Shown here: positions 1 through 64,000 of the stretch, in pieces
Layout: the number at the start of each line of letters is the position of its first letter
Position numbering within the stretch: the first letter of the stretch is position 1
From: Agrobacterium sp. RAC06
GTDB lineage: Bacteria; Pseudomonadota; Alphaproteobacteria; Rhizobiales; Rhizobiaceae
DNA: 64,000 bases
Assembly: GCF_001713475.1 (NCBI RefSeq)
Contig: NZ_CP016499.1
Span: 2,418,001-2,482,000 of the forward strand
Direction: 5' to 3'
The notes under the pieces: model-generated
What the model was told of the DNA's origin: nothing
Databases searched by the model: none
Seen by the model: the letters and a program-made list of their open reading frames with translations, nothing else
Made by a program: the position numbers and the translations under genes

Positions 1-235
1 TGCGCCAACCGTCACCCCTATCATCCTGCATGCGCGCGCATTCTCCGCCCTGTCATTGTCCAAGTCTGATAGCCCTGATTCATGACAGAAGTTACACTGC
101 TGTGCCATCACTTGCCGGGCCCTTTCCCCGGCGGATCGATCGATGTGCCGCAAGATGGAACCGAGATGCTTGAACTTCATTTCGGCTTGGGCTCAATTAA
201 GACCATCGAAACGAGCAAGACAAAGGGAGCCGAGG

Positions 236-1117
236 ATGGACGCGCAAACGGAAAAGAGGGCAGTTACCCTCTCGGTCGGTGAAACCCAGCAGGTCTTCGA
301 CATCGAACTGCCGGACCTGCCGGACTGGATCGAAGACAAGGCGCTTAAGTCCGGTGGCTTTCCCTATGACAAGAAGCTCTCCGAAAAGAACTACGCAAAG
401 GAACTCACCCAGCTGCAGATCGAGCTGGTGAAGGTGCAGTTCTGGATGCAGAAGACCGGCGAACGCGTCATGGCCTTGTTCGAGGGCCGGGATGCCGCCG
501 GCAAGGGCGGCGCCATCCATGCGACACTTTCTTATATGAACCCCCGCTCCGCTCGCGTGGTCGCCTTGACCAAGCCGACCGAAACAGAGCGCGGTCAATG
601 GTATTTCCAGCGCTATGTCTCGCACTTTCCAACGGCCGGCGAGTTCGTGCTCTTTGACCGCTCCTGGTATAACCGCGCCGGTGTCGAACCGGTCATGGGC
701 TTCTGCACGCCCGACCAGTACGAGAGCTTTCTCGAGCAGGTGCCGCGCTTCGAGAAGCTGATCGAACGGGAGGGCATCCGGTTCTTCAAGTTCTGGCTGG
801 ATACCGGCCAGGAAATGCAGCTCAAGCGCTTCCATGACCGTCGTCACGATCCCCTGAAGTGCTGGAAACTCTCACCAATGGATATTGCAGCCCTGCACAA
901 ATGGGACGATTACACGAAGAAGCGCGACCGGATGCTGAAGGAAACCCACACCGAGCGCGCGCCGTGGACGGTTTTGCACGCCAATGACAAGCGCCGCGCG
1001 CGGCTAAACCTCATCCGCCACATGCTGCTGTCGCTCGATTACGAAGGCAAGGATGTCGAGAAGATCGGCAAGCTCGACAAGAAAATCATCGGCAGCGGCC
1101 CCGACTTCCTGAAGTGA
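236..1117 (+). CDS. ppk2: Polyphosphate kinase 2 (PPK2 family)
   Basis: Predicted to transfer phosphate between polyphosphate and nucleoside diphosphates or monophosphates in the cytoplasm. The 293-residue product has the PPK2 P-loop GRDAAGKGG (residues about 84-92) and the lid/catalytic block [15 protein letters not shown] near residue 140, both diagnostic of the family; length is normal for a one-domain PPK2. I start at the ATG at 236 because it follows an AGGGAG/GAGG-rich stretch and places the N-terminus at normal length; the frame stays open to an ATG at 143, which would add 31 unlike residues. It stands alone, convergent with the next gene. Whether it prefers GDP, ADP or AMP cannot be read reliably. 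Confidence 0.93.
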
Positions 1118-1170
1118 CCTTTATCTTTTGGGGGGAGCCAGCCGCACCCCGCCTCAAGCCCGCGTGACTG

Positions 1171-2352
1171 TCACTGGCCGGGCAGCACGCGAATTGCGTA
1201 GAGGTTCACGCCGCGTCCGCTGCCTGAGAGATCCGCATTGATCAAGAGGCGGCCCGGAGTGGACGGTGCCATGCCGTTGTCGAAGGAGACGCGGAACAGC
1301 GCGTCGAGCTTTTGCGGGTTGACCGTGAAGCGGTGGCGCGGACAGTCGCCCATGCGCGGGAAATCGCATTCGACCGAGATCTGCACAGGCTCGTCATCAA
1401 TCGACTGCACAGTGAGCGCAATCGTGGAGGTGCGGCCCGCCATTTCACGCAGAACCTCCGTCGGCACGGTCACTTCGATCACGCCAGCCTCGTCACCGCT
1501 GCGCGAGACGATCTGGGCGGCACTGCCGTCGCTGGCCGTGACAATATCGACGAGCGCATTGGCGCGGGGACGAAGCGCCGAGACCTGCTGCGGCGCAAAG
1601 ACCTCGATCCAGTCATCCGAGAAGCCACCGCGTGCATCGAGCGCCTGCGGCCCGGCAGGCTCCGACGGGGAAGTCGTCTCGGGTGCTCCGGTAAAGTCTT
1701 CGGCTTCGGCGCGCGGCGGCGGATTGGGCACCGAGGTGTCGCGCTCGGCCTCCGTGAGCAGCAGCCCGGAGGAGTAGATCCACCATGCGCCGATCCCGAG
1801 CGTCGCCAAGAAAATCGACATGATGGTCAGTCGAGCCACAATCCCGCGGCGCCGGCGCGGTGCCTGCAGGGGACGCTCGGACCGCATGTCCGGCATTGGC
1901 CCTTCATCATCGGCATGAGCGTCAACGGACGCCCTCGCCGCGATTTCGGGCTCTTCGTCGAAAGAAGGCTCGCGGTAGCCTGTCTGGGCGCCGACTGGCG
2001 GATCACCCGCGGCGAAGCCGGGCTCGACACGGCCGGTTCGCCGATCGGGCGGCGTTGGTGCCGTCGGCTCGGCAGCCCGCTGTGACGGCGCCGCCACCGG
2101 TGCGGCCGGGTGAGGCACCGAAGGTTCGGGACGCACTTCCAGACGCGTACGCTCTTCGAGCTCGATGGAATGGATGAGCGCCTCCAGTCGGCGGCGCTGA
2201 TAGTCTATGGATTCGGGGTCGTCGATGTTCTGCTTGCGCAGACCCGTTTCGAGCGCCTGACGGGCAGACTGATAGACCCGGGCACGGGCCTCCGCATTCG
2301 AACGGTCGGCGCGCGCCAGGGCGTTCCTGATGGCCGTTTCCAATCCACTCAT
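1171..2352 (-). CDS. Hypothetical single-pass membrane protein
   Basis: I do not recognise a named family. The 393-residue product starts with a charged, probably helical N-terminus (residues 1-75, beginning MSGLETAIRN). A Pro/Ala-rich linker follows (about 75-165), then an Arg-rich stop sequence and one membrane segment (about 171-193), then a roughly 200-residue C-terminal domain predicted to be outside the membrane. The ATG at 2352 is chosen over one at 2388 because the extra 12 residues look non-coding. It diverges from the nitronate monooxygenase gene. The arrangement suggests a membrane-anchored envelope protein with a cytoplasmic coil; no catalytic motif is visible. Confidence 0.75.
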   Translation of the reverse strand: MSGLETAIRNALARADRSNAEARARVYQSARQALETGLRKQNIDDPESIDYQRRRLEALIHSIELEERTRLEVRPEPSVPHPAAPVAAPSQRAAEPTAPTPPDRRTGRVEPGFAAGDPPVGAQTGYREPSFDEEPEIAARASVDAHADDEGPMPDMRSERPLQAPRRRRGIVARLTIMSIFLATLGIGAWWIYSSGLLLTEAERDTSVPNPPPRAEAEDFTGAPETTSPSEPAGPQALDARGGFSDDWIEVFAPQQVSALRPRANALVDIVTASDGSAAQIVSRSGDEAGVIEVTVPTEVLREMAGRTSTIALTVQSIDDEPVQISVECDFPRMGDCPRHRFTVNPQKLDALFRVSFDNGMAPSTPGRLLINADLSGSGRGVNLYAIRVLPGQ

Positions 2353-2570
2353 TGGCCGCCATACTCCTTCGGGGATCGCCCCAGCCACATCGCAATCATA
2401 GTTTCGATTCGGTAAACTCTGGATATTTCAAGCACAAGCCCGGAAAACCCGTATGGCGCCGAATAAACACAGGAATGAGGCTGCGTGGGCAATGTCAGCA
2501 TTTCCGGGATCCGACGCTTGCATGACCGTCGAGCATAGGACCGGCTTTCCTCGCCGTCCATGTTCTGCTA

Positions 2571-2594
2571 TTTGACGTTTGCGTAAACGTAAAC
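2571..2594. promoter_or_regulatory. ACGT-rich palindromic operator upstream of nitronate monooxygenase
   Basis: The stretch contains CGTTTGCGTAAACG, a near-perfect palindrome flanked by further ACGT/AAAC half-sites, about 20 bp before the start codon at 2613. A related palindrome, TTGACGTTTACGTCAA, lies upstream of fadD at 5609. The shape recalls sites of MerR-family acyl-CoA/branched-chain regulators such as LiuR, from memory and unverified. Confidence 0.5.
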
Positions 2595-2612
2595 TTCATG
2601 GGAGGTGAAGTG

Positions 2613-3572
2613 ATGGCCCTGCCGCCGATCCTGAAAGACAATCTGAGGCTCCCCGTCGTCGCCTCGCCGCTCTTCATCATATCGCATCCGAAACTGACGC
2701 TCGCCCAGTGCAAGGCGGGAATCGTCGGCTCGTTCCCAGCGCTGAATGCCCGGCCTGAGGCGCAACTCGACGAATGGCTGGCCGAAATCACCGAGGAACT
2801 CGCCGCTCACAATGCGAAGAACCCGGATCGCCCGGCCGCCCCCTTCGCAGTGAACCAGATCGTGCACATGTCGAACAAGCGGCTCGAGCATGACCTGATG
2901 ATGTGCGTCAAATACAAGGTGCCCATCGTCATCTCCTCGCTCGGCGCCGTGCCGGAGGTGAATGCCGCGGTGCATTCCTATGGCGGTATCGTACTGCATG
3001 ACGTGATCAACAACCGCCATGCCAATTCGGCGATCCGCAAGGGCGCAGACGGGCTGATTGCGGTGGCGACGGGAGCGGGCGGCCACGCCGGAACGCTCTC
3101 GCCTTTTGCCCTCGTCCAGGAAATCCGTGAATGGTTCGATGGACCGCTTTTGCTCGCCGGCGCGATTGCCAATGGCGGTGCGGTGCTCGCTGCCCAGGCA
3201 ATGGGCGCCGACATGGCCTATATCGGCTCGCCCTTCATTGCGACGGAAGAGGCCCGCGCCTCTGACGAGTACAAGCAGGCAATCGTCGATGCGCATGCCA
3301 ATGATATTGTCTACTCCAACTACTTTACCGGCATTCACGGCAACTACCTGAAGCCATCGATCGTTGCCGCCGGCATGGATCCTGACAACCTGCCGGTCGC
3401 CGATCCGTCGAAGATGGATTTCGACAAGGCGACCACCGGGGCCAAGGCCTGGAAGGATATCTGGGGCTGCGGCCAGGGCATCGGGGCGGTGAAGGCCGTC
3501 GAGCCGGTCGCTGCCGTGGTCGATCGGTTGGAGCGCGAATATATAGGCGCAAAAAAGGCGATTTGCGGCTGA
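2613..3572 (+). CDS. Nitronate monooxygenase (2-nitropropane dioxygenase family)
   Basis: FMN-dependent TIM-barrel enzyme predicted to oxidise alkyl nitronates such as propionate-3-nitronate to the carbonyl compound and nitrite. Typical blocks are visible: the N-terminal PVVASPLFIIS start, the flavin-phosphate region GAGGHAG, and LLAGAIANGGAV followed by GADMAYIGSPF. The 319-residue length fits the bacterial family. The ATG at 2613 is preferred to 2598 because GGGAGGTG lies 5-6 bases before it. A palindromic operator lies immediately upstream, also seen at fadD, so shared control with acyl-CoA metabolism is possible. The real substrate is unknown; many members are annotated without proof. Confidence 0.9.
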   Translation: MALPPILKDNLRLPVVASPLFIISHPKLTLAQCKAGIVGSFPALNARPEAQLDEWLAEITEELAAHNAKNPDRPAAPFAVNQIVHMSNKRLEHDLMMCVKYKVPIVISSLGAVPEVNAAVHSYGGIVLHDVINNRHANSAIRKGADGLIAVATGAGGHAGTLSPFALVQEIREWFDGPLLLAGAIANGGAVLAAQAMGADMAYIGSPFIATEEARASDEYKQAIVDAHANDIVYSNYFTGIHGNYLKPSIVAAGMDPDNLPVADPSKMDFDKATTGAKAWKDIWGCGQGIGAVKAVEPVAAVVDRLEREYIGAKKAICG

Positions 3573-3588
3573 GACTGCCGCTGCTAGC

Positions 3589-3615
3589 GTCCCCGCAACA
3601 CTGATTTGCGGGGAC
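3589..3615 (+). promoter_or_regulatory. Perfect 10-bp hairpin over the DUF1176 ribosome site
   Basis: GTCCCCGCAA (3589-3598) and TTGCGGGGAC (3606-3615) are perfect complements around a 7-base loop. The 3' arm carries the only GGGGA-like ribosome-binding sequence before the ATG at 3621, so folding would hide it. There is no T-run, so a simple intrinsic terminator for the upstream gene is less likely but possible. Confidence 0.6.
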
Positions 3616-3620
3616 CCCAC

Positions 3621-4682
3621 ATGCGTCTATCCACCCTGAGCCTCACGCTTGCCGCTCTGGCCGGCAGCTCCTTTGCCGTCAACGCTGCCGACGGCGCCTA
3701 CAAGGAGTTCAAATCCTGGCAGGTGAGTTGCTCGCAGACGCTGTCCTGCAGCATGCGCCAATTCATCTCCGACAACCCCATCTCGGGCTTGGAGCTGCAG
3801 CGCAGTGGCTTGCCGGAAGCGCCCGTCGCGCTTTTGATTTCCCCTTCCGAGAGTGCTCTTCTTGAGGATGAGGGTGAGCTGACTGTTGCGATTTCGATCG
3901 ACGGCGGTGCGCCAGCAACCTTCAAGGACAGCGAAATCGCGATCGACGCAAATGCGCAGGCTCTCTCGCTGTCCGGCGACTTCATCGGCAGCGGCCTCAT
4001 CGACAGCCTGAAAAACGGCACAACGGCCAAGATCACCATTTCCCGCAGTCAAATGACTGCCGAAGGCGACGTCCCGCTTGCGGGTGCTGCCGCGAGCCTG
4101 CTGTTCATCGACGAGTTCCAGAAACGTGTCGGTCACGTCGATGCCATGAGCGCCAAGGGCGACAAGGCCCCGAATCCGCCGCCGCCGGTATCGGACATCC
4201 GCCGCTTCGCTGACTTCCCCGAAACAGTCCGCGCCCGCTTCGCCGATGGGGGCGAATGTGCGGAAACGGAAGAAGCCATGCTTGACGGCAACGCGCTTGC
4301 CCACAAAATCGCCGAGGAGCAGACACTTTATATTACGCCCTGCGGCATGGGCGGCGCCTACAACTTTCCCTATGCCGTCTTCGTGGAAGTCTATGGCACG
4401 GTATCTACACTGCCTTTCCCGACGATGCAGGAGGGCGCACCGAGTGCCGTCACCAGCGCCTTCAATCTGAGTTATGATTACGAGGCGAAGGCCTTCTCCG
4501 CCTTCTTCAAGGGACGCGGCGTGGGCGATTGCGGAACCTACAACGAATGGAAATTCGCAAAAGGCGCAATGGGCCCGCAACTCGTGCTCGTCGAGGAGGC
4601 GTTCAGGGACTGCCCGGCCGAGATCGACGAAAACGAGGCCGTTGATCCTGCAAACTGGCCGAAGTCCTGGCCTCTCCGATAA
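3621..4682 (+). CDS. DUF1176 family secreted protein
   Basis: Periplasmic protein of unknown function. Residues 1-23 form a signal peptide (MRLSTLSLTLAALAG core, Ala-X-Ala type cleavage near VNAAD). The mature part has the DUF1176 start pattern, with an aromatic residue and Cys pair (WQVSCSQTLSCSM), and a C-terminal half with conserved Cys/Trp/Gly positions. The 353-residue length is normal. The start is ATG 3621; an in-frame TTG at 3606 lies inside a hairpin. Translation may be controlled by that hairpin (3589-3615). It is followed by tRNA-Thr. No partner gene suggests a specific job. Confidence 0.85.
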   Translation: MRLSTLSLTLAALAGSSFAVNAADGAYKEFKSWQVSCSQTLSCSMRQFISDNPISGLELQRSGLPEAPVALLISPSESALLEDEGELTVAISIDGGAPATFKDSEIAIDANAQALSLSGDFIGSGLIDSLKNGTTAKITISRSQMTAEGDVPLAGAAASLLFIDEFQKRVGHVDAMSAKGDKAPNPPPPVSDIRRFADFPETVRARFADGGECAETEEAMLDGNALAHKIAEEQTLYITPCGMGGAYNFPYAVFVEVYGTVSTLPFPTMQEGAPSAVTSAFNLSYDYEAKAFSAFFKGRGVGDCGTYNEWKFAKGAMGPQLVLVEEAFRDCPAEIDENEAVDPANWPKSWPLR

Positions 4683-4736
4683 TCGGAAAGCAAACAGGGC
4701 GGCTGCGGAATTTTTCTACGGCCGCCGAAATGCGTC

Positions 4737-4765
4737 TTGAAATCAGCGGACAATCCCTGTATCAG
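4737..4765 (+). promoter_or_regulatory. Sigma-70-like promoter of tRNA-Thr
   Basis: TTGAAA (4737-4742) and TATCAG (4760-4765) are separated by 17 bases, ending about 40 bases before the mature tRNA 5' end. This is a reasonable housekeeping promoter by spacing and the -35 match; the -10 is moderate. Confidence 0.45.
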
Positions 4766-4806
4766 CCCCTCACCAAACGCGACGGGATTTTCCCGCTCCA
4801 GCGCTG

Positions 4807-4882
4807 GCCGCTTTAGCTCAGGTGGTAGAGCACATCATTCGTAATGATGGGGTCGCAGGTTCGAGTCCTGCAAGCGGCACCA
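4807..4882 (+). tRNA. tRNA-Thr (anticodon CGT)
   Basis: A complete cloverleaf can be folded by eye. The acceptor GCCGCTT/AAGCGGC is followed by A and an encoded CCA. The D-arm is GCTC...GAGC, the anticodon stem CATCA/TGATG with loop TTCGTAA (anticodon CGT at 4840-4842), and the T-arm GCAGG-TTCGAGT-CCTGC. It decodes ACG threonine codons. It is a single gene between the DUF1176 gene and a convergent PRC-barrel gene. Confidence 0.97.
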
Positions 4883-5060
4883 TTTCCTGAAATATTCTAA
4901 GGCCCTTCCCTTCCCCGCCGAGACATTCTGTGCCATGAGCGCCGTCGGGCGCGAGTGCCGTAAACTTTAGTACGGGCTCGGGCGGGTTGATTGACGTCTC
5001 TCCTGCTGCAGCGCGATTACGCTGCCGTCCACCTTGCCCAATTCCATCGACACGAACGGC

Positions 5061-5088
5061 AAAAAGGGCCCCGACTTGCGAGGCCCTT
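5061..5088 (-). terminator. Intrinsic terminator of the PRC-barrel gene
   Basis: On the minus strand AAGGGCC pairs with GGCCCTT around an 11-base loop and is followed by five T residues. It lies 28 bases after the stop codon at 5116. Confidence 0.7.
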
Positions 5089-5115
5089 CCGTCTGTTCGA
5101 TTGGTGATCGGCCGA

Positions 5116-5511
5116 TCAGATCCAGTATGGCGGAACACCATAGTAGTCGTAGACCGAGCGACCATTGTTGCGATACCACTCATCGCTATCGTCGCTGGCG
5201 CGCGGTGCCCCCTCGACCTGTTCCTTGGTCAGATCGATGCGATAGCCGTCGAGGCTCTCGTCATAAGTGAGCTTTTCCCAGGGGAGCGGATAATAGTCGT
5301 CGCCAATTCCCCAGAAGCCGCCGAAGCCAAGGACGGCGTAGGCAACGCGTCCACCCTTCTTCTCGAGGATAACGCGCTGGATGGAGCCGATGCGGTCACC
5401 ATCGCGGCCATAGACGGCAGTGCCTTCGACCTTGTCGCTGGCGATCAGGCTCGGGGTGTCCTTGACGTAAGGATCCTGGCCGGCGGCGGTGTTTCGTTTT
5501 TCCTGCAACAT
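5116..5511 (-). CDS. PRC-barrel domain protein
   Basis: 131-residue cytoplasmic protein with one PRC-barrel fold, the beta-barrel also found in RimM and photosynthetic reaction centre H subunit. Visible landmarks are the strand pattern EGTAVYGRDGDRIGSIQRV, then YAVLGFGGFWGIGDDYYPLP and the WYRNNGRSVYDYYGV tail. The start at 5511 has an AAGGAGG ribosome site 7-8 bases upstream; the same frame stays open antisense to fadD for hundreds of codons, but that extension is not coding. Such small PRC proteins are common and stress-linked in rhizobia; the exact role is unknown. It diverges from fadD. Confidence 0.88.
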   Translation of the reverse strand: MLQEKRNTAAGQDPYVKDTPSLIASDKVEGTAVYGRDGDRIGSIQRVILEKKGGRVAYAVLGFGGFWGIGDDYYPLPWEKLTYDESLDGYRIDLTKEQVEGAPRASDDSDEWYRNNGRSVYDYYGVPPYWI

Positions 5512-5608
5512 GAGAAGTCCTCCTTCTTGGTTGTCGATGAAAGAGGTAACGGGTAGCCCTCGAGCATGGTTCCCCCACAAACCACTTGAACAGCCAAGCG
5601 ACAGAATG

Positions 5609-5624
5609 TTGACGTTTACGTCAA
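5609..5624. promoter_or_regulatory. ACGT palindromic operator upstream of fadD
   Basis: TTGACGTTTACGTCAA is a 16-bp palindrome except for its central two bases. The first six bases can serve as a -35 box (TTGACG), with an AT-rich TTATATA stretch (about 5627-5633) as a possible -10 region, so a bound protein would sit in the promoter spacer, as MerR-family regulators do. It shares the ACGTTTRCGT core with the site at 2571-2594. Confidence 0.55.
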
Positions 5625-5650
5625 GGTTATATAGCGTTCTCACACTTGCA

Positions 5651-5718
5651 CTGCCGGTGCGAAAGCATAAGCTTTCGGGACCTGAGGAGGAACCAGTCCC
5701 GAAAGGGCGTGCCGGCAG
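5651..5718 (+). promoter_or_regulatory. Structured fadD leader with two mutually exclusive hairpins
   Basis: The leader before fadD can fold several ways. The outer stem is CTGCCGG (5651-5657) with CCGGCAG (5712-5718). Hairpin A is GAAAGC-ATAA-GCTTTC (5661-5676). Hairpin B is CTTTCGGGAC (5672-5681) with GTCCCGAAAG (5696-5705), whose 14-base loop exposes GAGGAGG (5684-5690). A and B share 5672-5676 and cannot coexist. The true fadD ribosome site, CGGGAGGAT, lies downstream near 5730-5739. This may be a regulatory leader or small-RNA target; no known riboswitch class is recognised. Confidence 0.5.
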
Positions 5719-5742
5719 ACCAATGATTTTCGGGAGGATTAC

Positions 5743-7449
5743 ATGACGGAAACTCTGAGCCGCCTCAGCGGCCGCGCCGCGGAAAAAATCTGGGTCAACT
5801 CCTATCCGGCATCGGTTCCGGCCGAGATCGCGCCGCATGCGCATCCCTCGCTCGGGGCGCTTTTCGAAGCGAGCTGCGCGAAATTTGCCGACCGCCTCGC
5901 CTTCTCCAGCATGGGCCGCGGCATGACCTTCCGCGAACTGGAACAGCAGTCCCGCAAGGTCGGGGCCTGGCTGCAGTCGAAGGGCCTCGTCAAGGGCGAC
6001 CGCGTTGCCGTGATGACGCCGAACATCCTGCAGAATCCTGTCACCGTCTACGGCATCCTGCGCGCCGGCATGACGGTCGTAAACGTCAACCCGCTCTACA
6101 CCCCGCGCGAACTCGAGCACCAGCTCAAAGATTCCGGCGCCAAGGCGATCGTCGTGCTTGAGAACTTCGCCCATACGGTCGAGCAGGTCGTGGCGCGTAC
6201 CGACGTCAAGCATGTCGTGGTCTGCACCATGGGTGACATGCTCGGCCTCAAAGGCCACATCGTCAACCTCGTTGTGCGCAAGGTCAAAAAGCTGGTGCCT
6301 GCCTGGTCGATCCCGGGCAATACCGGCTTCAAGGCCATGCTGGCCGAAGGTGAAAAACGCACCCTGAAGCCTGTCGAGGTGGTGTCCAGCGATGTCGCCT
6401 TCCTTCAGTATACCGGCGGCACCACGGGGGTTTCCAAGGGCGCGACGCTCACCCATGCCAACCTGCTCGCCAACAAACAGCAGATCGCGCTCTGGCTGGA
6501 AGCCGCCTTTGCCGGGCAGAACCGCCCTGACGTGCTGAACTTCGTCTGCGCGCTGCCGCTCTATCATATTTTCGCGCTGACCGTGAATTCGCTGATGGGC
6601 GTGGCGCTCGGTGCGCACAACCTGCTGATCGCCAATCCGCGCGACATCCCGGCCTTCATCAAGGAGCTGCAGAGCTTCAAGGCGCATGTCTTCCCGGGCC
6701 TGAATACGCTGTTCAACGCGATGATGAACAATCCGGAATTCAAGAAGATCGACTTCTCGTCGCTGATGCTTGTGCTCGGCGGCGGCATGGCGATCCAGCG
6801 ACCGGTTGCCGAGCGCTGGCTGGAGATGACGGGGCGTCCGATCACCGAAGGCTATGGCCTCTCCGAAACATCGCCGGTTGCGACCGTCAACCGCCTCGAT
6901 GCGCGTGAGTTCACCGGCATGATCGGCCTGCCGCTGCCTTCTACCGACATCGAGATCCGTGACGAGGATGGTGTCACGATGGCGATCGGCGAAGTCGGCG
7001 AGATCTGCATCCGCGGCCCCCAGGTCATGGCCGGCTACTGGCAGCGCCCGGAAGAGACCGCCAAGGTGATGAGCGATGACGGCTTCTTCCGCTCCGGCGA
7101 CATGGGCCTGATGGACGAACGCGGCTATGTGAAGATCGTCGACCGCAAGAAGGACATGATCCTCGTCTCCGGCTTCAACGTCTATCCGAACGAGATCGAG
7201 GAAGTGGCTGTCATGCATGCCGGCGTGCTCGAATGTGCTGCCGTCGGCGTGCCGGACGAGCATTCGGGCGAAGCGGTGAAGCTCTTCGTGGTCAAGAAGG
7301 ACGAGAACCTGACCATCGACGAGCTGAAGGCGCATTGCGCCGCCAATCTCACCAACTACAAGCGGCCGCGCTATATCGAATTCCGCACCGAACTGCCGAA
7401 AACCAATGTCGGCAAGATCCTGCGGCGCGAGTTGCGCGACGGAAAATAA
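5743..7449 (+). CDS. fadD: Long-chain fatty acid--CoA ligase
   Basis: Activates fatty acids with ATP to acyl-AMP and then acyl-CoA for beta-oxidation or lipid remodelling, at the inner membrane face. The 568-residue ANL enzyme shows the AMP-binding P-loop YTGGTTGVSKG near residue 223, the YGLSETSP motif, the FACS-type hinge SGDMGLMDERGYVKIVDRKK, and the C-terminal catalytic lysine region NVGKILRREL. The start has a strong GGGAGGAT ribosome site. Upstream are a palindromic operator and a structured leader; downstream is a terminator. It is monocistronic. In S. meliloti fadD is known to affect swarming, so tight control is plausible. Confidence 0.94.
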   Translation: MTETLSRLSGRAAEKIWVNSYPASVPAEIAPHAHPSLGALFEASCAKFADRLAFSSMGRGMTFRELEQQSRKVGAWLQSKGLVKGDRVAVMTPNILQNPVTVYGILRAGMTVVNVNPLYTPRELEHQLKDSGAKAIVVLENFAHTVEQVVARTDVKHVVVCTMGDMLGLKGHIVNLVVRKVKKLVPAWSIPGNTGFKAMLAEGEKRTLKPVEVVSSDVAFLQYTGGTTGVSKGATLTHANLLANKQQIALWLEAAFAGQNRPDVLNFVCALPLYHIFALTVNSLMGVALGAHNLLIANPRDIPAFIKELQSFKAHVFPGLNTLFNAMMNNPEFKKIDFSSLMLVLGGGMAIQRPVAERWLEMTGRPITEGYGLSETSPVATVNRLDAREFTGMIGLPLPSTDIEIRDEDGVTMAIGEVGEICIRGPQVMAGYWQRPEETAKVMSDDGFFRSGDMGLMDERGYVKIVDRKKDMILVSGFNVYPNEIEEVAVMHAGVLECAAVGVPDEHSGEAVKLFVVKKDENLTIDELKAHCAANLTNYKRPRYIEFRTELPKTNVGKILRRELRDGK

Positions 7450-7461
7450 ATCGATTTAAAT
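7444..7461. promoter_or_regulatory. LacI-type palindrome between fadD and pgi
   Basis: AAATAAATCGATTTAAAT has the perfect core TAAATCGATTTA centred on CG. It overlaps the fadD stop codon and lies about 90 bp before pgi. It closely matches the palindrome at 10887-10904 before fructokinase, so one sugar regulator of LacI type may control both. Confidence 0.45.
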
Positions 7462-7463
7462 TT

Positions 7464-7485
7464 GGGGAGGCTCTAGCCTCCCCTT
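7464..7485 (+). terminator. Terminator after fadD
   Basis: GGGGAGGC (7464-7471) pairs perfectly with GCCTCCCC (7476-7483) around a TCTA loop, followed by TTCGTCTT. It lies 15 bases after the fadD stop. Confidence 0.65.
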
Positions 7486-7551
7486 CGTCTTGATCCCGTC
7501 TCAACTCGCTAATAAGGTCCCCGGCATCATCGTCGAACCAGGGACATTCCG

Positions 7552-9180
7552 ATGCAATCCATCATCGACACGCTGACGAGCACGGTCGCCGCCACCCATG
7601 CCGAAGACCTGCGCGCCGCCTTTGCCGCCGATCCTGAGCGCTTCAGCCGGTTTTCCGCTTCGCTCGACGACCTCATGATGGATTACTCCAAATGCGCCGT
7701 AAACGACGAGGTGCTCGATCAGCTCGAGCAGCTGCTGGTGACGGCCGGGGTCGCCGAAAAGCGCGACGAGATGTTCTCGGGCGCATCGATCAATTTCACC
7801 GAGGGGCGCGCCGTTCTCCACACGGCGCTGCGCAACCGCTCCAACCGTCCCGTCATGGTCGATGGGCGCGATGTCATGCCTGATGTGAACGGCGTGCTCG
7901 ACGCCATGGGCAAGTTCGCCGATGGCATCCGCTCCGGCGAGATGAAGGGTGCCACCGGCAAGGCGATCACGGACGTCGTCAATATCGGTATCGGCGGCTC
8001 GGATCTCGGGCCTGTCATGGCGACGCTTGCGCTCTCGCCCTTCCATGACGGCCCGCGCCTGCATTTCGTCTCCAATATCGACGGCGCGCATATTGCCGAC
8101 ACGCTGAAGACGCTTGCACCCGAGACCACGCTCTTCATCGTGGCGTCGAAGACCTTCACCACCATCGAGACGATGACGAATGCCCAGACGGCGCGCGCCT
8201 TCATCGCCGATGCACTCGGGGAAGCGGCTGTCGGTCATCATTTCTGCGCCGTTTCGACTGCGCTCGACAAGGTCGCGGCCTTCGGCATCGATGCATCCCG
8301 TGTCTTCGGTTTCTGGGACTGGGTCGGCGGGCGTTATTCCATCTGGTCGGCCATCGGCCTGCCGCTAATGATCGCGATCGGGCCCGACAATTTCGGCGAT
8401 TTCCTTGCCGGCGGCCATGCCATGGACGAGCATTTCCGCAACGCCCCCTTCCGTGCGAACCTGCCGATGCTGCTCGGCGCGCTCGGCGTCTATCATCGCA
8501 ACGTGCTGAACTATGCGACGCGGGCGATCCTGCCCTATGACCAGCGGCTGTCACGCTTCCCGGCCTATCTGCAGCAGTTGGACATGGAATCGAACGGCAA
8601 GAGCGTCACCATCGACGGAAAGCCGGTCCAGGGCGCGTCGGGGCCTGTCGTCTGGGGCGAACCCGGCACCAATGGCCAGCATGCCTTCTACCAGCTCATC
8701 CACCAGGGCACGAGCGTCATCCCGGCCGAATTCCTGATCGCCGCCAACGGCTTCGAGCCGGAATTGCGCCACCAGCACGAACTCTTGATCGCCAATTGCC
8801 TGGCACAGTCGGAAGCCCTGATGAAGGGCCGCACGCTCACTGAGGCCAAGAGCCAGTTGACCGCCAAGGGTGTTGCCAGCGAAGAAGCCGACTTCCTCGC
8901 CCCGCACCGCGTCTTCTCCGGCAATCGCCCGTCGATCACCTTCGTCTACGAGCAACTGACCCCCTTCACGCTGGGCCGCCTTATCGCGCTCTACGAACAC
9001 CGCGTCTTCGTCGAAGGCGTCGTCTTCCGCATCAACTCATTTGACCAATGGGGCGTGGAGCTCGGCAAGGAGCTGGCAACGGGTCTGCTGCCGGTAGTGC
9101 AGGGCAAGGTCGCCGCGACCGGGCATGACAGCTCGACGGTTGGGCTGGTCTCGGCGCTGGCGGAGCGGAAGATGGGGTGA
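7552..9180 (+). CDS. pgi: Glucose-6-phosphate isomerase
   Basis: Interconverts glucose-6-phosphate and fructose-6-phosphate in the cytoplasm. The 542-residue protein carries the phosphosugar-binding [12 protein letters not shown] motif, the [15 protein letters not shown] stretch, the [18 protein letters not shown] signature region and the C-terminal QWGVELGK signature. Length is that of the proteobacterial long form. It lies between fadD and a divergently read cluster with fructokinase; a LacI-type palindrome upstream suggests sugar control. With the Entner-Doudoroff and pentose phosphate routes usual in rhizobia, Pgi recycles fructose-6-phosphate made by the nearby fructokinase. Confidence 0.97.
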
Positions 9181-9283
9181 GGAGACGGGGGATCGAGGTA
9201 TTGCCTGTAACAGGCTGCTCTTTGATCCTCAGTTTCGCGGAGAGATTTCGGCCATCGTGCCTCGAACCACGATTACCGTGGCC

Positions 9284-9703
9284 TTAACCTCCGCTTCCTG
9301 AAGCTTGAACGCGCTTTCGGAAAGTTGCGGCTATCGTCTGAGCGCTAGCGCCTCCTCCGACAATTAGCAGCACCTGAAGCTCGTCCTGATCTCGGATCAG
9401 CGCAATTTTCATTGACTTTTTCTGACCTCCGTTCTTCCAAACGCCAGTGCCCAGTGCAGAAGGCAACTCGGCTGCCGTACGTTTAGGAACAGGTACGGCC
9501 GCTGCATACCAGTCGTTGTTGGCAATGACTTTCAGCCCATCTCCAACCCGGGTGATGGTGAGCGAGCACTTGCGACATTCACCGGCGCTGGACTTCATTT
9601 GGCGCCAGGTCCCTTCGAATTCTCCGGCTTTTGCAGAAGCGACACCTGCAGCTGCGATTAAAACCGCAAAGCACAATGACTTAAACTTCGAATAAAGGTT
9701 CAT
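9284..9703 (-). CDS. Hypothetical secreted protein with CxxC
   Basis: A 139-residue protein that I cannot name. A signal peptide is clear (residues 1-27, hydrophobic FAVLIAAAGVASAKAG). The mature part starts EFEGTW, reminiscent of small lipocalin/calycin-like beta proteins, and has a CRKC pair that could form a disulfide or bind metal. The start at 9703 is supported by GGAGG 6 bases upstream. Base composition is less GC-rich than its neighbours, and a roughly 230-bp gene-poor stretch follows toward fructokinase, so recent acquisition is possible. Confidence 0.65.
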   Translation of the reverse strand: MNLYSKFKSLCFAVLIAAAGVASAKAGEFEGTWRQMKSSAGECRKCSLTITRVGDGLKVIANNDWYAAAVPVPKRTAAELPSALGTGVWKNGGQKKSMKIALIRDQDELQVLLIVGGGASAQTIAATFRKRVQASGSGG

Positions 9704-9939
9704 TTCCCGCCTCCAACAGTCAAACACAATCTATGGTGGAGACGTTGCCCGGGACTTAATTTTTCAGACTGTATTTTACTGTTCGGAACGGAGTGACCTG
9801 CGCGTCTGCTAGTTCTCGCGGACGGCGCCAACTTTACGTTGGTTCATGTAGAGATGCCCCCGGCATCGGCAGGCAGGATATACCCGCCCTTGCAAGACGC
9901 TACGCAAATCGTATGGCGATCCTTGCGGTCGCGTCCGTC

Positions 9940-10866
9940 TCAGAACCCAATCTCAGCCGCCGTCGGCGGATTGGCTCCTGCTCGCGACACAGTCACGGCC
10001 GCAGCCTTGGCGCCTACCGTCAGTGCCTCGCGCACAGCCTCTTCCGAGAGCTTTGCTACCGTCTCCTTGGTCAGCAATCCCTGACGCTTCAGGGAAGCCA
10101 AAATGCCGGCGTCAAACGTGTCGCCGGCGCCGACGGTGTCGACGACTTCGACCTTGTTCGAGGGCACCGAGACCTTGAAATTGGCGGTGTAGGCTGTCGC
10201 CCCTTCTGCACCCTTGGTCAGCACCACGAGCTTGGCGCCGCGCGTCAGCCAGTGGGCGGCACGTTCGTCCTGGCTGCCTGACAGATCGAACCAATCGAGG
10301 TCTTCGTCGGAGAATTTCAGGATGTCGGACATATCGGCCATGCGGGCGATGCGGGCCTGGTGAGCCGGTTTGTCCTTGATGAAGCCGGGGCGGATGTTCG
10401 GATCGAGCGAGATGACGCGGGTCTTGTGCTCGCGGGTCATCAGCGCCTCGTAGGTCGAGCCGCAGGGTTCCGGGATCAGGCTGATCGCGCCGAAATGCAG
10501 GGCCTCGCAGCTGTCATCGAGCGTGGGCAGATCAGCTTCGGTGATCATCCGGCCTGCCGTGTTTTCGTCATAGAAGGCGTAGGATGCCTGGCCGTTGGTC
10601 AGCTTGACGAGCGCGATCGTGCAGGGGCGCGAGAGCGTGGCGCAATAGCTGAAATCGACGCCCGAAGATTTCAGCGTGTCGCGCAGAATGTCGCCCAGCA
10701 TGTCGTCGGAGAGGCCGGTAAAGAAGCCTGTCTTGATGCCCAGACGGCCAAGCGCAATTGCCGTGTTGAAGATAGCGCCGCCGGCATAGGGCGCAAAGGC
10801 GCGCTCGCCGAGCGTGGTTTCGCGTGGCAACATGTCGATCAGCGCTTCGCCGCAACACAGGATCAT
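9940..10866 (-). CDS. frk: Fructokinase (PfkB family)
   Basis: Phosphorylates fructose to fructose-6-phosphate with ATP. The 308-residue PfkB protein has the N-terminal GEALIDMLP start, the GGAIFNTAIALGRLG block and the C-terminal PfkB signature DTVGAGDTFDAG with its catalytic Asp. The start at 10866 follows GGGAGGT; an in-frame codon at 10893 would add nine unlike residues. A LacI-type operator lies 20 bp upstream, so it probably has its own promoter although pyrE is just upstream on the same strand. The fructose transporter is 8 kb away. Another hexose or mannose as substrate cannot be excluded. Confidence 0.9.
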   Translation of the reverse strand: MILCCGEALIDMLPRETTLGERAFAPYAGGAIFNTAIALGRLGIKTGFFTGLSDDMLGDILRDTLKSSGVDFSYCATLSRPCTIALVKLTNGQASYAFYDENTAGRMITEADLPTLDDSCEALHFGAISLIPEPCGSTYEALMTREHKTRVISLDPNIRPGFIKDKPAHQARIARMADMSDILKFSDEDLDWFDLSGSQDERAAHWLTRGAKLVVLTKGAEGATAYTANFKVSVPSNKVEVVDTVGAGDTFDAGILASLKRQGLLTKETVAKLSEEAVREALTVGAKAAAVTVSRAGANPPTAAEIGF

Positions 10867-10886
10867 CTCGACCTCCCAAGGATTCC

Positions 10887-10904
10887 GTTTCAATCGATTT
10901 AAAC
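10887..10904. promoter_or_regulatory. LacI-family operator before fructokinase
   Basis: In the gene direction this reads GTTTAAATCGATTGAAAC, an 18-bp palindrome with 8 of 9 arm positions matched and a central CG, the usual shape of LacI-family sites. It lies between pyrE and frk and resembles the site at 7444-7461. Confidence 0.6.
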
Positions 10905-10944
10905 GAAGCCGCTCTTATTTTCCAGTGCGACTTTGGGCATTCGC

Positions 10945-11637
10945 TCAGGCGAGTGACGAAATCCCACCATTGCGACCCGACCATTCGAGCGGGGCATCGA
11001 GGAAGGCCTCGACCTCCGACAGCGTCTTCTCGTCGAACAGCTTCTGGTCGCGGGCAACGGCCAGGACATTGCGCCAGGTGGCGATGTAGTGGAGCTTCAC
11101 CTTGCCATCATCGAAGCGCTCCAGAGCCTCGGGGAAGATGCCGTAGAAGAAGAGCGCGATGCCGTGATCGACCACGCCGCCGGCAGCCCTGATGGCATCG
11201 ATGAATTTGAACATGCTGCCGCCGGCCGTCGTCAGGTCCTCGATCACGAGAACGCGCGACCCTTCCGGCATGTGGCCCTCGATCTGTGCGTTGCGGCCGT
11301 GGCCCTTGGGAGCCTTGCGGACATAGATCATCGGCAGGCCGAGACGGTCTGCGAGAAGTGCGGCGAAGGGAATGCCCGCCGTCTCGCCACCGGCGATGCA
11401 GTCGAACTGCTCGAAGCCGGCATTACGCATGAGCGTCGCTGCGGCAAAATCCATGACACTGGAGCGCACGCGCGGATAGGAGAGGAGCTTGCGGCAATCG
11501 ATATAGACAGGGCTCTTCATGCCCGAGGAAAGCTTGTAGGGCTCGGCCGCATTGAAATGTACCGCCTTGATCTCCCAGAGCATCTTCGCCACGAGTTCAG
11601 CCATCACGGCGGGATCGGTGAAGGGGGTCTGGATCAT
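10945..11637 (-). CDS. pyrE: Orotate phosphoribosyltransferase
   Basis: Joins orotate and PRPP to form orotidine-5'-phosphate in pyrimidine synthesis. The 230-residue protein has the PRTase PRPP-binding loop [14 protein letters not shown], the [14 protein letters not shown] lysine-rich lid, and the N-terminal [14 protein letters not shown] substrate segment. The start at 11637 has AGGAG 8 bases before it; an upstream in-frame start at 11670 is less likely. It belongs functionally with pyrC just upstream on the same strand; a small DUF3096 gene on the opposite strand and a terminator separate them. Confidence 0.96.
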
Positions 11638-11766
11638 CGGGCGCTCCTGTCTTTCTGGTTTCTTCGGCAATAGCAGCTAGCCGGGCGACCCGCCAGATGG
11701 GCGCGGCAGGGAACAATCAGCCTCGACAGATCTTTACGGCTCACCATCCACGAAGGACAAATCTCC

Positions 11767-11922
11767 ATGGACAACATGCTCGTCATTCAGCCGCTCATCG
11801 CTCTCATCGCCGGCATTCTCATTCTCATCATGCCGCGCCTTTTGAACTATGTGGTCGCGATCTATCTTATCGTGATCGGCGTGCTTGGCCTCTGGCCGCA
11901 GCTCGGCTCGCTCGGAACCTGA
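11767..11922 (+). CDS. DUF3096 small membrane protein
   Basis: A 51-residue protein, starting MDNMLVIQPLIALIAG and ending LWPQLGSLGT. It is almost entirely hydrophobic and forms two short membrane helices (about residues 6-22 and 27-43) around an MPRLLNY turn, the typical DUF3096 pattern. AAGGA lies 8 bases before the ATG. It is on the opposite strand to pyrE and pyrC and ends at a bidirectional terminator. Function is unknown; members are often stress-associated membrane peptides. Confidence 0.85.
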   Translation: MDNMLVIQPLIALIAGILILIMPRLLNYVVAIYLIVIGVLGLWPQLGSLGT

Positions 11923-11954
11923 CGCAGGCTGTTTCAGCCCCTCCACGCCTTCAA

Positions 11955-11987
11955 AAAAATGCCTCGCGTTATCAGCGAGGCATTTTT
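11955..11987. terminator. Bidirectional terminator between DUF3096 gene and pyrC
   Basis: AAAAATGCCTCGC (11955-11967) pairs perfectly with GCGAGGCATTTTT (11975-11987) around a 7-base loop. A-run and T-run flanks make it functional in both directions. It serves the convergent DUF3096 gene and pyrC. Confidence 0.9.
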
Positions 11988-11991
11988 CGGT

Positions 11992-13029
11992 TCAGGCGAC
12001 ATCCCAGTGCAGCGGGAATTTCGGATTGAAGACCGTCACCGGCCCGGCGCCCGTGAAGATCTTGCCCGGAAACTCGACCGGCTCTGTGCGCTTCACCAGG
12101 GTAATGGTCTCTTCGTTTGCGGGCAGGCCATACCAGGCCGGTCCGTTCAGCGAGGTGAATGCCTCGAGCTTATCGAGCGCATTCTCCTGTTCGAAGACAT
12201 GGGCAAGGCAACTCATGGTGTTGATCGAGGTGTAGATGCCGGCGCAGCCGCAGGCGCATTCTTTCGACGGATCGACATGCGGCGCGCTGTCAGTACCGAG
12301 GAAGAACCTGGCATCGCCGGAGACGGCCGCCTTGCGCAGCGCCTGCCGATGGTTCTCGCGCTTGGCGACTGGGAGGCAGTAGTAATGCGGCTGGATACCG
12401 CCGACGAGAATGTCGTTGCGGTTGATGATCAGGTGATGGGTGGTGATGGAGCCGGCGAGGTTGCGGTCGGCGCTGCGGATATACTGGATGCCGTCTTCGG
12501 TGGTCACATGCTCCATCGTGACCTTCAGTTCCGGCAGGCGCTTGCGCAGCGGATCGAGAACCGTGTCGATAAAGACCTTTTCGCGGTCGAAGATGTCGAC
12601 TTCGGGCGTCGTCACCTCGCCATGGACGCAGAGCGGCAGCCCGACCTTTGCCATGCGCTCCAGCACGGGCATGGCCTTTTCCATGTCGCGTACGCCGCCA
12701 TGGGAGTTGGTCGTGGCACCGGCCGGGTAGAGCTTCACCGCCGTGATCAGGCCGGAGCGTTTGCCCTCTTCCACGTCATCGGGATTGGTGTGTTCCGTGA
12801 GATAGAGCGTCATCAACGGCTCGAAGCGGTCGCCCTGTGGCACCGCCTTCAGGATCCGCTCTCTATACGCACGCGCATCATCGGTCGTTACCACTGGCGG
12901 CACGAGGTTCGGCATGATGATGGCGCGGGCGAAGTGCCGGCTCGTGTCGCCGATCACGCCTTCCAGCATCGCACCGTCGCGCAGATGCAAATGCCAGTCG
13001 TCGGGGCGGCGGATGGTGAGGGATGACAT
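11992..13029 (-). CDS. pyrC: Dihydroorotase
   Basis: Zinc amidohydrolase closing carbamoyl-aspartate to dihydroorotate in pyrimidine synthesis. The 345-residue protein is the short E. coli-like class: N-terminal metal motif DWHLHLRDG, the CVHGEV and MEHVTT histidine ligands, and LGTDSAPH with the catalytic Asp. It is followed by a strong terminator. It lies downstream of a signalling operon with a 66-bp gap and probably has its own promoter. Confidence 0.96.
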
Positions 13030-13095
13030 GGGGCGAGCCTCCGGCTTGACGAGAACTCGCCGCCCTTAGCATGTCCATCCCGCCGGATCAAAGGA

Positions 13096-14181
13096 TCAGG
13101 CGACCCGTTCGTTCGCTGATACAATCGTCTTTTCCGCTTCCTCCATCTGCTCACGGCGATCCTGCTCCATGATCGCCTGGATCCGCGGAAGCGCCCGCTC
13201 GAAGGCGGCCACACAATCCGGATCGAACTGGGTGCCAGCGCGGCCGAGGATATGCTCGACGGTGCGCTCAAAGCTCCAGGCCGGCTTGTAAGGGCGTTCC
13301 GTCGTAAGCGCGTCGAAGTTGTCGGCAACGCAGACGATGCGGCCGGAGATCGGGATCGCGGTCCCCACGAGACGGTTCGGGTAGCCCTGTCCATCCCAGC
13401 GCTCATGGTGGCTGGCGGCAATCTCCGAGGCAAGTTGCAGAAGCGAAGAACGGGAGCGCCCGAGAATGTCGCTGCCGATTTCTGCATGAGACTGCATCTG
13501 GCGATATTCGGCTTCCGTCAGACGCCCCTGCTTCAGAAGAACCGTATCGGGCATTGCGACCTTGCCGATATCGTGCATGGGCGCCGCCAGCCGGATGTCG
13601 TGGCAGACATGGCTCGGCAGACCCAGCTCGATCGCGATCGCCTCCGAATAAGCCGCGACACGCAATGTGTGGCGGGCCGTCTCCGGATCCTTGTACTCGG
13701 CAGCGAGGGTCAGGCGATGGATGATCTCCTGCTCGCGCTCGCGCAGTTCGCCCACGGCACGTTCGACCTCGCGGCGAAGCCACTCGGCCTGGTCGGCAAG
13801 CTGGCGACGCGCACGGGAAAGGCTGACGATATTCTGCACACGCGCCTGAAACTCGACCGGGTTCACCGGCTTGGTCAGGAAATCGATCGCACCGGCATTG
13901 AGAGCCGCCATGCGGGTCGTCATGTCCTTATCGGCGGTGACGAAGATCACCGGGACGTTGGCATATTTCTCGAAACGGACGATCTCCGTATAGAGCTCCA
14001 CCCCGTTATACACCGGCATCTGGTAATCGATGATGGCAATGTCGAAATCGAGCTCCGGCAGGGCTGACAGCACGGAATCGGGGCTCGCAAAAGGCAAGGC
14101 TTCGCAGTGATCGAGCTTACCGACGAGCTTCGTCAGGAGCTTCAGATTGGTGCTGTTGTCGTCCACCAACAAAATACGCAT
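13096..14181 (-). CDS. Response regulator with HD-GYP phosphodiesterase domain
   Basis: Predicted phosphorylation-controlled c-di-GMP phosphodiesterase. Residues 1-120 are a receiver domain (LLVDDN, phospho-acceptor Asp52, TKP with Lys104). A short coil follows (about 121-155), then an HD-GYP domain with MHDIGK (His203-Asp204), the SHAEIG and SHHERWDGQGYP motifs (GYP at 266-268), and the VADNFDALTTERPYK block. All expected metal ligands appear present, so it should be active. It is the last gene of a four-gene operon, 17 bp after the hybrid kinase, and would be the c-di-GMP output of that phosphorelay. Confidence 0.93.
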   Translation of the reverse strand: MRILLVDDNSTNLKLLTKLVGKLDHCEALPFASPDSVLSALPELDFDIAIIDYQMPVYNGVELYTEIVRFEKYANVPVIFVTADKDMTTRMAALNAGAIDFLTKPVNPVEFQARVQNIVSLSRARRQLADQAEWLRREVERAVGELREREQEIIHRLTLAAEYKDPETARHTLRVAAYSEAIAIELGLPSHVCHDIRLAAPMHDIGKVAMPDTVLLKQGRLTEAEYRQMQSHAEIGSDILGRSRSSLLQLASEIAASHHERWDGQGYPNRLVGTAIPISGRIVCVADNFDALTTERPYKPAWSFERTVEHILGRAGTQFDPDCVAAFERALPRIQAIMEQDRREQMEEAEKTIVSANERVA

Positions 14182-14198
14182 GAACGCCTCCGTGCTTC

Positions 14199-16457
14199 TC
14201 AGGCAACCAGTTTGAATTTCAGAGCGAGAATTTCCTCGCCCAGCATTTCGATATCCGCGGCAACCGGTCTCTGGCTGCGCAGCGCGTGGGCCTTTACGGC
14301 CAGATCATTGAGCCCGACATTCGAGGCTGCGCCCTTGATGGTGTGCAGGACACGGTCGATTTTCTCAGGGTCGTTGCGGCGAAGGGCCTCGTTCAGCTCA
14401 TCGAGCAGACTGGTCGCATCGTCGAAGAAGGATTCCACCAGCTCCTGGAACACCTCTTCGCCCAAGGCATCCACCAGTTCGGCGTGACGCGCTTCGTCCA
14501 GCCCCTCGATGCCGAGGGCGGGCATGTGAAGCGGGATCTCGGCAAAATCCAGTTCAGGCAATTCAAGCTTCTGCGGGGCCGTCGTCGTGGCCGCTGCCGG
14601 CGCACTTTCGCGTGCGGAAGACGTCGTGTGGGCAATCATTTTCTTCAATCTCTCAAGTGTCACTGGCTTGGATTCAAATCCCTGCATGCCCGCATCAAGG
14701 CAACGGCGTCGATCGTCGTCAGAAGCGTTTGCGGTCATGGCGATGATCGGCACATCGGCAGAGGGGCCGCGCTCGGCAATGATGCGCTTCGTTGCCTCGA
14801 TGCCGTCCATGACAGGCATCTGCATGTCCATGAGGATCAAATCGAAGCGCTGCTCTCGAGAAATGGACACGGCTTCAGCACCGTCATTGGCAATCTCGAC
14901 ATCCTGGCCCAGGCGCGCCAGGAAACGGGTGGCGACAATCTGGTTCACCTTGTTGTCTTCGACCAACAGGATGCGGCATCGCGGCAACGTCTCTTCGGCG
15001 ACGACCTGAGCGGCGAGACCGTTCGCTTCTTCGCGGGTTACCGGGACAACGCCCAGTTCGAACCAGAAGATCGAGCCGACACCGACCGTGCTGCTCATGC
15101 CGAGCTCGCCGCCCAGCTTCTCGACGATCTGCTTGCAGATGGTGAGGCCGAGACCGGTGCCGCCATAGCGACGGCTGATCGAGGCATCGACCTGGGAAAA
15201 GGGCTTGAACAGCTTGTCGAGGCCAGCCTCATCGATGCCGATGCCCGTATCTTCCACCTCGAAGCGGATCATCAGCTTGCCTTCGCGGTAGAAGTCGCGC
15301 AGGCGCAGCGTCACCGTGCCGTGATGGGTGAACTTGACGGCATTCGACAGGAGGTTGAGGAGAACCTGGCGCAGACGCGTCGGGTCGGTCTTGACGTAGA
15401 GCGCCTGCAGGGAATCCGGCAGGTCGAGGATCACCGTGTTCTCGTGATCGTCGGCGCGGCCGCGGATGATGCTGACCGTGCTTTCAGCGAGCGCGCAGAC
15501 GTCGAAGGCACGCTCCTCCAGCTCGAGCTTGCCGTGCTCGATCTTGGAGAAGTCGAGGATCTCGTTGATGATCTCGAGTAGGGCCTCGCCAGACGAGCGG
15601 ATGGTTTTGACGCTCTGGATCGTGTCGTCAGGCAGTTCCGAAAGCTCGAGCAGTTCCGACATGCCGAGGATCGCATTCAGCGGCGTACGGATCTCGTGGC
15701 CCATGGTGGCCATGAATTGCGACTTCGCGCGGTTGCCGGCGTCAGCCGCTTCATAAGCCTCACTCAATTGAGTTGCCATGACCTGCAATTCATGGCTCGA
15801 CTGCCGGACCGAGCGAAGCTGTCGATTGAGCGTAATGACGAGGAAGACCACCGACACCATCAGCAGGCTCAGCATGACGGTGGAGGTTCGCTCCAGGCTG
15901 AGGATCGTTGATCGGCTATCGGCGCGCTCGTGGCTGACACGGGTATTGGTGTAAAGCAGGAAATCCTCTGCCACGCGGCCCATGGAAACCAGTGCAGTGT
16001 CGAGTTCCTGCAGCTGCCCGGAGGTCGGAGTTATCCCGTCCGCATAGTCATCAAAGATCGGCTGGACCTTGCGGACACCTTCCGTCACGGCGGCGATGTA
16101 GCCGCGAATAAGCTCGTCGCCGGAGAAGTAGGTCCCGAACTTCGCTTGATCGAGGATCGAGACGCGGGAATAGAGGATGTCGTAGCGCAGGGACAGATCG
16201 TCGAGCAGTTGCGGATCCTGTGGATCGGCTTTCGCGCTGCTCAGGCTATGACTGAACTGTCGTACTTCGCGGTCCAGTTGATAGACCGACCAGAGCGAAT
16301 TTTCGCGGACGCCATCCTCCATGATCCGGTATTGGCGCGCGATATCGACAAAGAGAACCAGAAGCACGATCAAAAGCACCGCAGACACGGTCTGCAGAAC
16401 GAAGGCAACAGTGCCTCCGCCTGCAAATTTCCGGGCTTTGGCGCCTGTCAGTGTCAC
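14199..16457 (-). CDS. Hybrid sensor histidine kinase with receiver and Hpt domains
   Basis: 752 residues. TM1 is about 17-38, a helical periplasmic sensor about 39-192, and TM2 about 193-211. A coiled linker leads to HisKA with MGHEIRTPLN (His254). The HATPase has N-box LSNAVKF (about 370), VEDTGIGI and YGGTGLGL. The receiver spans about 494-610 (VEDNKVNQ, phospho-Asp544), and the C-terminal Hpt has HTIKGAASNVG (His705). A complete His-Asp-His relay is therefore within one protein, ready to phosphorylate the receiver proteins on either side. It overlaps the periplasmic protein gene by 4 bases, implying translational coupling and a shared sensory role. Confidence 0.94.
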   Translation of the reverse strand: MTLTGAKARKFAGGGTVAFVLQTVSAVLLIVLLVLFVDIARQYRIMEDGVRENSLWSVYQLDREVRQFSHSLSSAKADPQDPQLLDDLSLRYDILYSRVSILDQAKFGTYFSGDELIRGYIAAVTEGVRKVQPIFDDYADGITPTSGQLQELDTALVSMGRVAEDFLLYTNTRVSHERADSRSTILSLERTSTVMLSLLMVSVVFLVITLNRQLRSVRQSSHELQVMATQLSEAYEAADAGNRAKSQFMATMGHEIRTPLNAILGMSELLELSELPDDTIQSVKTIRSSGEALLEIINEILDFSKIEHGKLELEERAFDVCALAESTVSIIRGRADDHENTVILDLPDSLQALYVKTDPTRLRQVLLNLLSNAVKFTHHGTVTLRLRDFYREGKLMIRFEVEDTGIGIDEAGLDKLFKPFSQVDASISRRYGGTGLGLTICKQIVEKLGGELGMSSTVGVGSIFWFELGVVPVTREEANGLAAQVVAEETLPRCRILLVEDNKVNQIVATRFLARLGQDVEIANDGAEAVSISREQRFDLILMDMQMPVMDGIEATKRIIAERGPSADVPIIAMTANASDDDRRRCLDAGMQGFESKPVTLERLKKMIAHTTSSARESAPAAATTTAPQKLELPELDFAEIPLHMPALGIEGLDEARHAELVDALGEEVFQELVESFFDDATSLLDELNEALRRNDPEKIDRVLHTIKGAASNVGLNDLAVKAHALRSQRPVAADIEMLGEEILALKFKLVA

Positions 16458-16948
16458 TGGCCGACCTCGATTTCCTTGATCTGCCAGACAGACCGCGAGA
16501 AGTACTTCTCGTTGAACAGGTCTGCATTCAGATCGAATGGATAGACCAGCATGAGCGGGCCCTTGTCGCGGATCGACATCGGCTTGCCATCAATCTTGGT
16601 GGCGAGGATCGTGTCGAGCTTGGCATCTTCGGCCGGCACATCGGCGGCGTAGTCGTTCAGGGCGCGGACCTTCAAATTCGTGCCGGTCGCACCGACTGCA
16701 GCGAGGATTTCGCGCAGGAGCGGGCCTTCGAAGGTCACCCTGCCAGTTGTCCAGGGCGTTTCCATCTCGCCCTTGCGGCCTTTCAGCTTCTCCAGCATCG
16801 CCATGTCGAACTGAGCGGCGTCACCGGCGTTGGTATTGGAGATCTTGCCCGTCACGGTCAGCACGACCGGTCCGCTCGGCGCTTCCAGCGCCAGGGCGGC
16901 CGTTGCAGAGAGACCGATTGCAAGTATCGCAGCGATAATGCTTTTCAT
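16454..16948 (-). CDS. Periplasmic SUOX-fold (PruR-like) protein, probable sensor partner
   Basis: 164 residues with a clear signal peptide (1-20, ending ALALEA). The mature part has the pattern of the oxidoreductase molybdopterin-binding (SUOX/YedY) domain: VTFEGPLLREILAAVGA, ALNDYAADVP, RDKGPLMLVYP and the terminal WQIKEIEV. It contains no cysteine, so the Mo-ligating Cys of real enzymes is absent. From known biology, Agrobacterium PruR is a small periplasmic protein of this fold that binds a pterin and controls the c-di-GMP enzyme DcpA. The gene overlaps a sensor kinase here, so a ligand-binding co-receptor role is inferred. Ribosome site GGAGC lies about 6 bases upstream. Confidence 0.8.
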   Translation of the reverse strand: MKSIIAAILAIGLSATAALALEAPSGPVVLTVTGKISNTNAGDAAQFDMAMLEKLKGRKGEMETPWTTGRVTFEGPLLREILAAVGATGTNLKVRALNDYAADVPAEDAKLDTILATKIDGKPMSIRDKGPLMLVYPFDLNADLFNEKYFSRSVWQIKEIEVGQ

Positions 16949-16965
16949 GGTGCAGCTCCTTCCGA

Positions 16966-17361
16966 TCAGGCCGAACGCAGTTCCGGATGCACGGCGCCTG
17001 CGCCGATGTGATCCGAAAGCAGCTTGCGGAAGGCGACCGCTTCAACCGGCTTGTGCAGGAAGTCCGTGATACCGGCTGCCTTTGCTTCCTCGCGAAGACG
17101 CGGCTCGTCGTCTGCCGTCACCATCACCACAGGAACATCACGGTAACGGTCCATCAGGCGCACGGCCTTGACAAACTGAAGCCCGGACATGCCCGGCAGC
17201 ATGTGGTCGACAATCAACATTTCGAAGTTCTCGGCATGACACAGCATCAGAGCCGTGTTGCCATCGCCGGCAACCTTGATCTCTTCAACGGTGACCTTCT
17301 TTGCGAGATGCTTGATGATCATCGCATTGGTCGGATTGTCTTCGACAATTAGTATGGCCAT
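16966..17361 (-). CDS. Single-domain response regulator (CheY-like)
   Basis: A 131-residue stand-alone receiver: IVEDNP acidic pair, phospho-acceptor Asp52 in LIVDHMLPG, VTADDE Thr and LHKP Lys near 104. No output domain is present. It is the first gene of the operon and may be a phosphate sink, shuttle or protein-interaction output for the hybrid kinase. I chose ATG 17361; a TTG two codons upstream is possible. A CtrA-type box lies about 150 bp upstream. Confidence 0.9.
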   Translation of the reverse strand: MAILIVEDNPTNAMIIKHLAKKVTVEEIKVAGDGNTALMLCHAENFEMLIVDHMLPGMSGLQFVKAVRLMDRYRDVPVVMVTADDEPRLREEAKAAGITDFLHKPVEAVAFRKLLSDHIGAGAVHPELRSA

Positions 17362-17508
17362 TTCCAAACCCCCATGAACACGCCCAGCCCAGGCTCCGTC
17401 GGCCTTCCAGGCCGGACGGGAACTGCGTTAACCTTTCATGGAGGAGTTGTATCAGGGGGAGGCTGAAATTCGCTGAACCAAACCGGTACAATTTTACCGA
17501 TGGCACAT

Positions 17509-17523
17509 TTAATTAGAACTTAA
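17509..17523. promoter_or_regulatory. CtrA-type binding site upstream of the signalling operon
   Basis: TTAATTAGAACTTAA is an exact TTAA-N7-TTAA, the full CtrA recognition pattern of alphaproteobacteria. A TTAACC half-site lies at 17428-17433, closer to the operon. It lies in the 202-bp gap between the operon (start 17361) and the convergently placed frcK stop (17564), so only the signalling operon starts from this gap. This suggests cell-cycle control. Confidence 0.5.
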
Positions 17524-17563
17524 GAATTTTCGCAGGCTCGACTACACCTTGAGACGGGCGTGT

Positions 17564-18187
17564 TCACAGCGTATTGAAGGAGAAATCGGCCGCCGCGCTG
17601 CGCTCGATGACGAGCCTACCATTGGGCAAATCATTGCCTTCCACTTTCGCTTCGATCTGTGCCGGTGTGAGACCATAATGGGTCCAGCGTGCTACGAGCC
17701 TGCGCTCCAGTTCACTGATCGGCGGCGCAACCATGACGGTAAGGTCGAAGAGATCCGCCAGGCTCGCCCAGCGCCCCTGCTGCAGCAGGAGATAATTGCC
17801 CTCGGCAATGACGATGCGATCTTCCGCGACAATGCATCGCGCGGCGGCGATGGCGAGTTCGCGGTCACGATCGAAGACGGGCGTGAAGACTTCACCGCCG
17901 GCCTTGACGGCTCTGAGGATGTCGCCCAGGCCCCTGATGTCGAAAGTATGCGGAGCGCCCTTGCGGGCGATGTCACCGCGCTCTTCAAGGATCGCATTGT
18001 CGAGGTGGAAGCCATCCATCGGCAGAACTGCGCTACGGTGGCCCCTCTCCGTCAGAGTCTGATGCAATCGATCCGCCAAAGTTGACTTACCCGCGCCTGG
18101 TGGTCCGGCCACACCTACGAGCAGGCGGACGCCATCCTGCGCCCGCCGCTCGATCTCGGTGATCAGATCATCCAGCACCGGCGTCAT
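17564..18187 (-). CDS. frcK: FrcK-type P-loop kinase of the fructose locus
   Basis: A 207-residue uridine kinase/phosphoribulokinase-like NTPase with Walker A GPPGAGKST (about residues 27-35) and the FHLDN and RIVIAEGNYLLL motifs of the nucleoside kinase family. It is the last gene of frcBCAK; its ATG overlaps the frcA stop by 4 bases, implying coupled translation. In S. meliloti the equivalent gene is part of the fructose transport operon, but its substrate is not established to my knowledge; sugar phosphorylation is likely. Confidence 0.88.
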   Translation of the reverse strand: MTPVLDDLITEIERRAQDGVRLLVGVAGPPGAGKSTLADRLHQTLTERGHRSAVLPMDGFHLDNAILEERGDIARKGAPHTFDIRGLGDILRAVKAGGEVFTPVFDRDRELAIAAARCIVAEDRIVIAEGNYLLLQQGRWASLADLFDLTVMVAPPISELERRLVARWTHYGLTPAQIEAKVEGNDLPNGRLVIERSAAADFSFNTL

Positions 18188-18966
18188 GCGGCGCGCTCGA
18201 CCTCTGGGGCCGGACGGGCGCCGGTCATGAAGGCGACGGCATCCGACATGGTGTAGTCCTTAGGATTGATGACGCAGAGACGCTTTCCGAGACGGTGAAC
18301 GTGGATGCGATCGGCAACCTCGAAGACATGCGGCATGTTGTGACTGATCAGCACGATCGGCAGGCCGCGCGAGCGGACGTCGAGGATCAGTTCGAGTACC
18401 TTGCGGCTCTCCTTGACCCCGAGTGCGGCCGTCGGCTCGTCAAGGATGATGACCTTGGAGCCGAATGCCGCCGCACGCGCGACTGCCACACCCTGGCGCT
18501 GGCCGCCCGAGAGCGTCTCCACCGCCTGATTGATGTTCTGGATCGTCATCAGGCCGAGTTCGGACAGCTTGTCGCGGGCGATCTTCTCCATAGCCGGACG
18601 ATCCAGCTTGCGAAACAGGCTGCCCATGATGCCCGGTTTGCGCAGTTCGCGGCCGAGGAACATGTTGTCGGCAATCGAGAGTGCCGGCGACAGAGCGAGG
18701 TTCTGGTACACGGTCTCGATGCCGGCATTGCGCGCATCGATCGGCGAGCGGAAGTTGATCGGCTTGCCTTCGAGCATGATCTCGCCCTCATCAGGCGAAA
18801 CGGCACCGGAGATCGCCTTGATCAGCGAAGACTTGCCGGCTCCGTTGTCACCGATGACCGCGAGGATCTCGCCCGGATAGAGATCGAAGTCTGCCTGATC
18901 GAGGGCGGTGACGCGGCCGTAACGCTTGACCAGGCCGCGGGCTGTGAGAATGGGTTCCTGGGTCAT
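18184..18966 (-). CDS. frcA: Fructose ABC transporter ATP-binding protein
   Basis: ATPase of a carbohydrate-uptake (CUT2) importer. The 260-residue protein has Walker A GDNGAGKSS, signature LSGGQRQGVAVARA and Walker B VIILDEPTAALG. It has a single nucleotide-binding domain, unlike the doubled RbsA type, as in other FrcA proteins. The start at 18966 touches the frcC stop (TGATG). Neighbours supply the permease (frcC), binding protein (frcB) and kinase (frcK). Confidence 0.94.
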   Translation of the reverse strand: MTQEPILTARGLVKRYGRVTALDQADFDLYPGEILAVIGDNGAGKSSLIKAISGAVSPDEGEIMLEGKPINFRSPIDARNAGIETVYQNLALSPALSIADNMFLGRELRKPGIMGSLFRKLDRPAMEKIARDKLSELGLMTIQNINQAVETLSGGQRQGVAVARAAAFGSKVIILDEPTAALGVKESRKVLELILDVRSRGLPIVLISHNMPHVFEVADRIHVHRLGKRLCVINPKDYTMSDAVAFMTGARPAPEVERAA

Positions 18967-20048
18967 CAGCCTGCTACCTTTCTGATCCACTGGTCGATTG
19001 CGACGGCGGCGATGATGAGAACGCCGATCAAGAGATAGGTCCATTGCGGGTCCGTGCCGATCAGGCGTAGGCCGAGCTGGAAGACACCAACGATCAGCGC
19101 GCCGAAGATCATGCCGAGGATCGAGCCACGCCCGCCAAAGAGCGAAATGCCGCCGATCACCACGGCCGTGATGGATTCGATATTGGCAAACTGTCCGGCG
19201 GTCGGGGAAACCGAGCCGATTCGGCCGATCAAGGCCCAGCCGGCGAGCGCGCAGATGAGGCCGGACAGCGTGTATACGGAGATCAGCATGCGCTTGACGT
19301 TGACGCCTGCGAGTTCCGCCGCATCCGGATCGTCACCGACCGCATAGACGTGGCGGCCCCAGGCGGTGTGGTTCAGCACATACCAGAGGAGTGCAACGAG
19401 GAGCACCATGGCGATAACGCCATAGGTCAGCACCGCGCCGCCCATGCGGATGTTCTCCCCGAAGAACTTGAGGATCGGCGCGTTCGCATCGATGTCCTGG
19501 CTGCGGATCGTCTCGTTGGCGGAATAAAGGAAGTTGGTGGCAAGCACGATCTGCCACATGCCGAGCGTCACGATGAAGGGCGGCAGTTTCATGCGCGCCA
19601 CGAGCACCCCATTGATGAAGCCGCAAAAGGCGCCGACACCGAGACCGCAGATCACGGCAAGCTCGGGAGGAAGGCCGTAGCGGAAGGCAAACTGGCCCAT
19701 GACCACCGACGATAGAACCATGATGGCGCCGACCGAGAGATCGATGCCCTTCGTCAGGATTACCAGCGTCTGCGCTGCTCCAACGATCCCGACAATCGCG
19801 ACCTGCTGCAGAATGAGCGTCATCGTGAAGGCGGAGAAGAACTTGCCGCCGAGAATAAGGCCGAAGACGGCGATCGACAGAACAAGCACGATCAGCGCCA
19901 CGGCTGCCGGGCTTGAATGCAAGAAATGCTGGAAGCGCTCGAGGGCACTCTTTTCATGACGGTCGAACGAGGCGACTTCGGTCGAACTCGACGACAGGAC
20001 CTTTTCAAATTCTTGCGTGGTCCGCGTCTCGGGATTGGCCGGCTGCAT
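18966..20048 (-). CDS. frcC: Fructose ABC transporter permease
   Basis: Inner-membrane permease of the CUT2 importer. The 360-residue protein has a hydrophilic N-terminus (to about residue 45), then about eight to ten membrane helices and the family block LTKGIDLSVGAIMVLSSVV, plus GLGVGAFCGFINGVLVAR and the late GGISLFGGRGSILG. It is separated from frcB by a hairpin and coupled to frcA. Confidence 0.94.
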   Translation of the reverse strand: MQPANPETRTTQEFEKVLSSSSTEVASFDRHEKSALERFQHFLHSSPAAVALIVLVLSIAVFGLILGGKFFSAFTMTLILQQVAIVGIVGAAQTLVILTKGIDLSVGAIMVLSSVVMGQFAFRYGLPPELAVICGLGVGAFCGFINGVLVARMKLPPFIVTLGMWQIVLATNFLYSANETIRSQDIDANAPILKFFGENIRMGGAVLTYGVIAMVLLVALLWYVLNHTAWGRHVYAVGDDPDAAELAGVNVKRMLISVYTLSGLICALAGWALIGRIGSVSPTAGQFANIESITAVVIGGISLFGGRGSILGMIFGALIVGVFQLGLRLIGTDPQWTYLLIGVLIIAAVAIDQWIRKVAG

Positions 20049-20136
20049 GGGTCATCCTCCCTGCCGTTGGTCTCAGTATTTTACATGAAGGATACGCCCG
20101 ACCTGCCGCCGCGCAAAGGCCGGGCGTTGCGCCTAG

Positions 20137-20159
20137 CGGCGGGAGACGAGCTCCCGCCG
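20137..20159 (-). promoter_or_regulatory. Intra-operon hairpin after frcB
   Basis: CGGCGGGAG (20137-20145) and CTCCCGCCG (20151-20159) form a perfect 9-bp stem with a 5-base loop, 29 bp after the frcB stop and without a T-run. Such hairpins typically protect the binding-protein mRNA or cause partial termination, giving more FrcB than FrcC/FrcA. Confidence 0.65.
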
Positions 20160-20188
20160 ACGTTTCAGTTCAGGCGCAGGAGTTTCGA

Positions 20189-21214
20189 TCAGCCCCAGCA
20201 CTTCTCGGTGCCGACCTTGGTGTCGATCGACTCGACGCCGGCTGCCGGCTTGTCGGTGACGAGGGCGACGCCCGTGTCGAAGAAGCTCTTGCCTTCGGAG
20301 GCCGCCGGCTTTTCACCGGTGTCTGCGAACTTCTTGATCGCTTCGATGCCGAGCGATGCCATCAGCAGCGGATACTGCTGCGAGGTGGCACCGATGACGC
20401 CTTCGGCGACGTTCTTGACGCCCGGGCAACCGCCGTCGACCGACACGATCAGCACGTCACCTTCCTTGCCAACGGCCTTCAGCGCTTCATAGGCGCCGGC
20501 GGCTGCCGGTTCGTTGATGGTGTGAACGACATTGATGGACGGATCCTTCTGGAGAAGGTTTTCCATGGCGGTGCGGCCGCCTTCTTCATTGCCGTTGGTG
20601 ATGTCATGGCCAACGATGCGCGGATCGGTTTCGTCGCCGATCTTGTTGATGTCGACCACGTCAATGCCGAAGCCCTTCATGAAGCCCTGGTTACGCAGGA
20701 CGTCGACCGACGGCTGCGAGGGGGTCAGGTTGAGGAAGGCGATCTTGGCGTCCTTGGCGGCGTCGCCGAGGGTTGCTGCTGCCCACTTGCCGATGAGTTC
20801 GCCGGCGAGAAGGTTGTCGGTCGCGAAGGTCATGTCGGCAGAATCGATCGGCTCCAGCGGCGTGTCGAGGGCGATGACGAGGAGACCTGCGTCACGGGCC
20901 TTCTGAACAGCCGGAACAATGCCCTTGGTGTCGGATGCGGTGAGCAGAATGCCCTTTGCGCCGTCGGCGATGCAGGTTTCGATGGCGGCAACCTGGCTTT
21001 CGCTATCGCCGTCGACCTTGCCGGCATAGGACTTGAGCGTCACGCCAAGCTCGGCGGCCTTGGCGGTCGCGCCTTCCTTCATCTTGACGAAGAAGGGGTT
21101 GGTGTCGGTCTTGGTGATGAGGCAGGCAGAAACGTCGGCTGCCTGTGCCGGGGCGGCGAAAACAACGCCGAGGGCAAGGGTCGACAGGGCAGCAGTGATC
21201 AGAGACTTTTTCAT
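20189..21214 (-). CDS. frcB: Fructose-binding periplasmic protein
   Basis: Sugar-binding protein of the peripla_BP_4 family that delivers substrate to FrcCA. Residues 1-25 are a signal peptide ([16 protein letters not shown], cleavage after AQA). The mature part shows the type I sugar-binder pattern [43 protein letters not shown] and VHTINEPAA. The start at 21214 follows GGGAGGAT. It is first in the operon and divergent from frcR, with a ROK-type palindrome in between. Confidence 0.94.
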
Positions 21215-21361
21215 TTGGTAATCCTCCCGAATGGTGTCGGCCAGCTCCTCCGGCCGCAGCGTGTCGGCACGGATCACCTTCCGGCGATCCGATCGGCTGC
21301 CATCAGGCATCCACTCCTCCACGGGCCCATTTAGAACATGAGGACATTTCAGCTGTCAATA

Positions 21362-21382
21362 AATAAATCCAGTTGAATTATT
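21362..21382. promoter_or_regulatory. Candidate FrcR (ROK) operator
   Basis: AATAAATC-N5-GAATTATT is an AT-rich inverted repeat with 7 of 8 arm matches in the 231-bp divergent frcB/frcR gap. ROK repressors such as NagC/Mlc bind similar TTATT...AATAA arms, so this is the natural FrcR site. Confidence 0.5.
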
Positions 21383-21445
21383 AAATCGGTGTGACATTCT
21401 GCGAGCGCTTTCGTAAAAGGAAGCGGTCGGGAGGAGCGGCCTTCA

Positions 21446-22690
21446 GTGTCACAGGATGATCATGCACGACTGGCGGATCCGGCGCCCAGGGTGAGCGCCG
21501 GCGGCGGCTCGAACCAGGTGCGCGTGCGCGCCTATAACGAGCGGCTGGTGCTATCGCTCGTGCGGCAGAATCCTGGCTGTTCGAAGGCCGATATCGCTCG
21601 CCTTACCGGCCTTTCCGCCCAGACCGTCTCGGTTATCATGCGCTCGCTCGAAAGCGACGAACTCTTGATGCGCGGCGAACCGATCCGCGGCCGTGTCGGC
21701 CAGCCCTCCGTTCCGATGTTCATAAACCCGGAAGCGGTCTTTTCCTTCGGCGTGAAAATTGGCCGCCGAAGCGCCGACCTCGTGCTGATGGATTTCGCCG
21801 GCACGATTCGGGAGCAACGCCACCGCACCTATCGCTACCCCCATCCCGATCATCTCCTGCCCTTCATCTGTGACGGCATCGCCGCCATGGAAGCTGAAAT
21901 GGACGAACACACGCGGGCACGCATTGCCGGAATCGGCATTGCCGCGCCCTTCGAACTCTGGAACTGGGCCGAGGAAGTCGGCGCACCGGAAGGGGCGATG
22001 GATATCTGGCGCAAGGTCGACCTGCAGGTCGAGGTCCAGAGCCGCATGGCGCATCCCGTCTATCTGCGCAACGACGCGACCAGCGCCTGCGGAGCAGAAC
22101 TGGTGTTTGGCGCAGGCCAACGCTACCCGGATTTCGTCTACTTCTACATCGGCTCGTTCATCGGCGGCGGCATCGTCGTCAATTCGTCCCTCTTCGTCGG
22201 CCGAACCGGGACCGCAGGAGCGATCGGCCCCCTGCCCGTCCGCGACAAACACGGCCAGACGCGCCAGCTTCTCGACATCGCCTCGATCTTCGTTCTCGAG
22301 AACCTGCTGCGAGAGCGCGGGCTCGATCCCCAGCCGCTCTGGTATGCAGCGGAAGAATGGATCGACTTCGGCGAGCCGCTGGAAATCTGGATCCAGGATA
22401 CGGCAGCAGCGCTGGCCCAGGCCGTGATCGCGGCCGCATCGATCATCGACTTTGCTGCCGCGATCATCGACGGCGGCTTCCCGGCCTGGGTTCGCCATCG
22501 CCTGGTCAAGGCCACCATCGAGGCGATGAACCGCCTCGACCTGCAGGGCGTCGTCATTCCCGACATCGTCGAGGGCGAGGTCGGCGATCAGGCCCGCGCC
22601 ATCGGCGGCGCCAGCCTGCCGATCTTCGACCGCTATCTCATCGATCAAACCGTGTTGTTCAAGGATACCACCCATGCTGAAGGGCATTGA
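21446..22690 (+). CDS. frcR: ROK family transcriptional repressor of the fructose locus
   Basis: 414 residues. An N-terminal winged helix (about 30-70, CSKADIARLTGLSAQTVSVI) is followed by a ROK sugar-kinase-like domain with the FIGGGIVVNSSLFVGRTG glycine block and YLRNDATSACGAE. The usual ROK zinc motif CxCGxxGC is not visible. It starts with GTG after GGGAGGAG. It is divergent from frcBCAK and overlaps the mutarotase gene by 17 bases, so it most likely senses fructose or its phosphate and represses the operon. Confidence 0.88.
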   Translation: MSQDDHARLADPAPRVSAGGGSNQVRVRAYNERLVLSLVRQNPGCSKADIARLTGLSAQTVSVIMRSLESDELLMRGEPIRGRVGQPSVPMFINPEAVFSFGVKIGRRSADLVLMDFAGTIREQRHRTYRYPHPDHLLPFICDGIAAMEAEMDEHTRARIAGIGIAAPFELWNWAEEVGAPEGAMDIWRKVDLQVEVQSRMAHPVYLRNDATSACGAELVFGAGQRYPDFVYFYIGSFIGGGIVVNSSLFVGRTGTAGAIGPLPVRDKHGQTRQLLDIASIFVLENLLRERGLDPQPLWYAAEEWIDFGEPLEIWIQDTAAALAQAVIAAASIIDFAAAIIDGGFPAWVRHRLVKATIEAMNRLDLQGVVIPDIVEGEVGDQARAIGGASLPIFDRYLIDQTVLFKDTTHAEGH

Positions 22691-23102
22691 CCCCCTCCTA
22701 AGCCCCGAACTTCTCGCCACCCTCCGCGCCATGGGCCATGGCGACGAGATCGCCATCGTTGACGGCAACTACCCTGCGCTCGAACATGCGCGGCGCCTGG
22801 TACGCCTCGACGGGCATCACCTCGTGCCCGTGCTGAACGCGATCCTCAGCGTGATGCCGATCGACGATTTCGTGCCGGAGGCGATCTTTCGGTCTGTCGT
22901 CGGCGGGAGGCCGGACCAGGTCGATCCGGTGCACCAGGAGATCATCGACTGCTGCGCAAAGCATGAGCCGAAAGTACCCGTGACGAAGCTGATCGGTGCG
23001 GATTTCTACAACCGGGTCAAGGCCGCCCATACCGTCGTGCAGACGGGTGAGCCGCGCCTCTACGCCAATGTGATCCTGCGCAAGGGCGTGATCTACCCCT
23101 GA
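22674..23102 (+). CDS. RbsD/FucU family sugar mutarotase
   Basis: A 142-residue cytoplasmic protein predicted to interconvert sugar anomers or ring forms. The FucU/RbsD start LSPELLATLRAMGHGDEIAI with its catalytic His and the VDGNYPA block are clear, as is the C-terminal GEPRLYANVILRKG. It overlaps frcR by 17 bases and is translated with it. The context suggests a fructose (or related ketose) mutarotase; L-fucose specificity is unlikely because no fucose genes are nearby. Confidence 0.88.
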   Translation: MLKGIDPLLSPELLATLRAMGHGDEIAIVDGNYPALEHARRLVRLDGHHLVPVLNAILSVMPIDDFVPEAIFRSVVGGRPDQVDPVHQEIIDCCAKHEPKVPVTKLIGADFYNRVKAAHTVVQTGEPRLYANVILRKGVIYP

Positions 23103-23116
23103 TCCAGCGGCTGCGC

Positions 23117-23851
23117 TCAGCCCTCGAGGGCGCGCGAGATCCTTCGGGACAGTTCCACGGGGTTCTTCAGAACGATGGCGCGGCTGGTGCGCTCCACCAG
23201 CTGTTCGCGCGCCAGCCTCGACATCTCGCGCGACACCGTCTCTCGGCTAGCGCCGATATGTTCTGCCAGTTCCGCATGCACCAGCGGCGGCGAAATGATG
23301 CGTTCGCGACCACCGTCGTTGCGCACGCGCGAAAGCCTGAGCAGTGTGTTGTAGAGGCGATGCTTGGTGTCGAGGAACGAGAGTTCCGACAGGCGATCGT
23401 TCATCGCCCTGATACGCTTCGAAAGAAGCTGCAGCAGCGCCAGCGCGACATCAGACCTCTGCCGCAGAATGTCGAGAAAGACGATGCAGGGGATCACGGT
23501 CACCGTTGCGTCGCTAACGGCCATGAGGCTTGCGGAACGGGCCATGTCATCGATGGCGGACTGTTCGCCGAGGATGTCGCCGCGCTTGAAGCTGCCGAGA
23601 ATGGCCTCCTTACCGACGGAGAAACGCAGCACGGCGCGGATCTCTCCCGTCTGGACGATGAAGACATCCTTGGACATATCCTCGAAGTCGACCAGACTTT
23701 CGCCGGCACTCAGCGTACGAGAATGGCAGCGCAAAAGCCATTCGCGGTCCTCTTCCGGCGTGAGACCAGCAAAAATCGCACATCCGCGCAGTGTCGGAAG
23801 CGTTGTTGCCGGAAGCGGCAGGGCGGAGCCTGTCGTAGCGTTTGCTTTCAT
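23117..23851 (-). CDS. Crp/Fnr family transcriptional regulator
   Basis: A 244-residue regulator. The cyclic-nucleotide beta barrel (about 25-140) carries a phosphate-binding-cassette-like LGEQSAIDDMARSASLMA. A dimer helix follows, then an HTH (HAELAEHIGASRETVSREMS). The cysteine cluster of FNR oxygen sensors is absent, so it is not an Fe-S FNR. Cyclic nucleotide binding is possible but not proven. It is convergent with the mutarotase gene. I see no recognisable Crp/Fnr palindrome in the short upstream gap. Confidence 0.9.
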   Translation of the reverse strand: MKANATTGSALPLPATTLPTLRGCAIFAGLTPEEDREWLLRCHSRTLSAGESLVDFEDMSKDVFIVQTGEIRAVLRFSVGKEAILGSFKRGDILGEQSAIDDMARSASLMAVSDATVTVIPCIVFLDILRQRSDVALALLQLLSKRIRAMNDRLSELSFLDTKHRLYNTLLRLSRVRNDGGRERIISPPLVHAELAEHIGASRETVSREMSRLAREQLVERTSRAIVLKNPVELSRRISRALEG

Positions 23852-24008
23852 TTACGGATTACTTGTCGCGTTCATGACGATGGAGCTTACTTATTCGCCG
23901 GTATCGATGCTTAGCAAGATGTCGAAAACCAAGACCCTTACAATTCGGCTACCGCAGAGCATCGAATTTCATTCAATTTGAAACAATGCAGAAACCGGTG
24001 CGCAAGAG

Positions 24009-25049
24009 TCAACCGATGGAACCCGATGACGGCCCCCAGACGTCGGTGAGGGCAAAGCCGCGCTCGAAGGGATCGAAGGGATCGAGCGCGACCTGATGCA
24101 GGCCGAAGGTGAAGCCTCGGCCGCTGATGGTCGGGATGACGGCCGGACGACCGGCCACCTCCGACAGGTCGGCAAGGCCCACCTCGAATTCAGAACCGAT
24201 GATCGAGCGGGACAGCATCGTGTCGCCGACCGCGACCTTGCCTCGGGCGTGCAGCGTCGCGAGATTGGCAGAGTTTCCGGTGCCACAGGGCGACCGATCG
24301 ACGCGACCCGGCCACATCGTGGTGCAGGTGCGGATTGCACCGTCAGGATCGACATCGCGGAACATCACATAGGCAACGCCGGAAATGGCCGGGATCTCGG
24401 GATGGACAACAGGGATCTTGCGATTGATCTCTTCCTTCAGGATCATGCCGGCCTCGACAAGCGCCCGGGCATTGCCCTTTTCGATCGTGAGCCCGACCTG
24501 ACCAACATCGACGAGGGCATAGAAGATGCCGCCATAGCTCAGATCGAAGGTGATACGGCCCCATTGCTCGGTGTCGAGCGTCACATCCAGCTCGTGCACG
24601 AAAGACGGCACCATGGTGAGCTTGACGCGCTCGCAGCGCCCGTCACGGCAGGTGGCGGTCGCCTTGACGAGTCCGGCTGCCGTTTCCAGCATGACGACCG
24701 TCTCGGGCTCCTGCATCTCGACCATGCCGCTTTCCAAAAGCGCCGTCGTCACGCAGATCGAGTTGGAGCCGGAGCTCGCATGGGCCTGGTCGGGCTGGAG
24801 AATGACGAAGGCGGCATCGGCGGAGGGGTTCTTCGGCGGCAGCAGCAGGTTCACGGAGCCGATAGGTGCGCCGCGCGGCTCGAGCACCAGCATGCGCCTC
24901 AGCGCCTCGCCCTTGGGATCCGTGTTCAGCCAAAGCAACTGCTCGGCGACGGTCTCACCCGGGATCTTCGGCACGCCACCGATGGCGACCTTCCCGATTT
25001 CACCCTCGGCGTGAACGTCGAGCAATTGAAGAGTGCGCTTCCATCTCAT
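24009..25049 (-). CDS. Proline racemase family enzyme, Ser/Cys type (probable hydroxyproline epimerase)
   Basis: 346 residues of the diaminopimelate-epimerase-like proline racemase superfamily. The second catalytic motif is intact (DRSPCGTGNSA, Cys255). At the first site the usual MCGH becomes ASSGSN, placing Ser93 where proline racemase has Cys. From published family analysis as I recall it, Cys/Cys and Ser/Cys members include 4-hydroxyproline 2-epimerases, while Thr/Cys members are trans-3-hydroxyproline dehydratases. True proline racemase is therefore unlikely. No hydroxyproline catabolic genes adjoin it. The start at 25049 has only a weak ribosome site. Confidence 0.85.
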   Translation of the reverse strand: MRWKRTLQLLDVHAEGEIGKVAIGGVPKIPGETVAEQLLWLNTDPKGEALRRMLVLEPRGAPIGSVNLLLPPKNPSADAAFVILQPDQAHASSGSNSICVTTALLESGMVEMQEPETVVMLETAAGLVKATATCRDGRCERVKLTMVPSFVHELDVTLDTEQWGRITFDLSYGGIFYALVDVGQVGLTIEKGNARALVEAGMILKEEINRKIPVVHPEIPAISGVAYVMFRDVDPDGAIRTCTTMWPGRVDRSPCGTGNSANLATLHARGKVAVGDTMLSRSIIGSEFEVGLADLSEVAGRPAVIPTISGRGFTFGLHQVALDPFDPFERGFALTDVWGPSSGSIG

Positions 25050-25337
25050 GTCATTACCCCATGCCGGTCGACCAGCCCGTCGCGAAAGCGGGCCACTGCC
25101 CTTCAAGAGCACAAGCTTATGCGACATCTCAAGGGGATACATCACAGGCGGCGACCTGCAACGTTGCCGGGGCCGTGTTAAATCAGGGGAACGAGATATC
25201 CAAGTGCTTTTATTGCGTGCTCATGAAAACGGCTTTGGCGATCACCCGCGAGTAAGACCGCACGGAGAGTCACGGCAATGAGCCTGCCCTTGGTCAGCTG
25301 ACGCCGACAATCATGCCATGATGAAAGCGAGAGTAAA

Positions 25338-25414
25338 TGGCGCACCCGAAGAGATTCGAACTCCTGACCCCCAGATTCGTAGTCTGGTGCTCTATCCAGC
25401 TGAGCTACGGGTGC
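25338..25414 (-). tRNA. tRNA-Arg (anticodon ACG)
   Basis: On the minus strand the acceptor arms GCACCCG/CGGGTGC with encoded CCA fold into a full cloverleaf. The anticodon stem is CCAGA/TCTGG with loop CTACGAA (ACG at 25378-25380), and the T-arm has TTCGAAT. A34 would be edited to inosine by TadA to read CGN codons. Two open frames across it are tRNA artefacts. Confidence 0.97.
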
Positions 25415-25532
25415 TTGCCAAGGCCGACTGTGCGTCGGCATGTGGCGATCCTCTAAAGCGGGACGATCAGGATTGCAAGCGCCCTTTTCGAAAAAAGAGT
25501 CATTTTCCTGTCACGTGCCTCGCCGGACGGCC

Positions 25533-26966
25533 TCAGGCGCGGGCGCGCCAGTCGTCGAGAGCCACTGGCCTGTCGGGGATTTCGACACGGAACATGGTGC
25601 CGGGACCCGGCTTTTCCACAAGGGCGATTGTTCCACCATGGGCGATCACCAGCTCGCGGGCAATCGCCAGGCCAAGGCCCGTGCCGCCGGAACGCGCCGA
25701 ACCACGGAAGGCAGTGAAGAGGTTCTCCCGCGCCTTGCGCGGCATGCCGGGGCCCGTGTCGTCGATGACGATGGCCACGACCGATCCGGTTCGCTGGGCG
25801 GATACGGTGATGCGTCGGACATGCTCGGGATCATCAGGCGTGAAGGTGGCCAGCGCCTGAATGGCGTTGCGGCAGATGTTGTGAATGACGCGGAAGAGTT
25901 GCTCGCTATCGGCATCGACCTCGATGTCGACGCCGACGTTGTCGATGAATTCGATACCCGCCTCGTGGCTCAGATGCAGGAGATCCCGAACCTCCTGACA
26001 GACTTCAGACAAAAGGAAGCGGCGACGGCGCGGCTCGGCTTCCGAGGTCTGGCCATAGGAGAGAACCTCGCTGGTATAGCCGACGGCGCGATCGATGGTG
26101 CGCAAGAGCTTGGGGGCGAAGCTTTTCACCAGGGGATCGTCGACATCGACCAGACGGTCGGACATCAGCTGGGCCGAGGCCAGGATGTTGCGCATGTCGT
26201 GATTGATCTTGGAGACGGCGAGACCGAGGTCGGCGAGCGTCTTCTGCTGCCGCAGCGTCTTCTGCAATTGGTCCTGCATCCGTGAAAGATGACGCCCAGC
26301 AACCGCGATCTCGTCATTTCCGACGGTCGGCGGCAACACGCGCGTGGGATCTTCGGGATTTTCCGCGAACACCTGCATGCTTCGGGCCAGACGTCGCACC
26401 GGCATGATCATCACGCGATTGATCGCCAGGAACATCAGGACGGCAGCGATAACGGAAATAATCAGGGAGATGAAGAGGATGTTGCGGGCATAGCCGAGCA
26501 TGGCCTTGCGCAGCGGCGCTTCGTCCATGACGATCTCGACGGTCACGTCACTGCCTTCCGCGATGGGCCCGTAGACGCGCAACAGGCGGTCGCCGCCGAA
26601 GATCAGCGTGTAGAAGGCGTCGCGAATCGATCCGAGCTCCGAGTAATCCGAGAGGTCGAAGGCGGCATCCACTTCGCTCGGCATCTCGGTCACCGCAAGC
26701 AGGCGCGAGGTGCCGTCCTTGCGAAGCACGATGGCCTTCGTTCCCGTGGTTGTCAGCGTATCTTCCTGAACACCACGGGGCAGCTCCAGCGGCTGGAGCC
26801 CATCGATCACCACTCCAGCGGCAGCCGCTGTGTTCAGCCGATCCTGCAGCCAGCGCTGGCGCATCGTGGCAACGGACGGTGCAAAGATCAGGATCTCAGC
26901 CAGCATTACGAAGGCGATTGTCAGCCACAGGAGCTTGCCGGATAGTCCCCTGATGCGGGACGGCAT
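25533..26966 (-). CDS. Orphan sensor histidine kinase
   Basis: 477 residues: TM1 (about 11-31), periplasmic sensor (about 32-160), TM2 (about 162-184), HAMP with a PVRRLARSM start, dimerisation helix with SKINHDMRN (His256, HisKA-like but unusual), and HATPase with N-box HNICRNAIQAL, DDTGPGMP and SGGTGLGLAI. The start at 26966 follows a GGGGGG ribosome site; an in-frame ATG at 27020 is possible. No response regulator gene is adjacent. Target and signal are unknown. Confidence 0.9.
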   Translation of the reverse strand: MPSRIRGLSGKLLWLTIAFVMLAEILIFAPSVATMRQRWLQDRLNTAAAAGVVIDGLQPLELPRGVQEDTLTTTGTKAIVLRKDGTSRLLAVTEMPSEVDAAFDLSDYSELGSIRDAFYTLIFGGDRLLRVYGPIAEGSDVTVEIVMDEAPLRKAMLGYARNILFISLIISVIAAVLMFLAINRVMIMPVRRLARSMQVFAENPEDPTRVLPPTVGNDEIAVAGRHLSRMQDQLQKTLRQQKTLADLGLAVSKINHDMRNILASAQLMSDRLVDVDDPLVKSFAPKLLRTIDRAVGYTSEVLSYGQTSEAEPRRRRFLLSEVCQEVRDLLHLSHEAGIEFIDNVGVDIEVDADSEQLFRVIHNICRNAIQALATFTPDDPEHVRRITVSAQRTGSVVAIVIDDTGPGMPRKARENLFTAFRGSARSGGTGLGLAIARELVIAHGGTIALVEKPGPGTMFRVEIPDRPVALDDWRARA

Positions 26967-27126
26967 GGCATACCCCCCGGAGAGGTCGGCCTGCAGATGA
27001 TTGTCCTGCCGGTCGAGCATCGGCCCTCATTCCTTATCGTTCCGGCCTGCCCAAATATGGCGCCGTCCGGCACGACTTCACGTCAGTGTGAAGCTGTCTT
27101 CTCATGCGTATCACGCGCAAGCCGCG

Positions 27127-27156
27127 AAGGAACATGAAAGTTTGGTCATGTTCTTT
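27127..27156. repeat. Inverted repeat in the sensor kinase/rpmH gap
   Basis: AAGGAACATGA and TCATGTTCTTT form an 11-bp stem with one G-T pair around an 8-base spacer. It lies about 160 bp upstream of the kinase start and 100 bp before the rpmH promoter. A second, imperfect inverted repeat (ACGCGGTTTTT against AAAAAGCCGCGT, 27208-27256) follows. The 430-bp gap holds these and the rpmH promoter; I see no gene. Confidence 0.4.
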
Positions 27157-27258
27157 GCGTGGTCACCAGTATAAACGATGGAGCCGGCGTGGCGGATGTG
27201 TGGCGAGACGCGGTTTTTTCGCCTTTATTCGCAAGATAGAGGCTAAAAAGCCGCGTGA

Positions 27259-27287
27259 TTGACTCCTGTGCGCCCTGACACTATAAG
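27259..27287 (+). promoter_or_regulatory. Sigma-70 promoter of rpmH-rnpA
   Basis: TTGACT (27259-27264), exactly 17 bases, then TATAAG (27282-27287). This near-consensus housekeeping promoter lies 110 bp before rpmH, as expected for a highly expressed ribosomal gene. Confidence 0.75.
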
Positions 27288-27396
27288 CCGCGCACGTTCG
27301 GATACAGGCGCCCGGCGGCGCTCACCCGTGCGACGAACCAAAACGCTGTTGCAATTTGCACATCCAAGAAGGGCCGCACACCGCGGTATTAAATAA

Positions 27397-27534
27397 ATGT
27401 CGAAGCGTACTTTCCAACCTTCCAAGCTTGTTCGCAAGCGCCGCCACGGTTTCCGTGCGCGTATGGCCACCAAGGGCGGCCGTCAGGTCCTCAACGCACG
27501 CCGCGCTCGCGGTCGCGCGAAGCTCTCGGCCTAA
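27397..27534 (+). CDS. rpmH: 50S ribosomal protein L34
   Basis: A 45-residue, very basic protein starting [18 protein letters not shown] and continuing with the conserved [20 protein letters not shown] pattern. It is the smallest large-subunit protein and lies, as usual, directly upstream of rnpA (32-bp gap). The start has little Shine-Dalgarno sequence (TTAAATAA before ATG). Confidence 0.97.
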
Positions 27535-27566
27535 GGCCGGATGAGCCCGACGAGGCTGACGGGCCC

Positions 27567-27956
27567 ATGACGTCCACGGACTCCAAGACATCTGTTGGCC
27601 GGCTCAAGAGCCGGCCTCAGTTTCTCGCCGTCAGGCACGGCGAAGCGCGCAAGGGTCGCACCTTCCTTCTGGAGGTTCTCGACCGCAAGGATGACGCGCC
27701 GCCCCGCGTGGGCTTCACAGTCACAAAGAAACACGGCAATGCAGTGGAACGTAACCGCATGCGGCGCAGGCTGAAAGAAGCCGTGCGACTGAATGCGGCG
27801 TTTGCAATGCAGCCGGGACACGACTATGTCATTGTCGCCCGGCGCGAGGTACTCGATGTACCTTTCGATCAATTGTCCCGGCAATTGATCCTGCGCATCG
27901 AAAACCGCCAGACGAATAACTCCCGGTCGAACAAGACCGCTCCCAGGAAAGAGTGA
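27567..27956 (+). CDS. rnpA: Ribonuclease P protein component
   Basis: A 129-residue basic protein subunit of RNase P, which matures tRNA 5' ends. It has the [20 protein letters not shown] signature and the DYVIVARRE strand. The Ser/Asn/Lys-rich tail is typical of rhizobial forms. Its stop codon overlaps the yidC start by one base. Confidence 0.96.
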
Positions 27957-29746
27957 TGCAGAACAACCGCAACTATTTCATCGCGATTGCCTTATCGGTG
28001 GTGATCGTCCTCGCCTGGCAGTTCTTCTATATGAACCCGCGTATCGAGGCCCAGCGTCAGGCTCAGGAGGCGCAGATCGCCCAGCAGCAGGCGCAGGCCG
28101 AGCAGCAGGCGACGAGCCCTGCAGCCACGGTTGACGGTAGCTTGCCAGCGGGTGCGGCCGCCAATCCGGAAGCAAGCCGCGATGCCGCCGTGGCCCGGAC
28201 GGCCCGCGTCGAGATCGACACCCAGGATCTCGTCGGCTCCATCAATCTCACCGGTGCCCGATTCGACGATCTGAAGCTGCGACAGTACCGCGAGACCGTC
28301 GATCCGACGAGCCCGATCGTTACCCTGTTCAATCCTGCCGAAACACGGGACGGCTATTTTGCCGAACTCGGCTTTATCGCCGGCGAAAATGCCGGTTCCG
28401 TTCCGGGCCCCAACACCGTCTGGACGGCACCCGAAGGCGCAAAGCTGACCGAGGCGACACCTCTTACGCTGACCTTCACCAACGAAGCCGGCCTCACCTT
28501 TACCCGCACGATCGCCGTCGACGAACATTACATGTTCACCATCGAAGACCAGATCGTGAACAATGGCGCAGCGTCCGCAAGCCTTGCGCCCTATGGCCGC
28601 GTAACGCGCTACAACAAGCCGTCCACGCCTTCGATCTTCGTTCTGCATGAAGGTTTCCTCGGCGTTGTCGGCACCGAGGGCAGCCTGGCGGAATACGACT
28701 ATACGGATGTAGAGGAAGACGCCGTTGCCAATGCCAAGGCCACCGGTGGCTGGCTCGGCATCACGGACAAGTACTGGGCCACGTCGCTCATTCCGCAGCA
28801 GACCCTGCCTTACGAATCGCGCTTCTCCTACTTCACCGACGGTCAGGCCCGCTTCCAGGCCGATTACAAGAACGATGCCGTCAGCATTCCGGCCGGCCAG
28901 AGCACCTCGGTCAAGACCCTCTTGTTTGCCGGTGCCAAGCAGGTTCCGGTCATCGACAGCTACCAGGAAAGCCTTGGTATTCCGAAGTTTGATCTGATGA
29001 TCGACTGGGGCTGGTTCTACTTCATCACCAAGCCAATGTTCCACCTGATGGACTACTTCTTCCATCTCGTCGGTAATTTCGGCGTGGCCATCCTGCTCAC
29101 CACCATCGTCGTCAAGCTGTTGTTCTTCCCGCTCGCCAACAAGCAGTACGCCTCCATGGCCAACATGAAGCGTGTGCAGCCGAAGCTCGAAGAACTGAAG
29201 ACCAAGTATGCCGACGACCGCATGGGCCTGCAGCAGGCGATGATGGCGCTCTACAAGGAAGAGAAGATCAATCCGGTTGCCGGCTGCTGGCCGGTACTCC
29301 TGCAGATCCCGGTCTTCTTCGCGCTCTACAAGGTCATCTACGTCACCATCGAAATGCGCCACGCGCCGTTCTTCGGCTGGATCCAGGATCTCTCAGCTCC
29401 CGATCCGACGAGCTTGTTCAACCTGTTCGGTCTGCTGCCCTTCACGCCGCCGCTCTTCCTGATGATCGGCGTCTGGCCGCTCATCATGGGCGTCACCATG
29501 TGGGTCCAGATGCGCATGAACCCGACGCCGCCGGATCCGACGCAGGCGATGCTGTTCAACTGGATGCCCGTTGTCTTCACCTTCATGCTCGGCACGTTCC
29601 CCGCCGGCCTGGTGATCTACTGGGCATGGAACAACACGCTGTCGATCCTGCAGCAGGCCTTGATCATGAAGCGTCACGGCGTGGAGATCGAGCTGTTCAA
29701 GAACATCGCCAACATGTTCCGGCGGAAACCGGCCCAGACCAAGTGA
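27956..29746 (+). CDS. yidC: Membrane protein insertase YidC
   Basis: Inserts inner-membrane proteins alone or with SecYEG. The 596-residue Gram-negative form has N-terminal TM1 (about 6-24), a Gln/Ala-rich linker, a large periplasmic beta domain (about 60-345), and then the conserved core of five TMs with KRVQPKLEELKTKYADD and the NPVAGCWPVLLQIPVF motif. The start is the ATG overlapping the rnpA stop (ATGA-like junction); a GTG one codon earlier is also in frame. It ends at a strong terminator. Confidence 0.97.
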   Translation: MQNNRNYFIAIALSVVIVLAWQFFYMNPRIEAQRQAQEAQIAQQQAQAEQQATSPAATVDGSLPAGAAANPEASRDAAVARTARVEIDTQDLVGSINLTGARFDDLKLRQYRETVDPTSPIVTLFNPAETRDGYFAELGFIAGENAGSVPGPNTVWTAPEGAKLTEATPLTLTFTNEAGLTFTRTIAVDEHYMFTIEDQIVNNGAASASLAPYGRVTRYNKPSTPSIFVLHEGFLGVVGTEGSLAEYDYTDVEEDAVANAKATGGWLGITDKYWATSLIPQQTLPYESRFSYFTDGQARFQADYKNDAVSIPAGQSTSVKTLLFAGAKQVPVIDSYQESLGIPKFDLMIDWGWFYFITKPMFHLMDYFFHLVGNFGVAILLTTIVVKLLFFPLANKQYASMANMKRVQPKLEELKTKYADDRMGLQQAMMALYKEEKINPVAGCWPVLLQIPVFFALYKVIYVTIEMRHAPFFGWIQDLSAPDPTSLFNLFGLLPFTPPLFLMIGVWPLIMGVTMWVQMRMNPTPPDPTQAMLFNWMPVVFTFMLGTFPAGLVIYWAWNNTLSILQQALIMKRHGVEIELFKNIANMFRRKPAQTK

Positions 29747-29751
29747 CGATC

Positions 29752-29779
29752 AAAAGCCCCGGCCATGCCGGGGCTTTTT
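29752..29779 (+). terminator. Terminator after yidC
   Basis: AAAAGCCCCGGC (29752-29763) pairs perfectly with GCCGGGGCTTTT around a CAT loop, ending in five T residues. It separates yidC from the EamA transporter gene. Confidence 0.93.
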
Positions 29780-29803
29780 CTATGGTGATCGAGATTTAAT
29801 CCC

Positions 29804-30709
29804 ATGTCCGACTCCTCCGCCACACAACGTTCCTGGCTCGGCATTGCTCTCGTTGCCGGCTCGGCGGTCGCGTGGAGCTATGGCGGAGCGATCCAGCGTT
29901 TCATCGGCGTGGAGGATGGCTGGACGATCGTGTTCTGGCGCTGCCTGTTCGCTGGCCTTTTTCTCCTTGCCTTCATGCTGATCTGTGATCGGATCGATGG
30001 CACGATACGCCTGTTCCGCGCCATGGGCTGGCCGGGCTTCTGCATCGCCGTCGGCTTTGCCCTTGTCTCGACCTTCTTCGTGCTTGCCGTCACCATGACA
30101 CCGGTGGCCAATGTCGTGCTGTTCATGGCATCCATCCCACTGTTTGCAGCCCTTCTCGCGCGCGTCGTACTGGGGGAACCGATCACGCCGGTCACCTGGG
30201 GCGCCATCGCAGCCGTCATCCTCGGTGTGGGCATCATGGTCTCGGCCTCGATCGGTGACGGCGGCTCGATCCTCGGGCTGACGCTGGCCGCCGCCATTCC
30301 GGCGATCTTCGCCTGCATGACGGTGCTGACCCGCCGCTATCCCGGCATCCGCATGACGCCGGCTGCCTGTGGCGGATCCTTCATCGCATCCGCGATTGCC
30401 GCCACCCAAGCCGGTGCCTTTGCCGTTGGCTTCCAGGATCTCACTTTGCTCTTCTGCTTCGGCGCCCTCAATCTCGGGCTCGGCATGGCACTTTACGTCA
30501 CCGGTGCCCGGATGATCCCCTCGGCACTCGCGGCGTTGCTCGGTACCGCCGAGATGATCCTTGCGCCGGTCTGGATGGTGATCCTGCACGACGAGATCCC
30601 GTCGGGGCGCACGATCATCGGCGGCGCGCTCGTCATGGCCGCCCTATTCACCTATCTCATAAGCCACGCGCGGCAGGCGTTGCGGCCCGTTCCGACCTCT
30701 GCTGCTTGA
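29804..30709 (+). CDS. DMT family transporter (EamA)
   Basis: 301 residues with about ten hydrophobic helices in two EamA repeats, e.g. VAWSYGGAIQRFIG at the start and LGTAEMILAPVWMVILHDE near the end. It probably exports or exchanges small metabolites; the substrate is unknown. It lies between yidC and engB, which are close neighbours in many rhizobia. It starts 25 bp after the yidC terminator with a weak ribosome site, so its promoter must lie in or just after that terminator. Confidence 0.9.
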   Translation: MSDSSATQRSWLGIALVAGSAVAWSYGGAIQRFIGVEDGWTIVFWRCLFAGLFLLAFMLICDRIDGTIRLFRAMGWPGFCIAVGFALVSTFFVLAVTMTPVANVVLFMASIPLFAALLARVVLGEPITPVTWGAIAAVILGVGIMVSASIGDGGSILGLTLAAAIPAIFACMTVLTRRYPGIRMTPAACGGSFIASAIAATQAGAFAVGFQDLTLLFCFGALNLGLGMALYVTGARMIPSALAALLGTAEMILAPVWMVILHDEIPSGRTIIGGALVMAALFTYLISHARQALRPVPTSAA

Positions 30710-30757
30710 CTTTCCGGGCCAAAACCCGGATCTGTCCCGCTTACGAAAGGCCAGCCC

Positions 30758-31417
30758 ATGACCGAGACACACGACAAACCCGACCAGCCGCTTTTCGGCC
30801 GCCCCTGGATCTTCATCCGCGGCGTGCCGTCGATGGAATTCCTGCCGCCGGAAGGACCGCTCGAAGTGGCCTTTGCCGGGCGCTCGAATGTCGGCAAGTC
30901 GTCGCTGATCAATGCGTTGGTCGGCCAGAAGGGACTGGCACGCACGTCGAACACGCCCGGTCGCACGCAGGAGCTCAACTACTTCGTGCCCGACGGCTAT
31001 TCCGGCGGCGCCGGAGACCTGCCGCCGATGGCGCTCGTCGACATGCCCGGCTACGGCTATGCCCAGGCGCCGAAGGAACACGTCGATGCCTGGACGAAGC
31101 TGGTTTTCGATTATCTTCGGGGTCGCGCGACACTGAAGCGCGTCTATGTGCTGATCGACAGCCGCCACGGTCTGAAGAAGAACGACGAGGAAGTGCTTGG
31201 CCTGCTCGACAAGGCGGCGGTCTCCTACCAGATCGTGCTCACCAAGACCGACAAGATCAAGGCTCCCGCTGTGCCGAAGCTGATCGCGGAAACGCAGGAA
31301 AAGATCAAGAAGCGGCCTGCCGCCTTCCCGGGCGTTCTCTCGACATCATCTGAAAAAGGTGATGGCCTCGACCAATTGCGCGGGGCAATCAGCGAGGCCA
31401 TCGGTCGGAGCCTTTGA
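30758..31417 (+). CDS. engB: Ribosome biogenesis GTPase YihA/YsxC
   Basis: GTPase needed for late 50S assembly. The 219-residue protein has G1 GRSNVGKSS, switch region [14 protein letters not shown]3 DMPGYGYA and G4 TKTDK. Length is normal. It probably shares a transcript with the preceding transporter (48-bp gap). It is convergent with the fasciclin gene. Confidence 0.96.
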
Positions 31418-31476
31418 CGCTCAGGCTCCGATCAGGTCGACCCGATCAGGCGGTGACCGGGCCGAACCGTCGTTCC

Positions 31477-32034
31477 TTACATCTTCGGCAGGATCACTGT
31501 GTCGACGACATGGATGACGCCGTTCGACTGCTTGACGTCGGCGATCGTGACGGTTGAGACGCCGCCATTCTCGTCGGTCAGCGTCACCTTGCCGTCTGCT
31601 GCCTTGCCCTTCAGCACGCAACCGCCGACGGTCGCCACATCGGCTTCACCGCCGTTGTCGGAAATCATCTTGACGAGGGCTTCGGACATCACGTCAGCTG
31701 CCACCACGTGGCAAGTCAGAACCTTGGTGAGCTGTTCCTTGTTCTCCGGCTTCAGCAGCGTGTCGACAGTGCCGGCCGGCAGTTTGGCGAAGGCATCATT
31801 GGTCGGTGCGAAGACGGTGAACGGACCGGCGCCCGACAGGGTTTCAACGAGACCGGCTGCCTGGACGGCGGCAACGAGCGTCGTGTGATCCTTCGAATTG
31901 ACGGCGTTTTCGACGATGTTCTTGGTCTCGAGCATTTCACCACCGCCGACCATCGGATTGGCGGCATAGGCTACGGCAGCGCCTGCCAGGATGGCTGCGG
32001 AGAATGCGAGCGGGCGAAGAGCGGTCTTGAACAT
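31477..32034 (-). CDS. Fasciclin (FAS1) domain secreted protein
   Basis: 185 residues: signal peptide (1-25, ending AYAA) and one FAS1 domain with the H1 block GAGPFTVFAPTNDAFAKLP and H2-like VIHVVDTVILP. It has two Cys (TCHV and GGCVL) that could pair. These extracellular adhesion-type domains occur widely. It lies directly downstream of an RskA-type anti-sigma and ECF sigma pair on the same strand. In mycobacteria SigK-RskA controls the fasciclin proteins MPT70/MPT83, so this is a likely target of the adjacent sigma factor. Confidence 0.93.
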   Translation of the reverse strand: MFKTALRPLAFSAAILAGAAVAYAANPMVGGGEMLETKNIVENAVNSKDHTTLVAAVQAAGLVETLSGAGPFTVFAPTNDAFAKLPAGTVDTLLKPENKEQLTKVLTCHVVAADVMSEALVKMISDNGGEADVATVGGCVLKGKAADGKVTLTDENGGVSTVTIADVKQSNGVIHVVDTVILPKM

Positions 32035-32144
32035 TACGGTTTCCTCTTATCCTTGGTGTTCACGATCGTGTCCCTGCGGTTCGGGCGGGACATCGGCGTT
32101 CCTCAGTCGGAACACCACCAAGGACGGAGCCTCGTACAGCTAAG

Positions 32145-32178
32145 TTTCAGGCGGCCCGAAAAAATCGACCGCCTGAAA
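32145..32178 (-). terminator. Candidate terminator of the sigma/anti-sigma unit
   Basis: TTTCAGGCGG (32145-32154) and CCGCCTGAAA (32169-32178) form a perfect 10-bp stem with a 14-base loop, 34 bp after the anti-sigma stop. There is no strong T-run on the minus strand, so it may instead be a processing or regulatory hairpin before the fasciclin promoter. Confidence 0.45.
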
Positions 32179-32211
32179 ACAATCCATTGAATTTATGAGG
32201 GAATTTCTTCG

Positions 32212-32928
32212 TCAGGGACGAACTTCGCCGAGCGCCACGACAGGCCCGGTGGCTTGTCCAGTTGGCGATCCACCGAAAGGCTCGAGGCTGACGGCCAGCA
32301 CGACACCCTCCGTCAGGCGCGCGCGCAGCGCCTCGGGAACATCGAGTTCGCCTTGCCCGGTCTGCGGCAGCACGCCGAGCGATATCGGCGGCTGTTCACC
32401 CTCGACGAGCCAGAGTTCGAGCGACTTCTCATCTGAACCACCGCTTGCGACGGGCGTGACAGCAAGGCGGCCCGAGTTCCCGTCGTAGCGTGCATGCAGG
32501 GCAATCGCCTGGTTCTCGCCAGCAAGTTCGGCGGTCAGAGCGGCCTGCGGCATTGGACGCATGCGTTCTGCATAATCGAGCCCGAACACCAGACCGAGTG
32601 CCGCAATGGAAGCAAAGCTCAGGCCGCGCCAGAGCACCAGCGAATTCCACAGGCTGCCCTTTACCGCCGCGACCGCGGCAGGAGACGCAAACAGCCGATC
32701 CTCGATCTTCGAAAACAGCTGATCCGGCGGTGAGGCCTCGGCGTAATCGTCGTTGAACTGGGTGAGGTTCTCTTCCCAGCGCTTGACCATGGCGGCGAAC
32801 TGCCGGTCGTGGCGCAGACGTGCGTCCACCTTCTGGCGCTCGGCTCCACTCAGGACGCCCAGGACGTATTCGCCCGCAAGAACTTCGTCCCGCGACCGGT
32901 CTCCCTTGCTTTGGTCAGGCGTGCTCAT
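32212..32928 (-). CDS. RskA-type anti-sigma factor
   Basis: A 238-residue membrane anti-sigma factor. The N-terminal cytoplasmic sigma-binding helices include LAGEYVLGVLSGAERQ, typical of RskA; no zinc HxxxCxxC motif and no Cys are present. One TM segment lies about 95-115 (WRGLSFASIAALGLVFG). The periplasmic RskA domain has LELWLVEGEQPP and ends in SLEPFGGSPTGQATGPVV, the usual RskA close. It overlaps the sigma gene by 14 bases, ensuring balanced synthesis. Release is expected by regulated proteolysis. Confidence 0.92.
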   Translation of the reverse strand: MSTPDQSKGDRSRDEVLAGEYVLGVLSGAERQKVDARLRHDRQFAAMVKRWEENLTQFNDDYAEASPPDQLFSKIEDRLFASPAAVAAVKGSLWNSLVLWRGLSFASIAALGLVFGLDYAERMRPMPQAALTAELAGENQAIALHARYDGNSGRLAVTPVASGGSDEKSLELWLVEGEQPPISLGVLPQTGQGELDVPEALRARLTEGVVLAVSLEPFGGSPTGQATGPVVALGEVRP

Positions 32929-33460
32929 CCATGCACTCTCTCAGTTTCAAAAGGCTGCGCCGCAGCCAAGTACGCATCGTGTTCAAGGGAACGGCGAAAT
33001 GGTCGGCCAGTTCCTGATAGGACAGTCCTTCCACATAGGCCTGGCGAACGGCGAGCGCCCGATCAGGATCCAATGCCTCCAGGCATGTGTCAATGCGGCC
33101 ACCCTCGGATCGGAGCATCGCATGCTGCTCCGGATCCGGCGCGAGATCCGCCAGATCGATCGCCGCCTCTATGTCTTCCCCCTGCGGTCGACGCGCCCGA
33201 AGACGATCAATGCAGTGGTAGCGGACGATGGCGCAGAGCCATGGATAGGCATTGTCGCCGTCGCCCGTATAGCTGCCGGCCTTGTGCCAGATCTTGACGA
33301 ACACGTCCTGGAGCGCCTCTTCGGCCTCTCCCCTGTCTTTGAGCATACGGATGCAGATGGCGAAAAGTTTCGCTGAAACACGACCATAGAGCAAGGAAAA
33401 GGCGCTCCGGTCCCGCAGGGCTACCCGGGCCAGCAATCCGCCGATGTCGTCGCGTTCCAT
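32915..33460 (-). CDS. ECF sigma factor (SigK-like)
   Basis: A 181-residue ECF sigma-70 factor. Region 2 has AFSLLYGRVSAKLFAI and EEALQDVFVKIWHKAGSY; region 4 has LSYQELADHFAVPLNTMRTW followed by LRRSLLKLRECM. It pairs with an RskA anti-sigma, placing it in the SigK/SigL-like ECF group, which often responds to envelope or redox change. It is divergent from argB. I could not fix an ECF promoter consensus by eye in the upstream gap. Confidence 0.93.
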   Translation of the reverse strand: MERDDIGGLLARVALRDRSAFSLLYGRVSAKLFAICIRMLKDRGEAEEALQDVFVKIWHKAGSYTGDGDNAYPWLCAIVRYHCIDRLRARRPQGEDIEAAIDLADLAPDPEQHAMLRSEGGRIDTCLEALDPDRALAVRQAYVEGLSYQELADHFAVPLNTMRTWLRRSLLKLRECMDEHA

Positions 33461-33618
33461 AGAGCCCCCTCACCCAGTGGCCTTGATATAGCACGGCATC
33501 TTCGGTGGACAATGCGACGAGAAGAAGAAGCATGTCACGTGCCGCTTATATTGTGGCTCGATTATTCCCTACAGGCGACACATGCGCTAAAAGGCCGCCA
33601 TCCAATGCGAGGTTTCCC

Positions 33619-34506
33619 ATGACATCGACCGAAAGCGAAATGCAGGCCCGTCTTCTCGTCCAGGCCCTGCCCTTCATGCAGCGCTACGAGAACAAGACGA
33701 TCGTCGTCAAATATGGCGGCCATGCCATGGGCAATCCTGAGCTCGGCAAGGCGTTTGCCGCCGATATCGCACTTCTGAAGCAGTCGGGCGTCAACCCGAT
33801 CGTCGTGCATGGCGGCGGCCCGCAGATCGGCGCCATGCTTGCCCGTATGGGCATCGAATCACGCTTCGAGAACGGCCTTCGCGTCACCGATCAGAAGACC
33901 GTCGAGATCGTCGAGATGGTGCTGGCCGGCTCGATCAACAAGGAAATCGTCGCGCTGATCAACCAGACCGGCGAATGGGCGATCGGGCTCTGCGGCAAAG
34001 ACGGCAACATGGTCTTTGCCGAAAAGGCGCAGAAGAAGGTTCGCGACCCCGACAGCAATATCGAGCGCGTGCTCGATCTCGGCTTCGTTGGTGATGTCGT
34101 CGAAGTCGACCGCACACTGCTCGATCTGCTCGCCCGCTCAGAGATGATCCCGGTCATCGCGCCTGTCGCTCCTGGCCGCGATGGTGCTACCTACAATATC
34201 AATGCCGACACCTTTGCCGGTGCGATTGCCGGTGCCCTCAATGCCTCGCGCCTGCTCTTCCTCACCGACGTGCCCGGCGTGCTCGACAAGGACGGCAAGC
34301 TGATCAAGGAACTCTCGGTCGCTGAAGCCCATGCGCTGATCAAGGACGGCACGATTTCCGGCGGCATGATCCCGAAGGTCGAGACCTGCATCGAGGCCAT
34401 CCAGGCCGGCGTGCAGGGCGTCGTCATCCTCAACGGCAAGACCGCCCATTCCGTATTGCTCGAGCTCTTCACCGAGACGGGTGCAGGCACGCTGCTCGTT
34501 CCCTGA
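33619..34506 (+). CDS. argB: Acetylglutamate kinase
   Basis: Phosphorylates N-acetylglutamate in arginine synthesis. The 295-residue amino-acid kinase fold shows [22 protein letters not shown], the substrate residues near [15 protein letters not shown], and [15 protein letters not shown] start at 33619 (GAGG 7 bases upstream); an open frame extends to 33505 but is not conserved-looking. The rhizobial order normally places it soon after engB; here an ECF/fasciclin unit separates them. Confidence 0.96.
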
Positions 34507-34527
34507 CCCGGATCTCAACGCTGCCGG

Positions 34528-36024
34528 TCACTCGATCGGCAGCGGACGCTCCAGCTTCTCGCTTCCCGGCGTCACTGTGCGCATCGAGGCAACCGCGATC
34601 AGCACGATCGCATAGGCGACGAAGTTGTAGATCAGGCCGAGGCTCAGGCCTTCGGCATAAACCTGCTGTCCAGACATCCCTGCAGCAGCATTCCTCGCCA
34701 GATCCGAGAAGAAGATCTCGCTGACGATCGCGATCCCCAATGCGCTTCCCACCTGCTGGATCGCCTGAAGCGCCCCCGATCCGCCACCGGCATCCTGCGG
34801 TGGCACCCCGGCCAGCACGAGCTGGAACATCGGCGCAATCGCAATGCCCATGCCAAGGCCGCTGAGCAGGAACCAGGGCAGGAGCGCCATGCGGTCAATG
34901 CTGTCCCCTACAGTCTGGATCTCGCTCCGCAACAGCCCCATGCCGATCACCACCATGACGACACCGACGACCACACGGATGCGCGGCGCAATACTGCCAA
35001 GGCGGCCTGAAATCAACGAAGCGATGAAGATGCCAACGGAGAAGGGCACGGTGGTCATGCCCGACTGCAGCGGGGTGAGACCATAACCCTGCTGCAGGAA
35101 CATCGCAAAAATCAGAAAGAAGCCGGGCAGCGTCGAGAAGAAGGTCGCAGTCATCAGCGAGCCGATGACATAGTTGCGGTTTTTCATCAGCGCCACGGGT
35201 AAAAGTTCCGGTGCCTTGATGCGGTGCTGGCGACGCTCCCAGAAGCCGAAAGCCACGCCAAAGGGAATGGCCATCGCGACCATCACGAAGCACCAAAGGG
35301 GCCAGCCGAAACCGCGTCCCTCGATCAGCGGGAAGATGATGCAAAAGATCGTCAGGGCAGCCAGAATGATGCCGACGAAATCGTTCTTCAGGCCGGGCTT
35401 GGGCGGAAGTGCCGGGATCAGACGCCAGCCTAGCAGGATCGTCATGATCCCGACTGGAATGTTGATGAGAAAAATCGGCCGCCAGCCAAGCCCGAGTACA
35501 TCGAGACTGATCAGCCACCCGCCGAGGATGGGCCCGGACACCGAAGCGAGGCCGGCGCTGAGGCCGAACAAGGAGAAGGCCGCAGCCCGCTCTTTCGGCG
35601 GGAACATCATCTGGGCAATCGCCAGCACCTGAGGCGTCATCACCGCAGCCCCCGCGCCCTGCAGCAAGCGTGCGACGACCAGCCAGCCGATGTCCGGCGC
35701 CAGGCCGCACAGCAGCGAGGCGATAGTGAAGGCCGCGACACCAACCAGAAACACCTGCTTCTTGCCCCGGACATCCCCGAGACGTCCAAAGGGTAGGAGC
35801 CCGAGCGCGAAGACGAGCACATAGCCGGCCACCACCCACTCGATCTGGCTCGAGGTCGCGCCAAGCTCCGACTGAAGGCTCGGCAGCGCGACATTGACGA
35901 TGGTGACATCAAGCAGGTTCATGAAGTTCGCCAGCATCATGACCGCCAGCGCCGTCCAGCGCTTGGGGTATGGATGCGACGCGTCGGCGCTGATCGCTGG
36001 TGACGCGGGTGTCTTGGTGTGCAC
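34528..36024 (-). CDS. MFS drug-resistance transporter (DHA2 type)
   Basis: 498 residues with about 14 membrane helices. It has MFS motif A LPFGRLGDVRGKKQVFLVG and antiporter motif C region SAGLASVSGPILGGW, typical of EmrB/QacA proton-drug antiporters. I chose the GTG start at 36024 because GGGGAG lies 6 bases upstream and the N-terminus then precedes TM1 by about 25 residues; the ATG at 36183 would add 53 residues reading into repeat DNA. No adjacent EmrA-type adaptor or regulator is present. The substrate is unknown. Confidence 0.9.
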   Translation of the reverse strand: MHTKTPASPAISADASHPYPKRWTALAVMMLANFMNLLDVTIVNVALPSLQSELGATSSQIEWVVAGYVLVFALGLLPFGRLGDVRGKKQVFLVGVAAFTIASLLCGLAPDIGWLVVARLLQGAGAAVMTPQVLAIAQMMFPPKERAAAFSLFGLSAGLASVSGPILGGWLISLDVLGLGWRPIFLINIPVGIMTILLGWRLIPALPPKPGLKNDFVGIILAALTIFCIIFPLIEGRGFGWPLWCFVMVAMAIPFGVAFGFWERRQHRIKAPELLPVALMKNRNYVIGSLMTATFFSTLPGFFLIFAMFLQQGYGLTPLQSGMTTVPFSVGIFIASLISGRLGSIAPRIRVVVGVVMVVIGMGLLRSEIQTVGDSIDRMALLPWFLLSGLGMGIAIAPMFQLVLAGVPPQDAGGGSGALQAIQQVGSALGIAIVSEIFFSDLARNAAAGMSGQQVYAEGLSLGLIYNFVAYAIVLIAVASMRTVTPGSEKLERPLPIE

Positions 36025-36339
36025 TTTTGTCTCCCCGCCCTCGGCGCGCTTGTGCCGTACGGTGTATCGCGCAGCGGGATGGGTCGCAACGGGGCAAAGG
36101 GTGTCCGCTATGCCGAGGTGGGCGTGGGGTCCCATCTCCCCCTTGGTGGGGGAAAGCGATTTCGATGAATTAGGCCAGTGCAAATGGTCTAAACATCAGA
36201 AATCGCAAGTGAGGGGGGCCGTGATGTCGTGGCAACGGAACCGATCCCCTCACCAACAAAATCTGAGGTTTAGCCCTGATCGGGCTAGGCCCTCGATTTT
36301 GTAACCTCTCCCACAAGGGGGGAGAGGGGTATCGCCCCC
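36025..36339. repeat. Repeat-rich intergenic stretch with palindromic units
   Basis: About 315 bp without a gene. It holds several inverted repeats: TCCCCC-TTGGT-GGGGGA (36137-36153), an AGCCC/GGGCT palindrome around a TGATC core (about 36273-36289), and CCTCTCCC/GGGAGAGG (36305-36327) near the end. Such CTCTCCC...GGGGAGAGG units recur between genes in rhizobial chromosomes. The last could act as a terminator for neither gene directly, since the transporters on both sides read leftward. Confidence 0.5.
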
Positions 36340-37254
36340 TCACACCAGCACCAGCAACAAAACCCCGAACACAATCAGCACGCATCCCGCAATCTCCAGC
36401 CTGTTGATCCTCTCCTTGAAGAACAGCACCGACGACGCAAAGGTGAACAGCATCTCGACCTGGGCGAGCGCCTTGACCACCGCCACCTGCTGCAGCGTCA
36501 TAGCCGTGAACCAGCCGAAGGAGGCCGTGGCGCCAACGAAACCGACGAGGGCGCTGACCTTCCAGGCAGCGCGGACGCGGGTCAGCTCTGTCCGATCACG
36601 CCAAGCCATCCAAAGAAACATCGACAGGGTTTGGATCGTGATGACGACGCAAAGCGTGTAGCCGGCCTGCACCATGGCATCCGGCGCGGGCAGGCTCGGG
36701 GCCAGTGACAGTGAGGCGGAGCGGTAGGCGATCGCGGAGACACCGAAGAAGAAACCGGAGGCGAGGCCGATCAGTGCCGTGCGGCTTCCAACCGAGGTGA
36801 CGAGGCTCATGGGCGTGAAGGCCGTACGCGCCACGGAAATCAGCATGACACCAAGGATCGAGACGAGGATTGCGGCGGCCGTGCCCAAGCCGATCGTCTC
36901 TCCGAACAGAAGAAGCGCCAGCAAAGCCGCTTGCGCGGGTTCGGTGCGCGAATAGGCGGTACCGACAGCGAAGTTTCGGAACGAAAAGAGGTGCACGAGC
37001 AGGAAGGTGGCGGTGATCTGCGCGAGCGCCCCGATGACCGCCCAGATCGCAAAGGTCAGCCCCGGCACCGGCAGCGGACGGTCGAGGCCAAGATGCAGGA
37101 TGGCGAGATAGAGGAAGGCGAAGGGCAGGCCGAAGCCAAAGCGGACGAAGGTGGCACCTGTTGTGCCCATCCGGCCTTTAAGGTGTTTTTGCAGCGTCGA
37201 GCGCAGGTTTTGCAGGAAGGCGCTGCCAACCGTGATGAGGGCCCAAAGTTCCAT
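36340..37254 (-). CDS. DMT family transporter (EamA)
   Basis: 304 residues with about ten hydrophobic helices forming two EamA repeats; YSRTEPAQAALLALLLFGE and ALAQVEMLFTFASSVLFFKE are the repeat-end blocks. It is a likely metabolite exporter of unknown substrate, not closely similar to the EamA protein at 29.8 kb. The start is the ATG at 37254. It is followed by the repeat-rich region and then the MFS gene on the same strand, 300 bp away. Confidence 0.88.
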   Translation of the reverse strand: MELWALITVGSAFLQNLRSTLQKHLKGRMGTTGATFVRFGFGLPFAFLYLAILHLGLDRPLPVPGLTFAIWAVIGALAQITATFLLVHLFSFRNFAVGTAYSRTEPAQAALLALLLFGETIGLGTAAAILVSILGVMLISVARTAFTPMSLVTSVGSRTALIGLASGFFFGVSAIAYRSASLSLAPSLPAPDAMVQAGYTLCVVITIQTLSMFLWMAWRDRTELTRVRAAWKVSALVGFVGATASFGWFTAMTLQQVAVVKALAQVEMLFTFASSVLFFKERINRLEIAGCVLIVFGVLLLVLV

Positions 37255-37356
37255 GGGAGAGCGTCCAGAAGAGCCGCAGCGCAGGGATGTCGGCTTGCGG
37301 TAGGAAATCGGAAAGGGGGGAGGTCTTGCCTGAGCTTACGCCTCAGGTCCTGCGGC

Positions 37357-37476
37357 TCACGCCTGACGCTGGCGAATCGTACCGGCGCTGACCGGATGAA
37401 AACGCGCGGGCAGGCGCTTGCGGTCCTGCAGGACCACGACCCGCTCCATTGCAGAAATCGCCATCTTCTTTCCCAT
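37357..37476 (-). CDS. Possible small basic protein (39 residues)
   Basis: A short frame encoding MGKKMAISAMERVVVL and then an Arg/Lys/Gln-rich tail. It sits alone in the 318-bp gap between an EamA gene and the HAD gene. Two ATGs (37476, 37464) are both preceded by GGAAAAG/GGGAAAGAAG with short spacing. Its codons look GC-biased like real genes, but no family is recognised. It could be a conserved small protein or chance. Confidence 0.3.
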   Translation of the reverse strand: MGKKMAISAMERVVVLQDRKRLPARFHPVSAGTIRQRQA

Positions 37477-37572
37477 CTTTTCCAGATAGCACTTCCCGAA
37501 GCGGCGACCAATGCTAATTAGAGGCAACGCGCCTGATGTCGTCAGGCCTTTCGCACTGCCCAAGAGGACCTG

Positions 37573-38292
37573 ATGAACACGCCAGCCAAGATCCCCTCGC
37601 CCGCCGATTTTTCCCATGTGCGCGACTGGGTCTTCGACCTCGACAACACGCTCTATCCGCATCACATCAACCTCTTCGCGCAGATCGATACGAACATGAC
37701 CGCCTTCGTGTCCGAGCTTTTGCAGCTGGAGCCGGCCGAGGCGAAGCTTCTGCAGAAGCGCTACTACCACGAACACGGGACGACGCTTGCCGGGCTGATG
37801 CTGCATCACAAGGTCGATCCGAACGCGTTTCTGGAACGGGCGCATGCGATCGACTATTCGGCGCTTCTCCCCGACGAGGTCCTGGGGTCTGCGATCAAGC
37901 GGCTGCCGGGCCGCAAATTCATCTTCACCAACGGCACGGTTGCGCATGCGGAAGCGGCGGCCCGGGCACTCGGCATCCTCGACCATTTCGACGACATCTT
38001 CGACATTGTCGCTGCCGATTACGTACCGAAGCCGGCAGGCGCGACCTACGACAAGTTTGCGAGCCTCAACCGCATCGACACGAAACATGCCGCGATGTTC
38101 GAAGACCTGCCGCGCAATCTGATGGTGCCAAAGGCACTCGGCATGAAGACGGTGCTGCTCGTGCCCCGTAATCTCGACACCGCGATCCTTGAGACCTGGG
38201 AGCGGGTCGAGCATATCGATGCCGATATCGTCGACTACCTCACTGACGATCTCACCAGCTTCCTGCAGCGGCTGCTCTCCGATCCAGCGTGA
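37573..38292 (+). CDS. Pyrimidine 5'-nucleotidase (HAD family)
   Basis: A 239-residue HAD hydrolase of the SDT1-like pyrimidine 5'-nucleotidase group: motif I FDLDNTLYP with the catalytic Asp pair, motif II IFTNGT, motif III region KPAGATY and motif IV FEDLPRNL. It probably dephosphorylates UMP/CMP-type nucleotides. This gene is a common neighbour of dapD in rhizobia. The ribosome site is GAGGACCTG before the ATG. Confidence 0.9.
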   Translation: MNTPAKIPSPADFSHVRDWVFDLDNTLYPHHINLFAQIDTNMTAFVSELLQLEPAEAKLLQKRYYHEHGTTLAGLMLHHKVDPNAFLERAHAIDYSALLPDEVLGSAIKRLPGRKFIFTNGTVAHAEAAARALGILDHFDDIFDIVAADYVPKPAGATYDKFASLNRIDTKHAAMFEDLPRNLMVPKALGMKTVLLVPRNLDTAILETWERVEHIDADIVDYLTDDLTSFLQRLLSDPA

Positions 38293-38400
38293 GCACAAGC
38301 TTACGAAAGTTTCATGCAGCTTACCGAGAGTTAAGTAGGGCCTGAGCCTTGCCGCCGTTACGGTTATCCCATCGAAGCAGACACTTGAAAGGATATCCCA

Positions 38401-39084
38401 ATGAACGGCAAGACCCTGACGCTGGCCGCCGTGGCAGCCTCCCTGCTCATCGGCACGACCGCCGGCGGCGCCTTTGCGCAGGACCGCGGCGAGCGCCGTG
38501 GCGGTCCGGAAGTGATGTTCGTGCAGATGCTGCAGCAGCACGACACCAACAAGGACGGCAAGATCAGCAAGGAAGAAGCGACGGCTGCGGGCAAAGCAAT
38601 GTTCACCGCCATCGATGCCGACAAGGACGGCGTGCTCATCCCTGGCGAGATGCGCCAGCATCGGGAAGCGATGCGCGAAGAGCACAAGGCGGCCCGGGAA
38701 GCCATGCGGGCCGAGCGCCAGGCGGAACGCGAAGCCGCCAAGGCCGATGCGTCCACCCCACCCCAGGGTGGCGCACCGCAGGAGCAGGCCATGAACGGCG
38801 ACGGTCCCGGTCGGGATGGCCGAGGCCATGACGGCAAAGGACATGAAGGCAAGCGCCATGGCTGGCACAACGAGCGCGCCGATCGCGGCGGGGATCGCGG
38901 TGGCCGAGACGGCATGCGCGGCGAGGGCCGGATGATGCGGGTGGCCGATACCGACGAGAACGGCCAGATCAGCCAGGCGGAAGCGACCGCCATGGCCGAC
39001 CGGATGTTCACCCGGATGGACCGTAACAATGACGGCGTCATCAGCGCCGAAGATATGCCGAAGCGGCCGGTCATGATGCGCTGA
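38401..39084 (+). CDS. EF-hand calcium-binding secreted protein
   Basis: 227 residues: signal peptide (1-24, ending AFAQ), then four EF-hand loops, DTNKDGKISKEE, DADKDGVLIPGE, DTDENGQISQAE and DRNNDGVISAED. Two lie before and two after a middle region rich in Arg/Glu/Ala and Gly/Asp/His. All loops keep Asp at positions 1 and 3 and an acidic residue near 12, so calcium binding is likely. It acts in the periplasm or outside the cell; its role is unknown. Confidence 0.92.
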   Translation: MNGKTLTLAAVAASLLIGTTAGGAFAQDRGERRGGPEVMFVQMLQQHDTNKDGKISKEEATAAGKAMFTAIDADKDGVLIPGEMRQHREAMREEHKAAREAMRAERQAEREAAKADASTPPQGGAPQEQAMNGDGPGRDGRGHDGKGHEGKRHGWHNERADRGGDRGGRDGMRGEGRMMRVADTDENGQISQAEATAMADRMFTRMDRNNDGVISAEDMPKRPVMMR

Positions 39085-39115
39085 TTGCGCGATCACATCA
39101 CCAAATCAACTGACG

Positions 39116-39137
39116 GCGGCCCCTCATGGGGCCGCTT
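39116..39137. terminator. Bidirectional terminator between EF-hand and LOG genes
   Basis: GCGGCCCC (39116-39123) pairs perfectly with GGGGCCGC (39128-39135) around TCAT, followed by TTCG. It sits at the meeting point of the convergent genes and overlaps the LOG gene's last codons. Confidence 0.55.
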
Positions 39138-40002
39138 CGTCGTTCAGATCATAGAAATCAGCGATGATCTTCCAGGCCTCTTCGGCCGTTTCGGCGAACT
39201 GGAAAAGCTCTAGATCGTCAGGGGCGATCGTGCCGAAGGCGGCGAGCGCCTCGAAGTTGATGATGTCCTCCCAGAAGGCGCGGGAGAAAAGGATCAGCGG
39301 GATCGGCGCCATACGCTTGGTCTGAATGAGCGTGATCGTCTCGAAAAATTCGTCCAGCGTGCCGAAGCCGCCTGGAAAGATGGTGATCGCCTTGGCGCGC
39401 ATCAGGAAATGCATCTTGCGGATGGCGAAATAGTGGAAGTTGAAGCTGAGCTCCGGCGTCACATAGGGATTGGGCGCCTGCTCGTGCGGCAGGACGATGT
39501 TGAGGCCGATCGAGGGCGCGCCGACCTCCTGGGCCCCGCGATTGCCAGCTTCCATGACACCGGGGCCCCCGCCGGTCACGACCACATATTCCTGGTAGCC
39601 GCTGTGTTGTGCATGCTCAGAGCAGAGTTGAGCAAACTTGCGGGCTTCCTCATAATAGATCGAAGCGTCTTCCAGGTTCTTCTTCTGGATATCGTTCTTC
39701 GCCGCCCAGGCAGCTTCGCCGGGCGCGGGGATGCGCGCGCCGCCGAACATGACGACCGTCGACTTGATGTTTCGTTCGGTGAGGATCATTTCCGTCTTCA
39801 GCAATTCGAGCTGTAGACGCACCGGCCGAAGTTCCTCGCGGCAGAGGAATTCATCGTCGACATAGGCAAGCGTATAGGACGAAGACGCCGATTGCGGCGT
39901 GCGCGGAATGACTTCAGCCGTCTGCTTGTCGGTCGAGCTATCCTTCAGCGGATCCCAGGATCCGTCCTTGCGTCTGTGCTTGCCATTCTTCCACCGTGCC
40001 AT
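39124..40002 (-). CDS. LOG-family (TIGR00730) nucleotide-binding protein
   Basis: 292 residues with a Rossmann-type lysine decarboxylase-like/LOG domain: VTGGGPGVMEAGNRGA and the signature PGGFGTLDEFFE. LOG proteins release adenine or cytokinin bases from nucleoside 5'-monophosphates, so AMP or cytokinin-nucleotide hydrolysis is possible. The basic N-terminus (MARWKNGKHRRKDGSW) is typical of rhizobial long forms. The start at 40002 has AGGAAGAGG upstream; the same frame runs antisense into dapD, which is not coding. Confidence 0.9.
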   Translation of the reverse strand: MARWKNGKHRRKDGSWDPLKDSSTDKQTAEVIPRTPQSASSSYTLAYVDDEFLCREELRPVRLQLELLKTEMILTERNIKSTVVMFGGARIPAPGEAAWAAKNDIQKKNLEDASIYYEEARKFAQLCSEHAQHSGYQEYVVVTGGGPGVMEAGNRGAQEVGAPSIGLNIVLPHEQAPNPYVTPELSFNFHYFAIRKMHFLMRAKAITIFPGGFGTLDEFFETITLIQTKRMAPIPLILFSRAFWEDIINFEALAAFGTIAPDDLELFQFAETAEEAWKIIADFYDLNDEAAP

Positions 40003-40140
40003 GCCTCTTCCTTTCCAAAGCGCAGAGCTCCCACGGCTGTTTTCTTCCAGCCCTTTATGCGCTAGAGCTTTGCGCGAATTTTCGATCAGATCCTGATCGG
40101 TTCCATCCCCACGGTAGACAACGAAGTTTAAGGAATTCAG

Positions 40141-41001
40141 ATGAGCGCCACCGATCTCGCCCAGCTCGAACACGTCATCGAAGCGGCATTCGACAACCGC
40201 GATACGGTTTCGACCACCACCACGGGCGAGATCCGCGACGCGGTCGAAACAGCGCTCAACCTCCTGGACAGCGGCCAGGTTCGTGTCGCAGCCCGTGGCG
40301 AAGACGGGACCTGGACCGTGCATCAGTGGCTGAAGAAGGCCGTGCTCCTCTCCTTCCGTCTGAACGACATGGAAGTCGTGAAGGGCGGTCCGGGTGCTTC
40401 CACCTGGTGGGACAAGGTGCCGTCGAAGTTCGAAGGCTGGGGCGAAAGCGAATTCCGCTCGGCCGGCTTCCGCGCCGTACCGAACGCCGTTGTCCGCCGC
40501 TCGGCTTACGTGTCCAAGGGCGTCGTCCTGATGCCGTCCTTCGTCAATCTCGGCGCCTATGTCGGTGAAAACACCATGGTTGACACCTGGGCGACGGTCG
40601 GCTCCTGCGCCCAGATCGGCGCGAACGTGCATCTGTCCGGCGGCGTCGGCATCGGCGGCGTGCTTGAGCCGCTGCAGGCCGGCCCGACGATCATCGAGGA
40701 CAATTGCTTCATCGGTGCCCGCTCGGAAGTCGTTGAAGGCTGCATCATCCGCGAAGGCTCGGTTCTCGGCATGGGCGTTTACATCGGCAAGTCGACCAAG
40801 ATCGTCGACCGAGCCACCGGCGAAGTGATGTATGGCGAAGTGCCGCCCTATTCCGTCGTCGTTGCCGGCTCCATGCCGTCGGGCAATGCGGTCATGGCAA
40901 ACGGCTTGGCCGCACCGCATCTCTACTGCGCCGTCATCGTCAAGCGCGTCGATGAAAAGACCCGCTCGAAGACCGGCATCAACGAATTGCTGCGCGACTA
41001 A
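40141..41001 (+). CDS. dapD: Tetrahydrodipicolinate N-succinyltransferase
   Basis: Transfers succinyl from succinyl-CoA in the lysine/diaminopimelate pathway. The 286-residue protein has an N-terminal helical domain, [12 protein letters not shown], and a left-handed beta helix of hexapeptides with [15 protein letters not shown] and [15 protein letters not shown]. The AAGGAA ribosome site is adequate. It works with dapE 500 bp downstream. Confidence 0.97.
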
Positions 41002-41006
41002 AGCGG

Positions 41007-41387
41007 ATGTCCGGGCCGGGGCGAGAGACGACGGTCGGCTGGGCGCTCTTCCTTTGGGACGGGCGCATCGGCCGGCGCATCTTCATCCTCGGCACCCTTT
41101 TCTGGATGATGACGAACGCGGCCGTGATCGCGTTCGTCACGGGCCAATCAGACGAGCAGGTCGCACCCGGCTTCCTCTCGCTCTTCCTCGCCTCTGCTTC
41201 CCTCTCCCTCCTGTCGTTGCTGATGCTCGGCACCAAGAGGCTGCACGATATCGGCATGCCGGGCGTGGTGGCGGCGCTCCTGATCATGCCTGCGTTCTCA
41301 CTGATCATCTTCTTCGCGCTCTGCGTCTGGCCCTCGGTCGAGGATGACAACCGCTATGGACCGGGTCCTGATATGCGTTCGACCTGA
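41007..41387 (+). CDS. DUF805 membrane protein
   Basis: 126 residues with the DUF805 start WDGRIGRRIFILGTLFW, about three membrane helices, and the conserved KRLHDIGMPGVVAAL loop. It is inserted five bases after dapD and probably cotranscribed with dapD and dapE. Function is unknown. Confidence 0.9.
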   Translation: MSGPGRETTVGWALFLWDGRIGRRIFILGTLFWMMTNAAVIAFVTGQSDEQVAPGFLSLFLASASLSLLSLLMLGTKRLHDIGMPGVVAALLIMPAFSLIIFFALCVWPSVEDDNRYGPGPDMRST

Positions 41388-41500
41388 GGGGGGCGCGTGG
41401 TGGGTGACAGGCTCCGGCGGATCGGCTAAGTCTGCCTTATCTTCTCAAGGCACCGACGGCCGGGCTGAACCGGCACTCGGTCAATCCCGTAAAAGTTTTC

Positions 41501-42694
41501 ATGACCACTACCAATCCCGTCGATATCCTCCAGGCCCTTATCCGCTGCCCCTCCGTCACGCCCGCCGAAGGCGGCGCGCTTGATGTGCTGGAAGGCCTCC
41601 TTTCGCCTCTCGGCTTCAAGGTCGATCGTATGGTCGCAAGCGACGAGGGCACGCCTGATATCGAGAACCTCTATGCCCGGGCCGGATCTGATGGACCGCA
41701 TCTGATGTTTGCGGGCCATAGCGATGTCGTGCCCGTTGGTGCCGAGACCGACTGGAGCGCTGGCCCGTTCTCGGGCGACGTTCGTGACGGAATGCTCTAT
41801 GGCCGTGGCGCTGTTGATATGAAGGGCGGGATCGCCTGCTTCATCGCGGCTTATGCGCGGCTGGTCGAAGCCGGTAAGCTGCCGAAGGGCTCGGTCTCGC
41901 TGCTTATCACCGGCGACGAGGAAGGACCCGCCGTCAACGGCACGGTGAAGTTGCTCGAATGGGCGGCGACGCGTGGCGAGCGCTGGGACGCCTGCCTGGT
42001 CGGTGAGCCGACCAATCCCGATGCACTCGGCGACATGATCAAGATCGGCCGGCGGGGCTCGGTTTCGGGCACCGTTACGGTGAAGGGCGTGCAGGGTCAC
42101 GCGGCCTATCCGCATCTCGCCGACAATCCGGTGCGCGGGGCGCTGTCGCTGGCGAAAAGCCTGATGTACCCGGCCTTCGATCAGGGCACGGAAAACTTCC
42201 AACCGTCCAACCTCGAAGTGACCACCATCGATGTCGGCAATGCGGCAACGAATGTCATCCCGGCATCCGCTCGCTTCAAGTTCAACATCCGCTTCAACGA
42301 TCTGTGGACCGCCGACAGCGTCAAGGCCGAGATCATTCGCCGGCTCGAAGCTGCGGCTGTGGATCCCGAGCTTCGCCCGGATCGCGCTGCGATCGGCTAC
42401 GATATCGTCTGGTCGGAGCGTCCGAGCCATGTTTTCCTGACGCGCAACAACGCGCTGATCGCCTCGCTGTCGGGTGCAATCGAGACGGTAACGGGCAAGA
42501 CGCCGAAGCTCTCGACCACCGGCGGCACATCGGATGCCCGGTTCATCAAGGATTATTGCCCGGTGGTCGAATTCGGCCTTGTCGGGCAGACCATGCACAT
42601 GGTCGACGAAAGGGTTGCCGTTTCGGATCTGGAAACGCTCACCGTGATCTACCAGACCTTCATCGAACAGTGGTTCGCCCATGCCGACGCTTAA
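41501..42694 (+). CDS. dapE: Succinyl-diaminopimelate desuccinylase
   Basis: Zinc M20 hydrolase releasing LL-diaminopimelate. The 397-residue protein shows [22 protein letters not shown], the catalytic [12 protein letters not shown], the dimerisation lid with [17 protein letters not shown], and the [11 protein letters not shown] close. The start codon has only a weak ribosome site. It overlaps the next membrane protein gene by 14 bases. Confidence 0.97.
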
Positions 42695-43277
42695 AGAGGT
42701 CGAGTTCTATCTCAGGGGCCTCTGGCTGCTGTTCAAGCAGGATCCGTCAGGCTTTTCCTATCTCGACCTGACCGACCGCGGCGCGATGCGCTCTTTCTGG
42801 GCCGTGCTCTGGGCGCTGCCCGCGATCCTGATCTCGTTTGCCTGGTGGCGGCTGCTCTATCTCCAGGGCCTGCCGGAGGGGACGGAGACAGGCGCCCTGT
42901 TCTTCTTCCGCCTGGCGCTGGTCGAGGCCTCCAACTGGCTGTTTCCGCTGATATTGCTTGGCATTCTCTGCTGGATGGTCGGGACCGGCGAGAAATACGC
43001 ATCGATGGTCGTGGCGATCAACTGGCTTGCTCTGCCGGTCTCCTATTCCTACGGCCTTCTGGTCCTGTTGATGATGTTCCTGCCCGGCCTGGCAGGCCTC
43101 GTGGCGCTGTTGTGGTTTCTGCTGATGATCACCGTCATCGCGGCGCTCTTCCGCATCATACGCATGATCGTCGGCGACCAGTTGCTGATGGTCTCAACCA
43201 TCGTTCTGATCCTGCTCGTGCCCGCCATGATCATTGCCGAGGTGCTGGAACGCTATCTCGGCGTCTATCCGGGTTGA
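42681..43277 (+). CDS. Hypothetical multi-pass membrane protein
   Basis: 198 residues with about five membrane helices (e.g. [39 protein letters not shown]). The N-terminus, [19 protein letters not shown], looks amphipathic and membrane-facing; the overall pattern recalls Yip1-like proteins but the match is not firm. It overlaps dapE by 14 bases and is cotranslated, a rhizobial arrangement. Function is unknown. Confidence 0.8.
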
Positions 43278-43287
43278 GCCTTGAGCC

Positions 43288-44055
43288 TCAGCCGCTGAAC
43301 GGCTCGTCGCCGGGATAGTCCACAGCCATGAAGAACAGTCCTTCCGGTGGCGCGACCGGCCCGCAGGCTGCACGATCACGGGCTTCGAGTGCAGCGCGCA
43401 CATCGGCCGGTGTCATCTTGCCCTCGCCGGCAAGCTTCAAGGTGCCGGCGAAAGACCGGATCTGATTGTGCAGAAAGCTTTGGGCCGTGGCGCGGATCTC
43501 GATGAGATTGTCGGAGCGCGTGACATCCAGGCGATCCAGCGTGCGGACTGGGCTCTTCGCCTGGCAATGGGCCGAGCGGAAGGTGGTGAAGTCGTGGTGA
43601 CCGACAAGCTGCTGCGCCGCCGCATGCATCGCCTCGTGATCGAGCGGCTTCGGCACCCACCAGGCACGTTTGTCCTCCAGCGCGAGACGCGCCGGGCGGG
43701 TGATGATGCGGTAGAGATAATGCCGGCGGAGCGCCGAGAAGCGGGCGTCGAACTCATCAGGTACGGCCTGCACATCGATTACGGCGACCTGTTCCGACGC
43801 CATGGCAAGATGAGCGTTCAGCGCGTTGCGCAGCTTGTGCGGCTCCCAGGCGCGGGAAAGATCTGCATGGATGACCTGGCCCATGGCATGGACACCGGAA
43901 TCGGTACGACCTGCGCCCCGGATCACGACAGTCTCGCTGGTCAAAGACAGGATCGCTTGTTCGAGGGCGGTCTGGATGGAGTGGCCGTTGTCCTGGCGCT
44001 GCCAGCCGACATAGGCCGAGCCATCATATTCGACGGTCATCCGGAAGCGGGGCAT
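43288..44055 (-). CDS. truA: tRNA pseudouridine(38-40) synthase
   Basis: Isomerises uridines 38-40 in tRNA anticodon arms. The 255-residue protein starts [18 protein letters not shown] and has the catalytic Asp motif [15 protein letters not shown] and the [13 protein letters not shown]-terminal block. Its start overlaps the fmt stop (TGATG), so it is coupled to fmt. It is convergent with the membrane protein gene. Confidence 0.96.
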
Positions 44056-44999
44056 CAGGCGATCACCGTGCCCTTGGGGAGTGGGGTGCCACGCAGGAAG
44101 TCTTCGGCGTTCAGTGCCTTGCCGCCGGCCTTCTGGAGGCGGACGAGGCTGATTGCGCCCGTACCGCAAGCGATCGTCAGGTGCTCGTCAAGGGCCGTGC
44201 CGGCAGCCGCCAACACTTCATCCTTCTCGGCGAGATGCGAGGCGAGGAGCTTGACGCGTTCGAGCTTGCCATTGACCTCGATCTCGGTCCAGGCGCCCGG
44301 GAAGGGCGAGAGGCCGCGGATATGGTTGTGGACCTCAGTTGCCGAACGGGAGAAGTCGACGCGGGTCTCGGCCTTGTCGATCTTTGTCGCGTAGAGCACA
44401 CCGTCTTCGGCCTGGGAGACGGTTACGAGTGTTCCAGCTTCCAGCCCCGCCATTGCCTCGACCATGGCTTCGGCGCCGGCCAAGCTCAGAGCGTCGTGCA
44501 GTTCGCCGGCGGTCATGTCGGGACCGATCGCAACCTTGCGTGTGAGTGCTACGGGGCCCGTGTCGAGGCCCTTGTCCATTTTCATCACCATCATCCCGGT
44601 CTCGGCATCGCCGGCCATGATGGCGCGCTGGATGGGGGCAGCCCCTCGCCAGCGCGGCAGCAGGGAGGCATGGCCGTTATAGGCGCCGAGACGCGTGCCG
44701 TTGAGGATCGCCTCCGGCAACAGCAAGCCATAGGCAACGACCACCGCGACATCGGCCTCAAGCGCGACAAAGGCATCACGGTCGGCCGGATCGCGGAAAT
44801 TCAGGGGGTGGCGGACTTCGATGCCGAGGTCTTCGGCCGCCTGATGCACCGGCGACTTCTGCAGGTCCAGGCCACGGCGACCGCCCGGACGGGGCGGTTG
44901 CGAGTAAGCGGCGACGATCTCGTGGCCTGCCGCATGCAAGGCTTTCAGGGTCGCGACGGAAAAGTCCGGCGTGCCCATGAAGATGATGCGAAGTGCCAT
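44055..44999 (-). CDS. fmt: Methionyl-tRNA formyltransferase
   Basis: Formylates initiator Met-tRNA. The 314-residue protein has the N-terminal Rossmann start [11 protein letters not shown], the [16 protein letters not shown] catalytic block and [16 protein letters not shown] use the ATG at 44999; a TTG at 45014 is also in frame. It belongs with def upstream; a RIME-like repeat fills the gap. Confidence 0.96.
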
Positions 45000-45034
45000 T
45001 CTGTCAGCCTTCAAGCGCGGGTTAAACTACGCCC

Positions 45035-45135
45035 AGAGCATTTCCGGCGAAAACGGAGCGCCGTCAATGCTCTATCATTTTGTTTATACGCAATTCCGGA
45101 CGCAAAACCGCTTCGCACTTTTGCTAGATTTGCTC
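45035..45135. repeat. RIME-like rhizobial intergenic mosaic element
   Basis: About 100 bp running from AGAGCATTTCCGG to TAGATTTGCTC, with the internal block CAATTCCGGACGCAAAACCG. The ends and internal palindromes match my memory of RIME1, an element scattered through Rhizobium genomes. It lies between def and fmt within an otherwise tight gene group. Confidence 0.65.
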
Positions 45136-45139
45136 GATA

Positions 45140-45652
45140 TCAGATCTTCTGACGGGCGGCCTTGGTGAACCTCTTGATCACCATCTCACGCTTCAGGCGG
45201 GAGATGTGGTCGATGAAGAGCACGCCGTTCAAATGGTCGATTTCATGCTGAAGGCAAGTGGCGAGCAGGCCGTCGGCCTCGGTCACCGTCTCCTTGCCGT
45301 CCCGGCCGAGCGACTTCACCGTGATCGAGGCCGGACGTTCAACCTCGGCGTAATAGTCCGGGATCGACAGGCAGCCTTCCTCGTAGACCGAGCATTCGTC
45401 CGAACTCTTGACGATCTCCGGATTGATGTAGACGAGCGGCGCCGGCTCTTCGCCTTCCTTGGCGAGATCGATCACCAGCAAACGGCGCGGCACGCCGACC
45501 TGGATCGCCGCAAGGCCGATGCCCGGCGCTTCGTACATGGTTTCGAGCATGTCATCGATCAACTGCTCGAGCTCGGCATCGACGCGCTCGATGGGCGCGG
45601 ATACCTGACGCAGCAGGGGATCGGGCAGGATGATGAGAGGCTTGATGGTCAT
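45140..45652 (-). CDS. def: Peptide deformylase
   Basis: Metalloenzyme removing the formyl group from nascent proteins. The 170-residue protein has all three motifs: [17 protein letters not shown] and QHEIDHLNG. The ribosome site AAGGGAG is strong. It is paired with fmt by function and order, although a RIME-like element intervenes. Confidence 0.97.
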
Positions 45653-45682
45653 GGTCTCCCTTAGCGCAACTTCCCCACGGAG

Positions 45683-45707
45683 GAAACGGAAAAAACGCTT
45701 CCGTTTC
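45683..45707 (-). terminator. Hairpin between chemoreceptor gene and def
   Basis: GAAACGGAA (45683-45691) and TTCCGTTTC (45699-45707) form a perfect 9-bp stem with a 7-base loop in the 72-bp gap. It is probably the terminator of the chemoreceptor gene, although T residues on the minus strand lie in the loop, not after it. Confidence 0.4.
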
Positions 45708-45724
45708 TCCGATTCTGAGCCGGA

Positions 45725-47227
45725 TCAGGCGACCCGTCGTTCCATGATGCGACGCCCCTGCGGGGCTGCGTCGGCACGGGTGCGGATCTGAGACAACTGC
45801 TCGACGAGACCGGCGACCTCGGCCCGCAGGCGGCGCGTCTCGTCCGACGTGCGCTCGACCATGTCGCTGTTCTCGTGGGTCAGGAGATCCATGTTGCGGG
45901 TCGCCTGGTTCACTTCATTGAGGCCGATCGCCTGGTCCTTGGCCGCGGTCGCGATGTCGGAGACGAAGGTGTCGATCGCATCGATGCGCGTGATGATGTC
46001 GGTCAGGGCTTCGCCGGTGCCGGTGACAAGACCGACGCCTTCCTTCACCTGGGCGGAGCTCTGGGAAATCAGCTGCTTGATTTCCTTCGCCGCATCGGCT
46101 GAGCGCTGGGCAAGCTGGCGGACTTCCTGGGCGACCACGGCAAAACCCTTGCCGGCATCGCCAGCGCGTGCTGCTTCGACGCCGGCGTTCAGCGCGAGCA
46201 GATTGGTCTGGAAGGCGATTTCATCGATCACCCCGATGATCTTGGAGATCTCAGTGGAGGACTTTTCGATCGCATCCATGGCGGAGACAGCCTTCGACAC
46301 GACCGTACCTGACGTCTTCGCCTGCTGCTGCGTATCGCGCACTTCCTGCGAGGCACGCTCGGCATTGGCTGCCGTCTGACTGACGCTGACGGACAGCTGC
46401 TGCAAGGCGGTGGAGCTTTCCTGCACGCCGCTGGCCTGGCGGGTCGTGCGGCTCGCCAGTTCGCTCGAGGCGTGAGCGATCGCATCGGTTCCGCTCAGAA
46501 TGCCTTCCGAGGCGCGGCGGATCGCGGCAAAGGAAACGTTCAGGCGATCGACCGTATCGTTGTAATGCCCTGCCATCTCCTTGAAGTTCTCAGGCAGGTC
46601 CGTGGTCATGCGGGCTTCGAAGTCACCTTGGGCCAGCGATTCCAGGCCACGACGCAGATGCTCCATGGCGATCGCCTGATCGGCCTCAAAACGGGCACGC
46701 TCTTCCTCGAGCGCCCGGCGCCGGCTTTCCAGCTCTTCCAGGTAGACGGAAATCGAATAGTCCATGTCGAGCATGGCGGCCTTGACCACGGCGCGCATCT
46801 TGTCGGCGAGCGAGGCGGCATGCTGTTTGCCGAACGGGAAAGGCCAGTGCTTGACCAGGATGCCGGCCAGAAGTTCGCCGACCAGCATCGAATAGCCGCC
46901 GATATACCAGCGAGGCTCGAGACCGATCCGGGCATGGGCCTTGCCGACAGCCGTGACCCCGCGCACGTAGTTTTCATCGAAATTGCCGCTGGCGACCTTG
47001 TCCCAATGGCCGATCTGGGCGCTCTTTGCGCCATTCATATGGGCGCCATCGCGGAAATGCGCGGCGGTCTTCCCGGTCTTTGAAACCTTGGCGTAAAACT
47101 TGTCCAATGCCCCGCCCAGGACCTCCTTGATCGAAGGCCGAAGCTCGGCGAGCGTGCTGCGCGTCTTCTGATCGATCTCCAGGAATTCAAGACGTTCGGT
47201 GAGGTCGTTCTGAGTGTTCGAGGTCAT
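45725..47227 (-). CDS. Globin-coupled methyl-accepting chemotaxis protein
   Basis: A 500-residue soluble chemoreceptor with no membrane segment. Residues about 10-170 are a protoglobin/HemAT-like sensor, with candidate proximal haem His98 in [24 protein letters not shown]-like linker is followed by the signalling hairpin ([20 protein letters not shown] and [19 protein letters not shown]). No C-terminal CheR pentapeptide is present. It is likely an aerotaxis oxygen sensor. The start at 47227 has a poor ribosome site; longer in-frame reading is spurious. It is a tandem paralogue of the next gene. Confidence 0.92.
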
Positions 47228-47296
47228 GATGTTATGAAGACTTTCGGTTTGGCTGGTATCAGTCAGAACTGCCACGCTTTGCTGAACAGTTCCTAA

Positions 47297-47323
47297 ACGG
47301 TCGCGCGGTTTCCGCGCGACCGT
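47297..47323 (-). terminator. Terminator of the upstream globin-coupled receptor gene
   Basis: ACGGTCGCGCGG (47297-47308) pairs perfectly with CCGCGCGACCGT (47312-47323) around a 3-base loop, then TTTAGG on the minus strand. The 12-bp stem separates the two receptor genes into independent transcripts. Confidence 0.7.
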
Positions 47324-47340
47324 GACGGGCAAGGGCCGGA

Positions 47341-48849
47341 TTACGAGGCCATGCGGTAGTTGCTGCCCGGGTTCGACGTCTGCATGCGGCTTCCGCTCGT
47401 CTTGAAACCTTGCAGCGCCTGGACGAGGCGCCCGGCCTCTTCCATCAGCGTCGCGGTCTGGGCCGAGCTTTCCTCGACCATGGCGGCGTTGCGCTGGGTG
47501 ATCTGATCCATCGACTGAACTGACGTGTTGACCTCGCGCAGGCCGCCGGACTGGTCGGCTGCGGCAAGCGCGATCTTGCCGACGATGTCGTTGATCTCGC
47601 CGATGCGAACGATGATCTTGCCGAGTGCATCGCCAGCATTGTTGACGAGGCCGACACCAGCTTCGACCTGTGTCGAGCTCTGCGAGATCAGGTTCTTGAT
47701 CTCGCGGGCGGCGTTGGCGCAACGCTGCGCAAGCTCACGAACTTCCTGCGCGACGACCGCGAAGCCACGCCCGGCCTCACCCGCACGGGCAGCCTCCACG
47801 CCGGCGTTCAGCGCCAGAAGGTTGGTCTGGAAGGCAATCTCGTCGATGACGCCGATGATCTTGGAAATCTCGTCGGAGGATTTCTCGATGGCCCCCATGG
47901 CGGTGACAGCGCGGGAGACAACCTCTTCGGAGACGCGGGCTTCCGTCAAGGCAGCACCGACGACCGTGGCAGCCTCCTTCGCGCCATCGGCGGTCAAGGT
48001 GACATTCTGGGTCAGCTCGTGCAGCGCGGCAGTGCTTTCCTCGAGACCCGCCGCCTGCTGCTCGGTGCGCTGTGCGAGATCATCGGTGGCATCGGAAATC
48101 GCAGTCGTCGACTTGAAGATTTCGTCGGCAGAATGGCGCACGGTCGTAATCGTCGCGCGCAGTGCATCGACCGACGCATTGTAGTCCTCGGCCATCTGCG
48201 CGAAATTGGCCGGCAGATCGTTCGGCAGCCGGGCTTCAAGATCGCCGGCAGACAGCTTGCCGAGTGCGCCGCGCAGGGCTGCGAGCGCCGTTGCCTGCTC
48301 GGCTTCCGCCTTCAGCCGGGCGTCTTCCGCAGCCTGACGCTGCTCGGCCAGGATCGCCAGATAGACGGAGATGGAATAGTCCATGTCGAGCAAGGCAGCC
48401 TTGACGACGACAGAGATCTCTTCAGCGAGCTGCTCGGAATTGCGCCGACCGAAACGGCTCGGCCAACGTTCGCGAACGACCGCATGTACGAGTTGCTCGA
48501 GAACGAGCGCATAACCACCGATATACCAGCGTGGCTCGAGGCCAATGCGCGCATGGGCCTTGCCGACCTTGGTGACACCCTCGACATAGCTATCCGTATA
48601 GTCTGCGGTGCCGACGATGCCCCAGTGTTCTTCCTGACGCTTCTTGGCACCCTTAATATGATCGTCGTTGCGAAAGAAAGCGGCGGTCTCTGGAACCTTG
48701 CGGATCTTGTCGTAGAATATTTCGAGTGCACCGCCGATGTTCTTGCGGATCAGCGGTCCAAGTCTTCGCAGAGTTTCCCTGCCCTTGTCGTCCAATCCCA
48801 GGAAGCGAAGACGGTTCTTCAGATCTGCATTTTCGGTTTGCGACGCCAT
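47341..48849 (-). CDS. Globin-coupled methyl-accepting chemotaxis protein (paralogue)
   Basis: A 502-residue soluble chemoreceptor built like its downstream neighbour: protoglobin domain with candidate haem His99 in [23 protein letters not shown]-like region, and signalling hairpin [20 protein letters not shown]. It lacks a CheR pentapeptide. The globin halves are clearly homologous but diverged, suggesting an old duplication and possibly different ligand affinity. The ATG at 48849 is used; a GTG at 48876 is also in frame and neither has a strong ribosome site. The 297-bp divergent gap to rmuC holds a small hairpin (48883-48898). Confidence 0.92.
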
Positions 48850-49146
48850 GGCCGGTACTTCACTCTTCTGGTTCACAAAAACATCAGCGATTGCTGATAA
48901 GCGACATTCAGAGAATTCTAAAATGGTAAATGTTCAGTTGTCGGGGGAGAGCATATTTTTGCCTTCGCGAGCGTATCGCGGTCGCACTGAACGAAAAACG
49001 TCCAGATTTCCGGGGAAGGATTGATTATCGTCACATACTGAAGGCGCGTATTTTTTCGCTATAGCAACCTGTGACTTCCCGGCAAGGGAGACGTCCGTTC
49101 ACTCTTTGATCTGTTTTCGCGGTCCGAATCAGCTATCATCCCGCGC

Positions 49147-50370
49147 ATGACCCTTCTCGACATTCCGGCAGTGACCATCGGCTCAGTCACCCTTCAGCCC
49201 GCGTTCCTCATCGGCCTCGTGGCTCTTCTGTTTTTACTGCCGCTCGTCTTGATCGTCATCGCGACGATGCGGGCCGCACGTTTGCGCGCCGAATTGCGGG
49301 AAGAGACTGCACGGCGGGACGAAGCTGCGGAAGCGCGGCTTGCGGAACTGCTGAAGGCCCAGGCCGAAATGCAGGGACGGCTTGCAACCATGGCCGAAGT
49401 GTTCGGCAGCCGCCAGGCCGAGCTCAATCAGTCGATCAGCCAACGGCTTGATGGCATGACGCATCGGTTAGGCACGACGATCACCGAGCAGACCAAGTCG
49501 ACGCATGACAATCTGCGCACGCTGCAGGAGCGACTGGCGGTAATCGATGCCGCGCAGAACAACATCCAGTCGCTGGCCAAGGATGTCGTCGGCCTTCAGG
49601 CGATCCTGTCCAACAAGCAGACGCGCGGCGCCTTCGGCCAGTCGCGCATGGAGACGATTGTCGCCGACGGTCTGCCGATGGGCGCCTATGCGTTCCAGAC
49701 GACACTTTCCAACGGCTCGCGTCCCGACTGCACCATCCGGATGCCGAACAATTCGCCGCCACTGGTGGTGGATGCGAAGTTCCCACTCGAAGCCTGGAAC
49801 GTGATCCGGGAGACGGAAAATCCGGAACAGAAGAAGGCTGCCTCGCAGCAGTTCCGCCGGGATATGGAGGTGCATATCCGCGACATCTCGGAGAAGTACC
49901 TGATCCCCGGCGAGACCCAGGATATGGCCTTCCTGTTCGTGCCGTCGGAATCGATCTTCGCTGAGATCCACGAGAACTTCGAAGGCGTTGTGCAGAAAGC
50001 GCACCGGCAGAAGGTGGTGATCGTGTCGCCATCGCTGCTGATGCTGTCCATCCAGGTGATTCAGGCCGTACTGAAGGACCAGCGCATGCGTGAACAGGCG
50101 CACCTGATCCAGGGCGAAGTCATCCGATTGATGGAGGACCTTGGACGTCTGGACGACCGGACGCGAAAGCTTCAGAGCCATTTCCTCGCGGCCCAGAAGG
50201 ATGTCGAGATGATCATCACCTCCTCGGACAAGCTGGCAAAACGCGGCGCCAAGATCGAAGCCATGGAATTCGAAACACCCGGCGGACGAGAGGATGGCGA
50301 CGATGCGCCCAGCCGCGCCGTCGAGAGCCGCACGGGTCTACTCAAGCTCAGGGTTGTTGACGAGGACTGA
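49147..50370 (+). CDS. rmuC: DNA recombination protein RmuC
   Basis: A 407-residue protein that limits rearrangements at inverted repeats. It has one N-terminal TM (about 18-40), a long coiled coil (about 45-125), then the RmuC nuclease-like domain with LSNKQTRGAFGQ, VVDAKFPLEAW, the FLFVPSESIFAEI block and QVIQAVLKDQ. The start is ATG 49147. It lies near def in many rhizobia; here two chemoreceptor genes intervene. Confidence 0.94.
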   Translation: MTLLDIPAVTIGSVTLQPAFLIGLVALLFLLPLVLIVIATMRAARLRAELREETARRDEAAEARLAELLKAQAEMQGRLATMAEVFGSRQAELNQSISQRLDGMTHRLGTTITEQTKSTHDNLRTLQERLAVIDAAQNNIQSLAKDVVGLQAILSNKQTRGAFGQSRMETIVADGLPMGAYAFQTTLSNGSRPDCTIRMPNNSPPLVVDAKFPLEAWNVIRETENPEQKKAASQQFRRDMEVHIRDISEKYLIPGETQDMAFLFVPSESIFAEIHENFEGVVQKAHRQKVVIVSPSLLMLSIQVIQAVLKDQRMREQAHLIQGEVIRLMEDLGRLDDRTRKLQSHFLAAQKDVEMIITSSDKLAKRGAKIEAMEFETPGGREDGDDAPSRAVESRTGLLKLRVVDED

Positions 50371-50424
50371 GACCCGGTCCAAAAGAGCGCGACAGCCTAG
50401 AGCATTCAGGGAGGCACCGCGCTC

Positions 50425-51324
50425 ATGATCACCGTCTTCGGCTCCATCAACATGGACCTCGTTGCCACCACGCCCAGGCTGCCAAAGCCGGGTGAAACGG
50501 TCGCCGGGACGGGATTTGCAACGGCAGCGGGCGGCAAGGGTGCAAATCAGGCGCTGGCAGCCCGGCGCGCCGGGGCCGAGGTGCGCATGGTCGGCGCTGT
50601 CGGTCGCGACGAGTTCGCAGGCCCGGCGCTTGATCTTCTCGACAAGGCAGGCGCAATCCTTTCGGCCGTTGCCCGCGTCGATGGCCCGACCGGTACCGCG
50701 CTCATCCTGGTGGGGGGCGACGGCGAGAACATGATCGCCGTCGTGCCCGCCGCCAATGGCACCGTCAGCGCTGCGCAGGCCGAGAGCGCTATAGAGGGCA
50801 TGCAGGACGGCGATATCCTGATGGTGCAGCAGGAGGTGCCGGCAGGCTCCGTCGAGGCTGCGCTGAAGAGCGCGAAAGCACGGGGCGTCCGGACGGTGCT
50901 GAACATCGCACCCCTCACCCCGGAGACAGAAGACCTGGCGGCGCTTGCGGATATCGTCATCGCTAACGAAACCGAATTCGAACGGCTGGTCGGCCGTGAC
51001 AACCTGACAGGCGAAGAGCGGGAGCAGATCCTCCTCGACATGCATGGCAAGACCGGTCAGATCCTGATCGTCACCCTCGGCGCCGATGGCGTGATTGCTG
51101 CCGAAGGTGGCACTGTGCACCGGACCAAGGGCCTGAAGATCGTGCCGGTCGATACGGTCGGCGCTGGCGATACCTTCTGCGGCTATCTTGCCGCGAGCCT
51201 GGACGCTGGTCTTGCTTTCGGCGATGCGCTGCGCCGCGCAGCCGTCGCCGGATCGCTTGCTTGCCTCAAGGCCGGCGCCCAGCCGTCGATCCCCGTGGCC
51301 GCCGATGTGACGGCCTCGCTTTGA
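50425..51324 (+). CDS. rbsK: Ribokinase
   Basis: A 299-residue PfkB kinase that phosphorylates ribose. It has FGSINMDLVATTPRLPKPGE and the GGKGANQALAARR block typical of ribokinase, and the signature DTVGAGDTFCGYLAA. The ribosome site GGGAGG lies about 10 bases before the ATG. Along with the nucleoside hydrolase at 53.9 kb it could use ribose freed from nucleosides. Confidence 0.94.
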   Translation: MITVFGSINMDLVATTPRLPKPGETVAGTGFATAAGGKGANQALAARRAGAEVRMVGAVGRDEFAGPALDLLDKAGAILSAVARVDGPTGTALILVGGDGENMIAVVPAANGTVSAAQAESAIEGMQDGDILMVQQEVPAGSVEAALKSAKARGVRTVLNIAPLTPETEDLAALADIVIANETEFERLVGRDNLTGEEREQILLDMHGKTGQILIVTLGADGVIAAEGGTVHRTKGLKIVPVDTVGAGDTFCGYLAASLDAGLAFGDALRRAAVAGSLACLKAGAQPSIPVAADVTASL

Positions 51325-51325
51325 T

Positions 51326-51346
51326 ACTTAATCAGGCCGCTTAAGT
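51326..51346. promoter_or_regulatory. Inverted repeat upstream of the dCache chemoreceptor gene
   Basis: ACTTAA-N9-TTAAGT is a perfect inverted repeat just after the rbsK stop, with a third TTAAG at 51362. The spacing (N9) does not fit CtrA. It is a possible operator for the chemoreceptor gene at 51479. Confidence 0.3.
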
Positions 51347-51478
51347 CTGATTTATTGCCCGTTAAGCAATGGAACATAGCATCGGTCGCGATCGGGGTAT
51401 GCGAAAGCGTGCCCGGCCGCGCCATGACAGCGCGGAACGAATGTCCCTGCGTCCTGATCCTCAGTTTTCGAGGCTCCC

Positions 51479-53824
51479 ATGTTCGCCTTCTTTACCCGTT
51501 CGATCGCCGCCAAACTTCTGGTCGTCACCGGCGTTGCCATCGGACTTGTGCTTTTCCTTTCCAATCTCGTTCTGATTTCTCAGACCCGTGATCGGGTTCA
51601 TTCCCTGACAATGGAACAGGCCAATGCCGAGGCCAAATCCATCGCCCGCGAGATCGCCGGGGACATCGGCGAACTGGCAAGTGCCGCACGCACCATGTCC
51701 GGCGTCATCGGTCGCGGCCACGAAGGAAAATCGCTCGACCGCCAGGGGATCACGAACATCCTCAAGGCCAACCTTGAGCAGAACCCATTCGCCTTCGGAA
51801 GCTGGATGGCGGAGGAACCCCGCGCCATCGACGGTCAGAAGGATGAAATCAAGGGCAAGCTTGAGCTCTCCGCCAATGACGACGGTGACTTTACGCCCTA
51901 TTGGTCGAAAGATCGTAATGGCGACATTCAGTTCTCCACCTTCCGGGCGGACTATCCGGCAGAATGGTACGCACTCGCTGCCAAGAGCGGCAAAGGCGCG
52001 ATCACCGCACCCTATCTCGCCGAAGGCACCGACGTTCCGACGACGATGAGCTCTATTGCCTATCCGGTCTATTCCGGCGGCAAGCTGCTCGGCGTGACGG
52101 GCGTCGACATGTCCCTGCTTTCGCTCTCCGAGAAGCTCAAGGCGTTGAAGCCATTTGAAACCGGGCGTGTGCTGCTCGTGGCGCAAGGCGCGCAGTGGCT
52201 CGTGGCCCCGACTGACGAGCTTCTGATGAAGTCATACGAAGCCGAAGGGGCCGACGCCCTCAAGACTTCGCTGTCGAACGGAACCGGCAGCCTCGTACCA
52301 AATCTTTCCGACGCAAGCGGCGAAGGCTACGACCGCCTGCTCTACCCCTTTGCCGTTCCCGGCGTGAACGCCACCTGGGCGGTGATCATCGACATTCCGC
52401 ATGCTGCGATCAACGCACCGATCGAGGCACAGACCATGATGATGATCATTGGCGGCCTGATCGTACTTGCAGCCGTGATGCTGGCGCTGTTCCTTGCAGT
52501 GCGTTCGATCGCCCAGCGCCCGCTGCACGGGCTGGTCGGCGACGTCGAACGCATGACCAAGGGCGACTACGCCAGTGACGTTTCAAACCAAGATCGCCAG
52601 GATGAGATCGGTCTTGTCGCCAAGGCGCTCGACGGCTTCCGCCACAAGCTCGCCGAAAGCAACATGCTTGCCGCCGAAGCCGATGCACAGCGCAAGGCCG
52701 CTGAAGGCGAGCGCCGTCGCAACGAAGACGAACGCACTCAATCCGCTTCGGTGCAACAGCATGTCGTGACCGCGCTCGGAAGCGGTCTCGCGCAGCTCTC
52801 TCAGGGCAATCTCACCTATCGGATCGCCGACGAATTCCCGGGCGAGTATGCCGCCCTGAAGCGCGACTTCAACGATGCCGTGACAAGCCTCGAACAGGCG
52901 CTCGCCTCTGTGAACGGCAGCGTGGTCAACATCGCCGCCGGCACCAGCGAGATCTCCGAAAGCGCTGCAGACCTTTCCAAGCGAACCGAGCAGCAGGCGG
53001 CGAGCCTTGAGGAGACGGCGGCGGCTCTGAACGAGCTGACCGAACAGGTCAATTCGAGCGCCGACAATGCAGGGACAGCGGCAAACACCGTTTCGGTTGC
53101 AGTGAAGGATGCCGAAAAGTCTGGCGAGGTAGTACAGAAAGCAGTTGCCTCGATGCATGGCATCGAGCAGTCGTCGCAGGAAATCTCCCGCATCATCGGG
53201 GTCATCGACGAGATCGCCTTCCAGACCAACCTGCTCGCGCTCAATGCGGGCGTGGAAGCGGCGCGTGCCGGGGAAGCCGGAAAGGGCTTTGCCGTCGTCG
53301 CGCAGGAAGTCCGTGAGCTCGCCCAGCGTTCGGCAACGGCCGCCAAGGAGATCAAGGCGCTGATCAATGCCTCGGCCGCCCAGGTCAAGGACGGCGTCGA
53401 GCTTGTCGGCGAAGCCGGTCAGACGCTCGAAAAGATCGCCCAGCAGGTCATGCAGATCAACGGCCTCATCCGCCAGATCTCCGCTTCGGCAAGCGAACAG
53501 GCATCCGGCCTCAAGGAGGTCAATGCCGCCGTCAACCAGATGGACCAGGTGACCCAGCAGAACGCTGCGATGGTGGAAGAGACGACGGCGGCCAGCATGG
53601 CGCTGCGCAACGAGTCCGATACGCTGCGCGGCCTGGTGGCGAAGTTCCAGGTAACCGGCGCTGCTGCGCCAGTTGCGGCCCTGCGCGCTGCGGCGGAAAC
53701 GATGCGAAGCCCCGCAACCTCAACGGCTGCAAGCCCCAGAGCACCGGTCTATACGCCGGCCCCTCGCAAGATGGCGGCGGCAGGCGGCGCTGCGGCAAGT
53801 GCGGACAATTGGGAAGAGTTCTGA
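51479..53824 (+). CDS. Methyl-accepting chemotaxis protein with dCache sensor
   Basis: 781 residues: TM1 (about 8-30), a large periplasmic double-Cache domain (about 35-315), TM2 (about 318-342), HAMP, and signalling hairpin [20 protein letters not shown]. It ends in NWEEF, a CheR/CheB tethering pentapeptide, so it can assist adaptation of receptors lacking one. The sensor keeps the WY pair and the GVTGVD Asp of amino-acid Cache domains, but Ala rather than Arg sits two residues before that Trp, so the ligand is uncertain. It lies between ribokinase and nucleoside hydrolase genes. Confidence 0.94.
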
Positions 53825-53854
53825 GGTTCAGAGCCCAAGTCCAAATCCAAATCA

Positions 53855-53882
53855 AAGGGCGCTGCCGAGGCAGCGCCCTTAT
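53855..53882. terminator. Bidirectional terminator between chemoreceptor and nucleoside hydrolase
   Basis: AAGGGCGCTGC (53855-53865) pairs perfectly with GCAGCGCCCTT (53870-53880) around CGAG, flanked by A and T residues. It lies between convergent genes. Confidence 0.85.
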
Positions 53883-53890
53883 TCGTTTGA

Positions 53891-54835
53891 TCAAAGGCGG
53901 GCAAAGCGCTCGATCAACAGATCGAAGAAGCCGTCGGCATCGACGCTGCGCATGAAGGTCGCATTCGGCGTGCGGCCGGAGACGCGCCACCAGTCGACAA
54001 CGGTCATGCCGACCGTCAGCTCGGACTGAAGCTCGACTTCGACATTGCAATGACGTCCGCTGAAGAGTTCCGGCTTTAGAAGGTAGGCAACCACCGTCGG
54101 ATCATGTAGCGGGCCGCCATCCGAGCCGTATTTCTCCTCGTCGAAGCGCTCGAAGAATTCCAGCCACTCGACCATGACCTTGGCCGGCTTTGTGCCGAGC
54201 GCCGCCATGCGCGCAACGCGGGCCTTGGTGGTCATCAGCTGGTGGGTGACATCGAGCGGCATGATGGTGACCGGGATGCCCGAGCCGAGGACGGCAGCCG
54301 CGGCATGCGGATCGACATAGATGTTGAATTCGGCGGCCGGCGTGATGTTGCCCCCCTCGGAGAAGCCACCACCCATCATCACCAGTTCCTTGACGCGCGG
54401 GGCGATGTCCGGCGCCTTCTGAAGCGCAAGGCCGATGTTCGTCAGCGGGCCGAGCGTGCAGAGCGTGACGGTGCCTGCCGGCTCGTTGCGGACTGTCTCG
54501 ATGATGAAGTCCACGGCGTGCTGGCTCTGGACGGCCATTGTCGGTTCGGGGAGAACCGCACCATCAAGTCCGGTCTTGCCATGGACGTGTTCGGCTGTGA
54601 CGAGCGGGCGTACCATGGGCCGATCAGCCCCTTCGAAGACGCGCCGGTCGGTCTCGCCGCAGAGCTCGCAGACGATGCGGGCATTGCGGCTCGTCATCGT
54701 GAGGGGCACGTTGCCGGCGACCGTGGTGATGCCAAGCAGGTCGAGTTCATCCGGGCTCGCAAAGGCGAGCATGAGGGCGGCGGCATCGTCCTGACCGGGG
54801 TCGGTATCGATGATGATCTTGCGGGGTTCTGTCAT
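53891..54835 (-). CDS. Inosine/uridine-preferring nucleoside hydrolase
   Basis: A 314-residue IunH-family enzyme cleaving nucleosides to base and ribose. The calcium-binding N-terminal motif IIIDTDPGQDDAAALM, the TLGPLTNIGLAL block, MMGGGFSEGGN with AEFNIYVDPHAA, and the late HDPTVVAYLL His are all present. Gln replaces the usual aliphatic residue in DPGxDD. Products would feed ribokinase (50.4 kb). It is divergent from hsp20. Confidence 0.94.
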   Translation of the reverse strand: MTEPRKIIIDTDPGQDDAAALMLAFASPDELDLLGITTVAGNVPLTMTSRNARIVCELCGETDRRVFEGADRPMVRPLVTAEHVHGKTGLDGAVLPEPTMAVQSQHAVDFIIETVRNEPAGTVTLCTLGPLTNIGLALQKAPDIAPRVKELVMMGGGFSEGGNITPAAEFNIYVDPHAAAAVLGSGIPVTIMPLDVTHQLMTTKARVARMAALGTKPAKVMVEWLEFFERFDEEKYGSDGGPLHDPTVVAYLLKPELFSGRHCNVEVELQSELTVGMTVVDWWRVSGRTPNATFMRSVDADGFFDLLIERFARL

Positions 54836-54902
54836 GGAGCAATCCTAAAGTCGAAAGGCCGAGGCTTGGAACGCGGGTTCGCTTTTGTCAAGCAAGACAG
54901 TG

Positions 54903-54931
54903 CTTGTCGAGGGCCGTGCGATTTCCCATAT
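54903..54931 (+). promoter_or_regulatory. Heat-shock sigma (RpoH) promoter of hsp20
   Basis: CTTGTCG (54903-54909), 15 bases, then CCCATAT (54925-54931) matches the sigma-32-type pattern CTTG...CCCAT. It lies about 45 bp before the hsp20 start, the expected place for a heat-shock gene. Confidence 0.6.
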
Positions 54932-54975
54932 TTGGCAGACGACGACAGTCCTTGAGGGCTGCACAAGGGAATGAA

Positions 54976-55398
54976 ATGACGCGCAACAGACTGCCATCCG
55001 AAGCCTTCATCATCACCTTCGACACCGGCGACGGTAGCGCCTTTCGGCGCCCACGGGGTAGCGATGGCTACCCGCCCTATGACATCGAGCGACTGCCGCC
55101 GCAGAAAGGCAGCGAACGGCTGCGCGTGACGCTCGCCGTGGCAGGCTTCGCAGAGGACGAACTCGATGTCAGCGTGGAGGCCAGTCAGCTCGTGATTCGT
55201 GGCAAGCAGGCCGAACGCGAGGAGGCAGACTATCTCTTCCGAGGCATTGCCTCACGTCAGTTCCAGCGGGTCTTTGCCATCGAAGACGGCATGGAGGTGA
55301 CCGGGGCCTCGCTGAGAAACGGTCTTCTGGCAATCGAGATCATCCGCCATGATCCCGTGCATCTGGTAAGGAAAATTAACATCTCCACCGCAGAATGA
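54976..55398 (+). CDS. Small heat shock protein (Hsp20 family)
   Basis: A 140-residue holdase chaperone of the alpha-crystallin fold. VTLAVAGFAEDELDVSVEAS, LVIRGKQ and the LLAIEI strand with an I-x-I-like element are visible. The start at 54976 has AAGGGAA 5 bases before it; the frame is open to 54904 but that segment carries the promoter. It is followed by a DUF1150 gene, a common rhizobial pair. A sigma-32-like promoter lies upstream. Confidence 0.93.
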   Translation: MTRNRLPSEAFIITFDTGDGSAFRRPRGSDGYPPYDIERLPPQKGSERLRVTLAVAGFAEDELDVSVEASQLVIRGKQAEREEADYLFRGIASRQFQRVFAIEDGMEVTGASLRNGLLAIEIIRHDPVHLVRKINISTAE

Positions 55399-55447
55399 AG
55401 TTCGCGGCAATGTTCTGCCGCCTCTCCCTCATTCGCGGAGGATCGGA

Positions 55448-55705
55448 ATGTTACTCAAAGAAGCCTCATCCCGCCTGACGAAATCCGAACTGGCGCATCT
55501 CGGCGCCGGCGAAGTGGGCTATATCAGGAAGATGAAATCGGACGACGTGTCCCGCTGCTTTCCGGAGGCCCCGGAAATCGATCCAACGCTGGATCTCTGG
55601 GCGCTGTTTGCCGCAGACGGCACGCCGATCCTGCTCACCGACAACAGGTCCAGCACCTTTTTCAAGGCAGCGGAAGACGACCTCAAGACCGTTTCGCTGC
55701 ACTAA
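55448..55705 (+). CDS. DUF1150 family protein
   Basis: An 85-residue cytoplasmic protein with the DUF1150 pattern ELAHLGAGEVGYIRKM, LDLWALFAADGTPILLTD and a short polar tail. It lies 49 bp after hsp20 with an AGGATCGGA ribosome site and is probably cotranscribed under heat shock. It ends in a hairpin overlapping its stop codon. Function is unknown; partnership with Hsp20 is inferred from the recurrent pairing. Confidence 0.9.
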   Translation: MLLKEASSRLTKSELAHLGAGEVGYIRKMKSDDVSRCFPEAPEIDPTLDLWALFAADGTPILLTDNRSSTFFKAAEDDLKTVSLH

Positions 55706-55717
55706 CAAGTGCAGCGA
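55694..55717 (+). terminator. Hairpin at the end of the DUF1150 gene
   Basis: TCGCTGCACT (55694-55703) and AGTGCAGCGA (55708-55717) form a perfect 10-bp stem with a 4-base loop that includes the stop codon. No T-run follows. It lies between convergent DUF1150 and trmB genes. Confidence 0.5.
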
Positions 55718-55726
55718 GCCGCCATC

Positions 55727-56443
55727 TCACAGAGATGCAAATCGGCGCTTTTGAAATGTGAGATAGGCCGACGACCGGCCTTCACGCCGAGCCTTGGCTT
55801 CATAGCGTGTCCCCGGCCAGCCCTCATAGGGCGTGAGCCAATCGCTCGCATTGCGGGCCAGCCACTCAAAACCACCATGATCGCGGCAGTGTTGCAGCGT
55901 CCAGTTGACGTAGGTGTCGATGTCGGAGGCGAAGCAGAAGGTGCCTTCCGGCTTCAGGACCTTGTGGAAGCGCTGCAGGTTCACTTGCGAGACGAAACGT
56001 CGCTTCCAGTGCTTTTTCTTGGGCCAGGGATCAGCGTAGAGAAGATCGATCTGGTCGATCTGGCCTTCCGGTAACCAGTCCAGCAATTGGGTCGCGTCAT
56101 CATCATAGACGCGAATGTTCTTCAGACCCTCGGCCTCGACGACCGCGAGTAGTTTTGCCATGGAATTGACGAAGGGTTCGACACCGATAAAGCCGGTCGT
56201 CGGATTGTTCCGGGCCCGGTGAACCAGATGCTCACCGCCCCCGAAGCCGATTTCGAGACGGATCTTGTCGACGGGAATAGGGAAGAGCGACTTGAGATCA
56301 CCCGGCACCGGCGACGCCAGGTCGACCTTCAGCTCCGGCAGGACGGTTTCCATGCGCTCGACCTGTTGCTCGCGCAACGGCTTGCCCTTGCGTCGACCGA
56401 AGAAAGCTTCGGTCGACCTCGTCCTGCGTTCCTGTTCCGTCAT
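55727..56443 (-). CDS. trmB: tRNA (guanine-N7-)-methyltransferase
   Basis: Methylates G46 in tRNA using SAM. The 238-residue Rossmann methyltransferase has [13 protein letters not shown] (SAM motif I), [13 protein letters not shown] and the TrmB signature [16 protein letters not shown]. It starts 5 bp after metK, which makes its cofactor, so the two form one operon. Confidence 0.96.
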
Positions 56444-56448
56444 TCAGA

Positions 56449-57687
56449 TCAAGCCTTGATCGTATCCTTGAGCGGCTTGACCAGATCCAGCTTCTCCCAG
56501 GAGAAGGAACCATCACGGCCAGCCTTGCGGCCGAAATGGCCGTAGGCCGACGTCTTAGCATAGATCGGCTTGTTCAGGTCAAGATGGCGGCGGATGCCCG
56601 ATGGGGACAAGTCCATGACCTTGCGGATGCCGGCTTCGACCTCGTCCTCGGTCACCTTGCCGGTGCCATGCAGGTCGACATAGATCGACAGCGGCTGGGC
56701 AATGCCGATGGCATAGGAGATCTGGATCGTGCAGCGGTCAGCCAGACCGGCAGCGACGACGTTCTTTGCGAGGTAGCGGGCAGCGTAAGCGGCCGAGCGG
56801 TCGACCTTGGTCGTGTCCTTGCCGGAGAAGGCGCCACCGCCATGGGGGGCTGCACCGCCATAGGTGTCGACGATGATCTTGCGGCCGGTGAGGCCGGCGT
56901 CACCATCCGGGCCGCCGATGACGAACTTGCCGGTCGGGTTGATATACCAGGCGCAATCGTCGGCAATTTTCAGGTCGCCCAGTGCTTCCTGGATATAGGG
57001 CTCGACGACCTCGCGAACCTTCTTGGAGTCCCAGCTCTCGTCGAGGTGCTGGGTGGAGAGAACGATCGACGTTGCTTCGGCAGGCTTGCCGTCAACGTAA
57101 CGGACGGTGACCTGGCTCTTGGCATCAGGGCCGAGCTTGCCGACATCGCCCTCGCCCTTCTTGCGGGCGGCAGAGAGCGTCTGCAGGATCTTGTGCGAAT
57201 AATAGATCGGGGCCGGCATCAGGTCCGGCGTTTCCTTGCAGGCGTAACCGAACATGATGCCCTGGTCGCCAGCGCCTTCGCTGTTGGAACTGTCGGCCGC
57301 CTTGTCGACGCCCTGGGCGATATGAGCCGACTGCGAATGCAGGAGCACATCGATCTTGGCCGTCTTCCAGTGGAAGCCGTCCTGCTCATAGCCGATGTCG
57401 CGGATTGCCTTGCGTGCGGCGGACTTGAACTTCGCGGGGTTGATGACCTCGTTGCCATTCTTGTCGGTCTTCATCAGGCTCGGCGGAAGGCGGACTTCAC
57501 CGGCAATAACGACACGGTTGGTGGTGGCAAGCGTTTCGCAGGCGATGCGTACGGTCCAGGGATCGACACCAGTCTTGGCGGCTTCGCGGTAAACGAGATC
57601 GACGATTTCGTCGGAGATTCGGTCACAAACCTTGTCCGGATGACCTTCGGATACGGATTCGCTGGTGAAAAGATAATTCGCACGCAT
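56449..57687 (-). CDS. metK: S-adenosylmethionine synthetase
   Basis: Makes SAM from methionine and ATP. The 412-residue protein starts [19 protein letters not shown] and includes [14 protein letters not shown] and [19 protein letters not shown], the two family signatures. The start at 57687 has AGGGGA upstream; an extra 11 residues to 57720 are unlikely. I looked for a SAM riboswitch in the 165-bp leader and saw none, but an AT-rich palindrome is present. Confidence 0.97.
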
Positions 57688-57757
57688 CGGGATTCCCCTC
57701 AAAGTATGGATGGCGGGCATCGTTACTCAGTTCGAAACCCGATGACAAGGACACAAC

Positions 57758-57779
57758 CACATAAATATATCTTTATGTG
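57758..57779. promoter_or_regulatory. AT-rich palindrome upstream of metK
   Basis: CACATAAA-N6-TTTATGTG is a perfect 8-bp inverted repeat about 70 bp before the metK start. It lies between metK and the terminator of the HTH regulator gene. It is a probable operator and could bind a methionine or PraR-type regulator; no known site is recognised. Confidence 0.5.
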
Positions 57780-57803
57780 AGTAAATTTTTCCTTCCGCGG
57801 GCA

Positions 57804-57828
57804 CAAAAAAAGCGGCCCTGCGGCCGCT
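57804..57828 (-). terminator. Terminator of the praR-like gene
   Basis: On the minus strand AGCGGCC pairs with GGCCGCT around GCAG and is followed by a run of seven T residues. It lies 25 bp after the stop at 57853. Confidence 0.88.
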
Positions 57829-57852
57829 CTCTTTGTCAGGAGTGCATCCAGC

Positions 57853-58269
57853 TTACTCGCTGTCTGCTTCAGCCGCCAGCGCCTTGACGAGGTCAACGAT
57901 CTTGCGACGGACCTTGGCGTCGCCAATCTTTACAAAGGCGCGGTTGAGCTGCAGGCCTTCGGAAGACGACAGGAAGTCGACAACGTAATTCGAGCTGGAG
58001 GCTTCTGCCATGCCCGCACCCGACGGCTGCTCGCCCGGCGCATCTTCGAAGAAGAAGGAAACCGGCACAGTCAGAATGTTGGAGATGTTCTGAAGGCGGC
58101 TCGCACCAACGCGGTTGGTACCCTTTTCATACTTCTGGATCTGCTGAAAGGTGATCCCGAGGCTTTCACCAAGCTTCTCCTGGCTCATGCCCAGCATCGT
58201 ACGACGAAGGCGAATCCGGCTTCCGACATGGATGTCAATCGGGTTCGGCTTCTTCTTGTTCTCGATCAT
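57853..58269 (-). CDS. praR: XRE family transcriptional regulator (PraR type)
   Basis: 138 residues with an N-terminal HTH_3 domain (about 12-72): GSRIRLRRTMLGMSQEKLGE and FQQIQKYEKGTNRVGASRL. The C-terminal part (FFFEDAPGEQ, then KIVDLVKALA) is typical of the rhizobial PraR group. From known biology, PraR represses quorum-sensing and attachment genes in R. leguminosarum and reb genes in Azorhizobium. The location between lnt and metK matches the S. meliloti gene as I recall it. The ribosome site AGGACGA is moderate. Confidence 0.82.
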   Translation of the reverse strand: MIENKKKPNPIDIHVGSRIRLRRTMLGMSQEKLGESLGITFQQIQKYEKGTNRVGASRLQNISNILTVPVSFFFEDAPGEQPSGAGMAEASSSNYVVDFLSSSEGLQLNRAFVKIGDAKVRRKIVDLVKALAAEADSE

Positions 58270-58417
58270 TAATGTCGTCCTGACAAAATTGTTGGCGTTG
58301 CGACCATAACCCCTTGCCCGCCAAACCATAACGAGACGTTGTGCTCGCCATCGATCATCTTTCAGCATACTTGCAGATTATCGGTCTGATCCACTATGCA
58401 ATTTTAGGGGTTTTTGG

Positions 58418-60007
58418 TCAATTCGTCCGCCTAATAAAACCCAGACTAGAAACTACAGCCAGAAGGCTCATGAACACCAGCACCAACCAAAAGTTTAAAT
58501 TGTGGTTGTGGATGTTTTTTTCCGGAACAGATTCTATACCGAAGGTTGAATCTGCAGCTCCGACGGCATCAAGAGAAAGTCCCTCAATGACACGTCCATA
58601 GGGGTCGATCACAGCGGAAATGCCGTTATTGGCTACCCGGATCAGCGGCACGCCAGTCTCCACGGCGCGCAAACGGGCCTGAAGGAAGTGCTGGTATGGG
58701 CCCGGGGTTGCGCCGAACCAGGCGTCATTGGTGACGTTCAAGATGACACTGGCGCCGGCGAGATCAGGGGCAATTTCCGCCGGAAAGATCGCCTCGTAGC
58801 AGATCAACGGATAGAGCCCGATGCCGGAGGGAAGCGTCAGTGGCGTGCGGCTGGATGCTGCGGTGAAGCCGCCGGGCAGGCTTATCAGTTCCTCAATCCC
58901 GAATTCCCGCAACAGGCTCTCATAGGGCACATATTCGCCGAAGGGCGTGAGATGGACCTTGTCGCTCGCGGCGAGGATCTGGCCCTCGTCGTCGATCATG
59001 TAGACGGAATTGTAGTAGAGCGGCATCTGGCCCGCGCCGCGCTCCTCGGCCCGAACGGCGCCAGTCAGCAGGATCTGCCCTTCCTCGAGCACATCGCCAA
59101 TGCGCGCCAGAGCATCAGGGTTTTCCGTCAGGATGAAGGGGACCGAGGTTTCCGGCCAGACGATCACATCCGGCCGGGGCTTGCCTTCCTCCGGTGCTGC
59201 TGCCGTCAGCGCCAAGTGCTTCTCGAAGATGCCGATGCGGTCGGTGTTCTCCATCTTTTGCGACTGATCGATCGATGGCTGCACGAGGCGGACAGTGAGC
59301 GTCTTGTCCGTCGGAACCACCGGCGCGACATACAGGCGGTAGGCGCCATAGCCCAGATGAGCGCTGAGAAGGCTCGCGGCCAGCAGCAAACCGGGCCACG
59401 CCCCGCGACGCGTGCCGAGGAGTGCCGGAGCCGCAAAGACGAAGACGGCCAGCGGTGTGATGGCGAGGACGCCGAGCACATGGCTCGACTGCATCATCAG
59501 GGGGACGGGCATGGCGGCATAGCCGATCGCATTCCAGGGGAAACCGGTCGCGACGAAGCTGCGGAGCCACTCGGCAAAGCCGAAGGCGGCAGCAAGTGCT
59601 GCTATGCGGCCCATCCCATCCGACCAGACGAGACGTGCAAGCAACGTGGCCAGTCCATAGAAGATGGCGAGCACGGCGGGCAGGCCGAGAACCGCAAGCG
59701 GGATTGCCCAGGCGAATTCGTCCGCTTCCAGAAGCAGAGCGTTTCCGAGCCACCAGAGGCCACAGACAAAATACCCTAGACCAAAGAGCCAGCCCGTCCA
59801 GAAGGAGGACGACAGCCCTGCCCTGCCCGTATCGGCATTACCGGTCGCACCGTCCAGCAGCCAAACCAGCAGCGTGAAGGAGATGAACATCGATGCGAAG
59901 ATGTCGAAGGGCGGCAGGGCGAGCGCCCCGATTGCGCCTGCGAGCACCGCGAGCCCTGCCCGCCTGAGACCCCACATGAGCAGGATCCTCGCTGCCAAAG
60001 CCTGCAT
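58418..60007 (-). CDS. lnt: Apolipoprotein N-acyltransferase
   Basis: Adds the third acyl chain to lipoproteins in the inner membrane. The 529-residue protein has about seven to eight TMs and a periplasmic nitrilase-like domain with the catalytic triad: Glu in VWPETSVPF, Lys in DKVHLTPFGEYVP and Cys in LICYEAIFP. The start at 60007 follows AAGGGG; a GTG two codons earlier is possible. It is in the expected order between corC/tlyC and praR. Confidence 0.95.
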   Translation of the reverse strand: MQALAARILLMWGLRRAGLAVLAGAIGALALPPFDIFASMFISFTLLVWLLDGATGNADTGRAGLSSSFWTGWLFGLGYFVCGLWWLGNALLLEADEFAWAIPLAVLGLPAVLAIFYGLATLLARLVWSDGMGRIAALAAAFGFAEWLRSFVATGFPWNAIGYAAMPVPLMMQSSHVLGVLAITPLAVFVFAAPALLGTRRGAWPGLLLAASLLSAHLGYGAYRLYVAPVVPTDKTLTVRLVQPSIDQSQKMENTDRIGIFEKHLALTAAAPEEGKPRPDVIVWPETSVPFILTENPDALARIGDVLEEGQILLTGAVRAEERGAGQMPLYYNSVYMIDDEGQILAASDKVHLTPFGEYVPYESLLREFGIEELISLPGGFTAASSRTPLTLPSGIGLYPLICYEAIFPAEIAPDLAGASVILNVTNDAWFGATPGPYQHFLQARLRAVETGVPLIRVANNGISAVIDPYGRVIEGLSLDAVGAADSTFGIESVPEKNIHNHNLNFWLVLVFMSLLAVVSSLGFIRRTN

Positions 60008-60096
60008 GTCCACCCCTTCTGCCCCGAATCAATCGCGGGCAGTCTCCCAAAAAACGGAGGCCCTGTCGCGGTTTTCGCTGCGGAGTGTGGCGACCT

Positions 60097-61398
60097 TCAG
60101 ACTGACGGGCGCTCGGCGTTTTCCATCTCGGCCACGGTGCCTTCCGGGACGGTCTCGGCTGCAGGTGGCGTTTCGACCTTTGGCGCGCGGGGCTTGGCGG
60201 CGGCCCTTGTCCGTGGCTTCGGTGCAGCCTCACCCGCGGAGACGGCGGTGGCGTTCGGGGTCTTCGTCTCGGCAGCCTCGTCAGCACGCGCCTCGACATC
60301 ACCCTTGGCGGTCGAGCGACGACGGGCGCCGGCCCGCTTGCGGCCGATCCGGACGCGCTTGATGCGACGTGGATCTGCATCCAGAATGTGGAATTCGAAG
60401 CCGGGCAGAGCCTGGACGACTTCGCCACGCGCCGGGATGCGTCCAAGCGCCGAGAAGATCAGACCACCCAGCGTGTCGACGTCTTCGATCCGGTCGGCAA
60501 TGTCGAAATCCGGGCCTATCGCTTCGGCGATCTCTTCGAGTTCGACGCGGGCGTCGGCGATAATGACGTCGTCGGAAACGCGGCTGAACATGACTTCTTC
60601 GTCGTCATGTTCGTCATCGATGTCGCCGATGACCATTTCGACGATGTCCTCGTGGCTGACGAGACCGTCGGTGCCACCATATTCGTCGATCACGAGCGCC
60701 ATCTGGGTGCGTGCTGCCTGCATGCGGCTCATCAGGTCGGAGGCGAGCATCGATGGCGGCACGAAAAGGATCGAGCGGATGATGCCGGCTTCGGCGACCG
60801 TCTTGCTGAGGTCGATGCGGGCCAGATCAAAGTCGATCTTCGGCTTGGCAGACTTCTCGACCTTTTCGGCCTTTTCAGCCTTCTCGCCACCGTTCGCTCC
60901 GTTGGTGGCCTTGGCCGTCACACGCCGGCGACTGCGGGCCTGCTTGGTGACGTAGGACAGCAGGTCACGGATGTGGACCATGCCGCGCGGATCGTCCAGC
61001 GTGTCGGCATAGACGGGCATGCGCGAGCGACCGGAAACGTCGAAGATGGTCATCAACTCGCCGATGGTCACACTCTGATCGACCGCTTCGATATCGACAC
61101 GCGGCACCATGATGTCTTCAACGCGCACTTCGCGGAAGCGGAGAATGTTGTTGAGCATCGCCCGCTCTTCGGGCGTGAAAGCCTCTCCGAGGCTGGCATC
61201 GGCGCTCAGGGCGACCGTCAGGTCTTCGCGCAGGGTCGTGGTGGAGGACGGCTTCAGTATTCGGCCCAGACGGGCCCAGAAGGAAGGATGTTGGCGTGCC
61301 GAGCTTTCCGCTCGGGTAGGACTACTGCCCTCGTCCGAAGACGATCCTTCGTTGCTTTCTTTGGCCTCGGGGGCCGTTTTCGTCGCAAAATCGGTCAT
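60097..61398 (-). CDS. CBS-domain hemolysin/CorC-like protein
   Basis: 433 residues. The paired CBS domains begin REVRVEDIMVPRVDIEAVD and resume at SILFVPPSMLASDLM...MALVIDEYGGTDGLV. A CorC_HlyC transporter-associated domain follows (VDTLGGLIFSALGRIPARGE). There is no membrane part, as in CorC/TlyC. It is unusual in two low-complexity additions: a Lys/Glu/Ala repeat between the CBS motifs (about 165-190) and an Ala/Pro/Thr/Lys tail of about 90 residues. It may help magnesium/cobalt handling or envelope integrity. Neighbours ybeY and lnt fit the conserved cluster. Confidence 0.92.
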   Translation of the reverse strand: MTDFATKTAPEAKESNEGSSSDEGSSPTRAESSARQHPSFWARLGRILKPSSTTTLREDLTVALSADASLGEAFTPEERAMLNNILRFREVRVEDIMVPRVDIEAVDQSVTIGELMTIFDVSGRSRMPVYADTLDDPRGMVHIRDLLSYVTKQARSRRRVTAKATNGANGGEKAEKAEKVEKSAKPKIDFDLARIDLSKTVAEAGIIRSILFVPPSMLASDLMSRMQAARTQMALVIDEYGGTDGLVSHEDIVEMVIGDIDDEHDDEEVMFSRVSDDVIIADARVELEEIAEAIGPDFDIADRIEDVDTLGGLIFSALGRIPARGEVVQALPGFEFHILDADPRRIKRVRIGRKRAGARRRSTAKGDVEARADEAAETKTPNATAVSAGEAAPKPRTRAAAKPRAPKVETPPAAETVPEGTVAEMENAERPSV

Positions 61399-61410
61399 TG
61401 TTCCAAACTA

Positions 61411-61917
61411 TCAGATGGGGTCCTGCCCCGCATAGGGGTCAGATAGGCCAAGTTCCGCCAGAATGCGAGTCTCCAGCGCTTCCATTTTTTCGGCGTCATC
61501 GGCCTCGATATGGTCGTAGCCGAAGAGATGCAGGAATCCGTGAACCATCAAGTGGGTCAAATGATCCTCGAAACTCTTTTCGAGATCGACTGCCTCACGC
61601 TCGACTGTCTCCCGGGCGATGATGATATCGCCGAGCATCGGACCCGGCATCTTGCCGGGGGTCACCGGGAAAGCGGGAAAGGACAGGACATTGGTCGGCT
61701 TGTCCTTGTTGCGCCATTCCGCATTGATCTCGCGGATCATTTCGTCGTCGCCGAAGACGAGCGAAACCTCTGTCGGCTGCTTCGGAAAGGGCTGGCGTTC
61801 TTTTGCAGCGAGATGGTTTTCAGCAGTACCGAGAACGCGAAGAGCCAAAGCCTCCAACGCGGTCTCGTCTGCCCAACCCTCGGCCTCGACGGCAATCTGT
61901 ATATCCAACTTGGTCAT
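61411..61917 (-). CDS. ybeY: Endoribonuclease YbeY
   Basis: A 168-residue zinc metalloprotein for 16S rRNA maturation and ribosome quality control. The signature HGFLHLFGYDH carries the three zinc histidines; LSFPAFPVTPG and LGDIIIARETVERE complete the pattern. It starts 20 bp after phoH and ends 12 bp before corC, so it is in one operon. Confidence 0.96.
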   Translation of the reverse strand: MTKLDIQIAVEAEGWADETALEALALRVLGTAENHLAAKERQPFPKQPTEVSLVFGDDEMIREINAEWRNKDKPTNVLSFPAFPVTPGKMPGPMLGDIIIARETVEREAVDLEKSFEDHLTHLMVHGFLHLFGYDHIEADDAEKMEALETRILAELGLSDPYAGQDPI

Positions 61918-61937
61918 CGTTTGATCGCAGAGCGGGC

Positions 61938-62993
61938 TTAGTGCTCGCTCTGCTCGCTCTCGTCCTGTACCTTGTACTTGGCGTCATAGGCCTGCACGAT
62001 GCGGCCGACAAGCGGGTGGCGCACCACATCCGTATCCTTGAAGCGGACCACCGATACGCCCTCCACGCCCTTCAGCACCTGCAAGGCCTCGACGAGACCT
62101 GACGTCACGCCGCGCGGCAGATCGACCTGGCTCGGGTCGCCGGTGATGATCATGCGGCCGTTCTCGCCGAGACGGGTGAGGAACATCTTCATCTGCATCG
62201 AGGTGGTGTTCTGCGCCTCGTCGAGGATGATCGCGGCATTGGCCAGCGTCCGTCCGCGCATGAAGGCGAGCGGGGCAATTTCAATGACGCCAGCGGTGAT
62301 GGCGCGCTCGACCTTGTCGCCGGGGATCATGTCGTAGAGCGCGTCATAGAGCGGGCGAAGATACGGATCGACCTTTTCCTTCATGTCGCCGGGCAGGAAG
62401 CCGAGACGCTCGCCAGCTTCGACGGCCGGACGGGTCAGGACAATGCGATCGACAACGCCGCGCTCCAGCAACTGGGCCGCATGGGCAACGGCGAGATAGG
62501 TCTTGCCGGTGCCGGCAGGACCAACGCCGAAGACCATTTCCGATCGTTCGAGCGCGCGCATGTAGGCGTCCTGGGTCGGGGTGCGGGCGGCAATCGTCTT
62601 CTTGCGCGTGGAGATCTGCGCCATCGAGAGCTTGGCTTTGCGCTCCATCGTCGGAAGAGAAAGCTGATCGTCGGCGGCCACCGCCATGCGGATTGCCCCT
62701 TCGACATCCGAAGCGTCGACCGAGACGCCGCTCTGCAGGCGGGCATAGAGGAAATCGAGTGCGCGTCGGGCCTGGTTGGTGGCCTGCAACTCACCCGTGA
62801 TGGCGACAGAATTGCCACGGGCGCGGGCTTCGATCTGAAGGCGCTGCTCGAGAAGCTTCAGATGTTGGTCGAATTGACCGAAGAGCTCGCTCGCAAGCCG
62901 GTTGTTCTCGAACGTCAAGATGAAGTGATTGGCGTCGGTCGCAGTTGTGCGGACATTGCGCGAGGGTGAAGAAACCACTTCTGTTGCGTTCAA
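61938..62993 (-). CDS. phoH: PhoH family ATPase (PhoL type)
   Basis: 351 residues: an N-terminal KH-like region (about 20-100) and a P-loop ATPase with GVGPAGTGKTYLAVAHA, AIILDEAQNTT and GDPSQVDLPRG. It probably acts with YbeY in RNA metabolism. The frame starts at TTG (62993), which has a well-placed AGGAG 9 bases upstream and matches the family N-terminus, so I accept TTG. It is 39 bp downstream of miaB. Confidence 0.94.
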   Translation of the reverse strand: MNATEVVSSPSRNVRTTATDANHFILTFENNRLASELFGQFDQHLKLLEQRLQIEARARGNSVAITGELQATNQARRALDFLYARLQSGVSVDASDVEGAIRMAVAADDQLSLPTMERKAKLSMAQISTRKKTIAARTPTQDAYMRALERSEMVFGVGPAGTGKTYLAVAHAAQLLERGVVDRIVLTRPAVEAGERLGFLPGDMKEKVDPYLRPLYDALYDMIPGDKVERAITAGVIEIAPLAFMRGRTLANAAIILDEAQNTTSMQMKMFLTRLGENGRMIITGDPSQVDLPRGVTSGLVEALQVLKGVEGVSVVRFKDTDVVRHPLVGRIVQAYDAKYKVQDESEQSEH

Positions 62994-63032
62994 GCGATCA
63001 GGCTCCTGTTCGATCAGGTTCAGGCCCTCACT

Positions 63033-64000
63033 CTAACCCTCTGCCACCTCGGCAAACAAGCTGTTTGGGCCGGCTGCGGTGATTCGTACCTGTATAATGT
63101 CACCGATTTGCGATGACTTTGCATCAACATTCACAGACTGCAGCCAGGGCGAACGGCCGATGAGCTGTCCCGGCATACGGCCCGGCTTCTCCAGAAGCAG
63201 ATCGATGGTCTTGCCGATCATCGACTGCATGAAGGCTTGCTGCTGGTCGAGCAGCAACGCCTGCAGCCGTGCCAGGCGTTCCGTCTTCACATCCTCGGCC
63301 ACGTGATCGGGCAGGTCGGCGCCGGGTGTGCCGGGACGTGTCGAATACTTGAACGAATAAGCCTGCGCGTAGTTCACTTCGCGAACGAGATTCATTGTGT
63401 CCTCAAAGTCCTGATCCGTCTCGCCCGGGAAACCGACGATGAAATCGCCCGAAAGCGCGATGTCTGGACGGACAGAGCGGATGCGCTCAATCAGGGCGAC
63501 GTATTCGGAGGCCTTGTGGCGCCGGTTCATGGCCTTGAGGATCCGGTCGGAGCCGGACTGCACCGGCAGATGCAGATACGGCATCAGCATGCGCAGGTCA
63601 CGGTGCGCCTCGATCAGACGGTCATCCATGTCGCGCGGGTGGCTGGTGGTGTAGCGCAACCGGGCGAGCCCCGGGATCTCCGCAAGCTTGTAGAGGAGGT
63701 CACCGAGGCCGATCGCCCTGCCCTCTCCATCCTCGCCGTGCCAGGCGTTGACGTTCTGGCCGAGCAAAGTGAGTTCGCGCACGCCACTGTCGACCAACCG
63801 ACGGGCTTCCGCCAAAAGCTGGGAGAGCGGGCGGGAGACTTCCGAGCCACGGGTATAGGGCACCACACAGAAGGTGCAGAACTTGTCGCAGCCTTCCTGA
63901 ACGGTGAGGAATGCCGTGACCGAGCGCGGCTTGCCAACGACCTTGGTCGGGTCCGGCAGATGCTCGAACTTGTCTTCCAGCGCATATTCGGTATCGACCA
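63033..64000 (-). CDS. miaB: tRNA-2-methylthio-N6-dimethylallyladenosine synthase (3' part)
   Basis: The C-terminal 321 residues; the gene continues beyond the window's right edge. MiaB is a radical-SAM Fe-S enzyme that methylthiolates i6A37 in tRNA. The radical-SAM cluster motif CDKFCTFC followed by VVPYTRGSE lies at about 63840-63905. Then come [32 protein letters not shown] and [10 protein letters not shown], and a TRAM domain at the end ([15 protein letters not shown]). The N-terminal UPF0004 domain is mostly outside. It is first in the miaB-phoH-ybeY-corC-lnt order. Confidence 0.95.

What the first reader, a model, noticed from the sequence alone, without database searches (positions are those of the whole stretch)
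13096..17361. Four-gene signalling operon: periplasmic PruR-like protein feeding a phosphorelay with HD-GYP output
Seen: four same-strand genes with 17-bp gaps or a 4-base overlap encode a lone receiver, a signal-peptide protein of SUOX fold, a transmembrane hybrid kinase (HisKA, HATPase, REC, Hpt) and a REC-HD-GYP protein. Known: in Agrobacterium, PruR, a periplasmic pterin-binding protein of this fold, controls the c-di-GMP enzyme DcpA. Inference: here a PruR-like protein may load a ligand (a pterin?) onto the kinase sensor and steer c-di-GMP breakdown by phosphorelay. Replacing the direct DcpA contact with a His-Asp relay would be a distinct, possibly undescribed design.
Basis: partly seen in the sequence, partly recalled or inferred. 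Interest (0 to 1): 0.82.

Follow-up and report, generated by a model that had tools for sequence, protein, structure and literature searches.

The report
PruR pterin sensor wired to HD-GYP
Four neighbouring genes in a Rhizobium-like bacterium look like a relay in which a secreted pterin-binding protein probably switches a membrane kinase that passes phosphate to an enzyme that destroys the biofilm signal c-di-GMP; both halves resemble known systems, but I found no description of this pairing in what I could read.

Summary
The four genes are there as described. The secreted protein is a PruR-type pterin-binding protein: predicted SUOX fold, TM 0.94 (target) and 46% identity to solved Agrobacterium PruR. 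The kinase's periplasmic domain is homologous to DcpA's and carries the published PruR-partner motif WX7E. PruR plus such a kinase is a "PruR-DTB" system, already named in print (PMC13259868), so the claim that a relay in place of DcpA is undescribed is at most half right. What I did not find in print is the output. In the genus sample, 53 of 56 PruR-bearing genomes keep REC>pruR>kinase>REC-HD-GYP. The core pruR + HK-REC-Hpt + REC-HD-GYP recurs in other families and in Acidovorax, on either side of pruR, in different flanks and, by annotation, on two Agrobacterium plasmids; in my wider class and phylum samples it is rare (3 of 53 loci). The cytoplasmic half is built like RpfC-RpfG (recalled). 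Best reading: pterin-PruR docks on the kinase and a His-Asp-His-Asp relay controls c-di-GMP breakdown. Ligand, docking, direction and phosphotransfer are inferred. The lone receiver is a lineage-restricted addition. New variant of a known kind.

The parts
16966..17361 (-). Lone receiver (REC) protein, 131 aa; acidic pocket E7/D8, phospho-acceptor D52, T82, K104
   Evidence: D52, T82, K104 in 50 of 50 lone RECs found among the 93 HD-GYP-linked loci
16454..16948 (-). PruR-type periplasmic pterin-binding protein, 164 aa with signal peptide (about residues 1-21); W66 of the TPW motif, N98, Y100, R127
   Evidence: PDB 7rkb E 4.9e-42, 7kos E 2e-38; AF2 pLDDT 92.1; Foldseek 7kou TMt 0.94, 0.9 A rmsd, 46% identity
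14199..16457 (-). Hybrid sensor kinase, 752 aa: TM - periplasmic domain - TM - HisKA - HATPase - REC - Hpt (DTB type)
   Evidence: best NCBIfam match TorS, 432.9 bits, below its cut-off 676.5; H254, D544, H705 in 93 of 93 HD-GYP-linked kinases
15882..16343 (-). Kinase periplasmic domain, residues 39-192, predicted four-helix bundle homologous to the DcpA periplasmic domain
   Evidence: hhalign 98.5%, E 2.8e-15; AF2 pLDDT 88.7
16266..16292 (-). WX7E motif (W56-E64) of the PruR-partner periplasmic domain
   Evidence: W and E in 92 of 93 HD-GYP-linked kinases (gap in the other); motif published in PMC13259868 section 8
15696..15698 (-). HisKA phospho-accepting His254
14826..14828 (-). Kinase REC phospho-acceptor Asp544
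14343..14345 (-). Hpt phospho-carrier His705
13096..14181 (-). REC-HD-GYP response regulator, 361 aa
   Evidence: 4mcw (PmGH, name recalled) E 1.4e-51
14026..14028 (-). Phospho-acceptor Asp52 of the HD-GYP protein's receiver
   Evidence: 92 of 93 linked proteins (gap in the other)
13177..13734 (-). HD-GYP domain with the ligand-position residues H171, H203-D204, H232, H258-H259, D287 and the GYP loop
   Evidence: alignment to 4mcw; all eight scored positions intact in 79 of 93 linked loci; that these positions are the metal ligands is recalled

Best explanation
This is a PruR-DTB system with a dedicated HD-GYP output. SHOWN by sequence and predicted structure: a secreted PruR with Trp at the place of the sulfite-oxidase Cys; a membrane kinase whose periplasmic four-helix bundle is homologous to the PruR-contacting domain of DcpA; an unbroken set of relay residues (His254 HisKA, Asp544 REC, His705 Hpt, Asp52 of the HD-GYP protein); an HD-GYP domain with its ligand residues. 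INFERRED: a reduced pterin, made with the genome's PruA-like reductase, binds PruR in the periplasm; PruR-pterin docks on the kinase bundle and changes the kinase/phosphatase balance; phosphate moves His-Asp-His to Asp52 of the HD-GYP protein and sets its c-di-GMP phosphodiesterase activity; the lone REC takes phosphate from the same Hpt as a second target or sink. By analogy with DcpA, PruR-pterin most likely raises c-di-GMP breakdown; this direction is a guess (about 60%).
For: PruR identity and fold. Kinase periplasmic domain against DcpA-type domains: hhalign 98.5%, E 2.8e-15; W and E of WX7E in 92 of 93 HD-GYP-linked kinases. Only one PruR and one such periplasmic domain found in the genome, so the pairing is unambiguous. 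A short-chain reductase over the cut-off of NF006597 (371.5 bits, cut-off 281); that this model is the PruA group is my recollection. Four-gene order in 53 of 56 PruR-bearing genomes of the genus. 49 further HD-GYP-linked loci (not in the genus sample, though some may belong to that genus): 41 show no pyrC in the fetched stretch, downstream flanks fall in 34 clusters, HD-GYP upstream of pruR in 14 and downstream in 35: linkage without plain synteny. Among 192 non-redundant PruR loci with enough flank: HD-GYP beside 94 of 131 Hpt-bearing kinases, 4 of 43 other kinases, 0 of 17 DcpA-type, 0 of 1 without partner. Partial correlations of distance matrices over 97 loci are highest for kinase core with the HD-GYP protein's REC (0.71) and PruR with the periplasmic domain (0.57).
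Against: No experiment. The complex could not be predicted here. 37 of 131 Hpt-bearing PruR kinases have no HD-GYP nearby; the link is concentrated near the window's lineage: HD-GYP in 50 of 56 genus rows, 34 of 46 named rows and 11 of 37 order rows, but 1 of 13 class rows and 2 of 40 further class/phylum rows. 9 of 10 other PruR-linked regulators scanned are DNA-binding, so HD-GYP is the output of one subclass only. Six linked HD-GYP proteins are strongly degenerate (L088, L124, L130, L141, L145, L152), so catalysis is not always the point. The correlation pattern has terms that do not fit the chain (periplasmic domain with HD-GYP 0.36; PruR with the kinase's own REC 0.36) and may partly reflect similar evolutionary rates. 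HD-GYP domains can act on 3'3'-cGAMP (5z7c was the second PDB match).
Confidence: 0.75

Rival explanations
1. The lone REC is the physiological target of the relay; the HD-GYP protein is mainly an allosteric or scaffolding partner (as HnoD is for HnoB in Shewanella, recalled), so the output is protein contact rather than c-di-GMP hydrolysis.
For: Lone REC in the 53 complete loci of the genus, by definition of complete, phospho-acceptor in 50 of 50. The strongly degenerate HD-GYPs of L088, L124, L130, L141, L145 and L152 all sit in loci with a lone REC. Lone REC correlates with the kinase core (0.38) and kinase REC (0.39).
Against: No lone REC was seen in 44 of the 49 further HD-GYP-linked loci (one of the 44, L146, has too little upstream sequence to tell), so the HD-GYP, not the lone REC, is the constant part. 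All eight scored HD-GYP residues are intact in 79 of 93 linked loci, the window's included.
Confidence: 0.12
2. The PruR-like protein senses something other than a pterin (another redox-active or heterocyclic ligand, or no ligand).
For: The cognate pterin is unsettled even for Agrobacterium PruR: PMC13259868 says neopterin binds in alternative orientations (passage).
Against: 46% identity to Agrobacterium PruR; W66, N98, R127 in 93 of 93 and Y100 in 92 of 93 linked PruRs; a reductase over the NF006597 cut-off in the genome (PruA assignment recalled).
Confidence: 0.15
3. A chance neighbourhood: the kinase acts on distant regulators and the HD-GYP gene is kept by synteny with pyrC.
For: Within the genus the block lies beside pyrC in 53 of 56 HD-GYP-linked loci, so genus conservation is largely one inherited arrangement. 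The HD-GYP label needs only 5 changes on the PruR tree.
Against: 41 of 49 further HD-GYP-linked loci show no pyrC, flanks fall in 34 clusters, and both orders around pruR occur; two Agrobacterium plasmids carry the three-gene core by annotation.
Confidence: 0.04

Closest known systems
[quoted passage not shown]
   Same: Periplasmic PruR followed by a membrane kinase with a DcpA-like periplasmic domain and WX7E; TorS-like kinase core.
   Different: That text describes two-gene operons and names no output regulator; here a REC-HD-GYP protein and a lone REC are part of the conserved block, and the kinase ends in Hpt.
PruR-DcpA of Agrobacterium tumefaciens (PMC13259868, section 7 read)
   Same: Same sensor protein type, homologous periplasmic partner domain, c-di-GMP as probable output.
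   Different: DcpA carries GGDEF-EAL itself; here sensing and hydrolysis are on two proteins joined by a phosphorelay, and the hydrolase family is HD-GYP.
RpfC-RpfG of Xanthomonas (recalled; only a search-listing title and abstract start seen)
   Same: Hybrid kinase HK-REC-Hpt acting on a REC-HD-GYP regulator.
   Different: RpfC senses a fatty-acid signal through its own N-terminal region (recalled); here the input is a DcpA-like bundle with a separate PruR.
QseG-QseE and XylFII-LytS kinase/accessory-protein pairs
   Same: Helical-bundle sensor domain crystallised with a second extracytoplasmic protein; weak structural matches.

Membership tests
PruR | SUOX-type fold with N-terminal secretion signal, about 170 aa | tested here: met
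   164 aa; AF2 and Foldseek to 7kou TMt 0.94; hydrophobic N terminus
PruR | Trp in place of the Mo-ligating Cys; conserved Tyr and Asn in the pocket | tested here: met
   W66, N98, Y100 align with 7kos and relatives; that these are the residues the review means (for example its N102) rests on my own offset count
PruR | Binds a reduced pterin | not testable with these tools
   Needs purified protein
PruR-DTB | pruR adjacent to a kinase gene with a DcpA-like periplasmic domain bearing WX7E | tested here: met
   4-base overlap; hhalign E 2.8e-15; W56-X7-E64
PruR-DTB | TorS/BaeS-like kinase core | tested here: met
   TorS model TIGR02956 best at 432.9 bits, 2.6e-129, below its 676.5 cut-off, so similar to TorS but not TorS
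PruR-DTB | PruR physically contacts the periplasmic domain | not testable with these tools
PruR-DcpA | Partner carries GGDEF and EAL domains | tested here: not met
   Kinase domains instead
RpfC-RpfG type relay | HK-REC-Hpt kinase and REC-HD-GYP regulator | tested here: met
   Architecture only; the defining features are recalled
RpfC-RpfG type relay | DSF-sensing N-terminal region of RpfC | not tested
   No comparison with RpfC was run; the N-terminal part here is a DcpA-like bundle between two membrane segments
Catalytic HD-GYP c-di-GMP phosphodiesterase | Metal ligands, HD pair and GYP motif | tested here: met
   Alignment to 4mcw, E 1.4e-51; ligand positions recalled
Catalytic HD-GYP c-di-GMP phosphodiesterase | Hydrolyses c-di-GMP | not testable with these tools
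   Enzyme assay needed

The most novel reading that the evidence does not exclude
A distinct subclass of PruR systems exists, sometimes plasmid-borne: PruR + DTB hybrid kinase with Hpt + REC-HD-GYP, which reaches c-di-GMP breakdown by a phosphorelay where PruR-DcpA does so by direct contact. The same pterin sensor has thus been coupled to the same second messenger through two unrelated enzyme families, and in one Rhizobiaceae branch a lone receiver was added that splits or drains the relay.
Probability: 0.6. Interest if true: 0.62.

Novelty: new variant of a known kind. Interest (0 to 1): 0.5.

Why it matters
Pterin signalling in bacteria is a young field whose worked-out example in the review I read is PruA-PruR-DcpA. 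This locus names a concrete output for a set of kinases whose output is not stated there, gives a genome with a single PruR and a single partner domain (no paralogue to confuse a mutant), and would test whether PruR is a general input module that can drive either an enzyme by contact or a phosphorelay.

Tried and rejected
First domain count was wrong: my own Hpt profile missed divergent Hpt domains, giving '93 of 102 Hpt kinases have HD-GYP'. Pfam then found Hpt in 24 of 66 kinases (their last 330 residues) that I had classed as lacking it; after an iterated profile the figure is 94 of 131. An intermediate motif filter was too strict and was dropped. The clean 'Hpt means HD-GYP' rule is withdrawn.

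Counting limits: of 238 PruR ORFs in loci L039-L274, 210 were non-redundant; 192 had enough flank and length; 18 were dropped. Of places found besides the window's own, 40 of 92 order places, 25 of 46 class places and 35 more from the 65 phylum places were fetched, mostly the best-scoring ones for the window's PruR, so the sample leans towards close relatives. Of 75 kinases first classed as without Hpt, 66 were given to Pfam. Ten of the 17 neighbouring regulators listed were scanned. The PNAS 2024 paper and the 2015 mBio paper were not held, so whether they mention HD-GYP partners is unknown to me. The seven genus genomes without PruR were not searched for the kinase or HD-GYP gene.
Full report
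Observation. The four ORFs are present at the stated places on the minus strand with a 17-bp gap, a 4-base overlap and a 17-bp gap. Promoter- and terminator-like sites in the block are about as many as in shuffles, so co-transcription is plausible but rests on spacing. pyrC starts 66 bp downstream on the same strand and may be co-transcribed.

The sensor protein. The 164-aa product is a PruR: phmmer against PDB gives 7rkb (Klebsiella PruR) 4.9e-42 and 7kos (Agrobacterium Atu3496 PruR) 2e-38. The AlphaFold2 model (pLDDT 92.1) lies on 7kou with TM 0.94 (target), 0.9 A rmsd and 46% identity; sulfite oxidases follow from E about 1e-6. The TPW Trp, Asn and Tyr that I match to the published pocket are kept (PMC13259868 section 7 read).

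The kinase. Two membrane segments bracket residues 39-192, a predicted four-helix bundle (pLDDT 88.7). A profile of 51 such domains matches a profile of six DcpA-type periplasmic domains at 98.5% probability, E 2.8e-15. The WX7E motif published for PruR partners (PMC13259868 section 8 read) is W56...E64 here and has both residues in 92 of 93 HD-GYP-linked kinases, with a gap in the other. The best NCBIfam model is TorS, below its cut-off. By the review's own description this is a DTB-type kinase. The genome has one PruR, one such periplasmic domain and one reductase over the NF006597 cut-off, a model that I take from memory to be the PruA group.

The output. The last gene's HD-GYP domain matches 4mcw (PmGH, name recalled) at 1.4e-51 with the ligand positions and GYP loop in place. 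HisKA His, kinase REC Asp and Hpt His are in 93 of 93 linked kinases; the HD-GYP protein's receiver Asp in 92 of 93 with one gap; the lone REC Asp in 50 of 50. All eight scored HD-GYP positions are intact in 79 of 93 linked loci; of the other 14, six are strongly degenerate, the rest have one changed position or a gap.

Conservation. In the genus 56 of 63 genomes have PruR, and 53 of those 56 hold the complete four-gene order (two with a split kinase ORF). 11 of the 53 also have a PruR-DcpA pair; one more genome (G048) shows only a PruR-DcpA pair, at a contig end. Most of the genus conservation is one inherited place beside pyrC (53 of 56 HD-GYP-linked loci). A further 49 HD-GYP-linked loci lie outside that sample, though some may belong to the genus: 41 show no pyrC, downstream flanks fall in 34 clusters, HD-GYP upstream of pruR in 14 and downstream in 35, lone REC in 5. 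Named holders include Mesorhizobium, Neorhizobium, Aquibium, Prosthecomicrobium, Loktanella and Acidovorax. Two Agrobacterium pAt plasmids carry the three-gene core by annotation.

Specificity of the link. Over 192 non-redundant PruR loci, HD-GYP lies beside 94 of 131 Hpt-bearing kinases, 4 of 43 kinases without detected Hpt (two of them split ORFs, L045 and L083; the others L240 and L243), 0 of 17 DcpA-type partners and 0 of 1 without partner. By sample: genus 50 of 56, named 34 of 46, order 11 of 37, class 1 of 13, further class/phylum 2 of 40. So the subclass is centred on the window's order, with outliers. On the PruR tree (quick method, 80 of 189 inner branches weak) the HD-GYP label needs 5 changes, its side 4 and the lone REC 5. 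Ten other PruR-linked regulators scanned were OmpR-type (2), LuxR/NarL-type (6), NtrC-type (1) and receiver only (1). So PruR kinases have several outputs and HD-GYP defines one subclass. Distance-matrix partial correlations over 97 loci are highest for kinase core with the HD-GYP protein's REC (0.71) and PruR with the periplasmic domain (0.57). In 51 rows with the lone REC included, the highest is kinase core with the HD-GYP domain (0.51), then PruR with the periplasmic domain (0.41); the lone REC goes with the kinase core and REC (0.38, 0.39), while PruR with the kinase REC (0.36) does not fit a contact chain. This is indirect and may partly reflect shared rates.

Mechanism. Shown: parts, motifs, fold and linkage. 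Inferred: pterin binding, docking of PruR on the bundle, relay His254-Asp544-His705-Asp52, control of c-di-GMP hydrolysis, and the direction of control. The lone REC is 28% and 31% identical to the other two receivers, so it does not look like a recent copy; a second target or phosphate sink is my guess.

Against what is known. PruR and PruR-kinase pairs are in print (PMC13259868; abstract, sections 7 and 8 and passages read). HD-GYP occurs once there, in a general sentence. Searches of the held library gave me no paper joining PruR to an HD-GYP regulator. Passages were seen in PMC13259868, PMC4018554, PMC4646962, PMC5845226 and PMC10530663, none of which joins the two; other listed papers were seen as listings only. 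The primary PNAS paper is not held, so absence in print is not established. The cytoplasmic half resembles RpfC-RpfG (recalled). The finding is a new pairing of two known halves.

Noticed in passing
L088, L124, L130, L141, L145, L152: HD-GYP proteins in otherwise complete loci have lost several ligand positions (for example pattern QFDRYR in four); all six loci have a lone REC, hinting at a non-catalytic output in that branch.
   Followed up: partly
window 11992-13029: pyrC starts 66 bp downstream of the HD-GYP stop on the same strand and is found in 53 of 56 HD-GYP-linked loci of the genus; it may be co-transcribed.
   Followed up: partly
L287 1-994 and 5929-9787: On Agrobacterium plasmid pAtG3_79a the pruR-kinase-HD-GYP core lies about 5 kb from a cellulose synthase gene; cellulose synthesis is a known c-di-GMP target, so the nearness is a lead.
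   Followed up: no
L160, L161, L174: Acidovorax loci have about 1020-aa PruR kinases with two receivers before Hpt, a divergent GGDEF-EAL-REC gene upstream and REC-HD-GYP downstream.
   Followed up: no
PMC4018554, cyclic-di-GMP section (passage): A single-domain receiver, rrpX, came out of the same Agrobacterium adhesin screen as pruA; whether it relates to the lone REC here was not checked.
   Followed up: no
L067, L072: Two genomes (G025, G047) hold a second PruR-kinase-HD-GYP copy on another contig without the lone REC; L067's match has the same length and position as a Rhizobium rosettiformans plasmid record.
   Followed up: partly
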